64,000 nt of DNA from Streptomyces sp. NBC_00878 (GTDB lineage: Bacteria > Actinomycetota > Actinomycetes > Streptomycetales > Streptomycetaceae), in the NCBI RefSeq assembly GCF_026341515.1, contig NZ_JAPEOK010000001.1:3286001-3350000 (forward strand). Reading direction: 5' to 3'. The notes under the pieces were generated by a model that was not told the origin of the DNA, did no database searches, and saw nothing but the letters and a program-made list of their open reading frames with translations. A program made the translations under genes and the position numbers. Positions 1-64,000 of this stretch are shown here, piece after piece. The first letter of the stretch is position 1. Each line of letters starts with the position of its first letter.

Positions 1-136
1 TGCCCGCCAGCGGCGCCAACGCGGCCATGACCTCGCGGAGCTGTGGGGACGCCCCCTCCACCAGGGAGATCAGCCGGGCCACGGCCCGCGGCCGGCCCTC
101 CCTGGCCTGGGCCACCAGCGAGGCGACGTCCTGCAT
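1..136 (-). CDS. meaB: MeaB-like methylmalonyl-CoA mutase chaperone, N-terminal fragment
   Basis: Only the first 45 codons lie in the window; the gene runs off the left edge. The minus-strand translation begins MQDVASLVAQAREGRP and ends at ALAPLAG, just before the P-loop of MeaB/ArgK-type G3E GTPases would start. MeaB loads and protects adenosylcobalamin-dependent methylmalonyl-CoA mutase. The nearby epimerase gene and the cobalamin adenosyltransferase gene at 21.7 kb belong to the same propionyl-CoA route. Identification rests on the N-terminus alone and on the neighbouring genes. Confidence 0.8.
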   Translation of the reverse strand, partial: MQDVASLVAQAREGRPRAVARLISLVEGASPQLREVMAALAPLAG

Positions 137-219
137 CACAGCTCCGATCACTAGGCCACTTGGGGTCGGCACGGCATCGCGTACGAGATCACGTACGGGA
201 TCACGTACGAAATCGTGCG

Positions 220-1422
220 TCAGGCCTTTGGTACCCGCACGATCAGTGCGTCACCCTGCCCGCCGCCACCGCACAGCGCGGCAGCGCCCACGCCGCCGCC
301 GCGCCGCTTCAGTTCGAGGGCGAGGTGCAGGACGAGCCGGGCGCCGGACATGCCGATCGGGTGACCGAGGGCGATGGCGCCGCCGTTGACGTTCACCTTT
401 TCCGTGGAAACCCCGAGGTCCTTCATTGACTGGACCCCGACGGCGGCGAAGGCTTCGTTGATCTCGATCAGGTCAAGATCCTCGACGCCGATGCCCTCCT
501 TCTTCAGCGCGTGCTGGATCGCGTTCGACGGTTGCGACTGCAATGAGTTGTCGGGTCCCGCGACGTTCCCGTGGGCGCCGATCTCCGCGATCCACTCCAG
601 GCCGAGCTCCTGCGCCTTGGTCTTGCTCATGACGACGACGGCGGCCGCCCCGTCGGAGATCTGGGAGGCCGAACCGGCCGTGATCGTGCCGTCCTTCGTG
701 AACGCGGGCCGCAGCTTGCCCAACGACTCGGTGGTCGTCTCACCGCGGATGCCCTCGTCCTCGCTGAAGACGACGGGCTCACCCTTGCGCTGCGGAATCT
801 CCACCGGAGTGATCTCCGCCTCGAAGAGGCCGTTCTTCCGCGCGGCGGCGGCCCGCTGGTGCGAGAGGGCCGAGAAGTCGTCCTGCTCGGGCCGCAGGAT
901 GCCGAGGCGCGTGTTGTGCTTCTCGGTCGACTCGCCCATGGCGATGTTCTCGAAGGCGTCGGTCAGCCCGTCATACGCCATGGCGTCGAGCATCTCGATC
1001 GCGCCGTACTTGTAGCCCTCCCGGGACTTCGGCAGCAGGTGGGGGGCGTTGGTCATCGACTCCTGGCCGCCCGCCACGACCACGTCGAACTCGCCGGCGC
1101 GGATCAGCTGGTCCGCGAGCGCGATGGCGTCGAGGCCCGACAGGCACACCTTGTTGATGGTGAGCGCCGGGACGCTCATCGGGATGCCCGCCTTGACCGC
1201 GGCCTGGCGTGCCGGGATCTGCCCTGCCCCGGCCTGGAGCACCTGGCCCATGATCACGTACTGCACCTGGTCGCCACCGATACCCGCACGGTCGAGGGCG
1301 GCCTTGATCGCGAAACCACCGAGGTCGGCGCCGGAGAAGGACTTCAGAGAGCCCAGCAGCCGCCCCATGGGCGTGCGGGCGCCCGCGACGATCACCGAGG
1401 TTGTGCTGTTCGTTCCAGACAT
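220..1422 (-). CDS. acetyl-CoA C-acetyltransferase (thiolase)
   Basis: A 400-residue thiolase, the usual length, which condenses or cleaves acetoacetyl-CoA in the cytoplasm. The acyl-accepting cysteine is Cys93 in NKVCLSG. The C-terminal half shows the [10 protein letters not shown] histidine motif and the CGGGGQGDA motif that carries the second catalytic cysteine. The reading frame is open 41 codons further upstream, but ATG 1422 is preferred because a GAAAGGGGA Shine-Dalgarno sequence lies just before it and the encoded protein then starts like other thiolases. It is 83 bp from meaB, on the same strand, and divergent from the epimerase gene. Confidence 0.93.
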
Positions 1423-1568
1423 GAGGTGCGATCCCCTTTCAGCTGCACAGCTGAGGAGTGAACGAGGGTTTACTTCGAATGTACTGAGCGGTACGACGCC
1501 CGTCATCCGGCCAGGTGTGTGATCGCGCGCACGTTGCGTAACCACCTCCGGAGCGCTGCACTAGCACC

Positions 1569-2009
1569 ATGCTGACGCGAATCGACCACATCGGGATCGC
1601 TTGCTTCGACCTCGACAAAACTGTCGAGTTCTACCGGGCGACGTACGGCTTCGAGGTCTACCACTCCGAGATCAACGAGGAGCAGGGCGTACGCGAGGCC
1701 ATGCTCAAGATCAACGAGACGTCCGACGGAGGCGCCTCCTACCTTCAGCTCCTCGAGCCCACCCGCGAGGACTCCGCAGTCGGAAAATGGCTGGCCAAGA
1801 ACGGTGAGGGCGTGCACCACATCGCCTTCGGCACGGCGGATGTGGACGCGGACGCGGCCGCCATCGGGGACAAGGGCGTACGGGTGCTGTACGAGGAGCC
1901 GCGCAGGGGTTCGATGGGGTCGCGCATCACCTTTCTGCATCCAAAGGATTGCCACGGCGTCCTGACAGAACTGGTCACATCGGCGCCCGTTGAGTCACCT
2001 GAGCACTGA
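1569..2009 (+). CDS. mce: methylmalonyl-CoA epimerase
   Basis: A 146-residue vicinal-oxygen-chelate (glyoxalase-fold) enzyme that interconverts (S)- and (R)-methylmalonyl-CoA between propionyl-CoA carboxylase and methylmalonyl-CoA mutase. Two beta-alpha-beta-beta-beta modules are visible. Likely metal ligands are His7 (RIDHIGIA), His83/84 (GVHHIAFG) and Glu134 (VLTELV). Length and motifs fit the family. Its job agrees with meaB on the left and with the cobalamin adenosyltransferase gene later in the window. It is divergent from the thiolase gene across 146 bp that must hold both promoters. Confidence 0.93.
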   Translation: MLTRIDHIGIACFDLDKTVEFYRATYGFEVYHSEINEEQGVREAMLKINETSDGGASYLQLLEPTREDSAVGKWLAKNGEGVHHIAFGTADVDADAAAIGDKGVRVLYEEPRRGSMGSRITFLHPKDCHGVLTELVTSAPVESPEH

Positions 2010-2241
2010 CCCGCGTACATAAGGGCCGGTAGGGTTGGGGACGGCCGCCGCCTCTTCGGGGCGGTCGCGGGTCCTCATCGTCAGGATCCGAGGGCCGGGG
2101 TCCAGGTTTCGGGGGACAAGCGTCGGGGCGGCAGGGTGCGCTCCGCCGTTGATCTGACACCATTCCCCGGGGGCCCCGTTCGGCGGATGGACGGTGCTCG
2201 TTTGGAGAGACTTGCGACCAGGGGACGGATGGGACCGCGCA

Positions 2242-5200
2242 GTGCGGGGCTACGAACGCCAGGAGCGAGAGCCGGCGGCTGACGTCGACCACCTCTCTCG
2301 GTTCGAGGCCGAGATGGAGCGGCTGAAGACCGAGCGGGAGAAGGCCGTCCAGCACGCCGAGGACCTCGGCTATCAAGTCGAGGTGCTGCGCGCCAAGTTG
2401 CACGAGGCGCGCCGCAATCTGGCGACCCGGCCTGCCTACGACAGTGCCGACATCGGCTACCAGGCCGAGCAGATGCTCCGTAACGCCCAGATGCAGGCCG
2501 ACCAGCTGCGCCAGGACGCCGAGCGGGAGCTGAGCCAGGCCCGCGCGCAGACGCAGCGGATCCTCCAGGAGCACGCCGAGCAGGCCGCCCGCCTCCAGGC
2601 GGAGCTGCACCAGGAGGCGGTCACCCGCCGCCAGCAGCTCGACCAGGAGCTGTCCGAGCGCCGGCAGAGCGTCGAGTCGCATGTCAACGAGAACGTGGCG
2701 TGGGCCGAGCAGCTGCGCGCCCGCAGCGAGCAGCAGGCCCGCCGACTGGTCGACGAGTCGCGTGGCGAGGCCGAGAAGGCCCTGGCCGCCGCCCGCGCGG
2801 AGGCCGAGCGGGTCGCCGCGGAGGCCCGCCAGCGGCTGCAGGCCGACGCCGAGCAGGCGCGCGCGGAGACCGAGGCGCTGCTGCGCCGGGCCCGTACGGA
2901 CGCCGAGCGGCTGCTGAACGCGGCGTCGACGCAGGCCCAGGAGGCCACCGACCACGCCGAGCAGCTGCGCAGTTCGACCGCCACCGAATCGGACAGCGCG
3001 CGCCGCCAGGCCACCGAGCTGAGCCGGGCAGCCGAGCAGCGCATCAGCGCGGCCGAGGCGGCGCTGCGCGAGGCGCAGGCCGAGGCGGACAAGGTCCTCG
3101 CCGAGGCGAAGGAGGCCGCGGCCAAGGCGCTCTCCAGCGCGGAGTCGGCGAACGAGCAGCGCGCGCGTACGGCGAAGGAGCAGGTCGCCCGGCTGGTCGG
3201 CGAGGCCGTCAAGGAGGCCGAGACCACCAAGGCCGAGGCCGAGCAGGTCGTCGCGGACGCCAAGGCCACCGCCGAGAAGATCGTCGCGGAGGCCGAGGAG
3301 AGCGCGCGCAGCCTCACCGCCGAGGAGACCGCCTCCCAGCTCTCCAAGGCGGCCCGTACGGCCGAGGACGTCCTGAACAAGGCGTCCGAGGAAGCCAAGT
3401 CGACCACCAAGGCCGCGGCCGAGGAGGCCGAGCGGATCCGCGCCGGGGCCGAGGCCGAGGCGGACCGGCTGCGGGCCGAGGCGCACGACATCGCCGAACA
3501 GCTCAAGGGCACGGCGAAGGACGACACCAAGGAGTACCGCGCCAAGACGGTCGAGCTGCAGGAGGAGGCGCGCCGGCTGCGCGGCGACGCCGAGCAGCTG
3601 CGCGCGGACGCCAATGCCGAGGGCGAGCGGATCCGTTCCGAGGCCCGGCGTGAGGCCGTCCAGCAGATCGAGGAGGCGGCCAAGACCGCCGAGGAGCTGC
3701 TCGCCAAGGCGAAGGCCGACGCGGACGAGCAGCGGTCGAACGCGACGACGGAGAGCCAGCGGCTCCGCACCGAGGCCATCGAGCGCGCCACGACGCTGCG
3801 CCGGCAGGCCGAGGAGACCCTGGAGCGCACCCGCGCGGAGGCCGAGCGGCACCGGGCGGAGGCCGTCGAGCAGTCCGAGGGCATCACGGCGGAGGCCGAG
3901 CGCGCCGCCCGCGAACTGCACGACGACACCGAGCGGGCCATAGCCGCTCGCCAGGCCGAGGCCGCCGAGGGGCTGACCCGGCTGCACACGGAGGCCGAGG
4001 AGCGCCTCGTCTCCGCCGAGCAGGCGCTGACGGACGCGCGCGCGGAGGGCGAGCGGATCCGCCGTGAGGCCGCCGAGGAGACCGACCGGCTGCGCGGCGA
4101 GGCCGCCGAGCGGATCCGTACGCTCCAGGCGCAGGCCGAGACGGAGGCCGAGCGGCTGCGCAACGAGGCCGCTTCCGACGCGTCCGCCTCGCGTGCCGAG
4201 GGCGAGGCCATCGCCGTACGGCTGCGTTCGGAGGCCGCGGCGGAGGCCGAGCGGCTGAAGTCGGAGGCCCAGGACACCGCGGACCGCGTACGGGCGGAGG
4301 CGCAGGCCGCCGCCGAGCGGCTCGCCACGGAGGCCGCCGAGGCGCTGTCCGCCGCCCAGGAGGAGGCCGCCCGGCGCCGCCGCGAGGCCGAGGAGCTGCT
4401 CGGCGCCGCCCGGCAGGAGGCCGACCAGGAGCGGGAGCGGGCCCGCGAGCAGAGCGAGGAGCTGCTGGCCTCGGCGCGCAACCGCGTGGAGGAGGCCCAG
4501 ACCGAGGCCGTACGGCTGGTCGAGGAGGCGGACCGCCGGGCGACCGAGATGGTGTCGGCCGCCGAGCAGACCGCGCAGCAGGTACGGGACTCCGTGGCCG
4601 GGCTGCACGAGCAGGCCCAGGAGGAGATCGCAGGCCTGCGCAATGCCGCCGAGCACGTGGCGGAGCGCATGCGCACGGAGGCGCAGCAGGAGTCCGACCG
4701 GGTCCGCGCCGACGCGTACGCGGAGCGGGAGCGGGCCACCGAGGACGGCAATCGCGTACGGCGTGAGGCGCGGGACGAGGCGGAGGCCGCCAAGTCCCTT
4801 GCGGAGCGCACGGTTTCGGAGGCGATCGCCGAGTCCGAGCAACTGCGTTCGGATGCCTCGGAGTTCGTCCAGCGGGCGCGTACGGAGGCGTCGGACACCG
4901 TCGCGACGGCCGAGCAGGACGCGTCGCGGACGCGGGCCGAGGCCCGCGAGGACGCCAACCGCATCCGGTCGGACGCGGCGACGCAGGCCGACACCCTCAT
5001 CACCGAGGTGACGGCGGAGGCGGAGCGGCTCACGGCGGAGACGAACGCGGAGGCGGAGCGGGTCCGTTCCGAGTCCGTGGCGAAGGCCGACCGGCTGATC
5101 TCGGACGCGACGAGCGACGCGGAGCGGCTGCGCGCCGAGGCGGCCGACACGGTCGGTTCCGCGCAGCAGCACGCCGAGCGGGTCAGGTCGGAGGCGGAGC

Positions 5201-6090
5201 GCTTCAAGAACGAGGCCGCCGCCGAGGCCGACCGGCTCATGTCGAACGCCCGCGACGAGGCCGACGACACGCTGGACAAGGCGCGCAAGGAGGCCAACAA
5301 GCGGCGCTCCGAGGCGGCCGAGCAGGTCGACACGCTGATCACGGAGACGGCCGCCGAGGCCGACAAGCTGATCACCGAGGCCCAGCAGACGGCGCACAAG
5401 ACCACCGCGGACGCGGAGGGGCACGCCGACGCGATGGTCGGCGCCGCCCGCAACGAAGCGGAGCGGCTGGTCTCCGAGGCGACCGTCGAGGGCAACTCGC
5501 TGGTGGAGCGGGCCCGGACGGACGCGGACGACCTGCTGGTCGGTGCGCGCCGGGACGCCACGGCCATAAGAGAGCGTGCCGAGGAGCTGCGGGACCGGGT
5601 CACCGGCGAGATCGAGGAGCTGCACGAGCGGGCCCGCCGGGAGTCCGCCGAGACGATGAAGGCGGCGGGCGACCGCTGCGACGCGCTCATCAAGGCCGCC
5701 GAGGAGCAGCTGAAGGAGTCCGCGGCGCGGGCCAAGGAACTGGTGTCGGAGGCCAACTCCGAGGCGGGCAAGGTCCGGATCGCCGCGGTGAAGAAGGCGG
5801 AGGGGCTCCTCAAGGAGGCCGAGCAGAAGAAGGCCGCGCTCATCGCCGAGGCCGAGGCGATCAGGTCCGAGGCGGTGCGGGAGGCGCGGGCCGCGGTCGA
5901 GGAGGGCAAGCGCGAACTCGAGGTGCTGGTCCGCCGCCGCGAGGACATCAATGCCGAGATCTCCCGTGTCCAGGACGTCCTTGAGGCGTTGGAGTCGTTT
6001 GAGGCCCCGTCGAGTGGCAAGGACGGTGGCGTCAAGGCGGGCGCTGCGGCCGGCGCGACTCGTTCGGGTGGCAAGCCGTCGGAGGGCTAG
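2242..6090 (+). CDS. scy: Scy, long coiled-coil polarity protein
   Basis: About 1282 residues, almost entirely charged coiled coil rich in Glu, Ala, Arg and Gln with repeats such as EAERLRAEA. Scy scaffolds the tip-organising centre that places DivIVA and FilP and sets hyphal branching and polarity. The N-terminus RGYERQEREPAADVDHLS is the conserved Scy start. GTG 2242 is chosen because homologues begin there; an in-frame GTG at 2194 is an alternative. The last 40 residues are non-coiled and Gly/Ala rich. The repeated codon pattern gives very long antisense open frames (1205 to 1375 codons) that are not genes. filP follows 182 bp downstream. Confidence 0.93.
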   Translation: MRGYERQEREPAADVDHLSRFEAEMERLKTEREKAVQHAEDLGYQVEVLRAKLHEARRNLATRPAYDSADIGYQAEQMLRNAQMQADQLRQDAERELSQARAQTQRILQEHAEQAARLQAELHQEAVTRRQQLDQELSERRQSVESHVNENVAWAEQLRARSEQQARRLVDESRGEAEKALAAARAEAERVAAEARQRLQADAEQARAETEALLRRARTDAERLLNAASTQAQEATDHAEQLRSSTATESDSARRQATELSRAAEQRISAAEAALREAQAEADKVLAEAKEAAAKALSSAESANEQRARTAKEQVARLVGEAVKEAETTKAEAEQVVADAKATAEKIVAEAEESARSLTAEETASQLSKAARTAEDVLNKASEEAKSTTKAAAEEAERIRAGAEAEADRLRAEAHDIAEQLKGTAKDDTKEYRAKTVELQEEARRLRGDAEQLRADANAEGERIRSEARREAVQQIEEAAKTAEELLAKAKADADEQRSNATTESQRLRTEAIERATTLRRQAEETLERTRAEAERHRAEAVEQSEGITAEAERAARELHDDTERAIAARQAEAAEGLTRLHTEAEERLVSAEQALTDARAEGERIRREAAEETDRLRGEAAERIRTLQAQAETEAERLRNEAASDASASRAEGEAIAVRLRSEAAAEAERLKSEAQDTADRVRAEAQAAAERLATEAAEALSAAQEEAARRRREAEELLGAARQEADQERERAREQSEELLASARNRVEEAQTEAVRLVEEADRRATEMVSAAEQTAQQVRDSVAGLHEQAQEEIAGLRNAAEHVAERMRTEAQQESDRVRADAYAERERATEDGNRVRREARDEAEAAKSLAERTVSEAIAESEQLRSDASEFVQRARTEASDTVATAEQDASRTRAEAREDANRIRSDAATQADTLITEVTAEAERLTAETNAEAERVRSESVAKADRLISDATSDAERLRAEAADTVGSAQQHAERVRSEAERFKNEAAAEADRLMSNARDEADDTLDKARKEANKRRSEAAEQVDTLITETAAEADKLITEAQQTAHKTTADAEGHADAMVGAARNEAERLVSEATVEGNSLVERARTDADDLLVGARRDATAIRERAEELRDRVTGEIEELHERARRESAETMKAAGDRCDALIKAAEEQLKESAARAKELVSEANSEAGKVRIAAVKKAEGLLKEAEQKKAALIAEAEAIRSEAVREARAAVEEGKRELEVLVRRREDINAEISRVQDVLEALESFEAPSSGKDGGVKAGAAAGATRSGGKPSEG

Positions 6091-6110
6091 CCAAACGGCC
6101 AACTTCTGTG

Positions 6111-6154
6111 CTTGCCGGAGGCCTTCAACAGGGTCTCTGGCAAGTGCTCCGGCA
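6111..6154. promoter_or_regulatory. scy-filP spacer with two competing hairpins
   Basis: CTTGCCGGAG (6111-6120) can pair with CTCTGGCAAG (6135-6144, 9 of 10 pairs). The core TGCCGGAG (6113-6120) can instead pair with CTCCGGCA at 6147-6154. The two foldings exclude each other. The rest of the 182-bp spacer is less GC rich and probably carries the filP promoter. A terminator or attenuator role is inference. Confidence 0.4.
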
Positions 6155-6272
6155 GTTAGCCACCGAAAAGGGTGTCATTCTCCATATCAATCGGGCTACT
6201 GCTCGATGACACACCGTCTTGACCCCTAGGATTCCCCCTATCACCTCACCGGTCTCATTCGACAGGAACCCC

Positions 6273-7208
6273 ATGAGCGACACTTCCCCCTACGGCTTCG
6301 AGCTTGTGCGGCGTGGGTACGACCGCGCTCAGGTGGACGAACGCATTTCGAAGCTCGTCTCCGACCGTGACAGCGCTCTGGCCCGTATCACTGCTCTGGA
6401 AAAGCGCATCGAGGAGCTCCATCTCGAAACGCAGAACGCCCAGGCCCAGGTCAGCGACGCCGAGCCGTCGTACGCCGGCCTCGGCGCGCGCGTCGAGAAG
6501 ATCCTCCGCCTCGCCGAGGAGGAGGCGAAGGACCTGCGCGAAGAGGCCCGTCGCGCGGCGGAACAGCACCGTGAGCTCGCCGAGTCGGCGGCCCAGCAGG
6601 TGCGTAACGACGCAGAATCGTTCGCTGCGGACCGCAAGGCCAAGGCGGAGGACGAGGGCGTCCGGATCGTCGAGAAGGCCAAGTCCGACGCTTCTCAGCT
6701 GCGTACCGAGGCTCAGAAGGACGCGCAGTCCAAGCGTGAGGAGGCGGACGCCCTCTTCGAGGAGACCCGTGCGAAGGCCGCTCAGGCCGCCGCCGACTTC
6801 GAGACGAACCTCGCCAAGCGCCGCGAGCAGTCCGAGCGTGACCTGGCCTCGCGTCAGGCCAAGGCGGAGAAGCGTCTCGCGGAGATCGAGCACCGCGCGG
6901 AGCAGCTCCGTCTGGAGGCCGAGAAGCTGCGTACGGACGCGGAGCGTCGCGCCCGTCAGACGGTGGAGACGGCTCAGCGCCAGGCCGAGGACATCGTGGC
7001 CGACGCGAACGCCAAGGCGGACCGGATCCGGTCCGAGTCCGAGCGCGAGCTCGCGGCTCTGACGAACCGTCGCGACTCGATCAACGCCCAGCTGACGAAC
7101 GTCCGCGAGATGCTCGCAACGCTCACCGGTGCGGCGGTCGCTGCCGCGGGCTCTCCGGCCGAGGACGAGCCGATCTCTCGTGGGGTGCCGGCGCAGCAGT
7201 CTCGGTAG
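6273..7208 (+). CDS. filP: FilP, intermediate-filament-like coiled-coil protein
   Basis: 311 residues, the usual FilP size. The start MSDTSPYGFELVRRGYDRA carries the DivIVA-like N-terminal motif (F-x-x-V-R-R-G-Y-D-x-x-Q-V-D). A rod of coiled coil follows from about residue 25 to 280, then a short Ala/Gly tail. FilP forms a cytoskeletal network behind the hyphal tip that gives rigidity and interacts with DivIVA and Scy. ATG 6273 is preferred over an in-frame ATG 18 codons upstream because the DivIVA-like motif then sits at the N-terminus and AGGAA precedes it. Confidence 0.95.
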   Translation: MSDTSPYGFELVRRGYDRAQVDERISKLVSDRDSALARITALEKRIEELHLETQNAQAQVSDAEPSYAGLGARVEKILRLAEEEAKDLREEARRAAEQHRELAESAAQQVRNDAESFAADRKAKAEDEGVRIVEKAKSDASQLRTEAQKDAQSKREEADALFEETRAKAAQAAADFETNLAKRREQSERDLASRQAKAEKRLAEIEHRAEQLRLEAEKLRTDAERRARQTVETAQRQAEDIVADANAKADRIRSESERELAALTNRRDSINAQLTNVREMLATLTGAAVAAAGSPAEDEPISRGVPAQQSR

Positions 7209-7226
7209 GTACGGGTTGTGGGTGAG

Positions 7227-7270
7227 CTGCGGGCCGGTTGTGGCTGGTCGCGCAGTTCCCCTCGCCCCTG
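7227..7270 (-). repeat. interspersed 45-bp repeat, copy 1
   Basis: Read on the minus strand this begins CAGGGGCGAGGGGAACTGCG and ends GGCCCGCAG. It matches the segment at 42491-42535 at about 41 of 45 positions, with one indel. Both copies are intergenic, each beside a terminator-like hairpin. Confidence 0.8.
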
Positions 7271-7298
7271 ACGGTGCGCGGGACCCTCAAAGGCAAAG

Positions 7299-7330
7299 AG
7301 CCCCCTGTCGTTGAAGTGGCAGGGGGCTTT
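7299..7330. terminator. rho-independent terminator after filP
   Basis: AGCCCCCTG (7299-7307) pairs perfectly with CAGGGGGCT (7320-7328), loop 12 nt with an extra possible pair, followed by TTT. It lies between filP and the first ABC gene. Confidence 0.75.
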
Positions 7331-7351
7331 GTCGCGTTTTAGCGTGGGCCC

Positions 7352-8344
7352 ATGATCGAGCTTGAGGGGCTTACCAAGCGGTACGGCGAGAAGATGGCGG
7401 TGAATCATCTGACGTTCACCGTGCGGCCGGGGATCGTGACCGGGTTTCTGGGGCCGAACGGGGCCGGGAAGTCCACGACGATGCGGATGCTGCTCGGGCT
7501 CGACCGGCCGACCGCTGGTGACGTACGGATCGACGGGCAGCACTACGACCACCTCAAGGACCCGCTGAAGTACATCGGGGCCCTGCTCGACGCGAAGGCC
7601 ATGCACGGCGGCCGCAGCGCGTTCAACCACCTCCTGTGCCTCGCGCAGAGCAACGGGATTCCGAAGGCGCGGGTGCATGAGGTCCTCGACACCGTCGGCC
7701 TCACGGCGGTGGCGAAGAAGAAGGCGAAGGGCTTCTCGCTCGGCATGGGGCAGCGGCTCGGCATCGCGGGCGCGCTGCTCGGCGACCCGCGGATCCTGAT
7801 GTTCGACGAGCCGGTCAACGGGCTCGACCCCGAGGGCATCCACTGGATCCGGAACCTGATGAAGTCCCTGGCCGCCCAGGGCCGTACGGTCTTCGTCTCC
7901 TCGCATCTGATGAGCGAGATGGCGCTGACCGCCGACCACCTCGTCGTGATCGGCCAGGGCCGGCTGCTCGCCGACACCTCCATGGCCGACTTCATTCGGC
8001 AGAACTCACGGTCGTACGTACGGATCCGGTCGCCCCAGCGGGAGCGGCTGCTCGATGTGCTGCACGAGGCCGGGATCACCGCCGTGGAGACGGGCGGCGG
8101 GTCGCTGGAGGTGGACGGCGGGAAGCCGGAGCTCATCGGTGAGCTGGCCGCGCAGCACCAGATCGCGCTGCATGAGCTGAGCCCCCAGCAGGCCTCGCTG
8201 GAAGAGGCGTTCATGCAGCTGACGGCGGAGTCGGTGGAGTACCACGCGCACTCGGACCCGGGGCTCGGCGGCACCGGGCCGCCCGCCGCGCCGCCCGCCG
8301 GGCAGCAGAGGCCCCAGTGGGGCAACGACTGGAAGAAGGGCTGA
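7352..8344 (+). CDS. ABC-2 exporter ATP-binding protein
   Basis: 330 residues. Walker A GPNGAGKS is at residues 34-41, the signature region reads FSLGMGQRLGIA, and Walker B is ILMFDEPVNGLDPEG. A roughly 100-residue C-terminal extension ends in a Gly/Pro-rich tail. It resembles the BcrA/NatA-type subfamily of ABC-2 exporters; the substrate is unknown. The permease gene begins 4 bp after its stop, so the two form one transport unit. A second, paralogous ATPase-permease pair lies immediately downstream and starts with almost the same residues (MIE-x-x-GLTKRYG). Confidence 0.9.
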   Translation: MIELEGLTKRYGEKMAVNHLTFTVRPGIVTGFLGPNGAGKSTTMRMLLGLDRPTAGDVRIDGQHYDHLKDPLKYIGALLDAKAMHGGRSAFNHLLCLAQSNGIPKARVHEVLDTVGLTAVAKKKAKGFSLGMGQRLGIAGALLGDPRILMFDEPVNGLDPEGIHWIRNLMKSLAAQGRTVFVSSHLMSEMALTADHLVVIGQGRLLADTSMADFIRQNSRSYVRIRSPQRERLLDVLHEAGITAVETGGGSLEVDGGKPELIGELAAQHQIALHELSPQQASLEEAFMQLTAESVEYHAHSDPGLGGTGPPAAPPAGQQRPQWGNDWKKG

Positions 8345-8348
8345 ATCC

Positions 8349-9119
8349 ATGGCCGCGACCCAGGTCGTCCGGTCCGAGTGGACCAAGATCCGGTCGGTGG
8401 CGTCCACGGTGTGGACGCTCAGTCTCGCCGCGGTGGTCACCGTCGCACTCGGCGTGCTCATCTCGCTGCTGTCCAAGAACGAGTTCGACGATCTGAGCAC
8501 GAACGACCGCCTCTCCTTCGACCCGACGTTCATCAGCTTCGCGGGGATGAGCCTCGGTCAGCTGGCGATGATCGTGTTCGGCGTGCTGGTGGTGTCCAAC
8601 GAGTACAGCACCGGCATGATCCGTACGTCGCTCGCCGCGGTGCCGCAGCGCGGCGCGTTCCTCTTCAGCAAGATCGCGGTGGCCACCGGACTCGCCTTCG
8701 TCGTCGCCCTCGCCACCAGTTTCGTCGCCTTCTTCCTCGGCCAGGCGATGCTCGGCTCGCACCGGGCGTCGATCGGCGACCCGGGTGTCCTGCGCGCGGT
8801 CATCGGCGGCGGCCTCTACATGACCCTCGTCGCCGTCTTCTCGATGGGCGTCGCCACGATGCTCCGCAGCCCGATGCTCTCCCTCGGCATCCTGATGCCC
8901 TTCTTCTTCCTGATCTCCGCCATCCTCGGCAACGTCTCCGCCACCAAGAAGATCGGCCAGTTCCTCCCGGACCAGGCGGGCAGCAAGATCATGCAGGTGG
9001 TGACCCCGGTCGACGACGACGTCCCGTACGGACCCTGGGGCGGCCTGGGCATCATGGTCCTGTGGGTCGTGGTGGCGGTGGCGGGCGGATACGCGCTGCT
9101 GAAAAGGCGGGACGCGTAG
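8349..9119 (+). CDS. ABC-2 exporter permease
   Basis: 256 residues with about six hydrophobic segments. The N-terminal VRSEWTKIRSVASTVWTL is the usual start of permeases paired with this ATPase subfamily, and NEYSTGMIRTSLAAVPQR is the conserved cytoplasmic loop. It sits in the membrane and partners the ATPase encoded 4 bp upstream. The downstream paralogue at 10465 shares the motifs SEWTKIKSVRSTMWTL and SEYGTGMIRATF. Substrate not predictable. Confidence 0.88.
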   Translation: MAATQVVRSEWTKIRSVASTVWTLSLAAVVTVALGVLISLLSKNEFDDLSTNDRLSFDPTFISFAGMSLGQLAMIVFGVLVVSNEYSTGMIRTSLAAVPQRGAFLFSKIAVATGLAFVVALATSFVAFFLGQAMLGSHRASIGDPGVLRAVIGGGLYMTLVAVFSMGVATMLRSPMLSLGILMPFFFLISAILGNVSATKKIGQFLPDQAGSKIMQVVTPVDDDVPYGPWGGLGIMVLWVVVAVAGGYALLKRRDA

Positions 9120-9247
9120 GCGTAGGCGCAAGAGCAGGGACAACGATTCTGCTCGGCTTTGAGGGGAACCGTCTGCGCCCCGCTATCCTCCTATCCCTTA
9201 CGGGGGCCTGTGCCCCGAAGTCCTGAACCTTTCGATGGGTGCGGAGA

Positions 9248-10468
9248 ATGATCGAGGCAGTCGGCCTGACGAAGCGCTATGGCGACAAGACAGCCGTATA
9301 CAACCTTTCCTTCCAGGTAAGGCCGGGTTCCGTCACCGGCTTCCTCGGGCCCAACGGGTCGGGCAAGTCGACGACCATGCGGATGATCCTCGGGCTCGAC
9401 AACCCCAGCTCCGGCCAGGTGACGATCGGCGGATTCCCGTACCGCAAGCTGCCCAACGCCCCCCGCCAGGTCGGCGCGCTCCTTGATGCCAAGGCCGTGC
9501 ACGGTGGCCGGCACGCCCGCAACCACCTCCTGTGCCTCGCGCAGCTGTCGGGCATCCCGGCCCGCCGGGTGGACGAGGTGCTGGGCGTCGTCGGCCTCCA
9601 GGACGTGGCGAAAAAGCGCTCCAAGGGCTTCTCGCTCGGTATGGGCCAGCGGCTCGGTATCGCCGCAGCGCTGCTCGGCGACCCTCAGGTGCTGCTCTTC
9701 GACGAACCGGTCAACGGACTCGACCCCGAGGGCATCCTCTGGGTACGGAACCTGATGAAGTCGCTGGCCGCGGAGGGCCGGACCATCTTCGTCTCCTCCC
9801 ACCTCATGAGCGAGATGGCCCTCACCGCCGACCACCTCATCGTGATCGGCCGCGGCCAGCTGCTCGCCGACATGAGCATCCGCGACTTCATCTCGCACAA
9901 CTCCGCCGACTTCGCGCGTGTACGTACGTCCGACACCGAGCCCCAGCAGCGCGAGAAGCTGACGGCGGCACTGACCGAGGCGGGCGGCCAGGTGCTGCCC
10001 GAGCAGGACGGCGCGCTGCGTGTCATGGGCCTGCCGCTCCCCCGCATCAGCGACGTCGCGCACGACTCCGACGTACGCCTGTGGGAGCTCTCCCCGCACC
10101 AGGCCTCGCTGGAGGAGGCGTACATGCGGATGACGCAGGGCGCCGTCGACTACCGCTCCTCCATCGACCAGCGCGAGGGCCTGGGGCCGGAGCTGCCGCC
10201 GGGCGCGATGCCGCCGCCGCAGATGCCGGTGCCGGGCCAGGGCCAGCCGGGCTGGTACGCCCCGCCGTCGCCCCAGCAGGGCGGGCAGCCGTTCGCGATG
10301 CCGCAGGCACAGCCGCCCGCGGGCCCGTACGGCGCCCCGGTCGCCCCGGCCGCGCCCGGAGCGGGCGAGCCCAACCCGTACGCCCAGCCCGCCGGCACCC
10401 GGCCCACGGCCGCCGCCGCGCAGCCCTCCGCCGCCCCCGACCTGACCAAGCCCGAGGACGCCCGATGA
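9248..10468 (+). CDS. ABC-2 exporter ATP-binding protein with long Pro/Ala-rich tail
   Basis: 406 residues. The first 300 parallel the ATPase at 7352: GPNGSGKS Walker A, FSLGMGQRLGIAAALLGDP signature and LLFDEPVNGLDPEG Walker B. The last 100 or so residues are a low-complexity tail rich in Pro, Gly, Gln and Ala, probably disordered. ATG 9248 is chosen because it aligns with the paralogue; GGAG is only 1 nt away, so GTG 9239 is possible. The stop overlaps the start of the next permease (ATGA at 10465), which shows translational coupling. Confidence 0.88.
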   Translation: MIEAVGLTKRYGDKTAVYNLSFQVRPGSVTGFLGPNGSGKSTTMRMILGLDNPSSGQVTIGGFPYRKLPNAPRQVGALLDAKAVHGGRHARNHLLCLAQLSGIPARRVDEVLGVVGLQDVAKKRSKGFSLGMGQRLGIAAALLGDPQVLLFDEPVNGLDPEGILWVRNLMKSLAAEGRTIFVSSHLMSEMALTADHLIVIGRGQLLADMSIRDFISHNSADFARVRTSDTEPQQREKLTAALTEAGGQVLPEQDGALRVMGLPLPRISDVAHDSDVRLWELSPHQASLEEAYMRMTQGAVDYRSSIDQREGLGPELPPGAMPPPQMPVPGQGQPGWYAPPSPQQGGQPFAMPQAQPPAGPYGAPVAPAAPGAGEPNPYAQPAGTRPTAAAAQPSAAPDLTKPEDAR

Positions 10469-11280
10469 GCACGCCCCAGCACCAGATGCAGCAGCCGGCC
10501 GCCCCTGCCCCCAACTGGCAGGGCGCGCCCGGGACTTCGTACACCTCTCCGATTCCGGTCACGCGCACCCACCTCGGTCACGCGCTCGCGTCCGAGTGGA
10601 CGAAGATCAAGTCGGTGCGTTCCACGATGTGGACGCTCGGTGCCTTCCTTCTCCTGGTCGTCGGCATCGGCTTCCTGGTCGCCGCCCATCTCACCGAGAC
10701 GGGCTACGACGACTCCCCGTACACGCTCCCCGCCTTCTCCGGGCTGCTCCTCGGGCAGCTCTGCCTGATCACACTGGGCGTGCTGGTGATCTCGTCGGAG
10801 TACGGCACGGGCATGATCCGTGCGACCTTCACGGCGTCGCCCCAGCGCCACCGGGTGCTCACCGCCAAGCTGCTGATCTTCTTCGTCGTCGCGTTCGTCG
10901 TGTCGGCGCTCGCCATCGGGGTGGTCGGCCTGATCACGTCGGGCATGGACGGCGGGACGTCGGACACGCCGTGGGGCGGGACCGTCCTGATGGGCGCGCT
11001 GTACGTGTCACTGCTCGGCGTCCTCGCGCTCGCGGTGGGCTCGATGCTGCGGCACTCCGCCGGCGCGATCACCGCGATGCTCGGTGTGGTGCTGGTGCCC
11101 GCGGTCCTGCCCTTGATGCCCAAGAAGATGATGGAGTACAACGCTCCGAACGCGCTCGCCCAGATCTTCCACCTCGACTCCGAGGGCGGGAACGGCGGCC
11201 CACAGCTCGTCTTCCTCGCCGTGGTGACCGCGGCGGCGATCGCCGGCGCCTACGTACTACTGGAGAAGCGGGATGTGTAA
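10465..11280 (+). CDS. ABC-2 exporter permease
   Basis: 271 residues. A Gln/Pro/Ala-rich N-terminal stretch of about 35 residues precedes SEWTKIKSVRSTMWTL and six hydrophobic segments. EYGTGMIRATFTASPQR is the conserved loop shared with the permease at 8349. It overlaps the ATPase gene by 4 bp. The two exporter pairs look like a tandem duplication that diverged, since the protein motifs agree but the tails do not. Substrate unknown. Confidence 0.88.
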   Translation: MSTPQHQMQQPAAPAPNWQGAPGTSYTSPIPVTRTHLGHALASEWTKIKSVRSTMWTLGAFLLLVVGIGFLVAAHLTETGYDDSPYTLPAFSGLLLGQLCLITLGVLVISSEYGTGMIRATFTASPQRHRVLTAKLLIFFVVAFVVSALAIGVVGLITSGMDGGTSDTPWGGTVLMGALYVSLLGVLALAVGSMLRHSAGAITAMLGVVLVPAVLPLMPKKMMEYNAPNALAQIFHLDSEGGNGGPQLVFLAVVTAAAIAGAYVLLEKRDV

Positions 11281-11313
11281 GACATAGGGGGCACAAGAAA
11301 AACGTTCGAAGGA

Positions 11314-11646
11314 CTAGAACCTTGGCGCGTTCCTGGACCGCTGCACCCGTGTGGTGCGGCGGTCCTTCGCGTTCCAGCACGCCTTGTGCCAGTGGCGCCG
11401 CTCGTCCACGCCGGAGTGCTCGGGCCAGGCGACCACGTGCGGCAGCCCGGAGGGAATCTGCTGGTCGCAGCCCGGGCAGCGGTACGTCTTGCCCTGCGCG
11501 CTCGCACCCGCCACGTGCCGCACGCTCCAGGCCTCGCCCTGCCAGCTCTCCGTCGACTGCCAGCCGCCGTAGCGGTCGGCCGGATCCGCCTCCGCGCTCC
11601 GGCCGGAGTCACCGGCACCCTTGGGACGGTTGCGACGCGGGGACAC
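11314..11646 (-). CDS. small zinc-binding-type protein of unknown function
   Basis: 110 residues beginning VSPRRNRPKG. The C-terminal half holds YRCPGCDQQIPSG, then HVVAWPEH and RRHWHKACW: a C-x2-C pair plus a His/Cys cluster typical of a zinc knuckle or HNH-like fold, although no catalytic HNH set is evident. GTG 11646 is chosen because GAGGTG lies 5 nt upstream; GTG 11658 is also in frame. Streptomyces homologues are often labelled ATP/GTP-binding protein, but no P-loop is visible. Convergent with the exporter operon and divergent from the oxidoreductase gene. Confidence 0.75.
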   Translation of the reverse strand: MSPRRNRPKGAGDSGRSAEADPADRYGGWQSTESWQGEAWSVRHVAGASAQGKTYRCPGCDQQIPSGLPHVVAWPEHSGVDERRHWHKACWNAKDRRTTRVQRSRNAPRF

Positions 11647-11864
11647 AGGACACCTCACGGAGCTATACAGGGAGCACGGGCTGTGTCCAGCCTACGCGGA
11701 GCACCCAGGGGTACGTGTACGTCGCCAACCCCCACAGATCCCCCGCACGGCCGGCTCATTCTGCAGACAATCCGCCAATCTCTCCGACAGGCCGTGTCCT
11801 TGGCACGTGTCAGACGGTTATGCGGGATGGGGGAGTCGCGTCGGCACAAGGAGGCAGGAGTGCG

Positions 11865-12893
11865 ATGCGCGTAGGAAGTTTTGTACTGGCGGCCCAGTTC
11901 CCGGGGCAAGGTCAGGGGGAGGCACTGCACCGTGCGGTGCGGTCCGCCGAGGTCGCCGAAGAAGCCGGGCTCGACGCCGTATGGCTGGCCGAGCACCACT
12001 TCGTGCCGTACGGGACGTGCCCGTCGGCCATCACGCTCGCGGCGTTGCTGCTCGGCCGCACCCGGCGGATCCGGGTCGGCACGGCGGTCAGCGTGCTGCC
12101 CACCGTGCACCCCGTGGCGCTCGGCGAGCAGGCCGCCCTGCTGCACGTGACCTCCGGCGGGCGGTTCTCTCTCGGGGTGGGACGCGGCGGCCCGTGGGTG
12201 GACCTGGAGGTCTTCGGGGCGGGTCTCGAAGCGTACGAGAAGGGGTTCCCGGAATCACTCGATCTGCTGGTGCGCTGGCTGCGCGACCCGTCCGTCGCGG
12301 GCGGGTCCGAGCGCTTCGGCTTCCGTGAAGTCCCTGTCGTACCAAGGCCGTCGGAGGCGCTGACGGGCGGTGAGCGCCCCGAGGTCGTCGTCGCCTGCAC
12401 CTCACCGGCGAGCGTCAAGCTCGCCGCCGGGCGCGGGCTGCCGATGCTCCTCGGGATGCATGTCGGCGACGAGGAGAAGGCGGAGATGGTCGCGCTGTGG
12501 CGAACGCACGCGCGCGACGCGGGGTACTCGCCGGACGAGATCGCGGACGCGGCCCATGTCTCGGCCGGCATCGCCCAGGTCGCGGACCGGCGCACGGACG
12601 CGGTCGAGATGCTCCTCAAGGCCATGCCGGGCTGGCTGAAGCAGGGTCTCGACGCCCATGTGACCGTGGACGGCCGCGCCCGCTCGATGCGGGACCCGGT
12701 GGCCTACACCGAACTGCTCTGCGGCCTGCACCCGGTGGGCACGCCCCGCCTGTGCGCCGACCGCCTCGCGGCGACGTCCGAGCGCACGGGGATCACGCGC
12801 TTCGCGCTTCTCATGGAGGGCTCGGGCGACCTGGCGGCGACCGAGGAGAACGTACGACGACTCGGGGACGAGGTGCTGCCACGACTGCGGTGA
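11865..12893 (+). CDS. LLM-class (luciferase-like) flavin/F420 oxidoreductase
   Basis: 342 residues with a bacterial-luciferase-like TIM barrel: MRVGSFVLAAQFPGQ, AGLDAVWLAEHHF, RIRVGTAVSVLPTVHP and GRFSLGVGRG are the familiar strand motifs. The family binds FMN or F420; the cofactor and substrate cannot be told here. ATG 11865 has a textbook AAGGAGG (11848-11854). The reading frame is open far upstream into the ABC permease gene in another frame, which is an artefact of high GC. A perfect 12-bp palindrome (GCGGGGCCCCGC, 12894-12905) follows the stop codon directly. Confidence 0.9.
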   Translation: MRVGSFVLAAQFPGQGQGEALHRAVRSAEVAEEAGLDAVWLAEHHFVPYGTCPSAITLAALLLGRTRRIRVGTAVSVLPTVHPVALGEQAALLHVTSGGRFSLGVGRGGPWVDLEVFGAGLEAYEKGFPESLDLLVRWLRDPSVAGGSERFGFREVPVVPRPSEALTGGERPEVVVACTSPASVKLAAGRGLPMLLGMHVGDEEKAEMVALWRTHARDAGYSPDEIADAAHVSAGIAQVADRRTDAVEMLLKAMPGWLKQGLDAHVTVDGRARSMRDPVAYTELLCGLHPVGTPRLCADRLAATSERTGITRFALLMEGSGDLAATEENVRRLGDEVLPRLR

Positions 12894-13014
12894 GCGGGGC
12901 CCCGCCCGGACCCAACGGAACCGCGTCCCGGCCGAGCCGGGATGCTTCCTGGCCCAACCGGCGTACGCCTGCTGGGGATTGGGCCGGGTTGGGTCAGGAC
13001 AGGCCTGCGTCTGA

Positions 13015-13182
13015 TCGCAACAGGCCCGTATACGACCGCTGCAGGCCCCCGTCCGGTCGCAACAGGCCCGTACACGACGGCTACAGGCCCCCGTCCGGTC
13101 GCAACAGGCCCGTACACGACGGCTACAGGCCCCCGTCCTGCCGCAACAGGCCCGTATCCGGCCGGAACAGACCCTTGTCCGG
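13015..13182. repeat. 42-bp tandem repeat (minisatellite), nearly four units
   Basis: Units start at 13015, 13057, 13099 and 13141, each beginning (T/C)CGCAACAGGCCCGTA. Units 2 and 3 are almost identical; units 1 and 4 are diverged. It fills the 379-bp space between two convergent genes (12894-13272). The period is 14 codons, so all frames stay open, but no credible gene uses them. Confidence 0.9.
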
Positions 13183-13272
13183 GTCCGATCGGCGCGCGTC
13201 ACGGGAAGCTTGCCGCCCCAGTACAAAAGCACCTCCCGCGTACGGAGCGGCAAGCCGTGCGTCATCGCCGCC

Positions 13273-13665
13273 TCAGCAGTCCCGGAACTCCGGCGACTGA
13301 TTCAACAACTGACTGCGCACCGAGGTGAAGCGAGTCAAGGTGTCGTCCACCGAGCCGTCCAGCGGGAACACCGCCACCCGGTGGCAGTTCTGGAAGGCCA
13401 GGCGCACCCCGAAGTGCCGCTGCAGCGCACCGCGTATCGCGTCACTCGCGAGCGCACGCAGCAGCTGGCCGCGCGCCTGCTCATCCGGCGGAGGCGTCTG
13501 GTTGTCGGCGAACTTGCCGCCGTCCACCTTCAGCTGGGCCACCAGGGAGCTGATCATCTCCCATGCGTAAGGCAGGGAAATCCGGACGCAGTCGACAAAT
13601 TCCGCTTCGTCGACCTCGCCTCGCTCGGCCTTTTCGAGTAGGGCCGGTGAGACGTCCAGCGACAT
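13273..13665 (-). CDS. SCO5389-family protein of unknown function
   Basis: 130 residues starting MSLDVSPALLEKAERGEVDE. The sequence looks soluble and mostly helical with no cysteine cluster or catalytic motif that I recognise. It matches a conserved Streptomyces family named after its S. coelicolor member, found next to nucS. ATG 13665 follows GAGAGGAGAA. The 5' untranslated region contains a perfect hairpin (13681-13700) a few bases before the Shine-Dalgarno sequence. A possible overlapping upstream reading frame starts at ATG 13750 behind GGGAGG, out of frame with this gene. Confidence 0.8.
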   Translation of the reverse strand: MSLDVSPALLEKAERGEVDEAEFVDCVRISLPYAWEMISSLVAQLKVDGGKFADNQTPPPDEQARGQLLRALASDAIRGALQRHFGVRLAFQNCHRVAVFPLDGSVDDTLTRFTSVRSQLLNQSPEFRDC

Positions 13666-13680
13666 GGGTTCTCCTCTCGC

Positions 13681-13700
13681 ACCCCCTCGGCAGAGGGGGT
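13681..13700 (-). promoter_or_regulatory. hairpin before the SCO5389-family start
   Basis: ACCCCCTC (13681-13688), loop GGCA, GAGGGGGT (13693-13700): a perfect 8-bp stem with a tetraloop, about 15 nt upstream of the start codon. It could modulate ribosome access. The wider 341-bp spacer (13666-14006) also has the nucS upstream palindrome and an AT-rich patch near 13760. Confidence 0.5.
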
Positions 13701-13887
13701 TGACGGACAGGGAAGGAGACCGCGACGCCGAACACGCTGAGTACACGCATCGCGACCTCCCGTTTATACGGTAGGCAACTGTTCGTGGCCGCACCAGGAC
13801 ATTGAGAAACCAGGGGAGACTCAACCTGCACACAACCGGCCACTTTCGAACAGGGCTTATCCGGGGAAACAGGGGCGACGGCGCGAG

Positions 13888-13908
13888 CTCCGGTCAAGCT
13901 GACCGGAG
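13888..13908. promoter_or_regulatory. perfect palindrome upstream of nucS
   Basis: CTCCGGTCA, spacer AGC, TGACCGGAG: 9-bp perfect arms, about 100 bp before the nucS start. Operator-like or a hairpin; the binding factor is unknown. Confidence 0.5.
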
Positions 13909-14006
13909 ATAAATGGGGCGAACCGAAGGTTCTCGGATGAGGGTGGCGGTGGGCGACGGGTGGGCAGATCGCGCCGACCCGTGCGGGTCGAGTAGCGTTG
14001 CCGACC

Positions 14007-14678
14007 ATGCGTCTCGTCATTGCCCGCTGCTCCGTTGACTACGCGGGCCGGCTCACCGCCCATCTTCCGTCCGCCCCCCGCCTCATCCTTGTGAAGGCGG
14101 ACGGCAGTGTCTCGATCCACGCGGACGACCGGGCCTACAAGCCCCTCAACTGGATGTCGCCGCCCTGCACGCTGAAGGAGGGTTCGGGGGACGACGAGGG
14201 TGTCTGGACCGTCATCAACAAGGCGGACGAGAAACTCATCATCACCATGGAGGAGATCCTCCACGACTCCTCGCACGAACTCGGCGTGGACCCCGGCCTG
14301 ATCAAGGACGGCGTGGAAGCACACCTCCAGGAACTCCTCGCCGACCGCATCGACACCCTCGGCGAGGGCTACTCGCTGATCCGCCGCGAGTACATGACCG
14401 CCATCGGCCCGGTCGACATCCTGTGCCGTGACGCCGACGGCCAGACCGTCGCCGTGGAGATCAAACGACGCGGCGAGATCGACGGCGTGGAGCAACTCAC
14501 GCGCTACCTGGAGCTGTTGAACCGCGACCCGCACCTCGCGCCGGTCCGCGGCATCTTCGCCGCCCAGGAGATCAAGCCGCAGGCCCGCGTCCTCGCCACC
14601 GACCGGGGCATCGGCTGCGCGGTCCTCGACTACAACGCGCTGCGCGGCATCAAGGACGACAAGCTGCGGCTGTTCTGA
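14007..14678 (+). CDS. nucS: NucS/EndoMS mismatch-specific endonuclease
   Basis: 223 residues, the standard actinobacterial length. NucS carries out non-canonical mismatch repair in bacteria that lack MutS/MutL, cutting both strands at mismatches and interacting with the sliding clamp. The C-terminal PD-(D/E)xK nuclease core is complete: Asp137 (GPVDILC), Glu151 and Lys153 (AVEIKRR), and Gln163 in [10 protein letters not shown]. The N-terminal DNA-binding domain begins [19 protein letters not shown] 14007 gives this canonical start; an in-frame TTG lies 3 codons upstream. A 22-bp hairpin terminates it from both sides. Confidence 0.96.
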
Positions 14679-14695
14679 GTACAACTGGTGCGTAC

Positions 14696-14746
14696 GGCAT
14701 GACAGTGGGCCGGGTCCTGGTAATGGACCCGGCCCACTGTCATGCC
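14696..14746. terminator. bidirectional terminator, 22-bp perfect stem
   Basis: 14696-14717 is exactly complementary to 14725-14746 with a 7-nt loop (TGGTAAT). It lies between convergent nucS and the next minus-strand gene, 17 bp past the nucS stop. Confidence 0.92.
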
Positions 14747-14789
14747 TGTGTCGTAGGCGGTTGTCGTAGGCGGTGGCCGTACCCGCCCG

Positions 14790-17309
14790 TCAGATCACCG
14801 ACGTCCCGGTCGTGCCGGAGCCGGTCGGCGACCCGGGCGCGGTGCTGTCCGTCGGGCTGCTCGCGGTACTCGTGGTCTCGGCCGGGCTGGAGGCCGGGCC
14901 GCTGGCCGAGTCGGAGGTCTCCGGTGTCGTCGGCGGAGTCTCGCTCGGCTCGGTCGGTGTGGGAGTCGGAGTCGGTGTAGGTGTGGGTGTCGGCGTCGGA
15001 CTGGTCGACGGCGTCGGCGAAGTCGGCGGCCTGGTCGAAGACGGCGGCTTCGTCGGGGACTTCGTCGGGCTCGGATCCTTGGACCCACTCGGGTCGTCCG
15101 ACGGCTCCGTGCTCGATGTCGGCGTCGGGTCGTCCGAGGTCCCGATGATCCCGTCGTCGCCCGGGTCGGTCGGACGGCTCGTCGAGTCCGCGTCGCTGCT
15201 GCCCTTCTTGGGCCGGTCCGCGCCGAGTCCGTCGCCGCCCTCGCCCGCGCTGGCCGACGGGTTGACGCCGACCCGCTCCGACGGCGGCTTGTCGTCCGGG
15301 TTCGAGGTCGCGCCCAGCGTCACCACGGTGCCGAGCACGGCGGCGAGGAGCGCGCCCGCGCCCGCCGCCACGAGGTTGCGCCGGGTGCCGTTGACCAGGC
15401 CCTGGACGCGGCCGGACTTCCCCGAGGAGGCGGACCCACTGCGGTTCGTGATCAACGTGGCGGGCTCGCCGGGCTGCTGGAGCGACGGGACGGGCGTGTA
15501 CCCGGCCGGTACGCCGCCGGGCGGCGACGCCGACTCCTCGTACCGCGCGTCGGGCACCTCCTCGCCCGACGTCGAACCGATCCCGGCCGACGGTGTGGTG
15601 CCGGTGCGGTCCGCGACCAGCGCGAGGGCACGGCGGCCCGCGACGGTGCCGCGCTTCTCGGCGAGGGCGCTGCGCAGCCCGATCGAGGCCTCCAGTTCGG
15701 AGCGGGCCCGGTCGAACTGCCCGACGCAGACCGCGACGATGCCCAGCTCGTGGTGGAAATAGGCTTGATCCGAGACCTCGCCGGACACCCGGGCCGCCTC
15801 GGCGCCGGCGCGCAGCGCACGCTCCCAGGCGCTCCAGTGCAACCCCGCGGCGAACGCGGGCGCGGCCGTACGCGCCAGCCGTACGGCGGTGGAGCCCTCC
15901 TCGTCGTCCGTCGACGGCACCGTGACCGACTCCAGGGCGGTCAGCGCGGCGAGCACGGCGTCCGCCTCGGCGGCGACCCGCTCCGGGGTGACCGACGGAT
16001 GCCCCGCCCACCAGGCGTAGTGCTCGGCGGCGCTGAGCGCCCTCTCCTCGGTGTCGGACGCGTACCCGACGGCCTCCAGCTGGGTCTGTACGCCGGCCGC
16101 GAGCCGGTAGTGCGAGCCGACCGGGGTGACGAGCGCGCAGCCGACGAGCTCGGCGAGCGCGGCGTCCGCGTGCGTGTCCCCCACCAGGGCGGGCAGATGC
16201 GCCTGGTGCGGCACCTCGCCGCCCAGCGCGACGGCGAAGCGCAGCGTGGCGCGCGCCGACTCGCTGAGCCGGGACGCGAGCAGCGCGGCGGGCGCGGCGC
16301 CCTCGGCGAGCGACGGCAGCGGTACGTCGTGGCCGTCCTCGGCGTCGAAGGGCGCGTCCACGGGCGCGTCCTCGTAGTAGCCGAACTCGTCGAAGGCGTT
16401 CGGGTCGGCGCGCAGTTGGTCGCGCTGCCGCAGCAGTGCACCGGCCTGCACGAAGCGCAGCGGCAGTCCCTCGGACTCGAACCAGAGGTCGCCCGCCCAG
16501 TTGGCCTCGTCCTCGGTCAGGACGCGGCCGACGGCGCGCTCCAGCAGTTCGAGACCGCCGCCGCGGCCGAGGCCGCCGAGGAAGACCTCTTCGAGGAGCG
16601 AGTCGGTGGACGGCGCGGGAACATCGGGTGTCGCGGAGATCAGGAAGGCGCACTCGGGTGTCGCGTCGAGCAGTTCGTCGAGCGCGCCGCCGCCGAAGTC
16701 CACGTCGTCCAGGACGACGACCGCGCCGATCTCGTGGACGAGCGCGAGCAGCGTCGCCCGCTCCGGCCGGTACAGCGGTGCGTTGTAGACGGTGGCGAAG
16801 AGGTCGTGCAGGAGATCGTCCGCGGTCCGGCGGTGGCCGCTGAGGCGCACCACGCCGTCCGGTGCGAGGTCCGCGCAGTCGTCGGCGACGGCGTCCAGGA
16901 GCGCGGTGCGGCCCGAACCCGAAGGTCCGGTGAGCCGTACGGAACGCCCGCGCGCGAGCAGCCGCACCAGGCGCTCGCGCTCCTCCTGCCGCTCCAGCAG
17001 CGGCAGTCTGGGCAGCGAGGGCCCGGGCGGTACGGGCGGACGGGCCGCGCGGGCCAGTTCGGCCCGCTCGGCTGCGCTGAACTTCGTGGGTCGCGGCGGC
17101 CGCTCGCCCGGTGGGCAGAGCTCGATCTCGCTGCCGTCGACGGGATTGACGGTGAGCAGCTGGTCGCCCGACACGAGTTGGACGGTGCGGGCCAGTGCTG
17201 GCGTGTGCTGACCGAAGTCGGACGTCAGAGGATCGCGCGGCGGGCGCTGTCTGGGCGCCGCGCCGTCGTCATGGCCGTACTCTTCGGGTCCCCGGTTCAT
17301 CGGGTCCAT
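14790..17309 (-). CDS. membrane-anchored P-loop NTPase/TPR-like protein with extracellular Ser/Thr/Pro tail
   Basis: 839 residues. Walker A GPSGSGRT is at 128-135 and a Walker B-like VVVLDDVDF lies near 190, so an AAA/STAND-type ATPase is likely. A helical repeat region with one TPR-like unit (AYFHHELGIVAVCVGQFDRARSELE is its core) follows near residues 540-590. A single transmembrane helix (LVAAGAGALLAAVLGTVVTL) sits near 650, followed by about 160 residues rich in Ser, Thr and Pro with a (TP)n run, which would be outside the cell. ATG 17309 is chosen over an in-frame start 34 codons upstream. Function unknown; a sensor or envelope-linked signalling role is a guess. Confidence 0.8.
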   Translation of the reverse strand: MDPMNRGPEEYGHDDGAAPRQRPPRDPLTSDFGQHTPALARTVQLVSGDQLLTVNPVDGSEIELCPPGERPPRPTKFSAAERAELARAARPPVPPGPSLPRLPLLERQEERERLVRLLARGRSVRLTGPSGSGRTALLDAVADDCADLAPDGVVRLSGHRRTADDLLHDLFATVYNAPLYRPERATLLALVHEIGAVVVLDDVDFGGGALDELLDATPECAFLISATPDVPAPSTDSLLEEVFLGGLGRGGGLELLERAVGRVLTEDEANWAGDLWFESEGLPLRFVQAGALLRQRDQLRADPNAFDEFGYYEDAPVDAPFDAEDGHDVPLPSLAEGAAPAALLASRLSESARATLRFAVALGGEVPHQAHLPALVGDTHADAALAELVGCALVTPVGSHYRLAAGVQTQLEAVGYASDTEERALSAAEHYAWWAGHPSVTPERVAAEADAVLAALTALESVTVPSTDDEEGSTAVRLARTAAPAFAAGLHWSAWERALRAGAEAARVSGEVSDQAYFHHELGIVAVCVGQFDRARSELEASIGLRSALAEKRGTVAGRRALALVADRTGTTPSAGIGSTSGEEVPDARYEESASPPGGVPAGYTPVPSLQQPGEPATLITNRSGSASSGKSGRVQGLVNGTRRNLVAAGAGALLAAVLGTVVTLGATSNPDDKPPSERVGVNPSASAGEGGDGLGADRPKKGSSDADSTSRPTDPGDDGIIGTSDDPTPTSSTEPSDDPSGSKDPSPTKSPTKPPSSTRPPTSPTPSTSPTPTPTPTPTPTPTPTEPSETPPTTPETSDSASGPASSPAETTSTASSPTDSTAPGSPTGSGTTGTSVI

Positions 17310-17339
17310 AGGTCCAAGCCCCCCAAAAGCGTGGTGTGC

Positions 17340-17515
17340 GGGTCCTGTCGCCGGACTCCCGTCGTCCGCCCGCAGGGCGGGCCGCGCGGCGTCTGGTACG
17401 TGCGGTCGCAAGGCGCCGAAAGGTCCTCGTAGCGGAGCTACCAGGGCCTTTCGGCAACGCCGCGAGCGTGCGTGCCAGGCGTCGTGCGGCAGACGGGAGT
17501 GCGGCGACAGGACCC
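17340..17515. repeat. 176-bp long imperfect inverted repeat
   Basis: The outer arms 17340-17363 and 17492-17515 match at 23 of 24 positions. Similarity continues inward, including CCGAAAGG/CCTTTCGG at 17416-17423 and 17448-17455, to a centre GTAGC-GGA-GCTAC (17429-17441). The left arm has about 13 extra bases. It lies 30 bp upstream of the P-loop protein gene. The rest of the 478-bp gap (17516-17787) holds a GTGAC/GTCAC inverted repeat (17732-17746) and a 6-bp GC hairpin (17761-17775) just past the STAS gene. Confidence 0.88.
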
Positions 17516-17787
17516 AGGCCCCTCCCGGCCTTGCTGCACACTGCGCTGTCGCTTCTGGTCCGGTGCCCGCTCACGGGTTCATCAACGCGGGCAGCCGAAC
17601 CCTAAACCTTCGCACAGTATCTACGAACACACGGGGTACCGCGCCGTCCGAGACGTCACAGCTTCGTGAGGATTGTGGGCGAGATACGTTTCGTACGGCG
17701 CTTCTATACCCGATCTTCGCCGTTTGCGACAGTGACGCGGAGTCACATCCGGAGGTGCCTCGGGGCCGTGCCCCGGGCGACGAGGGG

Positions 17788-18111
17788 TCACACCCTGGGC
17801 AGTGACTCGACCCCGATGCCGCCCTCGATCGCCAGGATCCGGTGAAGCCGGGTGGCCACCAGCAGGCGCTGCATCTGCGGCGGGACGCCGCGCAGCACAA
17901 GCCTCCGGCCGCACCGCCCCGCCCGCCGGTGGGCCCCCATGATGACACCGAGTCCGGTGGCGTCCCAGGAGTCCAGCTCTGACAGGTCGAGCACCAGGTC
18001 GCCGACACCGTCGTCGACGGCCGAGTGCAGGACCGTACGGGCGTCCGCCGCGCTGCGTACGTCGAGGCGGCCCCCGACGACCAGCTCGGCGTGGTCGCCC
18101 CTGATGTACAT
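17788..18111 (-). CDS. STAS-domain protein, anti-sigma factor antagonist type
   Basis: 107 residues forming a single STAS domain. The conserved core reads DLSELDSWDATGLGVIMGAHRR. The residue phosphorylated in SpoIIAA-type antagonists (D-S-S-G-L) is replaced by Thr in DATGL, which could still be phosphorylated. Such proteins bind anti-sigma kinases and release a sigma factor in stress or development pathways. No kinase or phosphatase partner is adjacent. The 223-bp spacer upstream contains GT-rich simple sequence. Confidence 0.85.
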   Translation of the reverse strand: MYIRGDHAELVVGGRLDVRSAADARTVLHSAVDDGVGDLVLDLSELDSWDATGLGVIMGAHRRAGRCGRRLVLRGVPPQMQRLLVATRLHRILAIEGGIGVESLPRV

Positions 18112-18263
18112 ATGCGCTCCCCGAGAGTGCGTTTCGTACGCTGCGTCTTCGTCATGTCCTGTGTTGCCAGGACTGACTGCCGTACCGGGGCAGAAGTTGC
18201 CCTCTGTAAGCGAACCGATACCGAATTCACCCCGAGGAGTGATCGGCGGAAGATCACCCCGGA

Positions 18264-18345
18264 GTCAGTACGTGTGTCTGTGGGTCTGTCTGTGCGTGTG
18301 AGTGTGCGTGTGCCTGTACGTGCGTCTGTGCGTGTCAGTACGTGT
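18264..18345. repeat. GT-rich simple-sequence tract flanked by a 12-bp direct repeat
   Basis: GTCAGTACGTGT occurs at 18264-18275 and again at 18334-18345. The 58 bp between are GTGTGT/CTGTGCGTGT-type repeats. The second copy is the very end of the dehydrogenase gene including its stop, so the tract may have grown from that gene end. Confidence 0.8.
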
Positions 18346-19183
18346 AGAAGCCTTGCCCGCTCTTGCGTCCGATGTCACCGGCGTCAACCATCCGGCGCAT
18401 CAGCTCGGGCGGGGCGAACTTCTCGTCCTGGGACTCCGTGTAGATGTTGCTGGTCGCGTGCAGGAGGATGTCGACACCCGTGAGGTCGGCGGTGGCGAGG
18501 GGCCCCATCGCGTGACCGAAGCCCAGCTTGCAGGCGAGGTCGATGTCCTCGGCGCTGGCCACACCCGACTCGTACAGCTTGGCCGCCTCGACCACGAGGG
18601 CCGAGATGAGCCGGGTGGTCACGAAGCCGGCCACGTCACGGTTGACGACGATGCAGGTCTTGCCGACCGACTCGGCGAACTCCCGCGCGGCGGCGAGCGT
18701 TTCGTCGCTCGTCTTGTAGCCGCGGACCAGCTCGCAGAGCTGCATCATCGGGACCGGCGAGAAGAAGTGGACGCCGACGACCCGCTCCGGGCGCTCAGTG
18801 GCCGCCGCGATCTTGGTGATCGGGATGGCGGAGGTGTTGGAGGCGAGTACGGTCTCGTCCTTCACCAGCTTGTCGAGCGTACGGAAGATCTCGTGCTTGA
18901 CTTCCAGCTTCTCGAAGACGGCCTCGACGACGATGTCGGCGTCGGCGACCGCGTCCAGATCGGTGGTCGTGGTGATGCGCCCCAGCGCCGCCCCGGCCGC
19001 GTCGGCGTCCAGCTTCCCCTTGCTCACGAACTTGTCGTACGAGGCCTTGATGCCGTCGGTGCCACGGGTCAGCGCCTCGTCGGTGACATCGCGCAGGACG
19101 ACGTCCCAGCCGGCCTGTGCGGAGACCTGGGCGATACCTGAACCCATGAGTCCGGCCCCGATGACGGCGAGCTTGCGTGCCAC
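18335..19183 (-). CDS. 3-hydroxybutyryl-CoA dehydrogenase
   Basis: 282 residues. The N-terminal Rossmann fold starts LAVIGAGLMGSGIAQVSA. The catalytic His is in GVHFFSPVPMMQLCE, and the Ser/Asn residues are in ASNTSAIPITKIA and VVNRDVAGFVTTR. The C-terminal domain ends GDIGRKSGQGFYTY. It oxidises (S)-3-hydroxybutyryl-CoA with NAD(P) in butyrate/acetoacetyl-CoA metabolism, related to the thiolase at the left end. GTG 19183 is chosen because GGGGAG precedes it and the protein then starts at the Rossmann strand; an in-frame ATG lies 14 codons upstream. Confidence 0.93.
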   Translation of the reverse strand: MARKLAVIGAGLMGSGIAQVSAQAGWDVVLRDVTDEALTRGTDGIKASYDKFVSKGKLDADAAGAALGRITTTTDLDAVADADIVVEAVFEKLEVKHEIFRTLDKLVKDETVLASNTSAIPITKIAAATERPERVVGVHFFSPVPMMQLCELVRGYKTSDETLAAAREFAESVGKTCIVVNRDVAGFVTTRLISALVVEAAKLYESGVASAEDIDLACKLGFGHAMGPLATADLTGVDILLHATSNIYTESQDEKFAPPELMRRMVDAGDIGRKSGQGFYTY

Positions 19184-19352
19184 TGTCCGACTCCCCTGCT
19201 GCGTATTCCCTGCGGCGTTGACCATCGCGAGACAACCCCGGGTAACACGCTGTCGGGTTGCCTCTTCGGCGGACCCTAGCGCTCGTCAGGCGCTGTGTGA
19301 CCGGTAAGTAACGCGCGTCACGTCTCATAGGACGGACATCACACCGAGCGGC

Positions 19353-19994
19353 TCATTCCGGGGCCCGTACGGCGTAGTTGAGGACCTTCTCGCTCAAAAG
19401 GTCCTCCATGCCGTCGAGGAGGTTCAGCACCTCCCGCGACACCTCGGCCGGATCGCGGCACGCCATCATCTCGCGGCCGACCGTGCTCATCACCGTCTGG
19501 TGGAGCCAGCCGATCTGGCCGGCCATCAGACCGGGCGTCGGATCGTCGGGATCCGCGCCCGTCTCCTCGCGCAGGGCCGCTTCCAGGTCGTCGTGGACCT
19601 CCTGCTGGAGGCTCCACAGCCGGGAGCGGAGGGCGGGCGCGTCATGGATGACGCGCATGAAGCGGTCGTACCCCGCCATCAGGCCGACCCGGGGCGAGAC
19701 GGCCTCGACCTCCTCGCGCAGCTCGCGCAGGACGGCGGCGGCGGCCGACTCCCCGACCTGTCGGGCGCGCACCCAGCGCGAGAGCCGGTCGACGACGCCC
19801 TTGCTGCGGTCGAAGAAGAGGTCTTCCTTGGCCGGGAAGTAGTTGTACACGGTGTTCACGGAGACGTCGGCCGCGTCCGCGACCTCGGCCATGGTCACCG
19901 TCACGAAGCCGTGCTCCAGGAACAGCCCCGTGGCGATGTCCGAGATGCGCTGCCTGGTCTCGCGCTTCTTCCGCTCCCTGAGCCCCTCTGCCAT
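19353..19994 (-). CDS. TetR-family regulator
   Basis: 213 residues. The N-terminal helix-turn-helix is clear: RQRISDIATGLFLEHGFVTV then VSVNTVYNYFPAKEDLF. The remaining 150 residues are the ligand-binding and dimerisation domain. It is divergent from a DrrAB-like exporter pair; the 90-bp spacer between them is strikingly AT rich for this genome (around 20020-20075) and must contain both promoters. Local control of the exporter is the usual arrangement for this layout. The inducer is unknown. Confidence 0.9.
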   Translation of the reverse strand: MAEGLRERKKRETRQRISDIATGLFLEHGFVTVTMAEVADAADVSVNTVYNYFPAKEDLFFDRSKGVVDRLSRWVRARQVGESAAAAVLRELREEVEAVSPRVGLMAGYDRFMRVIHDAPALRSRLWSLQQEVHDDLEAALREETGADPDDPTPGLMAGQIGWLHQTVMSTVGREMMACRDPAEVSREVLNLLDGMEDLLSEKVLNYAVRAPE

Positions 19995-20084
19995 GGCTTC
20001 ATCGTAGGCCGGACCGATAATTTCTGGCCTCTCTGAAACTTTGGTGGCATTGCAAAATTTAAGTCCCTCTGTTTTTCTTGGCGC

Positions 20085-20867
20085 ATGCCCATCATCAGCA
20101 CGGCCGGCCTGGCCCGGACCTTCCAGACCAAACGCGGCCCCGTCGAGGCGGTCCGCGGCATCGACCTCACCGTGAGAGCGGGCGAGATCCTCGGCTTCCT
20201 CGGCCCGAACGGAGCGGGCAAGACGACCACGCTCCGGATGCTCACCACCCTGCTGACCCCGACCGGCGGCGCCGCCACCGTCGCGGGCCACGACCTGGCC
20301 ACCGACCCGGAGGGCGTCCGCCGCGCATGCGGATACGTGGCGCAGTCCGGCGGCGTCGACCCCCAGGTCTCCGTACGCGAGGAACTGGTCACCCAGGGCC
20401 GCCTCTACCGCCTGACGAAGGATCAGGCGGTCGAGCGTGCCGAGGAGTTGGCCCGCGACCTCGACCTCACCGACCTCCTCGACCGGAAGACGTCGGCGCT
20501 CTCCGGCGGCCAGCGCCGTCGTCTCGACATCGCGCTCGGCCTCACCCACCGTCCGAAGGTGCTGTTCCTCGACGAACCGACCACGGCCCTCGACCCGGCG
20601 AGCCGCGCGGACCTCTGGGATCTCGTCCGACGCCTGCGCGACGACTACGGCACGACGGTCTTCCTCACCACGCACTACCTCGACGAGGCGGACGCGCTCG
20701 CCGACCGGCTCGTGATCGTCGACCAGGGCGTCGTGGTGGCGGAGGGCACACCGAGCGCGCTCAAGCTCCGGTACGGCGGATCGATCGACGCGACGCTCCA
20801 GGACACGTTCCTCGCCATCACGGGCCGCGGCCCGGCACCGGCGGACTCCACCCCCGTAGCCGTCTGA
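20085..20867 (+). CDS. DrrA-like ABC exporter ATPase
   Basis: 260 residues. Walker A GPNGAGKTT, signature LSGGQRRRLDIALGL and Walker B LFLDEPTTALDP are intact, and the D-loop and H-loop (LTTHYLDEADALADR) match the daunorubicin-resistance DrrA subgroup. With the permease that follows it would form a drug or lipid exporter. It lies opposite the TetR gene, which probably represses it. Confidence 0.9.
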   Translation: MPIISTAGLARTFQTKRGPVEAVRGIDLTVRAGEILGFLGPNGAGKTTTLRMLTTLLTPTGGAATVAGHDLATDPEGVRRACGYVAQSGGVDPQVSVREELVTQGRLYRLTKDQAVERAEELARDLDLTDLLDRKTSALSGGQRRRLDIALGLTHRPKVLFLDEPTTALDPASRADLWDLVRRLRDDYGTTVFLTTHYLDEADALADRLVIVDQGVVVAEGTPSALKLRYGGSIDATLQDTFLAITGRGPAPADSTPVAV

Positions 20868-20902
20868 CCGCCGATCCCTCTATTCGCCCAGGACGTGACG
20901 AC

Positions 20903-21652
20903 ATGCTTCTCCAGGACACCGCGCTGATCTTCGAGCGCTATCTCCGCCAGACCCTGCGCTCCAAGTTCGCGATGCTCTTCGGCGTACTGATGCCGCTGCT
21001 GTACCTGCTCTTCTTCGGCCCGCTGCTCACCGATCTGCCGCTGGGCGGCGGCGGGAGTTCCTGGCAGATCCTGGTCCCCGGGCTGCTGCTCCAACTCGGC
21101 CTGTTCGGGGCCGCGTTCGCCGGTTTCATGATCATCGTCGAGAAGAGCCACGGGGTCGTGGAGCGGATGCGCGTCACCCCGGTCAGCCGGCTCGCGCTCC
21201 TGCTCGGCCGGGTGCTGCGCGACGCGGCGGTCTTCGTCTTCCAGGCGGTCCTGCTGGTCCTGGCCGCCCTGGTGATGGGCCTGCGCGCACCGGTCGCGGG
21301 CATCCTGATCGGCTTCGCGTTCGTCGCGCTGCTGACGGTCTCGCTGGCCTCGCTGTCGTACGCGCTGGCCATGAAGACCAGTACGCCCCACGCGTTCGGC
21401 CCGACGATCAACGCGCTGACCATGCCGTCCATGCTCCTGTCCGGCCTGATGCTTCCCATGTCGCTGGCGCCCGGCTGGCTGGACGCCCTCTCGCACGTCA
21501 TGCCGTTCCGCTATCTGGTGGACGCGATGCGGGACGCGTACGTCGGCTCGTACGCGACCTCCTCCATGCTGTACGGCGTCCTGGTGGCCGTCGGCCTCAC
21601 GGGAATCGCCGTGACGGTGGGCACACGAGTGTTCCGGGAGGCCGGGGCGTAA
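20903..21652 (+). CDS. DrrB-like ABC-2 exporter permease
   Basis: 249 residues with six hydrophobic segments. The ABC-2 signature region reads SGLMLPMSLAPGWLDALSHVMPFRYLVDAMR (core MPFRYLVDAMR), and EKSHGVVERMRVTPVSR is the conserved cytoplasmic loop of DrrB-type proteins. It begins 35 bp after the ATPase gene. ATG 20903 is chosen because it gives the typical short N-terminus before the first membrane helix. Confidence 0.9.
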   Translation: MLLQDTALIFERYLRQTLRSKFAMLFGVLMPLLYLLFFGPLLTDLPLGGGGSSWQILVPGLLLQLGLFGAAFAGFMIIVEKSHGVVERMRVTPVSRLALLLGRVLRDAAVFVFQAVLLVLAALVMGLRAPVAGILIGFAFVALLTVSLASLSYALAMKTSTPHAFGPTINALTMPSMLLSGLMLPMSLAPGWLDALSHVMPFRYLVDAMRDAYVGSYATSSMLYGVLVAVGLTGIAVTVGTRVFREAGA

Positions 21653-21665
21653 CTACGCTGGCCAT

Positions 21666-22238
21666 ATGGTCAATCTGACGCGCATCTACACCAGGACCGG
21701 CGACCGGGGCACGACGAACCTGGGCGACATGAGCCGGGTGCCCAAGACCGACCTCCGCATCGCCGCCTACGCCGACGCGAACGAGGCGAACGCGGCGATC
21801 GGTACGGCGATCGCCCTCGGCGGCCTCGACGAGGAGATCGTCAAGGTCCTCACCCGCGTCCAGAACGACCTCTTCGACGTGGGCGCGGACCTCTCCACGC
21901 CGGTCGCCGAGAACCCCGAGTTTCCGCCCCTGCGGGTCGAGCAGTTCTACATCGACAAGCTGGAGACGGACTGCGACCACTTCAACGAACAGCTGGAGAA
22001 GCTCCGCTCCTTCATCCTCCCCGGTGGCACCCCGGGCGCGGCCCTCCTCCACCAGGCGTGCACGGTGGTCCGCCGCGCCGAGCGCTCGACGTGGGCGGCC
22101 CTGGAGTCCCACACCGAGGCGATGAACCCCCTGACAGCGACCTACCTGAACCGCCTCTCCGACCTCCTCTTCATCCTGGCCAGAACGGCAAACAAGGAGA
22201 TGGGGGACGTCCTGTGGGTCCCGGGCGGAGAACGCTGA
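21666..22238 (+). CDS. cob(I)alamin adenosyltransferase, PduO type
   Basis: 190 residues. The ATP-binding start RIYTRTGDRGTTNLGDMSRV, the VVRRAERS motif and the C-terminal LNRLSDLLFILAR are diagnostic of PduO-type enzymes, which make adenosylcobalamin from cob(I)alamin and ATP. The cofactor feeds methylmalonyl-CoA mutase, whose chaperone and epimerase genes open the window. It is only 13 bp from the exporter permease gene, so it may share that transcript. A perfect hairpin follows 11 bp after the stop. Confidence 0.94.
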   Translation: MVNLTRIYTRTGDRGTTNLGDMSRVPKTDLRIAAYADANEANAAIGTAIALGGLDEEIVKVLTRVQNDLFDVGADLSTPVAENPEFPPLRVEQFYIDKLETDCDHFNEQLEKLRSFILPGGTPGAALLHQACTVVRRAERSTWAALESHTEAMNPLTATYLNRLSDLLFILARTANKEMGDVLWVPGGER

Positions 22239-22249
22239 GGGTTCCCCGG

Positions 22250-22277
22250 CGGAGCCTCACTTCTTGGTGAGGCTCCG
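22250..22277. terminator. bidirectional terminator overlapping a stop codon
   Basis: CGGAGCCTCAC (22250-22260) and GTGAGGCTCCG (22267-22277) form a perfect 11-bp stem, loop TTCTTG. It covers the last codons and the stop of the convergent minus-strand gene. Confidence 0.88.
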
Positions 22278-22841
22278 CTCCTCCGACGCCCCCTCCCCCG
22301 CGGAGCGCTCCGGGGCCTTCTTGGGCCAGATCAAGTAAGTCAACGCCACCACCCCATGAATTCCGGCCACCCGCCAAGCCACATACCGCCAGCTCTCCAA
22401 CGACTCCGTACGCCCCGAATCCCCGACGTACCAGATAGCGACCTGCAACAACACGGTCGCGACGGCCGCGGCGGTCACCGATCCCAGCCACACCTTGACC
22501 TCGTGCCGCGCACGAGCCATCCCGTACCGCGGCGCCCCCGCCGGCCGAGGCGCACCCGCGAGCCGGTGGGCGGCGTGCCCGTCGAGCCACTTCACGGTCC
22601 GGTGGCCGTGGCCGACGGTGTAGCCGATGTACAGCGCGGCCAGCCCGTGCTTCCAGCTGGGCTCCGTGCCGTCCTTCAGGTCCAGCGCGGTGACCACCAG
22701 CAGCAGGACCTCCAGCAGCGGCTCGCACAACAGCAGGGCCAGCCCCGTACGGGGCATCTTGAACAGGTAGCGGAAGGCCAGGCCCGCGGCCAGCAGCACC
22801 CAGAAGCCGACTTCACAGACGACGATCAGCGTGATGATCAC
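22257..22841 (-). CDS. integral membrane protein of unknown function
   Basis: 194 residues with four or five hydrophobic segments: the first at residues 1-24 (MIITLIVVCEVGFWVLLAAG), others near 35-55 and 115-175. A His/Lys/Arg-rich loop (GHGHRTVKWLDGHAAHR) separates them. The C-terminus is charged (KKAPERSAGEGASEERS). No enzymatic motif is visible. Conserved at this position next to the adenosyltransferase in Streptomyces, as far as I recall. Its 3' end overlaps the shared terminator. Confidence 0.75.
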   Translation of the reverse strand: MIITLIVVCEVGFWVLLAAGLAFRYLFKMPRTGLALLLCEPLLEVLLLVVTALDLKDGTEPSWKHGLAALYIGYTVGHGHRTVKWLDGHAAHRLAGAPRPAGAPRYGMARARHEVKVWLGSVTAAAVATVLLQVAIWYVGDSGRTESLESWRYVAWRVAGIHGVVALTYLIWPKKAPERSAGEGASEERSLTKK

Positions 22842-22993
22842 GACTCGCTCCTCTCGGTCACCCTTCCAGGCTCCCGGCGCCCCACGCCCCGATCGTCGTC
22901 GCCAGTGACGAAACGGCGCTGCATCCTTCGATGTAGGCGGGGACCGTCCCCGGGGATCAGGCGCCGGTCGCGCACTCCGTGTTGGATGGAGTC

Positions 22994-24178
22994 ATGGCCC
23001 GCCCAGACCTCCGCCCGCACCGCTTCGACGTGTACCTCGCCGTCGGCGGGCTGCTCGGCGGGCTCGTGTTCTGGTCGCTCGGGTTGTATACGTCGGGCAG
23101 CGGGCTGATCTCGATGACCTGGGGCCTGATCCCCCTCACCGTGATGGCGAGCCTGGAGCTGCTGCGCCGCACCCGACCGCAGGTCGCCCTGGTCGTCGGC
23201 ACGCTCGCGCTCGTCGCCGACCAGTTCACCCCGGGCAACGCGGCGACGATCCTGATGTTCACCGACCTCGCCTACTCGGCCGTCCTGTACGGCACCCCGG
23301 CCGCAGCCCGCCGTATCCCGGTCACCACCGGTCTGGTCACCCTGGCCACGACACTCGGCTTCCTGATCTGGTGGCGCGAGCCGCAGGCCCTGCTCGTCGG
23401 TGTCGGCACCGGGCTCGTGGCGTTCGGCCCGGCCGCCACGGGCGCGCTGGTCCGCAACCACCGCGACGCCGCCGAGGCGGCCCGCCTGCGCGCCGAACAG
23501 ACCGCCCTGCTCGCCGAGATGGACCGCACCCAGGCCGTCACCGCCGAACGCGCCCGCATGGCACGCGAGTTGCACGACATGGTCGCGGGCCACCTCTCCG
23601 CGATCGCCATCCACTCCACGGCCGCGCTCTCGCTCGACGACCCGGACACCTCGAAGCAGGCCCTCGGCGTCATTCGCGAGAACAGCGTCGAGGGGCTCGC
23701 CGAGATGCGCCGTCTCATCGGCATACTGCGCGACAGCAGCGGCGACGCGGAGCCGACCGCCGCGCCCACGCTCGACGGACTCGGCGCACTGGTGGACCAC
23801 GCCCGTGCCAACGGCCTCGACGTGCACCTCGACTGCACGCACGCCGCGCTTCCCGCCCCGGTCGAGCTGGCCGCGTACCGCATCGTGCAGGAGTCCCTGA
23901 CCAACGCCCTCAAGCACGCCTCCCCGGGCCGGGTCACCGTGGGCCTGGCCCAGCGGGACCACTCCCTCGACGTGCGGGTGACCAGCCCGTACGGCGGCGG
24001 CCGGGGCGACGGCCCACGCGCGCCCGGCTCGGGCGCCGGCCTGGTCGGGATGCGCGAGCGGGTCGCCCTGCTGCGCGGCACGTTCGAGGCGGGACCCGTC
24101 GAGGACCCGGCCTCCGCCGACGGCAGGACCTGGACCGTACGCGCCACCCTCCCGATCACCGAAGGAGAATCCGAATGA
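22994..24178 (+). CDS. two-component sensor histidine kinase, NarL partner type
   Basis: 394 residues. About five transmembrane segments lie in residues 14-150. The HisKA_3 dimerisation domain has the phospho-acceptor His194 in ARELHDMVAGH, followed by a HATPase_c domain with ESLTNALKHAS (N box) and GSGAGLVGMRERV (G box). ATG 22994 has GGATGGAG upstream. The stop overlaps the next gene by ATGA, so sensor and regulator are made together. The signal is unknown. Confidence 0.93.
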   Translation: MARPDLRPHRFDVYLAVGGLLGGLVFWSLGLYTSGSGLISMTWGLIPLTVMASLELLRRTRPQVALVVGTLALVADQFTPGNAATILMFTDLAYSAVLYGTPAAARRIPVTTGLVTLATTLGFLIWWREPQALLVGVGTGLVAFGPAATGALVRNHRDAAEAARLRAEQTALLAEMDRTQAVTAERARMARELHDMVAGHLSAIAIHSTAALSLDDPDTSKQALGVIRENSVEGLAEMRRLIGILRDSSGDAEPTAAPTLDGLGALVDHARANGLDVHLDCTHAALPAPVELAAYRIVQESLTNALKHASPGRVTVGLAQRDHSLDVRVTSPYGGGRGDGPRAPGSGAGLVGMRERVALLRGTFEAGPVEDPASADGRTWTVRATLPITEGESE

Positions 24179-24816
24179 TCCGCGTGCTCGTCGCCGAGGA
24201 CCAGTCCGCCGTACGCGCCGGTCTCGTCCTCATCCTGCGCAGCGCCCCCGACATCGAGGTGGTCGGCGAGGCCGCGGACGGCGAGCAGGCGGTGGCCCTG
24301 GCCCGGGAACTGAGGCCCGATCTCGTCCTGATGGACATTCAGATGCCCCGTCTCGACGGCGTCTCCGCCACCCGCCAGGTCGTCGACGAGGACCTCGCCG
24401 ACGTACTCGTACTGACCACGTTCGATCTCGACGAGTACGTCTTCGGCGCGCTGCGCGCGGGCGCCTCCGGCTTCCTGCTGAAGAACACCGAGGCACGCCA
24501 ACTCCTCGACGCCGTACGGACGGTGGCGGGCGGCGAAGGCCTGATCGCGCCCGCGGTGACCCGTCGGCTGATCTCCGAGTTCGCGGCGAAGCCGGTGCGC
24601 CGGCCGCCGGCCGACCCGTCCGTTCTCGACTCGCTGACGCGCCGGGAGCGGGAGGTGCTGTCCTGCCTCGGGGAGGGCCTGCCCAACGCGGAGATCGGCG
24701 CGCGTCTCGACATGGCGGAGGCGACGGTGAAGACGCACGTCAGCCGCCTGCTGGGCAAGCTGGAACTCCGCAGCCGGGTCCAAGCGGCGGTCCTGGCACA
24801 GGAGTTGGGCGTGTAG
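24175..24816 (+). CDS. NarL/LuxR-family response regulator
   Basis: 213 residues. Receiver domain 1-120 with phospho-acceptor Asp54 (LVLMDIQMP), Thr in LTTFD and Lys in FLLKNTEA. The C-terminal LuxR helix-turn-helix reads LTRREREVLSCLGEGLPNAE and ATVKTHVSRLLGKL. Partner of the kinase with which it overlaps by 4 bp. From memory, the pair sits directly upstream of the chitinase gene in other Streptomyces, so control of chiC is plausible but unproven from sequence. Confidence 0.94.
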   Translation: MIRVLVAEDQSAVRAGLVLILRSAPDIEVVGEAADGEQAVALARELRPDLVLMDIQMPRLDGVSATRQVVDEDLADVLVLTTFDLDEYVFGALRAGASGFLLKNTEARQLLDAVRTVAGGEGLIAPAVTRRLISEFAAKPVRRPPADPSVLDSLTRREREVLSCLGEGLPNAEIGARLDMAEATVKTHVSRLLGKLELRSRVQAAVLAQELGV

Positions 24817-24866
24817 CGCGGGGCCGGCCGGCCCTTGTAACAAGTAATCGCCCAACACCGCTTCAC

Positions 24867-24899
24867 TGGTCTGGACCTATTGACCTATGGTCCAGACCT
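24867..24899 (+). promoter_or_regulatory. chitinase promoter direct repeats / dre-like site
   Basis: TGGTCTGGACCT (24867-24878) and TGGTCCAGACCT (24888-24899) are spaced 21 bp start to start. They match the 12-bp direct repeats known in Streptomyces chitinase promoters and resemble the DasR site consensus ACTGGTCTAGACCA. Expect induction by chitooligosaccharides and GlcNAc-linked repression. Confidence 0.85.
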
Positions 24900-24945
24900 T
24901 TCTATTGTCCAGCGCACCCCATCAAACTCCCCCAAGGAGACGCGG

Positions 24946-26805
<1,860 letters not shown>

Positions 26806-26814
26806 CGACCGTCA

Positions 26815-26860
26815 GCACCAACACGTGAGATCAAGCACCACCACGTGAGATCAGGCACCA
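26815..26860. repeat. 20-bp tandem repeat after chiC
   Basis: GCACCAACACGTGAGATCAA (26815-26834) is repeated with three changes at 26835-26854, and its first 6 bases recur at 26855. Located 10 bp past the chiC stop. Each unit contains the palindrome CACGTG. Confidence 0.8.
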
Positions 26861-26878
26861 TCAGGCGACATTGACGCT

Positions 26879-26946
26879 CCCCCAGACTTCGTCCGGGGGG
26901 ACCCCCAACCAACGAGTGAACGTGGCTACGCCACGTTCACTCGTTG
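26879..26946. terminator. two terminator hairpins between chiC and the DUF2550 gene
   Basis: First, CCCCCAGAC (26879-26887) with GTCCGGGGG (26891-26899), one mismatch. Second, 26910-26926 pairs perfectly with 26930-26946 (17 bp, loop TAC). The second overlaps the stop codon of the convergent minus-strand gene, the same layout as at 22250. Confidence 0.85.
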
Positions 26947-27372
26947 TCCGGGCGGGGCTGCTTCAAGCCACGCGAGAAACCCGGTCAGCGCGTCCTCGCT
27001 CATGGCCAGCTCAAGGCGCGTACCGCGATGCACGCAGGCGAGGATGATCTGGTCGGCCAGCAGCGCCAGCTCTTCCTCGCCGTCCGGGGTGCGACGGCCG
27101 GCCACTTCGATCGCCGAGCGCTCCAGGACACGGCGCGGGCGGGGGGCGTACGAGAAGATGCGGAACCACTCGATGCGGTCGCCGTTGTAGCGGGCGATGC
27201 CGTAGCCCCAGCCTTTGCCGCTGGTGTCGCTTTTCTCGGGGGCGTCCCAGCGGAGGCTGCAGTCGAAGGTGCCACCGGAGCGCTGGATCAGTCGGCGGCG
27301 CAGATGGAACACGAAGAGTGCCACCGCCACCAGCACCACTACCAACCCGCACACAGTCAGAGCGAGGACCAT
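26926..27372 (-). CDS. DUF2550 membrane protein
   Basis: 148 residues. One N-terminal transmembrane helix (VLALTVCGLVVVLVAVALFV) and a cytoplasmic beta-rich domain: GGTFDCSLRW, GWGYGIARYNGDRIEWFRIF, RPRRVLERSAIEVAGRR. This matches the actinobacterial DUF2550 family found next to atpC. ATG 27372 is preferred because GAGGAGG lies 9 nt upstream; GTG 27378 is also in frame but too close. Function unknown. It is 120 bp downstream of the atp operon terminator on the same strand. Confidence 0.88.
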   Translation of the reverse strand: MVLALTVCGLVVVLVAVALFVFHLRRRLIQRSGGTFDCSLRWDAPEKSDTSGKGWGYGIARYNGDRIEWFRIFSYAPRPRRVLERSAIEVAGRRTPDGEEELALLADQIILACVHRGTRLELAMSEDALTGFLAWLEAAPPGQRVNVA

Positions 27373-27428
27373 CGACACCGACCTCCTCGTCTCCTAGGTA
27401 ACGGAAAGGAAAAAAGCACCCGCATCGC

Positions 27429-27478
27429 CTCAGCCGCGACCCGGTCCGGAGCAAGCTCCGGTCCTGGCCGCGGCTGAG
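27429..27478 (-). terminator. atp operon terminator
   Basis: Arms 27429-27452 and 27455-27478 pair at 21 of 24 positions with a 2-nt loop, 23 bp past the atpC stop. Confidence 0.85.
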
Positions 27479-27501
27479 TCACTTCTCGTCGCGCGCTGGT
27501 T

Positions 27502-27876
27502 TCAGTGCGTCGACACCGCTCGCAGACGGACGTCCGCGCGGCGCTCGGCGGAGGCATCGCCCTCCGCCTTCGCGCGCTCGAGCTCCCGCTCCGCGCGCTG
27601 GACGTCGATCTCGTCCGACAGCTCGGCGATCTCGGCCAGCAGCGACAGCTTGTTGTCGGCGAACGAGATGAAACCGCCGTGCACAGCGGCGACGACCGTT
27701 CCACCATCACTCGTACGGATGGTCACCGGGCCCGACTCCAGCACACCGAGCAGCGGCTGGTGACCGGGCATGACGCCGATGTCGCCGGACGTGGTGCGCG
27801 CGACGACCAGGGTGGCCTCGCCGGACCAGACACTGCGGTCCGCGGCGACGAGCTCGACATGCAGCTCAGCAGCCAA
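27502..27876 (-). CDS. atpC: ATP synthase epsilon subunit
   Basis: 124 residues. N-terminal beta-sandwich (LHVELVAADRSVWSGEATLV, DIGVMPGHQPLL) followed by the helical hairpin from residue 85 (LSDEIDVQRAERELERAK). It is the regulatory stalk subunit of F1 that inhibits ATP hydrolysis. Last gene of the atp operon, separated from atpD by 129 bp that fold into two hairpins. Confidence 0.96.
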   Translation of the reverse strand: MAAELHVELVAADRSVWSGEATLVVARTTSGDIGVMPGHQPLLGVLESGPVTIRTSDGGTVVAAVHGGFISFADNKLSLLAEIAELSDEIDVQRAERELERAKAEGDASAERRADVRLRAVSTH

Positions 27877-27895
27877 GGTGGGCTCCTCGGGTCAC

Positions 27896-27991
27896 CACCC
27901 GGCTTTCGCTGCCGGGTGTTGGGTCAAAGTCTAATGGGCGTAGTGAGGGGGGCGGGACGCACCCCGCGAGGCGCGACCCCGCCCCCCTCAC
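27896..27991 (-). promoter_or_regulatory. two strong hairpins between atpD and atpC
   Basis: CACCCGGC/GCCGGGTG (27896-27903 with 27911-27918) and a 14-bp perfect stem GTGAGGGGGGCGGG (27943-27956) with its complement at 27978-27991. In the mRNA they lie after the atpD stop and before the atpC start; an internal attenuator or processing site is plausible. Confidence 0.7.
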
Positions 27992-28005
27992 CGAGAACAC
28001 GAGGT

Positions 28006-30359
<2,354 letters not shown>

Positions 30360-30379
30360 GAGTCAGGTCCCTTCCGTCG

Positions 30380-31972
30380 TCACTTGCCGGCGGCGGCAGG
30401 GGCGTCCTCGCCGAGCAGCTTGCCGTCCGACGTCTCGAACTGCTTCTTGAAGTCCGCGATCGCGTCGGCGATGGCCGTCAGGGTGTCGTCCGACATCTTG
30501 CCGCCCTCCTTGATGGAGGTCATGAGGCCCTGCTCCTTGCGGTGCAGGTACTCAAGGAGCTCCTTCTCGAAGCGGCGGACGTCGGCCACGGGCACCTCGT
30601 CCATCCGGCCGGTGGTGCCGGCCCAGATGGAGACGACCTGGTCCTCGGTGGCCATCGGCTGGTACTGAGCCTGCTTGAGCAGCTCGACCATCCGCTGACC
30701 GCGGTCCAGCTGCGACTTCGACGCGGCGTCCAGGTCGGAACCGAAGGCGGCGAACGCCTCCAGCTCACGGAACTGGGCGAGGTCGACGCGCAGTCGGCCG
30801 GACACCTGGCGCATCGCCTTGTGCTGTGCGGAACCACCGACTCGGGAGACGGAGATACCGACGTTCAGCGCGGGGCGCTGACCGGCGTTGAACAGGTCCG
30901 ACTCCAGGAAGCACTGGCCGTCGGTGATGGAGATGACGTTGGTCGGAATGAACGCGGACACGTCATTCGCCTTGGTCTCGACGATCGGCAGACCGGTCAT
31001 CGAGCCCGCGCCCATCTCGTCGGAGAGCTTCGCGCAGCGCTCCAGCAGACGGGAGTGCAGGTAGAAGACGTCACCGGGGTACGCCTCGCGCCCCGGCGGG
31101 CGGCGGAGCAGCAGGGACACCGCGCGGTAGGCGTCGGCCTGCTTCGAGAGGTCGTCGAAGATGATGAGGACGTGCTTGCCCTCGTACATCCACTGCTGGC
31201 CGATGGCCGAACCGGTGTACGGCGCAAGGTACTTGAAGCCGGCCGGGTCGGACGCCGGGGCGGCGACGATGGTCGTGTACTCCAGCGCGCCGGCCTCTTC
31301 GAGGGCGCCACGCACGGAGGCGATGGTCGAGCCCTTCTGACCGATGGCGACGTACACGCAGCGGACCTGCTTGTTCGGGTCGCCGGTGCGCCAGTTGTCG
31401 CGCTGGTTGATGATCGTGTCGACAGCCAGGGCGGTCTTGCCGGTCTGGCGGTCACCGATGATCAGCTGGCGCTGGCCACGGCCGATCGGGGTCATCGCGT
31501 CGACGGCCTTGTAGCCGGTCTCCATCGGCTCGTGCACCGACTTACGGGCCATGACGCCCGGGGCCTGCAGTTCGAGGGCGCGGCGTCCGGACGTCTCGAT
31601 CTCGCCGAGTCCGTCGATCGGGGTGCCGAGCGGGTCGACCACGCGGCCGAGGTAGCCCTCGCCGACGGCCACGGACAGGACCTCGCCGGTACGCGTGACC
31701 GGCTGCCCCTCCTCGATGCCGCTGAACTCACCGAGGACGATGGCGCCGATCTCGCGCTCTTCCAGGTTGAGCGCGAGGCCGAGGGTGCCGTCCTCGAACT
31801 TCAGCAGTTCGCTGGCCATGGCCGAGGGCAGGCCCTCGACCTTCGCGATGCCGTCGCCGGCAAGGGTGACCGTACCGACCTCCTCGCGCGAGGCCGCGTC
31901 CGGCTTGTACGACTGGACAAAGTTCTCCAGCGCATCCCGGATCTCCTCCGGCCGGATCGTGAGCTCCGCCAT
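30380..31972 (-). CDS. atpA: ATP synthase alpha subunit
   Basis: 530 residues. Walker [15 protein letters not shown], and the non-catalytic site motifs [12 protein letters not shown] and [19 protein letters not shown]. The C-terminal tail is extended ([20 protein letters not shown]), as in other actinobacteria where it limits ATP hydrolysis. The 155-bp spacer to atpH contains a TGGGGG/CCCCCA hairpin (32012-32034) ahead of the ribosome binding site. Confidence 0.98.
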
Positions 31973-32127
31973 CTGGGTTCCCTGCTCTCCTTGTTGGGCC
32001 CGAAGTTTTCTTGGGGGTCTGGGGTCAGCCCCCAGGAATCCTCTGCACGGCCCAACCAGGGCCGTAGTTCTGCGTATGACTGCTTGCTGCGTATTTACGT
32101 GTATGTACGTGTATTGAGTTGCTGCCG

Positions 32128-32943
32128 CTAGCTCGCCATGCGGCGGCCGACGTCCTCCAGCCGGTCCGCGATGGAGCCGTTGATGACCTCGTCGCCGACC
32201 TGCACCCGGATCCCGCCGAGGACCTCGGGGTCCACGTCGAGATTGAGGTGCATCTGGCGGCCGTAGAGCTTCGCGAGGGCGGCACCCAGGCGCTGCTTCT
32301 GCGTATCGCTCAGCGGAACCGCCGAGGTGACGACGGCGACCATGCGGTTGCGGCGCTCGGCGGCGAGCTTGGACAGGGACTCGAGTCCCGACTCCAGGCT
32401 ACGTCCCCGGGGCGCCGTCACAAGGCGCGCGACCAGACGCTCGGTCGTCGCGTTGGCCCGGCCGCCGAGCAGGCTGCGCAGCAGCTCGCTCTTGGCCGCG
32501 GTGGTGGCGGCGCGGTCGGTCAGCGCGGCCCGCAGTTCGGTGTTCGACGAGACGATCCGGCCGAACCGGAACAGCTCGTCCTCGACCTCGTCGAGCTTGC
32601 CCGACTGCTGCGCGGCCGTGAGGTCGGCGGTGTCGGCCAGTTCCTCGACGGAGTCGACCAGATCGCGCGACCGCGACCAGCGGGAGCGCACCAGACCGGC
32701 CACCAGATCAGCGGTCGTGCCGCTGACCTGGCCGCCGAACAGACGCCCGGCCAGTTCGGCCTTCGCCTCTCCGGCCTGCGCCGGGTCGGTGAGGACCCGA
32801 CGCAGTGACACCTCGCGGTCGAGCAGCGCGGTGACAGCGGCCAGCTCACCGGCGAGCGACCCCGCGTCGACGGACGTGTTGTCCGTCAGCGCGTCGAGAC
32901 GCTCACGTGCGGCGGCCAGGGCCTCGCGGCTCGCTCCGTTCAT
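32128..32943 (-). CDS. atpH: ATP synthase delta subunit
   Basis: 271 residues, longer than the 180 or so in most bacteria, as usual for actinobacteria with an added N-terminal helical region. The conserved C-terminal part includes [19 protein letters not shown] and [20 protein letters not shown]. It joins the peripheral stalk to the top of F1. The start overlaps the atpF stop (ATGA). Confidence 0.96.
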
Positions 32944-33494
32944 CGCGACGCCTCGGCCTTCGCAGCGGACTCGTCGAGGCCGTCGAGGAACCGGTCGATC
33001 GTGCGGCTCTGCCGGGCGTGGTCCTCAAGGGACTCGCCGACGAGCTTGCCGGCCAGTTCGGTGGCCAGCTGGCCCACGTCCTGGCGCAGCGCGGACGCGG
33101 CGGCCTTGCGGTCGGCCGCGAGCTGCGAGTGACCGGCGGCGATGATCTCCTCACGCTGCCGCTGGCCTTCCGCGCGCATCTCGGCGATGAGCGTGGCGCC
33201 CTGCTCCTGCGCCTCCTGGCGCAGACGCGCGGCCTCGTGGCGGGCCTCGGCGAGCTGAGCCTTGTACTGCTCGAGCACGCTCTGGGCTTCGGTCTGAGCG
33301 GCCTCGGCCTTCTCGATACCGCCCTCGATGGCCTCGCGGCGCTGCTCCAGAACCTTGTTGATGTTCGGAAGAAGCTTCTTGGCGAGGAAGCCGAAGACGA
33401 TGACGAAGGCGATCAGGCCGATGACCAGCTCGGGAATCGGCGGAACGAGGGGATTCTCCATCTCCTCGGCCGCGACAATGAGCAGCTGGCTCAT
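32940..33494 (-). CDS. atpF: ATP synthase b subunit
   Basis: 184 residues. A membrane helix (PELVIGLIAFVIVFGFLAKK) precedes a long charged coiled coil that forms the peripheral stalk with delta. Overlaps atpH by 4 bp. Confidence 0.96.
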   Translation of the reverse strand: MSQLLIVAAEEMENPLVPPIPELVIGLIAFVIVFGFLAKKLLPNINKVLEQRREAIEGGIEKAEAAQTEAQSVLEQYKAQLAEARHEAARLRQEAQEQGATLIAEMRAEGQRQREEIIAAGHSQLAADRKAAASALRQDVGQLATELAGKLVGESLEDHARQSRTIDRFLDGLDESAAKAEASR

Positions 33495-33535
33495 ATCAGT
33501 GCCTTTCGTCTAGTGGGCTGTCGTGAATCCGACGA

Positions 33536-34667
<1,132 letters not shown>

Positions 34668-34892
34668 CGCGGGCTCCTTCAGCGTGGCGCATGGGTACGG
34701 CAACCTCGTTGTGTCGGCGCGGCGAACAGCCGCGGTTCGGCACTGGACTGGTGTTACTGATGTGGGGGCGGCTAGAGGGCATCGAGCCTCGCGCTAGGGC
34801 AGGCGTCAGCTCAGATGCCCGCGCCCGCGATGCCGCAGTTGGCACCGGACGATAGCAGGATCTCTTACTCGCACTTATCCCGGCCCTACCCC

Positions 34893-35330
34893 TCACGACG
34901 AGTGCCCCGTCTTTTCAGGCTTGTCGCCCTTCGAGGAGTCGGGTTCGACATAGAGGATCTTTGCCTTCATGTGGGCACGCGCCTGGGCGCCGATCCACGC
35001 GAGCGTGGTGGCGACCAGCGTGATCGCGAACGCCTTGGGGTTGAACAACGTCGTGTTCTTGAAGGCGGCGACGAAGATGAACAGCAGAAGAATCTGTGCC
35101 GTGTAGAGCATCAGACCCATCGCCTGGAAAAGGTGCGGAAGCGATTTGGCGGTGCGCTGCAGAACGTACAACCCGATACCCATGAAGAGGATCACGACCA
35201 GCGTCGCAGCGACCGCCCCGATCGCCCCCTTGCCACCGGCGACCACACCACTGACGACGGCGACGATCGCGCCGACGGCAGCTGTGGGCACAGCGGCCTG
35301 GAGAAGGATCCGGACGTCGTTGGACGGCAT
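34893..35330 (-). CDS. atpI: AtpI-like assembly protein of the atp operon
   Basis: 145 residues with four membrane helices (AVPTAAVGAIVAVVSGVVAG, AVAATLVVILFMGIGLYVL and two more) and a basic C-terminus. Membrane protein linked to c-ring assembly, first gene of the operon. ATG 35330 has GGAG 10 nt upstream; ATG 35369 is an in-frame alternative. The 295 bp upstream (35331-35625) should hold the operon promoter and include an AT-rich stretch near 35460-35490. Confidence 0.85.
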   Translation of the reverse strand: MPSNDVRILLQAAVPTAAVGAIVAVVSGVVAGGKGAIGAVAATLVVILFMGIGLYVLQRTAKSLPHLFQAMGLMLYTAQILLLFIFVAAFKNTTLFNPKAFAITLVATTLAWIGAQARAHMKAKILYVEPDSSKGDKPEKTGHSS

Positions 35331-35625
35331 GGCGGCAACTCCGCTTGTCAGGGGGGTAGGTGTCGTCATGGACGAGCGTAGTCCCGGACAGAGAGAGAAC
35401 CTCACCGCCAATGGACCGTCGCACTGCGGTCCTTCGGCTCTGTCCTGGGTTCTCGTGAACCGTATCACAAACTATTTGATGAGGTCTTTACCTGGTTGGT
35501 GTGCTCGGCGTCACACATGAGAGTGAACCTGCACGTCTGTGCACTCAGGAGACCAACTTGTCTGGTATTGGGGCAGTTTAAGGATGTCGTCGTCGTGGCG
35601 GCTCTTGCGAGATTCTTACCTCGCG

Positions 35626-37044
35626 TCAGCGCGACGTTCCGGCCTTGCGCTCTTCCAGGAGACGCGAACGGGGCCCAACAGCCGTCGCCCCGTTGACTCC
35701 TGAGACACCGACGACCACCGGAGTGCGGCGTTCCTCACGCTCACCGTCGACGCCTCCGTCGACGCCTCCGTCGACGCCTTGGTCAGCTCCGGCGAGGGTC
35801 CCCGCGGGCACCTCGTGCGGTCCGTCACCGTTGGCGTACGCGAGCGACACCGCCGGCTCCGCCGACACCAGGGCCCTGCGGCGGCGGTAGCGCGGCGGCA
35901 CGAAGCTCTCGGCCCAGCGCGGGGCCCGCGGTGTGAAGCGCGGCAGCAGGAGCAGGACCAGGCCCACCGCGCTGAGCGCCATGATGCCGAGCACGATCCA
36001 CATGGCCCCGGAGTTCACCGAGTAGGCCAGGGCTCCGAAGGCGATCAGCGCCGACCAGAAGTACATGATGAGCACGGCCCTGCTGTGCGAGTGCCCGATC
36101 TCCAGCAGCCGGTGGTGCAGGTGGCCTCGGTCGGCGGCGAACGGGGACTGGCCGCGCCAGGTGCGCCGCACGATGGCGAGCACCAGGTCGGCCGCCGGGA
36201 CGGCGATGATCGTCAGCGGCAGCAGCAGGGGGATGTAGACCGGCACCGTCTGGTGCACGGCCTCCTTCTCGGACCCGGCGAAGAGGTTCATCGCGTCCGG
36301 GTCGACCTGCCCGGTGATGGAGATGGCACCGGCCGCCAGCACCAGGCCGATGAGCATCGAGCCCGAGTCGCCCATGAAGATCCGCGCGGGGTGCATGTTG
36401 TGCGGCAGGAAGCCGAGGCACATGCCCATGAGGAGCGCGGAGAAGAGGGTGGCCGGGGCGGCGGACTCAAGCCCGTAGCCGTACCAGATGCGGTAGCCGT
36501 ACATGAAGAACGCGGCGGACGCGATGCACACCATGCCGGCGGCGAGGCCGTCGAGGCCGTCGGCGAAGTTCACGGCGTTGATGGTGATCACGACGAGCGC
36601 GACGGTCAGCAGCGTGCCCTGCCACTGGGTGAGCGAGACCGAGCCGACGCCGGGGATCGGCAGCCACAGGATCGTCAGACCCTGCATGACCATGACGCCC
36701 GCGGCGATCATCTGGCCGCCGAGCTTGATGAGGGCGTCGATCTCGAACTTGTCGTCCAGGACGCCGATCAACCAGATCAGGGCGGCGCCGGAGAGCAGGG
36801 CCCGCGGCTCGTTGGAGTTCTCGAAGACCTCACTGAGGTTCGTCAGATGGTCCGCGACCAGCAGGCCGGCGCAGAGTCCGAAGAACATCGCGATGCCGCC
36901 CAGTCGCGGTGTGGGTTCCCGGTGCACGTCGCGTGCCCGGATCTCCGGCATCGCTCCGGCCACGATCGCGAACTTCCGCACCGGCCCGGTCAGCAGGTAC
37001 GTCACCGCGGCCGTGATGCAGAGCGTCAGGAGGTATTCACGCAC
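35626..37044 (-). CDS. WecA/TagO-like polyprenyl-phosphate glycosyl-1-phosphate transferase
   Basis: 472 residues, about eleven membrane helices. MraY-family motifs are complete: REPTPRLGGIAMFFG, NAVNFADGLDGLAAG (catalytic Asp pair), FLPHNMHPARIFMGDSGSM and the cytoplasmic HLHHRLLEIGHS. It starts synthesis of a wall glycopolymer or polysaccharide on a lipid carrier. GTG 37044 is chosen because GGGGAAG precedes it. The C-terminal tail includes three tandem 12-bp units encoding GVDG repeats near 35750-35785, a likely length-variable spot. An LCP ligase that could attach such polymers is encoded at 42562. Confidence 0.92.
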   Translation of the reverse strand: MREYLLTLCITAAVTYLLTGPVRKFAIVAGAMPEIRARDVHREPTPRLGGIAMFFGLCAGLLVADHLTNLSEVFENSNEPRALLSGAALIWLIGVLDDKFEIDALIKLGGQMIAAGVMVMQGLTILWLPIPGVGSVSLTQWQGTLLTVALVVITINAVNFADGLDGLAAGMVCIASAAFFMYGYRIWYGYGLESAAPATLFSALLMGMCLGFLPHNMHPARIFMGDSGSMLIGLVLAAGAISITGQVDPDAMNLFAGSEKEAVHQTVPVYIPLLLPLTIIAVPAADLVLAIVRRTWRGQSPFAADRGHLHHRLLEIGHSHSRAVLIMYFWSALIAFGALAYSVNSGAMWIVLGIMALSAVGLVLLLLPRFTPRAPRWAESFVPPRYRRRRALVSAEPAVSLAYANGDGPHEVPAGTLAGADQGVDGGVDGGVDGEREERRTPVVVGVSGVNGATAVGPRSRLLEERKAGTSR

Positions 37045-37170
37045 AGGCTTCCCCACAGGTCTCGCTGGCCATCTCAGCCCCACACCCTAGCTTCGTGCGC
37101 ATACGGTTGGGGACTTCCGGGTAGAGCCGATGGTTGCACGAGTGGCTGTGCACACGTGGTCGGCTACCCC

Positions 37171-38424
37171 TCATGAGCCGGGATAGGGCGGAAATCTTCC
37201 GGTCAGATCCCGCACTTCTTCACGTACGTGACGTCCGGCGGACTCGTCCCGCACGGCCGTCGCGAACAGCGTCGCTATGCGTGCCGTCTCGGCCTCGCCC
37301 ATGCCCTGGGTGGTGACGGCGGCCGTGCCCAGGCGCAGTCCTCGCACGTCGGGGTGGGGAAGGGCACAGGTGTCGAGGACCACTCCGGCGGCGGCGAGGC
37401 GGCTGCGAGCGGTGCGGCCGTCCACGCCGAGCGGGGCCGGGTCGACGGTGAGCAGGTGGGTGTCGGTACCGCCGGTGGTGACCGCGAACCCCTCGGCGGC
37501 CAGGCCCCGCGCCAGCACCCGCGCGTTCGCGACCACCTGATGGGCGTACGCGGTGAACGCCGGTGTCGCCGCCTCGCCGAACGCGACGGCCTTGGCGGCG
37601 ATGGTGTGCATCTGCGCGCCGCCCTGCGTGAACGGGAACACCGCCCGGTCCACCCGCTCGGCCAGTTCGCTCCCGCACAGCAGCATGCCACCGCGCGGGC
37701 CGCGCAGCACCTTGTGCGTGGTCGCGCACACGACATCGGCGTACGGGACCGGGCTGGGCGCCGCTCCCCCGGCGACGAGACCGATGGGGTGGGCGGCGTC
37801 GGCGATGAGGTACGCGCCGACCTCGTCCGCGATCTCGCGGAAGACGGCGTAGTCGATGTGCCGGGGGTACGAGATCGACCCGCACACGATGGCCTTCGGC
37901 CGGTGCGTCCGGGCCAGCGAGCGCACCTGCTCGTGGTCGATGAGCCCGCTCTCGGGGTCGACGCCGTACCCGACGAAGTCGAACCACCGGCCGGAGAAGT
38001 TCGCGGGCGACCCGTGCGTGAGGTGGCCGCCGTGCGGCAGGCCCATCGCGAGGACGGTGTCTCCCGGGCGCAGCAGGGCGGCGTACGCGGCCAGCACGGC
38101 CGAACTCCCTGAGTGGGACTGCACGTTGGCGTGTTCGGCGCCGAACAGGGCCTTGGCACGCTCCACGGCGATGCGCTCGGCGACGTCGACGATCTCGCAG
38201 CCGCCGTGGTGCCGGGCACCGGGGTATCCCTCGGCGTACTTGTTCGCGAGCGGCGAGCCGAGCGCCGTCAGCACGGCGGGCGAGGTGAAGTTCTCGGCGG
38301 CGATGAGCTGCAGCGTCGTCGACTGCCGCGTCAGCTCCCCGCGCAGGATCTCGGCCAGCTCCGGATCCTGCCGGCCGAGCACGTCGACCGACAGCGGACC
38401 TTCAAGCGTGTGTGCGACCGGCAT
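37171..38424 (-). CDS. serine hydroxymethyltransferase-like PLP enzyme
   Basis: 417 residues. The PLP lysine is Lys238 in CATTHKVLRGPRGG. QLIAAENFTSPAVLTALGS and NKYAEGYPGARHHGGCE follow the SHMT pattern, but the usual RYYGG is RHHGG and DVAHIAGL is DAAHPIGL, so substrate contacts differ. It may be a specialised SHMT paralogue (a GlyA-like gene sits here in S. coelicolor, as I recall) rather than the main housekeeping enzyme. ATG 38424 has CCGGAG upstream. 70 bp after the phosphatase-like gene. Confidence 0.85.
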   Translation of the reverse strand: MPVAHTLEGPLSVDVLGRQDPELAEILRGELTRQSTTLQLIAAENFTSPAVLTALGSPLANKYAEGYPGARHHGGCEIVDVAERIAVERAKALFGAEHANVQSHSGSSAVLAAYAALLRPGDTVLAMGLPHGGHLTHGSPANFSGRWFDFVGYGVDPESGLIDHEQVRSLARTHRPKAIVCGSISYPRHIDYAVFREIADEVGAYLIADAAHPIGLVAGGAAPSPVPYADVVCATTHKVLRGPRGGMLLCGSELAERVDRAVFPFTQGGAQMHTIAAKAVAFGEAATPAFTAYAHQVVANARVLARGLAAEGFAVTTGGTDTHLLTVDPAPLGVDGRTARSRLAAAGVVLDTCALPHPDVRGLRLGTAAVTTQGMGEAETARIATLFATAVRDESAGRHVREEVRDLTGRFPPYPGS

Positions 38425-38494
38425 GGCGGACTCCGGACCTCGGCAGGGGAACGCTAAGTCCAATGTAGAACCGTGGCCCCTGCCGCGCCCGGTG

Positions 38495-39175
38495 TTACGT
38501 CCGAGCGGGCACACCCGTCAGGGCGGTCACCACCGGATCCAGCGCCTGCTGGATCTCGTCCCCCACCGATCTGAAGAACGGCAGCGGGGCCCCGTACGGG
38601 TCGTACACCTCGTCCGCCTCCGCCGTCGGGGCCAGAAGCCACCCGCGTAGAGCCGCCGCGGCGCGGACCAGGGCCCGTGCGCGTTCGACCATGCCGTCCT
38701 CCAGGGGAGGCAGGGTCGCGGGGTCTATCGCGCGGACCAGGCGGGTGAACTCCTTCAGGGTGAAGGTGCGCAGGCCCGCCGAGTGGCCCATGGAGATGAC
38801 TTGGGCGCGGTGGTCGCGGGTGGCCGTGAGGACGAGGTCCGCCCGGATGACGTGCTCGTCCAGCAGTTCGCGGCCCACGAAGTCGGAGGGGTCCGCGCCG
38901 AAGTCCGCGAGGACCGCCTCCGCGTTGGCCTCCATGGGTGCGCCCTCGTGGCCCCAGGTGCCGGCGCTCTCCACGATCAGGCCGCCCCACAGGGGGTCGC
39001 CGAGCCGGTCCGCCAGGGCATGACGGGTCAGCCGCTCGGTGATCGGCGAGCGGCACACGTTGCCGGTGCTGACGTGGAGGATGCGAAAAGCGGAGTCCCC
39101 CGAGGCCCCGTCGCCGTAAGCCCCCGTGTACCCCGTCCCCGTACCTATGCCACGCCCCGCGTCAGGGGCTGTCAA
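38495..39175 (-). CDS. low-molecular-weight phosphatase-like protein lacking the catalytic Cys
   Basis: 226 residues. The P-loop that in active LMW protein tyrosine phosphatases reads C-T-G-N-I-C-R-S-P reads here HVSTGNVCRSPITERL, so the nucleophile Cys is Ser while Arg and the following Ser remain. A DPYG motif in EVYDPYGAPLPFF stands near the place of the acid loop. The only in-frame start is TTG 39175, which overlaps the sua5 stop (TTGA) behind GAGGTGG, so translation is coupled. Either an inactive binding protein or an enzyme with altered chemistry. Confidence 0.82.
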   Translation of the reverse strand: MTAPDAGRGIGTGTGYTGAYGDGASGDSAFRILHVSTGNVCRSPITERLTRHALADRLGDPLWGGLIVESAGTWGHEGAPMEANAEAVLADFGADPSDFVGRELLDEHVIRADLVLTATRDHRAQVISMGHSAGLRTFTLKEFTRLVRAIDPATLPPLEDGMVERARALVRAAAALRGWLLAPTAEADEVYDPYGAPLPFFRSVGDEIQQALDPVVTALTGVPART

Positions 39176-39819
39176 TTCGCCACCTCGAGGTCGGGGACGA
39201 CCTTTCGCAGCTCCTCCGCGGACAGGGCTCCCGCCCGCAGGAGCACCGGCACCTTGCCCGTGACGTCGACGATCGACGACGGGACGTTGCCGGGGGTCGG
39301 GCCGCCGTCCAGGTACACGGAGACGGAGTCGCCGAGCATCTCCTGCGCGGCGTCGCAGTCCTCGGGGGCCGGGTGCCCGGTCAGGTTCGCGGAGGAGACG
39401 GCCATCGGACCGACCTCGGTCAGCAGCTCGATGGCGACGGGGTGCAGCGGCATACGTACGGCGACCGTGCCACGCGTGTCCCCCAGGTCCCACTGGAGGG
39501 ACGGCTGGTGTTTGGCGACGAGCGTGAGCGCGCCCGGCCAGAACGCGTCGACGAGCTCCCACGCCATCTCGGAGAAGTCGGTGACCAGGCCGTGCAGCGT
39601 GTTCGGGGAGCCGATGAGGACGGGCGTGGGCATGTTCCGGCCGCGGCCCTTGGCCTCCAGCAGGTCGGTCACGGCCTCCGAGCTGAACGCGTCGGCGCCG
39701 ATCCCGTACACGGTGTCGGTCGGCAGCACCACGAGCTCGCCGCGGCGGACGGCGGACGCGGCTTCGCGCAGACCGGTCGAGCGGTCGGTCGCGTCGTTGG
39801 TGTCGTATCGCCGTGCCAT
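39172..39819 (-). CDS. L-threonylcarbamoyladenylate synthase (Sua5/YrdC family)
   Basis: 215 residues. YrdC-fold motifs: GELVVLPTDTVYGIGADAF, KGRGRNMPTPVLIGS, WPGALTLVAKHQP, VAVRMPLHP and MAVSSANLTGHPAP. It makes threonylcarbamoyl-AMP for t6A modification of tRNAs. Its Shine-Dalgarno (GAGGAGG) lies within the short ORF just upstream. Confidence 0.94.
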   Translation of the reverse strand: MARRYDTNDATDRSTGLREAASAVRRGELVVLPTDTVYGIGADAFSSEAVTDLLEAKGRGRNMPTPVLIGSPNTLHGLVTDFSEMAWELVDAFWPGALTLVAKHQPSLQWDLGDTRGTVAVRMPLHPVAIELLTEVGPMAVSSANLTGHPAPEDCDAAQEMLGDSVSVYLDGGPTPGNVPSSIVDVTGKVPVLLRAGALSAEELRKVVPDLEVAN

Positions 39820-39820
39820 G

Positions 39821-39907
39821 TCAGCAAGCCTCCTCGAACACGCGGGCCCCGTTGGCCGCGCATTTAACGTTCTCCACGTCGTCCATGCAAGACGGCGCCG
39901 CGGTCAT
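39821..39907 (-). CDS. 28-residue ORF between prmC and sua5
   Basis: MTAAPSCMDDVENVKCAANG then ARVFEEAC, stop TGA 2 bp before sua5. The ATG overlaps the prmC stop (ATGA). Three Cys in 28 residues. Its 3' end contains the sua5 ribosome binding site. It could be a real microprotein or just a coupling ORF that passes ribosomes from prmC to sua5; conservation is needed to decide. Confidence 0.5.
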   Translation of the reverse strand: MTAAPSCMDDVENVKCAANGARVFEEAC

Positions 39908-40749
39908 GGCGTCGCCCTGCGGGCGGTCGCGAACCGCGGCCGGTTGTTGAGGTCGGGGTGGTCCGCCGCATCGGCCCAGCCCCGCTCCTCGGTGAAGATC
40001 CACGGCACCTGCCCGCCCTGCGTGTCGGCGTGCTCGATGACGACGACACCGCCGGGCCGCAGCAGCCGGTGCGCGGTGCGCTCCAGACCGCGGATCAGAT
40101 CGAGGCCGTCCTCCCCCGAGAACAGGGCGAGTTGGGGATCGTAGTCCCGGGCCTCCGGAGCGACGTACTCCCATTCCGTGAGCGGGATGTACGGCGGGTT
40201 GGAGATGACGAGATCGACCTGCCCGTCGAGGTCGCGGAACGCGTCCAGCGCGTTGCCCTGCCGCAGGTCGACCCTGGAGCCCTCGACGTTCTTACGGGTC
40301 CACCGCAGGGCGTCCTCGGACAGTTCGACGGCGTGGACGCGCGAGCGCGGCACCTCCTGCGCGAGGGCGAGCGCGATCGCGCCCGAGCCGGTGCACAGGT
40401 CGACGATCAGCGGCTCGACGACGTCCATCGCGCGGACGGCGTCTATGGCCCAGCCGACCACGGACTCCGTCTCGGGCCGGGGCACGAACACCCCTGGCCC
40501 GACCTGGAGTTCCAGGTAGCGGAAGTAGGCCCGCCCGGTGATGTGCTGGAGCGGCTCGCGGGCCTCGCGGCGCGCGGTCACCTCCCAGTACCGGGCGTCG
40601 AAGTCCGCGTCCTTGACGGTGTGCAGGCCGCCCCGCTTCACGCCGTGCACGAAGGCGGCGAGCTCCTCGGCGTCGTTGCGCGGCGAGGGCACGCCGGCGT
40701 CGGCCAGCCGCTGGGTGGCCTGGGCCACTTCCGCGAGCAGCAGGTTCAC
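39904..40749 (-). CDS. prmC: release factor glutamine methyltransferase
   Basis: 281 residues. SAM-binding VDLCTGSGAIALALA (117-131) and catalytic NPPY (184-187). An N-terminal helical domain recognises the release factor. It methylates the Gln of the GGQ motif of RF1 and RF2; prfA lies directly upstream, the normal bacterial arrangement. GTG 40749 is chosen because CGGAGGA precedes it. Confidence 0.96.
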   Translation of the reverse strand: MNLLLAEVAQATQRLADAGVPSPRNDAEELAAFVHGVKRGGLHTVKDADFDARYWEVTARREAREPLQHITGRAYFRYLELQVGPGVFVPRPETESVVGWAIDAVRAMDVVEPLIVDLCTGSGAIALALAQEVPRSRVHAVELSEDALRWTRKNVEGSRVDLRQGNALDAFRDLDGQVDLVISNPPYIPLTEWEYVAPEARDYDPQLALFSGEDGLDLIRGLERTAHRLLRPGGVVVIEHADTQGGQVPWIFTEERGWADAADHPDLNNRPRFATARRATP

Positions 40750-40847
40750 GCGTCCTCCGGGGCTGTGCTGTTGTCCGTCGAGCGGATGTGTTCCGCGCTG
40801 TGTACTCGTCGTGCTTGCCGATACTGCCCGTCGGGCCCGTACGTGCC

Positions 40848-41924
40848 TTACGCCGCGGCGAGCTTGGCGGCCGAGTCGGCGTCCACGCACGCCTGGATCA
40901 CCGCGTCGAGATCGCCGTCGAGCACCTGGTCCAAGTTGTACGCCTTGAATCCGACGCGGTGGTCCGAGATGCGGTTCTCCGGGAAGTTGTACGTACGGAT
41001 CTTCTCGGAGCGGTCGACGGTGCGGACCTGGCTGCGGCGGGCGTCCGCGGCCTCCCGCTCCGCCTCCTCCTGCGCCGCGGCGAGCAGCCTGGAGCGCAGG
41101 ATACGCATCGCCTGCTCCTTGTTCTGCAGCTGGCTCTTCTCGTTCTGGCAGGAGGCGACGACTCCGGTGGGAATGTGCGTGATGCGCACGGCGGAGTCGG
41201 TGGTGTTGACGGACTGGCCGCCGGGCCCGGAGGAACGGTAGACGTCGATCCGCAGGTCGTTCGCGTGGATCTCGACGTCGACCTCCTCGGCCTCGGGCGT
41301 GACGAGCACACCGGCGGCGGAGGTGTGGATACGGCCCTGCGACTCGGTCGACGGCACCCGCTGCACGCGGTGCACCCCGCCCTCGTACTTCAGCCGCGCC
41401 CAGACGCCCTGGCCCGGCTCGGTGGCACCCTGGCCGCCCTTGGTCTTCACGGCGACCTGGACGTCCTTGTAGCCGCCCAGCTCGGACTCGGTGGCGTCGA
41501 TGATCTCGGTCTTCCACCCGACGCGCTCGGCATAGCGCAGGTACATGCGCAGCAGATCACCCGCGAACAGCGCGGACTCGTCGCCGCCGGCTCCCGCCTT
41601 GACTTCGAGGATGACGTCCTTGTCGTCGCTGGGGTCGCGCGGGACGAGGAGCAGCCGGAGCTTCTCCGTCAGTTCCTCGCGCTGCTTCTCCAGCTCCTTG
41701 ACCTCGGCGGCGAAGTCGGGGTCGTCGGCGACGAACTCCTTCGCCGTCTCGATGTCGTCCCCGGTCTGCTTCCAGGAGCGGTACGTCGCGACGATCGGGG
41801 TGAGCTCGGCGTAGCGCTTGTTGAGCTTGCGCGCGTTGGCCTGGTCGGCGTGGACCGACGGGTCAGCGAGCTTCTTCTCCAGATCGGCGTGCTCGCCGAT
41901 GAGTTCCTCGACCGCCTCGAACAT
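40848..41924 (-). CDS. prfA: peptide chain release factor 1
   Basis: 358 residues. GGQ motif at 235-237 ([15 protein letters not shown]) for peptidyl-tRNA hydrolysis and PST at 191-193 as the PxT codon-recognition tripeptide (UAA/UAG). ATG 41924 ([12 protein letters not shown]) is chosen by homology and a GGAG upstream, over an ATG 38 codons further upstream. Operon with prmC. Confidence 0.97.
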
Positions 41925-42095
41925 CTCCGGCTCCAATGGACTGCCCCCGGCTCCGTCATGGGCTCGGGGACGTAGGTACGACATGGGGTCCCCCCGGCTC
42001 GCACGAAGTCGAGTGCTGGGGGAAGGGCTGGACCGCAAAGCGCCGGTCCCAGCGCCCCCTGGACGGAGGCGCCGGAGACCGGCGCTGTGAGCTCG

Positions 42096-42317
42096 CTACT
42101 TCTTGGCAGCTGCAGCCTTGCCGAAGCGGGCCTCGAAGCGGGCCACACGGCCACCGGTGTCGAGGATCTTCTGCTTGCCCGTGTAGAACGGGTGGCACTC
42201 GGAGCAGACCTCGGCGCGGACGGTGCCGCTCGCGATCGTGCTACGGGTGGTGAACGACGCGCCACAGGTGCAGCTGACCTGCGTCTCGACGTACTCGGGG
42301 TGGATGTCGCGCTTCAA
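42096..42317 (-). CDS. rpmE: ribosomal protein bL31
   Basis: 73 residues, the zinc-containing (C+) form with C-T-C and C-S-E-C motifs ([28 protein letters not shown]). Start is TTG 42317 behind AGGAGA; no ATG/GTG fits the conserved [12 protein letters not shown]-terminus. The 243-bp upstream region holds two hairpins and an interspersed repeat. Confidence 0.96.
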
Positions 42318-42387
42318 GGTGTCTCCTAGTTTCGGGAGGGCGCCGGGTCGCTGCCGCGGGCTGCGGAGCGTGAACCGGGGCCGACGT

Positions 42388-42428
42388 ACCAGTCTGCCAG
42401 GACTGGTGCCATCCCCCAAAACCGGGGG
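42388..42428 (-). promoter_or_regulatory. candidate rpmE leader with two hairpins
   Basis: ACCAGTC/GACTGGT (42388-42394 with 42401-42407) and CCCCC/GGGGG (42413-42417 with 42424-42428), 70 to 110 nt before the rpmE start. Actinobacterial L31 leaders are a known RNA class; membership here is inference. Confidence 0.4.
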
Positions 42429-42463
42429 TTCGCGTGGTGTATTCCCTGCGGGTCGTCCGTGGC

Positions 42464-42491
42464 GAAAGGCAGGGGCGCAGCCCCGCCTTTC
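42464..42491 (-). terminator. hairpin after the LCP gene
   Basis: GAAAGGC-A-GGGGC (42464-42476) with GCCCCGCCTTTC (42480-42491), one bulge. It lies 71 bp past the LCP stop. Confidence 0.65.
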
Positions 42492-42535
42492 AGGGGCGCG
42501 GGGAACTGCGCGACCAGCCCCCACCGGGCCCGCAG
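42491..42535 (+). repeat. interspersed 45-bp repeat, copy 2
   Basis: Begins CAGGGGCGCGGGGAACTGCG and ends GGGCCCGCAG. Nearly identical to 7227-7270 in opposite orientation. Confidence 0.8.
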
Positions 42536-42561
42536 ACAACCAACTGCCCCCAGCGGAGCTC

Positions 42562-43695
42562 CTAGCTCACGACGCCCTTCGCGTCACCCGTAGCCGTACC
42601 CTCCGTCGCCGACTTCGGGATCGGGCGGTCGTTCTTCAGGGCGTCCCAGACCTGCCGGGCCTTGGTCTTCTGGACGAGGACGCGGTTGCCGTCGGCCGGG
42701 TCGTACCGGACCGGCATCGTGACCATGTCCATCTTCGACGAGCTGATGCCCTTGAGCCCGCCGGCGAAGGAGGCGAGCTCGTTGACGGAGGCGAGGTCGG
42801 AATCGGTGGTGACGGTCCTGGTCGCCGTGTCGGCGAGGTCGAACAGCTTCTTCGGGCTGGTCAGTACGCCGATGCCCTTGACCTGCTCGACCAGGGCCTT
42901 GATGAACGCCTGCTGGAGCTGGATGCGGCCGAGGTCGGAGCCGTCACCGACGCCGTGCCGGGTGCGGACCAGGCCAAGTGCCTGCTTGCCGGTGAGCTGG
43001 TGCGTGCCGGCCTCCAGGTCGAGGTGGCTCTCCTTGTCGGTGATGTTCTTGGTCGTGGTGACCTTGACCCCGCCGAGTTCGTCGATGAGCTTCTGGAAGC
43101 CGCTGAAGTCGACCTCGACGTAGTGGTCCATGCGGATACCGCTCATCGACTCGACGGTCTTCACGGCACAGGCGGCGCCGCCGGTCGAGTACGCGGAGTT
43201 GAACATCACCTGGGACGCGGCGTCGTGCTCGGTGCCCTTGCTGTCGGTGCACTCGGGCCGGTCCACGAGGGTGTCGCGGGGGATGGAGACCACGCTGGCC
43301 TTCTTGTGGCCCTCGTAGACGTGCACGATCATCGCGGTGTCCGAGCGGGCACTGCCGTCGTCGGTCCCGCCGCCGAGCTCCTTGTTGCCGCCGGAGCGGG
43401 TGTCGGAGCCGAGTACGAGGATGTCCTGCGAGCCGTTGTCGACGTTCAGGGGCCGGTCGGCGCCGAGGGCCTGGTTGATGTCGACGCTCTTGATGTTGTC
43501 GTTGAGCCTGAAGTACGTGTAGCCGAGGCCGGCCCCGCCCAGTACGACGACGCCCGCCGCGGCCCAGGCCGTGACGAGGAGCGCCCTGGGGCGCTGGTTC
43601 CGCGGCTTGCGGCGGCGGCCCTTGGCGCGACGGCGCGGTGCGCTGCTGCCGGAATCCTCCGGTGTGCCGGGTTCCAGCATGCTCTCGGCAGACAT
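42562..43695 (-). CDS. LCP-family (LytR-CpsA-Psr) glycopolymer ligase
   Basis: 377 residues. Basic cytoplasmic N-terminus, one membrane helix ([20 protein letters not shown], about 40-60) and an extracellular LCP domain with [38 protein letters not shown] and [12 protein letters not shown]. These enzymes attach wall polymers such as teichoic acids from lipid carriers to peptidoglycan. The WecA-like transferase at 35626 would supply such a lipid-linked product. Two tandem 28-bp repeats lie upstream. Confidence 0.93.
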
Positions 43696-43755
43696 GTGCT
43701 CCTCAGTCCTCGTACGTGCGGTTACCCCCTGCGGTCAGGGTCAGGCGTGGTCATC

Positions 43756-43811
43756 TGCCGTGACGTCCCTTTCGGGACCCGTTTGCCGTGACGTCCCATT
43801 CGGGACCCGTT
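43756..43811 (-). promoter_or_regulatory. two tandem 28-bp repeats with internal dyads upstream of LCP gene
   Basis: Units 43756-43783 and 43784-43811 differ at one base; each contains GTCCC(T/A)TTCGGGAC, a 5-bp dyad. They lie 60 to 116 bp before the LCP start within a 396-bp spacer (43696-44091). A regulator or RNA hairpin pair is possible. Confidence 0.6.
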
Positions 43812-44022
43812 CGGTCAGACGTCGAAACCGAAAGAAGGGTTGCACGACGCACTGCGACCGAGCTGTGGTCCGACACGCACACTGAGTGAGGGGCGAGGTG
43901 CGGCCGCACGCCGTTCACCTGGGCTTTCGATGGCGGACGGCTTGCTTCCGCGGACACATGACGATCTTCACATCTGTGGCGAAGGTCTCTTCACTGCCCA
44001 TTTCCCCGAGGCTCCGGGCAAC

Positions 44023-44063
44023 GCGAAGGGCCGCCCCCGTACGTGACGGGGACGGCCCTTCGC
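44023..44063 (-). terminator. rho gene terminator
   Basis: Arms 44023-44040 and 44046-44063 pair over 18 bp with one G-U wobble in the minus-strand RNA and a 5-nt loop, 28 bp past the rho stop. Confidence 0.88.
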
Positions 44064-44091
44064 GGTACCGGCTGGGCCGGCTGTGCTGCCG

Positions 44092-46170
44092 TCAGTCGTT
44101 GCCGTTGCCCGGCATCGGCGTCGTCTTCTGGATCTGCAGCAGGAACTCGGCGTTCGACTTCGTCTGCTTCATCTTGTCCAGGAGCAGCTCGATCGCCTGC
44201 TGCTGGTCGAGCGCGTGCAGCACGCGACGCAGCTTCCAGGTGATGGCGAGCTCGTCGCTGCCGAGCAGGATCTCTTCCTTACGGGTGCCGGACGCGTCGA
44301 CGTCCACCGCGGGGAAGATGCGCTTGTCGGCGAGCTTGCGGTCGAGCTTGAGCTCGGCGTTGCCGGTGCCCTTGAACTCCTCGAAGATGACCTCGTCCAT
44401 GCGCGAGCCGGTGTCGACGAGCGCGGTGGCCAGGATGGTCAGCGAGCCGCCGTCCTCGATGTTGCGCGCGGCACCGAAGAAGCGCTTCGGCGGGTAGAGC
44501 GCGGTCGAGTCGACACCACCGGACAGGATGCGGCCGGAGGCCGGGGCGGCGAGGTTGTACGCACGGCCCAGACGCGTGATCGAGTCGAGCAGGACGACGA
44601 CGTCGTGGCCCAGCTCCACCAGACGCTTGGCGCGCTCGATGGCGAGCTCGGCGACCGTGGTGTGGTCCTCCGCCGGACGGTCGAAGGTCGAGGAGATGAC
44701 CTCGCCCTTCACCGACCGCTGCATGTCGGTGACCTCTTCCGGACGCTCGTCGACCAGGACGACCATCAGGTGGCACTCGGGGTTGTTGTGCGTGATCGCG
44801 TTGGCGATCGCCTGCATGATCATGGTCTTGCCGGTCTTCGGCGGGGCCACGATCAGACCGCGCTGGCCCTTACCGATCGGCGCGACGAGGTCGATGATGC
44901 GGGTGGTCAGCACGCCCGGGTCGGTCTCCAGACGGAGCCGGTCCTGCGGGTAGAGGGGCGTCAGCTTGTTGAACTCCGGCCGCCCGCGCCCGGATTCGGC
45001 CGCCATGCCGTTCGCCGAGTCGAGGCGGACCAGCGCGTTGAACTTCTCGCGGCGCTCGCCGTCCTTGGGCTGGCGGACGGCGCCGGTGACGTGGTCACCC
45101 TTGCGCAGACCGTTCTTGCGGACCTGGGCGAGGGAGACGTACACGTCGTTCGGGCCGGGCAGGTAGCCCGACGTACGAATGAACGCGTAGTTGTCGAGGA
45201 TGTCCAGGATGCCCGCGACGGGGATCAGGACGTCGTCGTCGGCGACCTGCGGCTCGTTCGGACCGAACTCCTCGCGACCGCGCCGGCCACGACGGTCCCG
45301 GTAACGACCGCGGCGGCCGCGGCGGCCACCCTCGAAGTCGTCGTCGTCCTGTGGGCCGTTGTCACGCTGGCGGTCCTGGCGGTCCTGACGACCGCCGCCC
45401 TGCTGCTGGCCGCCCTGACGCTCCTGGCGGTCCTGACGCTGCTGGTTGCCGCCGCCCTGTCCGCCCTGTCCGCCCTGCTGCTCGTCGCCCTTGCCACGGC
45501 GGTCGCGGTCGCCGCGGCCTCCGCGGTCACGGTCGCCGCGGTCACGGCGGTCGCGGCGGCCCTGACGACCGTCGGCACCGTCACCGGTGTCGCCCTTGGC
45601 CTCGCCCTGGGGCAGGGTCTGGACGGCTGTCTCGGACTTCGGCTCGTTCTTCGCCTCGGCGGTGACCGTCTCGGGGCTGCCGGCCTCGGCGGTCGCGCGG
45701 CGCCGACGGCGCTCGGCCGGGGCGTCGTCTCCCGCACGCTCGGCCTCGCTCGCCCTGGAGGGGCCCCCATCGGGCTGGCCGGGGATCTCGATCTGCTGCT
45801 GGGCCACGGCCTTCTCGGCCTTGGCCTCCGCCTTCTTCTCGGCGGCAGCGGCGTCGTCGCCCGTACGGGCCTTCGAGGTGGCCCGGCGCTTCGGCTTGGT
45901 CTCGGTGGCGGTCTCGGCCTTGGCCGGAGCACCCCCTCCCGCCTGCGCCTCCTTGATGACCTCGATCAGCTGGCTCTTGCGCATCCGCGCGGTGCCCCTG
46001 ATGCCGAGGCCGGATGCGACCTGCTGCAGCTCGGCCAGCACCATGCCCTCGAGGCCGGTACCGCGGCGCCGACGGGAGCCGGCACCGGTGGCAGGCGCGG
46101 AGGCGTCCGTGGCGGGCGCGGCAGCGGTCTCCTCGACACGTGCGCCCATCAGATCGGTGGTGTCGCTCAC
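44092..46170 (-). CDS. rho: transcription termination factor Rho
   Basis: 692 residues, longer than the 420 of E. coli because of an actinobacterial insertion of about 230 residues, rich in Arg, Gly, Gln and Asp ([20 protein letters not shown]), between the N-terminal helix bundle ([18 protein letters not shown]) and the RNA-binding cold-shock fold. The ATPase part has APPKTGKT (Walker A), [14 protein letters not shown] (Walker B), and [18 protein letters not shown] Q/R loop residues. The insert in other actinobacteria gives extra RNA binding. The dense repeats produce a 965-codon antisense frame that is not a gene. Confidence 0.97.
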
Positions 46171-46555
46171 GAAGGGTCCTTCCCTGGAGCGGACGTCGGC
46201 CTGTCTGGCTCGGCGACCGGTTGTGCTGTCCGGCAGTGGTCCTTGCTGTGTGGACCGTGCCGGGGCGGTGGTCCGCCAAAAGGCGGAGGGAATTTCTGGG
46301 ATGGCGATTCCCGGGGCCGTGGCACTGAGGTGCGGTGTCCATCGGCTCGGTCACGCCGGTTCCGGAGCGTGCTCAGCACCGCTCAGCGCGTAGCACCCAA
46401 TGCATGGCACAAAGCGATTTGGGGGGCTCCCGGAAGAATGGTTGTCCCGGACGGGGACGTGAAGCACCTCGCCATGGTGGGGTCGGGTGCAGACTTGAGG
46501 TTAACACTACCGGATCCAACAAACATTCCCCCTCTCGAAATCCGGCGACCGTGTG
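46171..46555 (-). promoter_or_regulatory. 385-bp rho upstream region with leader hairpins
   Basis: No gene. TCCGCC-AAAA-GGCGGA (46272-46287) and GGGAAT/ATTCCC (46288-46293 with 46307-46312) are adjacent hairpins. Rho genes are often autoregulated by premature termination in the leader; that is the likely role but is inferred. The thrB stop is at the right end. Confidence 0.45.
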
Positions 46556-47473
46556 TCACGGAGCAAGCGGCAGCACGCTCGCTCCCGTGGCGTCGAGGCC
46601 CAGCCGGTTGGCCGCCCAGCCCTCGCCCGCCAGTCGTGCGACCTTGTCGGCCGCGGTGTCGGCGACGAGCGCGAGCACGGTGGGCCCGGCGCCGGAGATC
46701 ACCGCGGGAATTCCGTCGGCCCGCAGCCGCTCCACCAGCGCCGCGCTCTCCGGCATGGCCGGGGCGCGGTATTCCTGGTGCAGTCGGTCCTCGGTGGCGG
46801 GCAGCAGCAGCTCGGGGCGCCTGGTCAGGGCCTCGACGAGCAGTGCGGCGCGGCCCGCGTTGGCGGCGGCGTCGACGTGCGGAACTGAGCGCGGGAGGAG
46901 TCCTCGGGCGGTCTCCGTCAGAACCGGTTTCGCCGGTACGAAAACCACCGGAACGATGGAATCGGCGGGTTCCATCCTGATGGCGCGCGCGGATCCGCCC
47001 TCCATCCAGGACAGCGTGAAACCGCCGAGCAGACACGCCGCGACGTTGTCGGGGTGGCCCTCGATCTCGGTGGCGAGCTCCAGGAGCGCCTCGTCGTCGA
47101 GCTTGCTGTCGCCGCCTATGGTCACAGCGCGTGCGGCGACGATGCCCGCGCAGATGGCGGCGGACGAGGAGCCGAGGCCCCGGCCGTGCGGGATGCGGTT
47201 GGCGCAGACGATCTCCAGGCCGCGCGGCTGTCCGCCGAGCAGGTCGAAGGCGGTGCGCAGGGAGCGTACGAGCAGGTGGTTCTCGTCGCGCGGGAGTGTC
47301 TCGTTGCCCTCACCCGCGATGTCGATGTTCAGGCCGGAGTCGGCCACCCGGACGACGACGTCGTCGTACAGACCCAGTGACAGGCCCAGGGCGTCGAAGC
47401 CCGGACCGAGGTTGGCACTGGTGGCGGGGACGCGCACCCGGACGGCGGCGGCGCGGAACGCTGGACCGGCCAT
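46556..47473 (-). CDS. thrB: homoserine kinase
   Basis: 305 residues, GHMP kinase family. ATP-binding motif IPHGRGLGSSSAAICAG, N-terminal VRVPATSANLGPGFDALGL and C-terminal AVISGAGPTVLAL. It phosphorylates homoserine for threonine synthesis. ATG 47473 with AAGGAGAG upstream is chosen over an ATG 34 codons earlier. Separated from thrC by 375 bp that contain a long inverted repeat. Confidence 0.96.
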   Translation of the reverse strand: MAGPAFRAAAVRVRVPATSANLGPGFDALGLSLGLYDDVVVRVADSGLNIDIAGEGNETLPRDENHLLVRSLRTAFDLLGGQPRGLEIVCANRIPHGRGLGSSSAAICAGIVAARAVTIGGDSKLDDEALLELATEIEGHPDNVAACLLGGFTLSWMEGGSARAIRMEPADSIVPVVFVPAKPVLTETARGLLPRSVPHVDAAANAGRAALLVEALTRRPELLLPATEDRLHQEYRAPAMPESAALVERLRADGIPAVISGAGPTVLALVADTAADKVARLAGEGWAANRLGLDATGASVLPLAP

Positions 47474-47714
47474 CGCTCGATGACTCTCCTTGAGCTTGAG
47501 CTGCGAGATTGTCGAAATCCTGCGAGACATACGAAACAAGCGGAAGACCCGGAGGCCGCAAAGACGGCGCGGCACCGCGGCATATGCGGCGGGCGGGTTA
47601 GGTACAGCCTATCGAAGGAAGGTTCTGTGGCGACATAGGGCGCACAGGAGGCGCACGATGCGTGTCGTAAGCCCCTCATGCACCCCCTCTTTTTTTGGAG
47701 CTCGGTTCGCCTCC

Positions 47715-47807
47715 GGGGTGCTACAGCCGGTGTCGAGAGGGCGACCGTGCTCGACCCTCCTTCGTCGGGCCTCCGCGCGCTCGCCCTCTCGACACCGGCC
47801 GCACCCC
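47715..47807. repeat. 93-bp long inverted repeat between thrC and thrB
   Basis: GCCGGTGTCGAGAGGGCGA (47726-47744) is exactly complementary to 47781-47799. Outer GGGGTG (47715-47720) pairs with CACCCC (47802-47807), with a small bulge on the left. The 36-nt loop is partly self-complementary. A strong RNA hairpin in the thr transcript; the rest of the 375-bp spacer shows nothing else clear. Confidence 0.88.
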
Positions 47808-47848
47808 TTCGGCTCACTCGCTGTTGGTGGCCCGGCGTTGGTGTCGGG

Positions 47849-48907
47849 CTATGCCAGGCCGAGGCGCTCGGCGGCCGTTGCCGCGTCGACCGGGACCGTG
47901 ACCGGCTGCGGGGCGCCCGCGACGGCCCAGTCGGGGTCCTTGAGGCCGTTTCCGGTCACCGTGCAGACGATGCGCTGGCCCGGGTCGACCTTGCCCTGCT
48001 CGGCGGCCTTGAGCAGACCGGCGACCGAAGCCGCGGAGGCGGGCTCGACGAAGACACCCTCCTGCGCGGCCAACAGGCGGTAGGCGCGCAGGATTTCACG
48101 GTCCGTCACCTCGTCGATGAAGCCGCCGGACTCGTCCCGCGCGGCCAGCGCGAACTTCCACGAGGCCGGGTTGCCGATGCGGATCGCGGTGGCGATCGTC
48201 GAGGGGTCCTTGACGACCTCGCCGCGCACGATGGGCGCGGAGCCGGAGGCCTGAAACCCCCACATGCGCGGGGTCTGCCGGGCGATCCCGTCGGCGGCGT
48301 ACTCGGTGTACCCCTTCCAGTACGCGGTGATGTTGCCCGCGTTGCCCACCGGCAGGACGTGGATGTCGGGGGCGTCGCCCAGCATGTCCACGATCTCGAA
48401 AGCGGCGGTCTTCTGGCCCTCGATACGCACCGGATTGACCGAATTGACCAGCGACACCGGGTAGTTGTCGGAGAGGCTGCGCGCGAGCGTGAGGCAGTCG
48501 TCGAAGTTGCCGTCGACCTGGAGGATCTTCGCGCCGTGCACGAGGGCCTGGCCCATCTTGCCGAGCGCGATCTTGCCCCGCGGGACGAGAACGGCACACA
48601 CCATGCCCGCCCGTACGGCATACGCGGCGGCCGACGCCGACGTGTTGCCCGTCGAGGCGCAGATGACGGCCTTCGCGCCCTCCTCCTTGGCCCGCGTGAT
48701 GGCCATGGTCATGCCGCGGTCCTTGAAGGACCCGGTGGGGTTCGCACCCTCGACCTTGAGGTGGACCTCGCAGCCCGTGCGCTCGGAGAGCACCTGCGCG
48801 GGCACGAGCGGCGTACCGCCCTCGCGCAGCGTCACGACCGACGTGGAGTCGGACACCGGCAACCGGTCCCGGTACTCCTCGATGATTCCGCGCCACTGGT
48901 GGGTCAT
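47849..48907 (-). CDS. thrC: threonine synthase
   Basis: 352 residues, PLP fold type II. The PLP lysine is Lys62 in [20 protein letters not shown] binds the cofactor phosphate region and VTGNGLKDP is near the C-terminus. Converts O-phosphohomoserine to threonine. It starts 6 bp after the hom stop. Confidence 0.97.
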
Positions 48908-48913
48908 TGCTCG

Positions 48914-50215
48914 TTACTCTCCTTCAACCCGCATGATGCTGGCGACACCCCGCACGGTGTCGAGGTTGCGCAACGCCTCGACGGTCCCGCTGAGGGACGC
49001 GTCGGACGCGCGATGCGTGACGACGACGAGGGAGGCGTCGCCGCCCCCGTCCTGTCGCCCTTGCTGGCGAACCGTATCGATCGAGACACCGTGCTCGGCG
49101 AAAACGGTCGCAACCTGGGCGAGAACACCCGGTTTGTCCGCCACATCGAGGCTGATGTGGTAGCGGGTCACGACCTCACCCATGGGACTCACGGGCAGCT
49201 GCGTGTACGCCGAGTCGCCGGGCCCGGTCGCACCACTGAGCTTGTTGCGGCAGACGGCGACCAGGTCACCGAGAACTGCGGAGGCAGTCGGCGCACCACC
49301 GGCGCCCGGCCCGTAGAACATGAGCTGCCCGGCGGCGTCCGACTCGACGAACACGGCGTTGTACGCGCCGCGCACGGAGGCGAGCGGGTGGCTCAGCGGA
49401 ATCATGGCGGGGTGCACGCGCGCGGTGACCGATCCCCCGTCGGCGGCCCGCTCGCAGATGGCGAGCAGCTTGATGGTGCAGCCCATCGCCTTCGCCGAGG
49501 CGAAGTCGGCGGCGGTGACCTCGGTCATGCCCTCGCGGTACACGTCGTCGAGACGCACGCGCGTGTGGAAGGCGATCCCGGCGAGGATGGCGGCCTTGGC
49601 GGCGGCGTCGAACCCCTCGACGTCGGCGGTGGGGTCGGCTTCGGCGTACCCCAGGGCAGTGGCCTCGTCGAGGGCTTCCTGATAGCCGGCGCCGGTCGAG
49701 TCCATCTTGTCGAGGATGAAGTTGGTGGTGCCGTTCACGATCCCCAGCACCCGGTTGACCTTGTCGCCGGCGAGGGACTCGCGCAGCGGCCGGATCAGCG
49801 GAATGGCACCGGCGACGGCAGCCTCGTAATAAAGGTCCCTGCCCTGCTCCTCGGCGAGGGCGTGCAGCGCGGCACCGTCCTGGGCGAGGAGCGCCTTGTT
49901 GGCGGAGACGACGGAGGCGCCGTGCTCGAAGGCGGTGGTGATGAGGGCGCGCGCGGGCTCGATACCGCCGATGACCTCGACGACGACGTCGATGTCCCCG
50001 CGTTTGACGAGCGCGGTGGCATCGGTGGTGACGAGGGCGGGGTCGACGCCCTCACGCACCTTGGAGGGCCGCCGCACGGCGACACCGGCAAGCTCGACGG
50101 GAGCACCGATCCTGGCGGCGAGATCGTCGGCGTGCGTCGTCATGATGCGCGCCACCTCTGAGCCGACAACCCCACAGCCCAGCAGCGCCACCTTCAGCGG
50201 ACGCGTACGCATCAT
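48914..50215 (-). CDS. hom: homoserine dehydrogenase
   Basis: 433 residues. NAD(P)-binding VALLGCGVVGSEVARIM, catalytic region EAAVAGAIPLIRPLRESLAGD and NGTTNFIL, and a C-terminal ACT domain (about 355-430, YHISLDVADKPGVLAQVATV) that senses threonine. ATG 50215 has GAGG 5 nt upstream; a second ATG follows directly. First of the hom-thrC-thrB set. Confidence 0.96.
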   Translation of the reverse strand: MMRTRPLKVALLGCGVVGSEVARIMTTHADDLAARIGAPVELAGVAVRRPSKVREGVDPALVTTDATALVKRGDIDVVVEVIGGIEPARALITTAFEHGASVVSANKALLAQDGAALHALAEEQGRDLYYEAAVAGAIPLIRPLRESLAGDKVNRVLGIVNGTTNFILDKMDSTGAGYQEALDEATALGYAEADPTADVEGFDAAAKAAILAGIAFHTRVRLDDVYREGMTEVTAADFASAKAMGCTIKLLAICERAADGGSVTARVHPAMIPLSHPLASVRGAYNAVFVESDAAGQLMFYGPGAGGAPTASAVLGDLVAVCRNKLSGATGPGDSAYTQLPVSPMGEVVTRYHISLDVADKPGVLAQVATVFAEHGVSIDTVRQQGRQDGGGDASLVVVTHRASDASLSGTVEALRNLDTVRGVASIMRVEGE

Positions 50216-50261
50216 CCGACCTCGTTTCCTCATACCGTCACGGTGGAATCAGTCTCACTCA

Positions 50262-50290
50262 CCGGACGGGGGTTTCTATCCCTCGTCCGG
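50262..50290 (-). terminator. hairpin between lysA and hom
   Basis: CCGGACGGGGG (50262-50272) with CCCTCGTCCGG (50280-50290), one mismatch, loop TTTCTAT. Either lysA terminator or hom leader element. A short ACCGT-C-ACGGT palindrome lies closer to hom. Confidence 0.6.
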
Positions 50291-50377
50291 ATCGTGAGAC
50301 GTCTATTTCATTTGCGCGAGGGCGAACAACAGGAGATCTTCCGCCCGCTCAGCATTGTGCCGTCATTGTCATTGCTG

Positions 50378-51769
50378 TCAGCCGACATCGAGACGCAGAA
50401 GGTCCTCCTCCGTCTCCCGTCGGACGATCACGCGCGCCTCGCCGTCCTGGACCGCGACGACCGGCGGGCGCAGGGCGTGGTTGTAGTTGCTCGCCATCGA
50501 GCGGCAGTACGCGCCGGTGGCGGGCACCGCGATGAGGTCACCGGGCGCGAGATCGGAGGGCAGGAAGGCGTCCTTCACGACGATGTCACCGCTCTCGCAG
50601 TGCTTGCCGACGACGCGTACGAGCATGGGTTCGGCGTCGCTCGTACGGGAGACGAGAGCGACGCTGTACTCGGCGTCGTACAGCGCGGTGCGGATGTTGT
50701 CGGACATGCCGCCGTCGACGGAGACGTACGTACGCAGCCCGTCGAGGGGCTTGATCGTGCCGACTTCGTAGAGGGTGAAGGCGGTGGGCCCGACGATGGC
50801 GCGCCCGGGCTCGACGGAGATACGGGGGGTCCGCAGACGGGCGGCCTCACACTCGCGCGTGACGATCTCACCGAGGGCCTTGGCGATCTCGTGGGGCTCG
50901 CGCGGGTCGTCGTCGCTGGTGTAGGCGATGCCGAGGCCACCACCGAGGTCGATCTCGGGAAGCTCGACGCCGTGCTCGTCACGGACGGCGGCAAGGAGAG
51001 CAACGACACGACGGGCGGCGACCTCGAACCCCGCCATGTCGAAGATCTGCGACCCGATGTGGGAGTGGATGCCGATCAGTTCGAGCCCGTCGAGGGCCAG
51101 CGCGCGCCGCACGGCCTCGGCGGCCTGCCCGTCCGCGAGCGCGATCCCGAACTTCTGGTCCTCGTGCGCGGTGGCGATGAATTCATGGGTATGCGCCTCG
51201 ACGCCGACGGTGACACGGATCTGCACGCGCTGCCGCGTACCGAGCGACTGGGCGATGTGGGCAACGCGCACGATCTCCTGGAAGGAGTCGAGAACGATCC
51301 GCCCGACACCGGCCTCTATGGCCTGAGTGATCTCGTCCGTCGACTTGTTGTTGCCGTGGAAGGCGATGCGGTCGGCGGGCATCCCGGCGGAGAGGGCGGT
51401 GGTGAGCTCGCCACCGGAACAGACGTCGAGGTTGAGCCCTTCCTCGTACAGCCACCGCACGATGGCGCGAGAGAGGAACGCCTTCCCCGCATAGAACACG
51501 TCGGCGTCATGCCCGAAGGCGGTACGCCAGGCCCGCGCCCGCGCCCGGAAGTCGGCCTCGTCGACGAAGTAGGCGGGGGTACCGAACTCCTCGGCGAGCC
51601 TCGCCACACCGATCCCGCCGACACTGACGGAACCGTCCTCGGTACGGGTGACGGTCTGGGCCCAGACCTTCGGGTCGAGGGTGTTCAGATCGGCGGGCGG
51701 GGCGGAGTAGTGCCCCTCGGGCAGAACATCGGCGTGACGGGGCCCGGCGGGGTGTGCGGAACGGCTCAT
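50378..51769 (-). CDS. lysA: diaminopimelate decarboxylase
   Basis: 463 residues, PLP alanine-racemase fold. Lys96 (DVFYAGKAFLS) holds PLP; HSHIGSQI, DLGGGLGIAY, CESGD and the Tyr in ATGAYCRSM are the remaining active-site motifs. Last step of lysine synthesis; also uses the LL-DAP wall precursor pool. 26 bp downstream of the ArgS-like gene. Confidence 0.97.
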   Translation of the reverse strand: MSRSAHPAGPRHADVLPEGHYSAPPADLNTLDPKVWAQTVTRTEDGSVSVGGIGVARLAEEFGTPAYFVDEADFRARARAWRTAFGHDADVFYAGKAFLSRAIVRWLYEEGLNLDVCSGGELTTALSAGMPADRIAFHGNNKSTDEITQAIEAGVGRIVLDSFQEIVRVAHIAQSLGTRQRVQIRVTVGVEAHTHEFIATAHEDQKFGIALADGQAAEAVRRALALDGLELIGIHSHIGSQIFDMAGFEVAARRVVALLAAVRDEHGVELPEIDLGGGLGIAYTSDDDPREPHEIAKALGEIVTRECEAARLRTPRISVEPGRAIVGPTAFTLYEVGTIKPLDGLRTYVSVDGGMSDNIRTALYDAEYSVALVSRTSDAEPMLVRVVGKHCESGDIVVKDAFLPSDLAPGDLIAVPATGAYCRSMASNYNHALRPPVVAVQDGEARVIVRRETEEDLLRLDVG

Positions 51770-51795
51770 GTCTGTTGGGCTTCCTCAGAGATGTT

Positions 51796-52878
51796 CTAGA
51801 GATGTTCAGGTGCGTCGATGCCGAGCAGGGACAGGCCGCCGGCCAGCACCGTCCCGGCGGCTTCGGCAAGCGCGAGCCGGGCACGGTGGGCGGCCGAGGG
51901 TTTCTCGTCACCCAGCGGAAGAACGGCGTGCTGAAAGGCGAGCATCGCGTCGGCGGTGCTGACGAGGTGCCGGGCGAGACGGTCGGGGGCGCGGTGACGG
52001 GCCGCGGTGGCGAGGGTGTGGGGATAGCCGGCGAGAACGTCGACCAGGGTGTCTGGGGCGTCCGGGGCGTCGGCCTCGCACCGTACGTCGCCGGGGGCAC
52101 TGGTGAAGCCTAGGTCGGCGGCGTTGCGGGTGAGGGCCCGGGCGCGGGCATGGGCGTACCGGACCCTGAAGAGGGGGTTGGTCTCACGCTGGACGAGGTG
52201 GTCAGCGGTGATGCGGGGATGGTCGTGGGACGCGGTGTGGAGGAGCGCCCAGCGGGCGGCGTCGCGACCGAGGGGGGTGGGGTCCTTGGAGGCGGGGACG
52301 GGGACGGGGTGGAGGTCGATGTGGAGGTTGGCGGGGAGGGGGGCGCCATCGAGGGCGGCGGCCCAGGTCGGACCGGGCGCGGGATGGGGATGGGGATGGG
52401 CCTCGGCTTCGACCTCGCCGGACGTACGGACGAGGGCGCCCTGGGAGCGGAGGATCCGGGCGACGACTTGACCGGTGACGACGGCACGTAGGTCACGAGC
52501 GTGACGGAGCTGTACGAGGTCCCCGTTGGGCTCGTCGACGAACCCGTACCGTCCACCGCGCCGCAGAATCTCGGCGACGAGAACCTGCTCCCCGGTGTCG
52601 TCGAGGGTGATGTTGAGGAAACCGGGCCCGGTGATGTCGACGCTGGTCAGGCCTTGCATGCCGATGAGGTGCGACCGCAGGATCTCGGCAACCTCGTGGG
52701 GCGGGCGACAGGCAGGGCGGGCCAGCTGAAGGGCAACGTTGGTGGCGTAGTCACCGCGGCCGCCGGGCCCCGGGGGCGCGACCTGGGCCCGCTCCGGCAC
52801 AGGCACGCTGAGCTCACCCGCGTCCACCGCGCGCCGCACGGCACGCAGGACGGTACGGGAGAGCTCGACGGGGGTCAC
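51796..52878 (-). CDS. ArgS-related anticodon-binding-domain protein (NrtL type)
   Basis: 360 residues. The N-terminal part (GDYATNVALQLARPACRPPHEVAE) is like the Add1 domain of arginyl-tRNA synthetase. The C-terminal part matches its tail and DALR anticodon domain (GRDAARWALLHTASHDH, ETNPLFRVRYAHARARAL). The HIGH and KMSKS motifs of the catalytic core are missing, so it cannot aminoacylate in the normal way. GTG 52878 is supported by homology, not by a clear Shine-Dalgarno. It sits upstream of lysA, and a tRNA-Arg gene lies 1 kb away. Confidence 0.85.
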   Translation of the reverse strand: MTPVELSRTVLRAVRRAVDAGELSVPVPERAQVAPPGPGGRGDYATNVALQLARPACRPPHEVAEILRSHLIGMQGLTSVDITGPGFLNITLDDTGEQVLVAEILRRGGRYGFVDEPNGDLVQLRHARDLRAVVTGQVVARILRSQGALVRTSGEVEAEAHPHPHPAPGPTWAAALDGAPLPANLHIDLHPVPVPASKDPTPLGRDAARWALLHTASHDHPRITADHLVQRETNPLFRVRYAHARARALTRNAADLGFTSAPGDVRCEADAPDAPDTLVDVLAGYPHTLATAARHRAPDRLARHLVSTADAMLAFQHAVLPLGDEKPSAAHRARLALAEAAGTVLAGGLSLLGIDAPEHL

Positions 52879-53300
52879 GGGGCAAGCGTAGGCGAGGAGG
52901 GGGGTGGGTAGGCGAACGGGTTTGGGGAGGGTCCGGGATGTGGACGGCGGGGCGAGTGCGGGGTTGTGGGCTGGCGCGGGACGGTGGGGGTTGCTGCGCG
53001 GGGCAGTCGTGGTGAGGTCGGGACCGCGGCGACGTACCCGCATATCCGCGACCCGTCCCCGGCCTGGCGCGATGACGCGATGACGCGATGACGTGGGATC
53101 GCATTGCGGGGAACCCGGCGGGGACGCGCCATCCGCTGCGGGCGGACACGTCGCCACGCCGCCTCCGGCCGTGAGGCGGCCTGAGGGCCAACGACGGTGA
53201 GGGTCGTGGGCACCGGTGGGTGAGAGTCTTGGGCCGCTGCTTGGGCCGCTGGTCGCAGACTCAGTTGACCGAACTCAGTTGGCCGACCCGGCTGGCAAGC
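52879..53300. other. 422-bp spacer with short tandem repeats
   Basis: No gene seen. It has three 9-bp GATGACGCG-type units near 53073-53095, two CTTGGGCCGCTG units (53228-53251) and two ACTCAGTTG(A/G)CCGA units (53259-53286). It should contain the promoter of the nrtL-lysA unit. Confidence 0.6.
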
Positions 53301-53759
53301 TCAGCTGCTGGTGCGGCCGGCGCTCTCGGCACTCTCGAAGGACGGACCGGCGGCAGCACCACCGGAACCGGTGGCCGAAGTGTCCCGCCGCGCCATCAAC
53401 TGGCGTACGAGCCTGACGAGTTCGGCGGGCTCGAAGGGCTTGGCCAGGAAGGCGTCGACGCCGACATCGAGGCCGTTCTCGACCTCGTACTGGGTGCAGG
53501 CGCTCACGATGGCAAGGGGAACGTTACGGGTCCGGGGGTCGGCCCGGAGCCGGGCGGCGGTACGCAGTCCGTCCAGCCGAGGCATGACCACATCGAGGGT
53601 GACGACATCGGGCCGCACCTGGTGGATGACGTCCAGGCACTCGACACCGTCGGCCGCGGTCACGACCTCGAAACCCTCCAGCTCGAGGTTGACCCTGATC
53701 AGTTGCCGGATGACCTTGTTGTCGTCCACAACAAGCACCCGACCCGACGCGCCTGGCAC
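53301..53759 (-). CDS. single-domain response regulator
   Basis: 152 residues with only a receiver domain: VLVVDDNKVIRQLI acidic pocket, phospho-acceptor Asp56 (VTLDVVMPRLDG), Ser in VSACTQ and Lys in FLAKPFEP. A Ser/Gly/Ala-rich tail of 30 residues replaces an output domain, so it probably acts by protein contact. GTG 53759 is chosen because AAGG precedes it and homologues start just before GRVLVVDD; the frame is open 30 codons upstream. No kinase gene nearby. Confidence 0.88.
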   Translation of the reverse strand: MPGASGRVLVVDDNKVIRQLIRVNLELEGFEVVTAADGVECLDVIHQVRPDVVTLDVVMPRLDGLRTAARLRADPRTRNVPLAIVSACTQYEVENGLDVGVDAFLAKPFEPAELVRLVRQLMARRDTSATGSGGAAAGPSFESAESAGRTSS

Positions 53760-53947
53760 ACCTTGAGAGTAGGTCGGCGTGTGGGGCCGCGTCCGGCTTT
53801 TCCCCACTTCCACCCCGCTCGGGGGACCCCCGCCCCACCCGCCCACCAAGATCAGAACGACCCTCCCCCACCCCTAAAACCGGTTCATGAAGACCCCGAA
53901 AGAGCTGGTAGTGTTCAACCCGTCGCCGCGAACACCGCGCCCGACAC

Positions 53948-54019
53948 GCCCCCGTAGCTCAGGGGATAGAGCAACGGCCTCCGGAGCCGTGTGCGCAGGT
54001 TCGAATCCTGCCGGGGGCA
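53948..54019 (+). tRNA. tRNA-Arg (anticodon CCG)
   Basis: Cloverleaf is complete. Acceptor GCCCCCG pairs with CGGGGGC, the anticodon arm is ACGGC-CTCCGGA-GCCGT with CCG at 53981-53983, and the T-loop contains GGTTCGAATCC. Discriminator A at 54019; CCA is not encoded. It marks the border between the conserved core and the accessory region, and remnants of a recombinase follow it directly. Confidence 0.97.
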
Positions 54020-54029
54020 CTTCACAGAA

Positions 54030-54449
54030 GGTTGCAAGATCGCGATTGCCTTTCATCCCGGTCTTCTCCTTCTTGTAGTGCTTATCGCGATCGGCGGCAT
54101 CCCGTGCTAGCGGGATGGCCGCCGTTTCGTGTGTAGCCCATGCGACCGCTTCGATCGTGTCGCCGGTGAGGGTGATGCGACACAGGGCCTCGTTGGCAAC
54201 CCCGTCGTAGTGGATCTCCAGTCGCAGGGCTTCGAAGAGCCGCCGGGACAGCTCGTCCGGCATGAGGGCGAGATCCAGAGGCGTCACGGGCAAGCGGCTG
54301 AGCAGGTCGGGGTTCGGCGCAGGGCCAGCTTGTGACCGCTGACTTCTGCGATCCCCGTCCTTCGTCGTCCGTTCCCAGTAGAAGTCCGACAGGTCCCCCG
54401 GACGTGTGATAGGTACCCGGCGCGATCTCCCCGACGTCCTCCGACACAT
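54030..54449 (-). pseudogene. site-specific recombinase C-terminal remnant next to tRNA-Arg
   Basis: The minus-strand translation contains LLSRLPVTPLDLALMPDELS followed by RRLFEALRLEIHYDGVANEALC and RITLTGDTIEAV, which resembles the C-terminal end of large serine recombinases. No N-terminal catalytic domain is present, and the reading frame runs on through the antisense of the tRNA with no proper stop. Probably the scar of an integrated element that used this tRNA as attachment site. Serine versus other recombinase type is judged from pattern only. Confidence 0.6.
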
Positions 54450-54498
54450 CCTCCTTCTCCAGGCGTGCCACCACGCGGTAGGTGCCGTCCGAATAGGT

Positions 54499-54765
54499 TC
54501 ACACGTAGTTGCCCTCTATCGCGGCCAGCGCCGTCTCGCCCACTTTGGGCAAAGCGAAGGCCAGGTATCTGTCGATGACCGAGACGATCACGGACCGGGA
54601 CTCGTTGGCCGCCCGGTCGGGCTCCAGGGTCTTGCGCAGCCGCGAGACATTAGTGCGCAGCACGGGCACGGCCGCCGTCGGAGGGGCCTTACCCCATACG
54701 GCGTGGACGATCTCGGCGGTGATGACATGGCGCCCGCGCCGCGACGGCAGCGCCGCCGGCACCAC
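54499..54765 (-). pseudogene. SARP/AfsR-type winged-helix regulator fragment
   Basis: 88 codons including RRGRHVITAEIVHAVWGKAP, VPVLRTNVSRLRKTLEPDR and DRYLAFALP, the DNA-binding domain of OmpR-like SARP regulators. No activation domain follows: a stop comes after EGNYV. Likely a truncated leftover of a pathway regulator; a small stand-alone DNA-binding protein is less likely. Confidence 0.6.
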
Positions 54766-55097
54766 ACGCTGCTGAGGCGAGCCGAGGGTCAGCCCCTCCT
54801 CGCCCCGCCATATCCGGGGTGACCCCCCGGCGAAGCGCAGGGAGGCTTCGGTAGCTTTCCCACATCTTGGCTATGGCTGCGCGGGCTCCGTTCCGGTTCG
54901 CTGTGTTTCCCTCAGGCGCTCGCGCCTCGCGCTTCCCCGCCGTCGCTTCCCGCAACACCTCCGCAGCCGCTGGACAGAGCATCCGCTAATGGCGGCCCGG
55001 AGAATGCGGCCTCCGGGCTGCGGGTCCTCACGCATTTCCTTACGCCAACCGCCAACCGCCAACCGCCGCCCGCCTACCGCCACGGCCCGGACGACGG
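54766..55097. other. 332-bp spacer, no gene
   Basis: Contains a 7-bp tandem repeat (CCAACCG three times, about 55045-55066). Otherwise nothing supported. Confidence 0.6.
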
Positions 55098-56990
55098 CTA
55101 CGTAGCGTCCCGGCCGTGTCCGAGATGCTCGTCCAAGAAGCGCTCCACTGCGTGGTACACGGCGATCAAGTTCTCCGGGATCTCGATGGAGTGCCCTTCG
55201 TCCGCCATGAGTATGTACTCGACGGGGACCCCACGTGCCCGGAGAGCCTGGACCATGTTGTCGGATTCTGCCTGCGCTACCCGGGCGTCGTTGGCGCCCT
55301 GGGCGATGAGCAGCGGTGTACGGACCTGGTCCACCCGGCTGATCGGTGAGCGGGCCAGCATGTCGGCCTCCTGCTGCGGATCCGCGGGGTCGCCGACCCA
55401 GCGGAACCAGTTGGCGGCAAGGGCCGGCCGGACGAATTCCGGCTGGTTGCGCAGGAAGTTGGCGAGGTCAGAGACCCCGAAGATGTCCACCGCAGCGGCG
55501 AAGACATCGGGCGTGAAGGTGACTCCGACCAGTGCCGCATAGCCACCGTAGGAGCCGCCCAAGATCGCCACCCGGTCCGGGTCCGCGTATCCCTGCTGGA
55601 TGGCCCAGTTCACACCGTCGATCAGGTCGTCGTGCATTTTGCCGGCCAACTCCCCGATGCCGGCCTTCATGAACGACTTGCCGTACCCCGTGGAGCTGCG
55701 GAAGTTCACCTGAAGCACCGCGTAGCCCCGGTTGGCCAGCAGTTGGACGAGAGGGTTGAACCCCCAGCTGTCTCGGTCCCAGGGACCGCCGTGCACAAGC
55801 AGGACCAGCGGCAGCCGGTGCGGCTCTGTCCCGATTGGCAGTGTCAGGTGGGAGGGGAGCGCGAGACCGTCCCGAGCGGTGATCGTCACCGGTGTCATCG
55901 GTGCCAGCTGCTCGGGATCCAGGTGGCCAAGGGGCCGGAACAGTAGGCGCCTCTCGCCCGAGGAGTGGTCGTAGAAGTATGTGGCCCCGGGATCGCGGTC
56001 GTGGGTGAAGCTGACGACCCACCGCTGCTCGCTCTCGTCGGACGAGATGTGGGCCAGGTCGCCATCGGACAGATTCCTCAGGTTCTCCAAGACCTCGGCG
56101 AAGTGCGGGTCCAGTGCGTTGATCACCAGTCGTTCCCCGAGGTAGCGAACTCCGATGAGCTCGCCGGTACGTCGGCTGAAGATGAGCGGCGAGGGCAGTG
56201 CGGGAAAGACACGGGCTCGTGTGTCCAGGTCGTACTGCGGGTGGGAATCGACCTCCGTCTCCTCGCCGGTTTCTGCATCCAGCCGGGCCAGGCGGAGTCT
56301 GTCCGAGCCCCGGTTCGAACCGAAGAGAACGCCGCCGGCGTCGGCGGTGACCTCCAGCGGATAGACGCCCAGCGGATAGTCCTCACCCTCGAACTGCGCG
56401 ATGTGGCACAACGTCTGCGTGGCCTCGTTCCAGCGCGAGAGCCGTAGCTCGCCCTGTTCGGTGACTTCACTGGTGAAGGGGCCTTTGCTGCCGCCGTAGA
56501 AGAGGGTGGTGGCAGCGCCTCCGGGGTTCTCCGCGAGGGTCCGCAGGTCACCGGTGGCGATGTCCAGCTCGAAGAGGTCGAACGTGGCGGGATTCCGGCT
56601 GTTCGAGGAGAACACCGCCTTCCCCGGCCGCCCGGCGGGCAGCTTCAGATCCATGATGCGTGCGCCGGGGAAAGGGGTCAGGTCAGCAGCCCCTGCGTCC
56701 GGGGCTTCGAGATCGACGCGGTACAGGTGCCGGTTCTCGTCGCCCCCCTGGTCCCGGGTATAGAGCAGCCACCTCGGATCGTCGGTCCAGTGATAGCTCA
56801 GCAGGTTGCGGTCCTCGGAGGTGACCCGCCGCGCGTCCCCGGGCGCGTCGACACTCTCGATCCACAGGTTCAGGTGGTTCCCCCAAGGAGCCAGGTACGC
56901 GATCTTGGTGCCGTCCGGCGAGAGGGAGGCCCTCGAACGGACGGGAGGGGCAAAGAGCTCCTCGACGCTGATCGGCTTCGGCAGTGCCAT
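55098..56990 (-). CDS. S9-family prolyl oligopeptidase-like serine peptidase
   Basis: 630 residues, no signal peptide. Residues 1-370 look like a beta-propeller (ASLSPDGTKIAYLAPWGN and similar blades), and 380-630 form the alpha/beta-hydrolase. Catalytic Ser is in GGSYGGYAA, Asp in QGANDARV and His in ADEGHSIEIP; the oxyanion region is VHGGPWDRDSWG. It would cleave short peptides or acyl-peptides in the cytoplasm. ATG 56990 follows AGGAAGGA; the frame is open 84 codons upstream. Two palindromic operators lie 117 to 147 bp before the start. Confidence 0.9.
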   Translation of the reverse strand: MALPKPISVEELFAPPVRSRASLSPDGTKIAYLAPWGNHLNLWIESVDAPGDARRVTSEDRNLLSYHWTDDPRWLLYTRDQGGDENRHLYRVDLEAPDAGAADLTPFPGARIMDLKLPAGRPGKAVFSSNSRNPATFDLFELDIATGDLRTLAENPGGAATTLFYGGSKGPFTSEVTEQGELRLSRWNEATQTLCHIAQFEGEDYPLGVYPLEVTADAGGVLFGSNRGSDRLRLARLDAETGEETEVDSHPQYDLDTRARVFPALPSPLIFSRRTGELIGVRYLGERLVINALDPHFAEVLENLRNLSDGDLAHISSDESEQRWVVSFTHDRDPGATYFYDHSSGERRLLFRPLGHLDPEQLAPMTPVTITARDGLALPSHLTLPIGTEPHRLPLVLLVHGGPWDRDSWGFNPLVQLLANRGYAVLQVNFRSSTGYGKSFMKAGIGELAGKMHDDLIDGVNWAIQQGYADPDRVAILGGSYGGYAALVGVTFTPDVFAAAVDIFGVSDLANFLRNQPEFVRPALAANWFRWVGDPADPQQEADMLARSPISRVDQVRTPLLIAQGANDARVAQAESDNMVQALRARGVPVEYILMADEGHSIEIPENLIAVYHAVERFLDEHLGHGRDAT

Positions 56991-57105
56991 GTGGGTCCTT
57001 CCTGTGGCTGTCCCCGGACAGCGAGTGATGAGGCCCTGATGATGGTCGGCAAGGGCTCTGAGTGGGTCCGCAGCCTGGAGCCGGTCACCGTTCAGCGAAC
57101 GAAGG

Positions 57106-57137
57106 CTGTCACTTAATGACAGTGTCACTAAGTGACA
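57106..57137. promoter_or_regulatory. paired palindromic operators upstream of the S9 peptidase
   Basis: TGTCACTTAATGACA (57107-57121) and TGTCACTAAGTGACA (57123-57137), spaced 16 bp. Perfect or near-perfect 15-bp palindromes of the kind bound by TetR/PadR-type dimers. The same motif recurs at 57265 and, changed, near 59293. Confidence 0.7.
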
Positions 57138-57257
57138 GCAAAGGCAAGTGCGCCGCACGCCCAGCCGCTGAGGACCGTCGATTGCAGCCCCACCTCCTCT
57201 GGGCTGCCGCTCGACTGGCAGTGAACTCGTGGCGCAGGTCACATGCGCGAGGGGTGG

Positions 57258-57286
57258 GCAATACTGTCACTAAGTGTCAGTATTGC
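57258..57286. promoter_or_regulatory. 29-bp palindrome upstream of the GPP34 gene
   Basis: GCAATACTG and CAGTATTGC flank T-CACT-A-AGTG-T; 13 of 14 base pairs match around the centre. It embeds TGTCACTAAGTGTCA, the same motif as at 57107 and 57123. Half-site AGTGACA follows at 57291. Confidence 0.7.
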
Positions 57287-57553
57287 AGTCAGTGACACGA
57301 CGGTGAGGTCGCGCAGGATGGGCTTCGGGAGAGTTGACGGCCATGAAGATCACGAGCTTCCTGCTGTGAGTCGGGTGACCGTGGTGCGGATTCATGGCGC
57401 CTTCGAGCGGCCGCAGTCCCGTCGAGTCAGGAAAAGCGCTACGCCGACAGGTCGACGGCCGAGGCCGGCGAACCCAATATGCCGTCAACGGCCGTTGTAG
57501 ATCGCGCCATGCAGTAGGAACTGGTCCTGTTGCCACGTATTCAAGGAGTTCAT

Positions 57554-58207
57554 ATGGATCTCACGCTTCCGCAGCAGATCTACCTGTGCACCTACGCCTT
57601 CACGAAGAATAAGTTTCCGGCCACTCTTCTGCAGTTCCGCGGGCAGCGGGTGCGCGCTGCTGCCCTGACCGAGCTAGTCCTTGCGGGACAGGCTGAGACC
57701 GACGGGCGCCGGGTTCGCGCACTTGGAGACCAATCACCGACGGATCCGTTTCTTGCCTCTGTGTGGGAAGAGCTGCACGCGAGGCCGAAAAAGTGGATGG
57801 CACTGGTGCACAACACCGCGCACAAGGCGGAGAAACCGGTCGAAAACCAGCTGACGGCTGCTGGGATTATCGAAAAGAAGACCGGCCGCACCTTGAGTCT
57901 GCTCGGAGGGAGCAAAGTTGTCTTGCGGCGGGAAGAGGAGGCCCGAGCTGTGCAGCAAGCATTGCGCACGCGGGTCACCACCACTCCCGACCCGTCCACT
58001 CTGCCCCTGGCACAAGTGGCACTGCCGGTGATCGCACTGGAGAGCGACGCGACCATGGGGGTCGTACTGAACCGTTCCGAGCGCCGCAAACACAAGGTTA
58101 CGCTTGAGGAACTCGCCAAGAAATTCGATCGAGAAATACCGGGCCTGCGCAAAGCCCTGTCAAACTCGGTGCTTTCCAGTCGGTCTGTCGGCGGCGGATG
58201 GAGCTGA
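57554..58207 (+). CDS. GPP34 (GOLPH3/Vps74-like) domain protein
   Basis: 217 residues. LPQQIYLCTYAFTKNK, RAAALTELVLAGQ, NQLTAAGIIEKK and the C-terminal EKFDREIPGLRKAL-like helix follow the GPP34 family, all-alpha proteins that bind phosphoinositides in eukaryotes and are common, with unknown role, in Streptomyces. ATG 57554 has AAGGAG. GC content and codon use are slightly lower than in the core region. The 563 bp on its left (56991-57553) carry the operators. Confidence 0.82.
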   Translation: MDLTLPQQIYLCTYAFTKNKFPATLLQFRGQRVRAAALTELVLAGQAETDGRRVRALGDQSPTDPFLASVWEELHARPKKWMALVHNTAHKAEKPVENQLTAAGIIEKKTGRTLSLLGGSKVVLRREEEARAVQQALRTRVTTTPDPSTLPLAQVALPVIALESDATMGVVLNRSERRKHKVTLEELAKKFDREIPGLRKALSNSVLSSRSVGGGWS

Positions 58208-58532
58208 GCAGGACAAACCTAAAAATGCACACGTCCGCAGAATGCGAGCCGAAGTAAAATCGAGCGACATCAAGGCCGGTGCTGGAGACTCTGGTTGCCG
58301 CGTTCGCCGCATGGTGGCTGATGGAGCCAAGTGTCGAGTTCACGTCCATCCCTTGGGCTCCGGTTGATCATCGTCGGCGCCACAGTCGTTGTGACGAGTG
58401 GCTACGGAGAAAAAATCGCGCCACGGCAAGACAAACACCACAAGGGAACACCGCCGTACCCGGACCGCGTTCCATACACCCCACAAATACCGTCCACGAC
58501 CGGTGAATTCACCACCGGTGAGCGGGAACCCA

Positions 58533-59080
58533 TCACGCCGCAGCGAGCTTTCCTGGCCGTCTGGCCGACGTCACCGGAACCGCAACCGTCCATCTCGTAC
58601 TCCCGGCGGGCCCTTGCGCTGCACCCGGGACGGTCGGGGCGCCCTGGGGGCCGTCAAACGGCTTGGCAGTGCACGGCGGGAGCGGCGGTGGAGTGGCCCA
58701 CTCGGCGTCGTCCAGCTCGGTCACGCGGAGGAATTCGGCGAACTCGCCCGGCGTATCGAGGGTGACGACTGCCCGTGGCAGATGTGGCCTGGTGGTCGGC
58801 CGCGCTGTGGTCGGGCATGAGGTCGACCACAGCGGTGCGCACTGCGCCACGGCTGATGCCGTGCTCGCGGGCCTGGGTAGCCGTGGCCGGCCTTCGAGGT
58901 ACGCGGCGCACGTCGGCGATGGTCCTGCCCGGATAGCCGATCGTGACCACCGCCGTTGCCCTTGGCCTCGGCGACCCGCAGCCCGTCGTAGGTCGCTTCC
59001 CGCTGGAGACCGCCCTGCAGTTCGCAGGCGGCGGCGAGGCCCCGCACCATGGACTTCACGTTGGACAGACCCGCGCATCG
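58533..59080 (-). pseudogene. degenerate resolvase/invertase-type recombinase
   Basis: Pieces in three frames read in order on the minus strand: MVRGLAAACELQGGLQREAT and DGLRVAEAKGNGG, then ATQAREHGISRGAVRTAVVD (helix-turn-helix part), then VTLDTPGEFAEFLRVTELDD. Frameshifts break the frame at least twice. The order fits the C-terminal half of a serine recombinase as found in Streptomyces mobile regions. The 325 bp on its left (58208-58532) show no gene. Confidence 0.5.
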
Positions 59081-59254
59081 AGCAGTCCTTGCTCACGGTG
59101 TTCAGCCGAGCGAGCGACCGGCTGGGGTGCCCCAGCCCCATCCGTTCAGGTGACGGCAGATCACCTACCAACCCTTACCGCCTTCTTGTGGCCCGTGGAC
59201 TCTCTCGAGTGCGGTCAAGGTCTGCTGCCACGGCCTCAGCGTAGACACTCTGCT

Positions 59255-59319
59255 GTGACTCAGGTCACTCCACCGAGGATGGCCACAGAAGTCACTAAAT
59301 GCCAAACTGGCGCTTAGTG
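59255..59319. promoter_or_regulatory. palindromic sites upstream of the small secreted protein
   Basis: GTGAC-TCAG-GTCAC (59255-59268) and CACTAAATGCCA-AAC-TGGCGCTTAGTG (59293-59319, 10 of 12 pairs). The second contains CACTAA/TTAGTG as in the operators at 57107-57279. The surrounding 349 bp hold no gene. Confidence 0.55.
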
Positions 59320-59429
59320 TCACTCCGTAGGCGGCATGTCGATCAAGACACGCTGCAAGCCGCAGAGGCACCACGCACGGATCCCGGGTGCTTTACCTAG
59401 GGACAGTGCAGCCAACAGAAGGAGAGCTC

Positions 59430-59684
59430 ATGAAGTCGTGGCGTTCCCGCATCACCGTCGGCCTCGCCGTCGGCGCCGCAGCGATAGCAGTCCCGCTGAC
59501 CGCCACCAGCGCAGTCGCCGTCCCCCCACCCGGCAGCGGCTGGCACGTGGCTGGCGGTATGACGTATGACTCGAAGAGGCAGTGCGAGGCTGAGGAGCTG
59601 CCGAACGCCCAGCACAACGGGTATGACGAGGTGTGGTGCGACGGTCCGGGCGGTCGCGCCGAGTACACCGTCTGGGTGCGCTGA
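59430..59684 (+). CDS. small secreted protein of unknown function
   Basis: 84 residues. Signal peptide about 1-30 (MKSWRSRITVGLAVGAAAIA core, cleavage near AVA). The mature part of about 54 residues has two Cys (KRQCEAEE and EVWCDG) that could form a disulfide, with SGWHVAGGMTYDS and AEYTVWVR. ATG 59430 has AAGGAGAG. A 12-bp perfect hairpin terminates it 23 bp past the stop, so it is a complete single-gene unit. Conserved small secreted proteins of this kind in Streptomyces have no known role. Confidence 0.78.
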   Translation: MKSWRSRITVGLAVGAAAIAVPLTATSAVAVPPPGSGWHVAGGMTYDSKRQCEAEELPNAQHNGYDEVWCDGPGGRAEYTVWVR

Positions 59685-59707
59685 CCGCTTCGCAAGGCGC
59701 AGAAGAG

Positions 59708-59741
59708 GCGGCCACCCTGACGCGCTGCGCAGGGTGGCCGC
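59708..59741 (+). terminator. terminator after the small secreted protein
   Basis: GCGGCCACCCTG (59708-59719) with CAGGGTGGCCGC (59730-59741), loop 10 nt. Confidence 0.88.
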
Positions 59742-59859
59742 TCCCCGTTGTCTCACCAACAGCCCGGTCCGTCTCCTGCCGTTCGGGCCGCAGGCTCTGG
59801 GTGGGGCCCGTTCGCCCGCTGGCCAGCACGGTGGCAACCGCGTCGGGCGCAGGGTCCCC

Positions 59860-60055
59860 GACATCCCGCTTCCGGTAGAGCTGCCCAACGGCAAGAAAGC
59901 GTCGGTCAGCCTGTCGACGAGCTCGCACTCTCGTACTGGGGTACTCCGGGGAGCTCGGGCCCGAAGGCTGGGAGCGCACCGGTCCGTCCAAGCGCTTCCA
60001 GAACTTCATGAGGGGCACCGACCTGTTCGACAAGGGCAGGGCTACGCCTTCGTGA
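59860..60055 (+). pseudogene. broken gene remnant, identity unknown
   Basis: Continuous protein-like text appears in three successive frames: LPVELPNGKKASVSL, then VDELALSYWGTPGSSG, then PEGWERTGPSKRFQNFMRG with a stop at 60053. Two small frameshifts would restore a single frame. I do not recognise the family. Confidence 0.4.
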
Positions 60056-60099
60056 TGGTTTATACGCGCGGGTTCGGCCGTTCCACCGGCTGTCCCGGG

Positions 60100-60366
60100 G
60101 GTGTCGTTGACGGACTCGATCGGCTGCCGCACCGACTTGAGCAGGCCCTCGCCCCTGCGCTTCTTCTCCCGCTTGAACGAGGGCCGCGGCAGTTCGGCCC
60201 CACGCATGACCAGGTCATTCTCGAACTCCTTGGCGGCGAAGCCCTTGTCCGCGATGATCAGCAGTCCGGGCCGGTCGGCGACCAGGTCTTCATCGACGTC
60301 GAGCATGGCCTGGAGCACTTCGCGTTCGTCGAGTTTCGGGTTCGCCGGCGCCCACAGGATCGGCAT
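60100..60366 (-). mobile_element. IS982-like transposase fragment, copy 1
   Basis: 89 codons: MPILWAPANPKLDEREVLQA, LLIIADKGFAAKEFE, then a region ending LLKSVRQPIESVNDT. This is the C-terminal DDE part of an IS982-family transposase, lacking both ends. 60235-60366 is nearly identical (two differences in 132 bp) to 63471-63602 in the opposite orientation. Confidence 0.75.
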
Positions 60367-60384
60367 CCCGAGCCCACGGAAGCT

Positions 60385-60602
60385 GACGCCGAGGTCGTCG
60401 ACGTCCTGTCTGACGACGTCGCCCCAGAGGAACGCCGCGCTCTGGTCGAGCGAGAGCAGCAGGACTACTCGACACCTGGGTCGTGCTGGACATCAAGCCC
60501 CGCGGCGGCCAGGCCGCATACGTGTCGGGGCTGCACCAGCAGCTGTCAGACATCGTCAACGGCCTCCCGCCCGTACTCCCGGCTCGGGGTTGGCACCACC
60601 TC
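60385..60602 (+). pseudogene. broken gene remnant, identity unknown
   Basis: Frame 1 reads EVVDVLSDDVAPEERRALVE then shifts to DTWVVLDIKPRGGQAAYVSG and LHQQLSDIVNGLPPVLP. One frameshift would join them. Not recognised. It lies directly beside the transposase fragment, so insertion may have damaged it. Confidence 0.35.
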
Positions 60603-60720
60603 TTCCCCCAGAGACTTCCCCCCTCAAGCAATCACCCATGCTTGGCGCGTGTGCGCGCGGGCGGTCGGTAATTCCGGTCGCGCGGTGGCGTCGATGGGAT
60701 AAGCTGTCCGATGATTTCGC

Positions 60721-60739
60721 GCGGCAGGTTCTCTGCCGC
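60721..60739 (+). promoter_or_regulatory. hairpin before the leader ORF
   Basis: GCGGCAG (60721-60727), loop GTTCT, CTGCCGC (60733-60739). A TAAGCT box near 60699 could be the -10 of the transcript. Confidence 0.45.
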
Positions 60740-60801
60740 CCCACTCGACGCGCTCGGCGTCGACACGCACCGCGTGCCCTGCCCGGAAGGAGGCGAGAGA
60801 C

Positions 60802-60876
60802 ATGGACCGTGCCGAATGCGTTGCGGCCATAGTTGCCTCCGGCCGTGTGCCCTCCCTCCTCTGCGGCGCGCGGTAA
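60802..60876 (+). CDS. 24-residue leader ORF upstream of the MFS exporter
   Basis: MDRAECVAAIVASGRVPSLL then CGAR, stop TAA. The start has a textbook AAGGAGG (60787-60793) 8 nt upstream, stronger than anything before the MFS gene itself. It contains a rare ATA codon (codon 10). It is followed by hairpins and a T-rich terminator-like element, then the exporter gene 352 nt downstream. This layout is that of a leader peptide in ribosome-mediated attenuation of resistance genes. A chance ORF cannot be excluded. Confidence 0.5.
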   Translation: MDRAECVAAIVASGRVPSLLCGAR

Positions 60877-60904
60877 CTCTTCCCCCTTCTCGTTTCTTGT
60901 CTTC

Positions 60905-61004
60905 GGCATCTTCCTGAGATGCCGCGTCACGAGATGTCCTGGCCTGCCCGGTTCGTCGCCGCGCGGCCTGCGGGGGCGCGTGCCCGAAGACGGGCCCTTC
61001 TTTT
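60905..61004 (+). promoter_or_regulatory. attenuator-like leader region of the MFS gene
   Basis: GGCATCT-TCCTG-AGATGCC hairpin (60905-60923). Then GGGC-GCGT-GCCC (60974-60985) competes with GCCCG-AAGA-CGGGC (60982-60995), the latter followed by CCTTCTTTT: two mutually exclusive stems sharing GCCC, the second terminator-like. Confidence 0.5.
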
Positions 61005-61227
61005 GCTGGTCACCGTGATCTCGGCACTCTCCGCCTCACGACCAGCAAGAGCGCCGGCGTGAGTGACACGCAGCTGGTGAGGCAGGCCCCGGGTGCTGTC
61101 CGCGGTACCCGCTGCCCCACTGCCATGCCGTGTCCCCGTGCTGCGTACACCGGCCCGTCGTCACCACTGCGACCGTCCCTGGCCGGCTGTCTCGACAGCA
61201 CCTCGACACGAAATGTGCGCAATCGCC

Positions 61228-62811
61228 ATGAGCAAGAAACATCCCGGAGGGGAATCCCTCCCTTCCACCCCTTCCACCCCTTCCACCCCTTCCACGGCCA
61301 CCGACCGTTCCCCGGACCGCGAGGTTCCCGCCGCGACTCCCGCACCGGATCCGGCACCGGCACCGGCACCGGATCCGAAGCGCTGGTGGGCGCTGGCCGT
61401 CATCGCCCTCGCCCAGCTGATGGTGATCCTTGACGGCACCATCGTGAACATCGCGCTGCCCTCCGCCCAGCGCGCTCTCGGCATGTCGGACGCCGACCGG
61501 CAGTGGGTGATCACCGCCTACACGCTGGCCTTCGGCGGGCTGCTGCTGCTCGGCGGCCGGATCGCCGATCTGGTGGGCCGCAAGCGCACCTTCGTCATCG
61601 GCCTGGCCGGGTTCGCCGCGGCCTCCGCGCTGGGCGGCGCGGCGGCCGGTCCCGGGATGCTGTTCGCGGCGCGGGCCCTGCAAGGTGCGTTCGCGGCGGT
61701 CCTGGCGCCCTCGGCCCTGTCGCTGCTGACGACGACGTTCACCGACCCCAAGGAGCGGGCCAGGGCGTTCGGGGTCTACGGTGCGCTGGCCGGCGGCGGC
61801 AGCGCGGTCGGGCTGATCGTGGGCGGTCTGCTGACCGAGTACCTGAACTGGCGCTGGTCCCTGTACGTCAACGTGCCCATCGCGCTGGCCGCCCTGCTCG
61901 GCGCACCGGCCTTCCTGCGCGACCGCTCCGGCCGCCGGGGCGGGCACCTGGACGTGCCGGGCGCGCTGCTGGGCTGCGGCGGGCTCGTCGCCCTCGTGTA
62001 CGGCTTCAGCGAGGCCGAACCTCGCGGCTGGACCAGCCCGTCGGTGCTCACGCTGCTCGCGGCCGGCGTGATCTTGCTCGCCGCCTTCGTGTGGTGGCAG
62101 AGCCGCGCGGCGAGCCCGCTGCTGCCGCTGCGCATCGTCAAGGACCGTGTCCGGGCCGGATCGCTCGCGACGATGGGCTTGGCCACCATCGGCATGTTCG
62201 GCGTCTTCCTGTTCCTGACGTACTACCTGCAGGTCGTCCTCGGCTACCCGCCGGTGCGGACGGGCCTGGCCTTCGTGCCGATTTCAGCCGGTATCTTCAT
62301 CGGCGCGACCCAGATCGCGGCCCGCCTGCTGCCCCGCACGGCGCCGCGCACCTTGATGTCGTCCGGCATGGTGCTGGCCGCCGCCGGCATGGTGCTGCTC
62401 AGCAGCCTGACCGTGCATGTGCAGTACGTCTCGCACGTGCTGCCCGCCCTGCTGCTGCTCGGTCTGGGCATGGGCCTGACCTTCATGCCGGTCTACGCGA
62501 CGGCCACCGCCGGCGTGCCCGCGCAGGACACCGGTGTGGCCTCGGCTGTCCTCAACACCGTTCAGCAGATGGGCGCTTCGCTGGGCACCGTACTGCTCAA
62601 CACCATCGCCACCGGCGCCACCAGCCGTTACGTCCACTCGCACGTGCACGATCCGGCCCACGGCGGCGCGACCCTCAACGAAGGCATGGTGCACGGCTTC
62701 TCCGTCGCCTACTGGTGCTCGGCGGGCGTCCTGCTGCTCGCGGCCCTGGTAGCGGGCCTCACCGTACGGCACAAGACGCCGAAGCACGCCGGAAACGACG
62801 CACCGGCCTAG
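61228..62811 (+). CDS. MFS drug exporter, DHA2 (EmrB/QacA) family
   Basis: 527 residues, about fourteen membrane helices. DHA2 motifs: LAQLMVILDGTIVNIALPSA in helix 1, GGRIADLVGRKR (motif A) and GGSAVGLIVGGLLTEYLNWRW (core GPxxGG-like motif C region). The N-terminus is unusual: a (STP) run from four 9-bp repeats and an APDPAPAPAPDPK stretch. No clear Shine-Dalgarno precedes ATG 61228; ATG 61213 is an alternative. The FBP gene follows 53 bp later. Likely a proton-driven antibiotic exporter. Confidence 0.92.
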   Translation: MSKKHPGGESLPSTPSTPSTPSTATDRSPDREVPAATPAPDPAPAPAPDPKRWWALAVIALAQLMVILDGTIVNIALPSAQRALGMSDADRQWVITAYTLAFGGLLLLGGRIADLVGRKRTFVIGLAGFAAASALGGAAAGPGMLFAARALQGAFAAVLAPSALSLLTTTFTDPKERARAFGVYGALAGGGSAVGLIVGGLLTEYLNWRWSLYVNVPIALAALLGAPAFLRDRSGRRGGHLDVPGALLGCGGLVALVYGFSEAEPRGWTSPSVLTLLAAGVILLAAFVWWQSRAASPLLPLRIVKDRVRAGSLATMGLATIGMFGVFLFLTYYLQVVLGYPPVRTGLAFVPISAGIFIGATQIAARLLPRTAPRTLMSSGMVLAAAGMVLLSSLTVHVQYVSHVLPALLLLGLGMGLTFMPVYATATAGVPAQDTGVASAVLNTVQQMGASLGTVLLNTIATGATSRYVHSHVHDPAHGGATLNEGMVHGFSVAYWCSAGVLLLAALVAGLTVRHKTPKHAGNDAPA

Positions 62812-62864
62812 CGAGCCGGGGTCGTGTCCCGCCACCGTCCACCTCACCCCTCGAAGGATCCTCC

Positions 62865-63362
62865 ATGAAACCCCTGACCGAGCACGACATCCGTACCTCG
62901 TTCGTCAACTGCTCGAAGGGCGAGGCCAAGCGCCTCCCCCTGCCCAAGAACCTGGCGGACCTCGACCACTGGGACGACCTGGACTTCCTGGGCTGGTTCG
63001 ATCTGTCCGCGCCCGATCGCAGGTATCTCGTCGTCGAACGCGCCGATGAACTCGTCGGCCTGTCCCTGCGCTCCGCTTCCGGCAACCGCGGCTTCCAGCG
63101 CCGCAGCCTGTGCTCGCTGTGCCTGACCGCCCATCCCGGCAGCGGCGTCTCCCTCATGACCGCCCCCAAGGCAGGCCCGGCCGGCCGCGAAGGCAACTCG
63201 GTGGGCCTCTACATCTGCGCCGACCTGGACTGCTCGTTGTACATACGAGGCAGGAAGAAGGCGGCACCGGGCGGGCGCATGGAGGAGTCCCTCACTGTCG
63301 AGCAGCAGATCGAGCGCCTGCGCGGCAACCTCGACGCGTTCGTGGAGCGGGTCTTCCACTGA
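62865..63362 (+). CDS. EF-G-binding protein, FBP/FusB-like
   Basis: 165 residues. The N-terminal part (MKPLTEHDIRTSFVNCSKGE) and the C-terminal treble-clef zinc finger with CSLC and ICADLDC-type cysteines plus the RGRKK and RLRGNLDAFVERVF ends match the FBP family (FusB and relatives). FusB frees ribosomes stalled with EF-G, giving fusidic acid resistance in staphylococci. ATG 62865 has GAAGGA. Probably co-transcribed with the exporter; a strong terminator follows 4 bp after the stop. Confidence 0.88.
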   Translation: MKPLTEHDIRTSFVNCSKGEAKRLPLPKNLADLDHWDDLDFLGWFDLSAPDRRYLVVERADELVGLSLRSASGNRGFQRRSLCSLCLTAHPGSGVSLMTAPKAGPAGREGNSVGLYICADLDCSLYIRGRKKAAPGGRMEESLTVEQQIERLRGNLDAFVERVFH

Positions 63363-63366
63363 GACC

Positions 63367-63404
63367 GACAGGGGCTCGACGGCCATCGTCGCCGAGCCCC
63401 TGTC
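63367..63404 (+). terminator. terminator of the MFS-FBP unit
   Basis: GACAGGGGCTCG (63367-63378) with CGAGCCCCTGTC (63393-63404), perfect 12-bp stem. Confidence 0.9.
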
Positions 63405-63435
63405 CACTCCTTGAACCGCCGTCTCCTCGCGGCTC

Positions 63436-63632
63436 CTCCGGTCTTACGCGCCGGACGCACGCCGACCGGGATGCCGATCCTGTGGGCGCCGGCGAACCCG
63501 AAACTCGACGAACGCGAAGTGTTCCAGGCCATGCTCGACGTCGATGAAGACCTGGTCGCCGACCGGCCCGGACTGCTGATCATCGCGGACGAGGGCTTCG
63601 CCTCCGACTCCAGCGCAGCGCAAAGCACTTGA
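63436..63632 (+). mobile_element. IS982-like transposase fragment, copy 2
   Basis: LRAGRTPTGMPILWAPANPK followed by LLIIADEGFAS, then foreign sequence. 63471-63602 is nearly the reverse complement of 60235-60366. It extends further upstream (TPTG) than copy 1 but is shorter downstream, so the two are different deletion products of one element. Confidence 0.75.
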
Positions 63633-63688
63633 GCTCGTCGGGGGTGCGCCCGAGGCACCGGAGGAAGAGCCCTTCGCGCAGGGGCCTC

Positions 63689-64000
63689 TCACCGTGGGAG
63701 GGTGGTGGTGACCATGAGCCCGCCGCGTTCCCGGGGGGCCGCGGTCACATCGCCGTCGTGGGAGCGCGCGATGGCTCGTACGATCGCCAGGCCGAGGCCC
63801 GAGCCCCGCTCGGAGTCGATGCGGTCCGCTCCCAGGCGGCGGAAAGGCTGGAACAGCGCCTCGATGTCCTGGCGGGCGACCACGGGGCCGGTGTTCTCGA
63901 CCGTGAGGGTTGCGGCGCCGTGCGGGGTGGTGCGGGTGGTGAGGCGGACCCAGCCGTTCGGTTCGTTGTAGCGGATGGCGTTCTCGAGCAGGTTGTGGAT
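63689..64000 (-). CDS. sensor histidine kinase, C-terminal part (runs off the right edge)
   Basis: 104 codons of HATPase domain: NLLENAIRYNEPNG (N box), NTGPVVARQDIEALFQPFRR (D box region) and GSGLGLAIVRAIARSHDGDV (G2 box), ending TTTLPR. An OmpR-partner type kinase by pattern. Its N-terminus and partner lie beyond the window. Confidence 0.88.
   Translation of the reverse strand: MHNLLENAIRYNEPNGWVRLTTRTTPHGAATLTVENTGPVVARQDIEALFQPFRRLGADRIDSERGSGLGLAIVRAIARSHDGDVTAAPRERGGLMVTTTLPR

Follow-up and report, generated by a model that had tools for sequence, protein, structure and literature searches.

The window analysed here (the whole stretch of 64,000 nucleotides, positions 3286001-3350000 of an 11.1 Mb genome) contains a leader with a short upstream open reading frame (uORF), an MFS exporter gene and a gene for a putative EF-G-binding protein, FBP (Table 1). 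Membership of the exporter in the DHA2/EmrB type follows from its TIGR00711 score (246.4 bits, cut-off 230.2), and FBP matches PF16571 with an E-value of 7.8e-64. The original prediction, an antibiotic-response unit controlled by a leader ORF, described the main elements correctly: the 24-codon ORF with its Shine-Dalgarno sequence (SD), the exporter start without a clear SD at 61228, and the FBP/FusB-like gene behind the exporter. The strong terminator that it placed at the end of the operon exists as a hairpin with a folding energy of -31.5 kcal/mol, but the T-run is absent.

The structural model of FBP (pLDDT 90.4) supports a FusB fold. At E <=0.001, its only Foldseek matches in the PDB were FusC, FusC and FusB (E 1.2e-5, 5.6e-5 and 4.5e-4), with TM-scores of 0.49-0.53 by query length, and 26 sequences all retain four cysteines that form a putative zinc site. 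A sequence search of the PDB gave no significant match, its single match (E 1.4) being unrelated. Exporter and FBP do not always occur together: the leader goes with either gene, since it precedes FBP without the MFS gene in 3 of 24 loci (4 of 26 in a second set) and precedes the MFS gene with no FBP match within the ~2 kb fetched behind it in all four group-2 loci.

Table 1. Features of the leader and the genes behind it (positions in the window)
Feature	Position	Strand	Basis or remark
Candidate WblC/WhiB7-type promoter	60668..60705	+	-10 TAAGCT at 60700-60705
5' leader hairpin 1	60721..60739	+	Fold
5' leader hairpin 2	60745..60763	+	Fold
Local hairpin P3; cannot coexist with the basal pairs of the long uORF hairpin	60764..60776	+	Fold, pair changes
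Long hairpin of the uORF, its 3' half opposite SD and start codon	60769..60874	+	RNAalifold, 21 sequences
uORF, 24 codons, MDRAECVAAIVASGRVPSLLCGAR	60802..60876	+	SD AAGGAGG at 60787-60793
Pyrimidine-rich tract, candidate Rho-loading (rut) site	60877..60904	+	Directly 3' of uORF stop
Hairpin GGCATCT-TCCTG-AGATGCC	60905..60923	+	Fold; absent in L025 and L026
Terminator-like hairpin	60978..61003	+	Stem conserved, T-run not
Hairpin ending 17 nt 5' of the MFS start codon	61129..61210	+	Single-sequence folds
MFS exporter, DHA2/EmrB type	61228..62811	+	TIGR00711
FBP, putative EF-G-binding protein	62865..63362	+	PF16571, FusB-fold model
Strong hairpin 3' of FBP, possible terminator without T-run	63367..63404	+	Fold

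Conservation of the uORF

A scan for FBP yielded 67 loci confirmed by tblastn. The uORF is present in all 24 loci where FBP identity is at least 75% (21 with the order uORF-MFS-FBP and three with uORF-FBP), which bears out the expectation that the leader is conserved in other genomes, and the SD-start motif was found in none of the 43 remaining loci on the strand of the gene. The SD, spacer and start codon do not differ among the 20 sequences of A2, one of which is Kitasatospora L025, and ~110 nt are near-invariant (mean column identity 97%) in 20 Streptomyces and Kitasatospora sequences. Alignment A1 omits L008, A2 omits L008 and L014, and A5 comprises 31 of 35 prepared sequences.

The peptide of the group-1 leaders is almost constant in close relatives, and its substitutions have no synonymous excess, in contrast to those of FBP. 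Among 16 distinct group-1 uORFs, the only ones counted because some of the 45 group-1 sequences are overlapping loci from the same genome, we found 21 nonsynonymous and 8 synonymous changes (one of the latter in the stop codon), with an expected nonsynonymous share of 0.70 and an even spread over the three codon positions (10/9/10); a second counting gave 25 and 6. The corresponding numbers are 81 and 22, or 63 and 10, for the uORFs of the M-box type (M-type) described below, and 2 and 3 in group 2, where four sequences say little. The FBP control, restricted to the 12 loci among the 21 of L004-L024 whose gene could be located with a simple start pattern, has 49 nonsynonymous and 52 synonymous changes (expected nonsynonymous share 0.72). 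Selection on the peptide sequence, as expected of an arrest-peptide leader, is thus not seen in this small number of changes, in which RNA constraint may mask weak selection. Acting at third codon positions, such a constraint could conceal it in the uORF. Stalling of ribosomes on a particular leader peptide finds no support at this level.

The reading frame itself is well kept. Of 62 distinct sequences with the end motif, 61 keep the frame between the ATG and this motif, at lengths of 69, 72, 75, 78 or 81 nt; the sole exception, L130, has masked bases. The end motif is absent in eight further sequences, including the group-1 locus L155, where the usual stop codon is lost. The kept frame and the lack of a synonymous excess together give a translated-looking frame without visible peptide selection; as judged from these alignments, the uORF is conserved as an RNA and a translatable frame and not visibly as an arrest peptide. 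The rare AUA codon was rejected as a candidate sensor, as the M-box relatives carry these bases in a different frame. No convincing second copy of the uORF peptide was found in the window's own genome (E 1.5e-10 for the window and 0.56 for the next match).

Relationship to M-box riboswitch uORFs

The kinship of this leader with the uORFs of M-box Mg2+ riboswitches, missed in the original prediction, emerged from profile comparisons. Profile R1, for which group-1 leaders were the sole input, matched 48 of 392 genomes of the genus at E <=0.01 and 60 of 394 genomes of the family, in 7 of 17 genera, at E <=1e-6; these large searches, like that of the class, used stricter filters and lose weak matches, and loci and genomes from different search sets may belong to the same species. 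The genus matches comprise 19 group-1 genomes including the window's own, two group-2 genomes (MDWNWTTSVAAIVAPGRVPPFGAR type, 5' of an MFS gene), 14 genomes in which the MDCSSSSPGHSRPHPRLSSHSSGTR type of uORF prevails, and 13 genomes with weak partial matches. The best E-values to M-box-type uORFs were 3.3e-11 in the genus and 2.3e-12 in the family, the others being weaker, down to the cut-offs.

An M-box lies just 5' of the uORF in 27 of the 36 M-type loci scanned, out of 50; the nine loci without it are L114, L119, L131, L134, L135, L136, L137, L164 and L169. In the family, 32 of 81 genomes contain M-boxes (54 in total), and a uORF match stands behind the M-box in 27 of 30 fetched loci, with positions read from coordinates; at L198 it follows the second M-box of the locus, and none was found at L183, L195 and L197. 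The proteins encoded downstream at nine Streptomycetaceae M-type loci include four NRAMP, one P-type cation ATPase and two MgtE_N proteins; that of L119, 1.2 kb away, is SBP_bac_6, and that of L131 had no match. A second profile, R2, matched 8 of 394 genomes of the class, three from the same genus and five from one other family, which appears to be the mycobacterial one. The latter five genomes contribute six loci, all with an M-box, and their uORFs (e.g. MSPGDSPYPNSVLSRSGSG) all have proline at residue 7, as reported for mycobacterial M-box uORFs in the available part of one study (PMC12810186).

The window leader shares with the Streptomycetaceae M-box platform the homologous block of SD and uORF, whereas the 5' anti-SD CTCCTTGCC, present in 38 of 50 M-type leaders, occurs in none of the 26 group-1 and group-2 leaders. 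The M-box aptamer (RF00380) was found neither in the window and its genome nor in any of six group-1 and group-2 sequences (the window and five loci). The M-box-type locus L158 and L104 share the 15-nt stretch GGCCATAGTTGCCCC in different frames, and the core uORF bases are likewise read in a different frame in the group-1/2 class and in the M-box class. At the level of titles and the opening lines of abstracts, in a search that mostly covered literature outside subscription journals, we found no description of this leader or of a Streptomyces M-box uORF.

Predicted leader folds and promoter

RNAalifold analysis of 21 leaders predicts that the uORF forms a single long hairpin, in which the SD and AUG pair with its own 3' half. 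The base of this hairpin (60769-60778 with 60865-60874) is exclusive of P3, so that mutually exclusive stems, as noted in the original prediction, do exist in the predicted fold. One pair of P3 (97-107) shows compensatory change: it is A-U in 23, G-C in 4 and G-U in 4 of the 31 sequences. In the window, the probability of pairing between the SD and the 3' half is 0.91, whereas shuffled tails average 0.42 and only 1 of 60 is as high. SD burial is 0.77-0.92 in the other group-1 leaders and 0.6-0.99 in most M-type leaders, with 0.19 in L127, and it is weak (0.08-0.43) in group 2. In the shuffle test of 21 sequences, in which L141 was misparsed, at most 2 of 60 shuffles were as high for seven sequences, including the window, and more for 14, with up to 16 in the M-type leaders and 41 in L142; high SD burial thus partly reflects base composition.

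Covariation adds little to this picture. An arm-exchange test of the uORF hairpin was not significant, with as good a result in 211 of 2000 permutations for the M-box class, 366 of 2000 for all Streptomycetaceae and 149 of 2000 for all sequences; in groups 1 and 2 together, where the 5' arm hardly varies, all 2000 permutations paired at least as well as the native arms. The hairpin therefore rests on folding energy and conservation, and masking of the uORF SD and AUG by its own 3' half is a prediction of the fold. From the mixed alignment A3, which contains L026 and 37 of the 50 loci prepared and omits group-1 near-copies, L117 and the masked L130, RNAalifold recovered 11 pairs only. The association of GGAAGG with TTCC (14 of 19, against 2 of 30 for GGGAGG with TTCC) was discarded as covariation, since it is confounded by relatedness.

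Behind the uORF stop, 28 of 33 bases are C or T (19-21 of 33 in L104-L107), and the leader's top 78-nt stretches by C/G ratio, starting at 60836-60837, reach 2.1, with a 99% quantile of 2.06 across the window. The terminator-like stem noted originally is kept in relatives, but its T-run is missing in L026 and L104, and one such site (60982-60995) against 0.7 expected in shuffles is about what chance gives; the case for an intrinsic terminator in the leader is weak. The hairpin before the MFS start was seen in three of four group-1 fragments (L090, L102 and L155; the fragment of L101, where it was not found, lay differently) and in all four group-2 fragments, where it covers an AGGA in L106 and L107, and was not seen in single-sequence folds of L025 and L026.

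WblC is a translation-stress regulator. Scored against its published motif (GAAAWY, 3 nt, TKGMNN, 16-19 bp, TANNNT), the region upstream of the window leader scores 7 of 10 when a 16-bp spacer is taken, and that of L106 scores 10 of 10. The window box can be read as GTAATT, leaving a 17-bp spacer, or as TAATTC, leaving 16 bp; the -35 element is poor in both readings. A score of at least 7 was found in 28 of 35 distinct group-1 and group-2 upstream regions, which are related and hence not independent, and the remaining seven score 6; among the controls, 7 was reached by 33 out of 3500 single-base shuffles and by 40 out of 5000 stretches drawn at random from the loci, which contain the promoters themselves. 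Transcription of the operon from a WblC/WhiB7-type promoter is supported but not proven by these motif matches. As this candidate promoter resembles WblC-activated ones, an antibiotic or translation-stress role, the core of the original prediction, is favoured.

Candidate mechanism and alternative explanations

The explanation that we consider rather probable is that the leader represents the Streptomycetaceae M-box uORF expression platform without its aptamer, controlled by translation stress and gating the exporter and the FusB-fold protein. Comparison of the sequences directly provides the conservation, the kinship, the kept frame without visible peptide selection and the absence of the M-box. 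Ribosome loading on the uORF would compete with closure of the SD-masking hairpin, so that the leader would report ribosome loading and movement and not peptide identity. The translation state of the uORF may then decide both transcription past the C-rich tract and the later hairpins and opening of the hairpin before the MFS start. Such a leader would act by attenuation, with Rho as the likely terminator by analogy to the M. tuberculosis M-box leader. Under translation inhibitors, WblC would raise transcription and ribosomes slowed on the uORF would open the leader, so that exporter and FBP would both increase. Of all these steps, the direction of the drug response is the least certain, a guess that could fall either way.

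Alternatively, an antibiotic-bound ribosome could stall at a fixed position within the 24-residue peptide and thereby favour an anti-terminator, switching on exporter and FBP. The architecture is like that of the Streptomyces lmrC, tiaA and are5sc leaders, as far as the accessible part of their description goes (PMC12421871), and both the exclusive stems and the nearly constant group-1 peptide agree with such a classical drug sensor. It is nevertheless unlikely, given a nonsynonymous share as expected without peptide selection, a middle frame unlike that of the homologous M-box uORFs, and a weak terminator. Control by Mg2+ or another divalent metal may instead have been kept without the M-box, low Mg2+ altering uORF translation and hence exporter and FBP, a possibility suggested by the NRAMP, P-type cation ATPase and MgtE_N proteins at 7 of 9 Streptomycetaceae M-type loci. 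We regard it as highly improbable, because the window's genome has no M-box, the promoter is WblC-like and neither the MFS exporter nor FBP is known to belong to a metal transporter family.

The leader could also be an evolutionary leftover, with all regulation exerted by the WblC promoter and the uORF hairpin affecting only mRNA stability or basal translation. The lost uORF stop in L155 and the 9 of 36 scanned M-type loci without an M-box would fit, but the near-invariance of ~110 nt (97% mean column identity) across 20 Streptomyces and Kitasatospora sequences and the conserved frame make this explanation very doubtful. Returning to the aptamer-free platform, we tentatively propose, with less than even confidence, that the self-masking uORF evolved as an M-box platform, lost the aptamer and was then placed behind a WblC-type promoter as a portable translation sensor gating translation-defence genes, which would sense ribosome loading and movement through RNA folding, the peptide being irrelevant. 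If true, a riboswitch expression platform would be detachable from its aptamer and reusable as a general translation sensor, actinomycete leaders of Mg2+ homeostasis and of translation stress would be linked, and the locus would offer a directly testable case of a uORF acting via RNA and ribosome traffic and not via its peptide.

Among the closest known systems is the pe20 leader of M. tuberculosis, in which an M-box precedes the uORF rv1805A and termination is Rho-dependent; according to the available part of that report, the dependence of termination on uORF translation is left open, and an M-box-independent homologue, Rv0115A, exists (PMC12810186). Both leaders have a conserved uORF and a maskable initiation region. 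Unlike pe20, the window has no M-box, its leader precedes MFS and FBP genes and not metal or PE/PPE genes, and its SD is masked by the uORF's own 3' half in the predicted fold. The wblC/whiB7 attenuator is likewise a uORF-controlled leader in the actinomycete translation-stress response, but, in the accessible part of its description, acts on the regulator's own gene through a Rho-independent terminator (PMC11550727), whereas the M-box-type uORF of the window precedes a putative target operon. The tiaA, are5sc and lmrC leaders of ARE-ABCF genes are also Streptomyces uORF leaders before antibiotic-protection genes; those of tiaA and are5sc encode short peptides on which LSAP antibiotics stall ribosomes at the start codon, and the available part of the report does not mention M-box kinship (PMC12421871). 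FusB and FusC share the fold of the FBP model, and binding to EF-G and protection against fusidic acid are putative functions of FBP; at 165 aa, it is shorter than the matched chains, which have 203-215 residues.

Transposase remnants around the operon

The operon comprises the uORF leader, the MFS exporter and the FusB-fold putative EF-G-binding protein (FBP). On either side of it lies a 139-nt stretch, the two being inverted relative to each other and 98% complementary. Each is a piece of a DDE transposase gene, further copies of which are present in the genome. Such fragments adjoin the operon in 9 of 24 related loci, on both sides in six, an arrangement that suggests the operon formerly moved as a compound element.

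A second FBP gene and other features

The same genome carries a second FBP gene (67% identical), for which no uORF-type leader was seen in the 1.5 kb upstream, and an additional FBP match of 60 residues.

Features in the window and FBP matches elsewhere in its genome (G000)
Feature	Location	Strand
L31-Actinobacteria ribosomal protein leader	window 42339-42384	-
tRNA	window 53948-54019	+
Small frame, 98 aa, resembling a secreted peptide	window 59388-59684	+
Transposase fragments	window 60232-60370 / 63467-63605	
Second FBP gene	G000:C1:639727-640212	
Additional FBP match	G000:C1:8697591-8697767	

M-type leaders lacking an intact M-box

At locus L131, an M-type uORF (a relative of the window uORF) without an M-box precedes a 146-aa frame that has no Pfam match. 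The NRAMP-type leaders of L114, L124 and L137 retain the uORF and lack an intact M-box; of the three, the M-box scan covered L114 and L137. All three contain an upstream inverted repeat resembling ACTTGCG...CGCAAGT, imperfect in L114 and L124; perhaps a protein operator has replaced the aptamer in these leaders.
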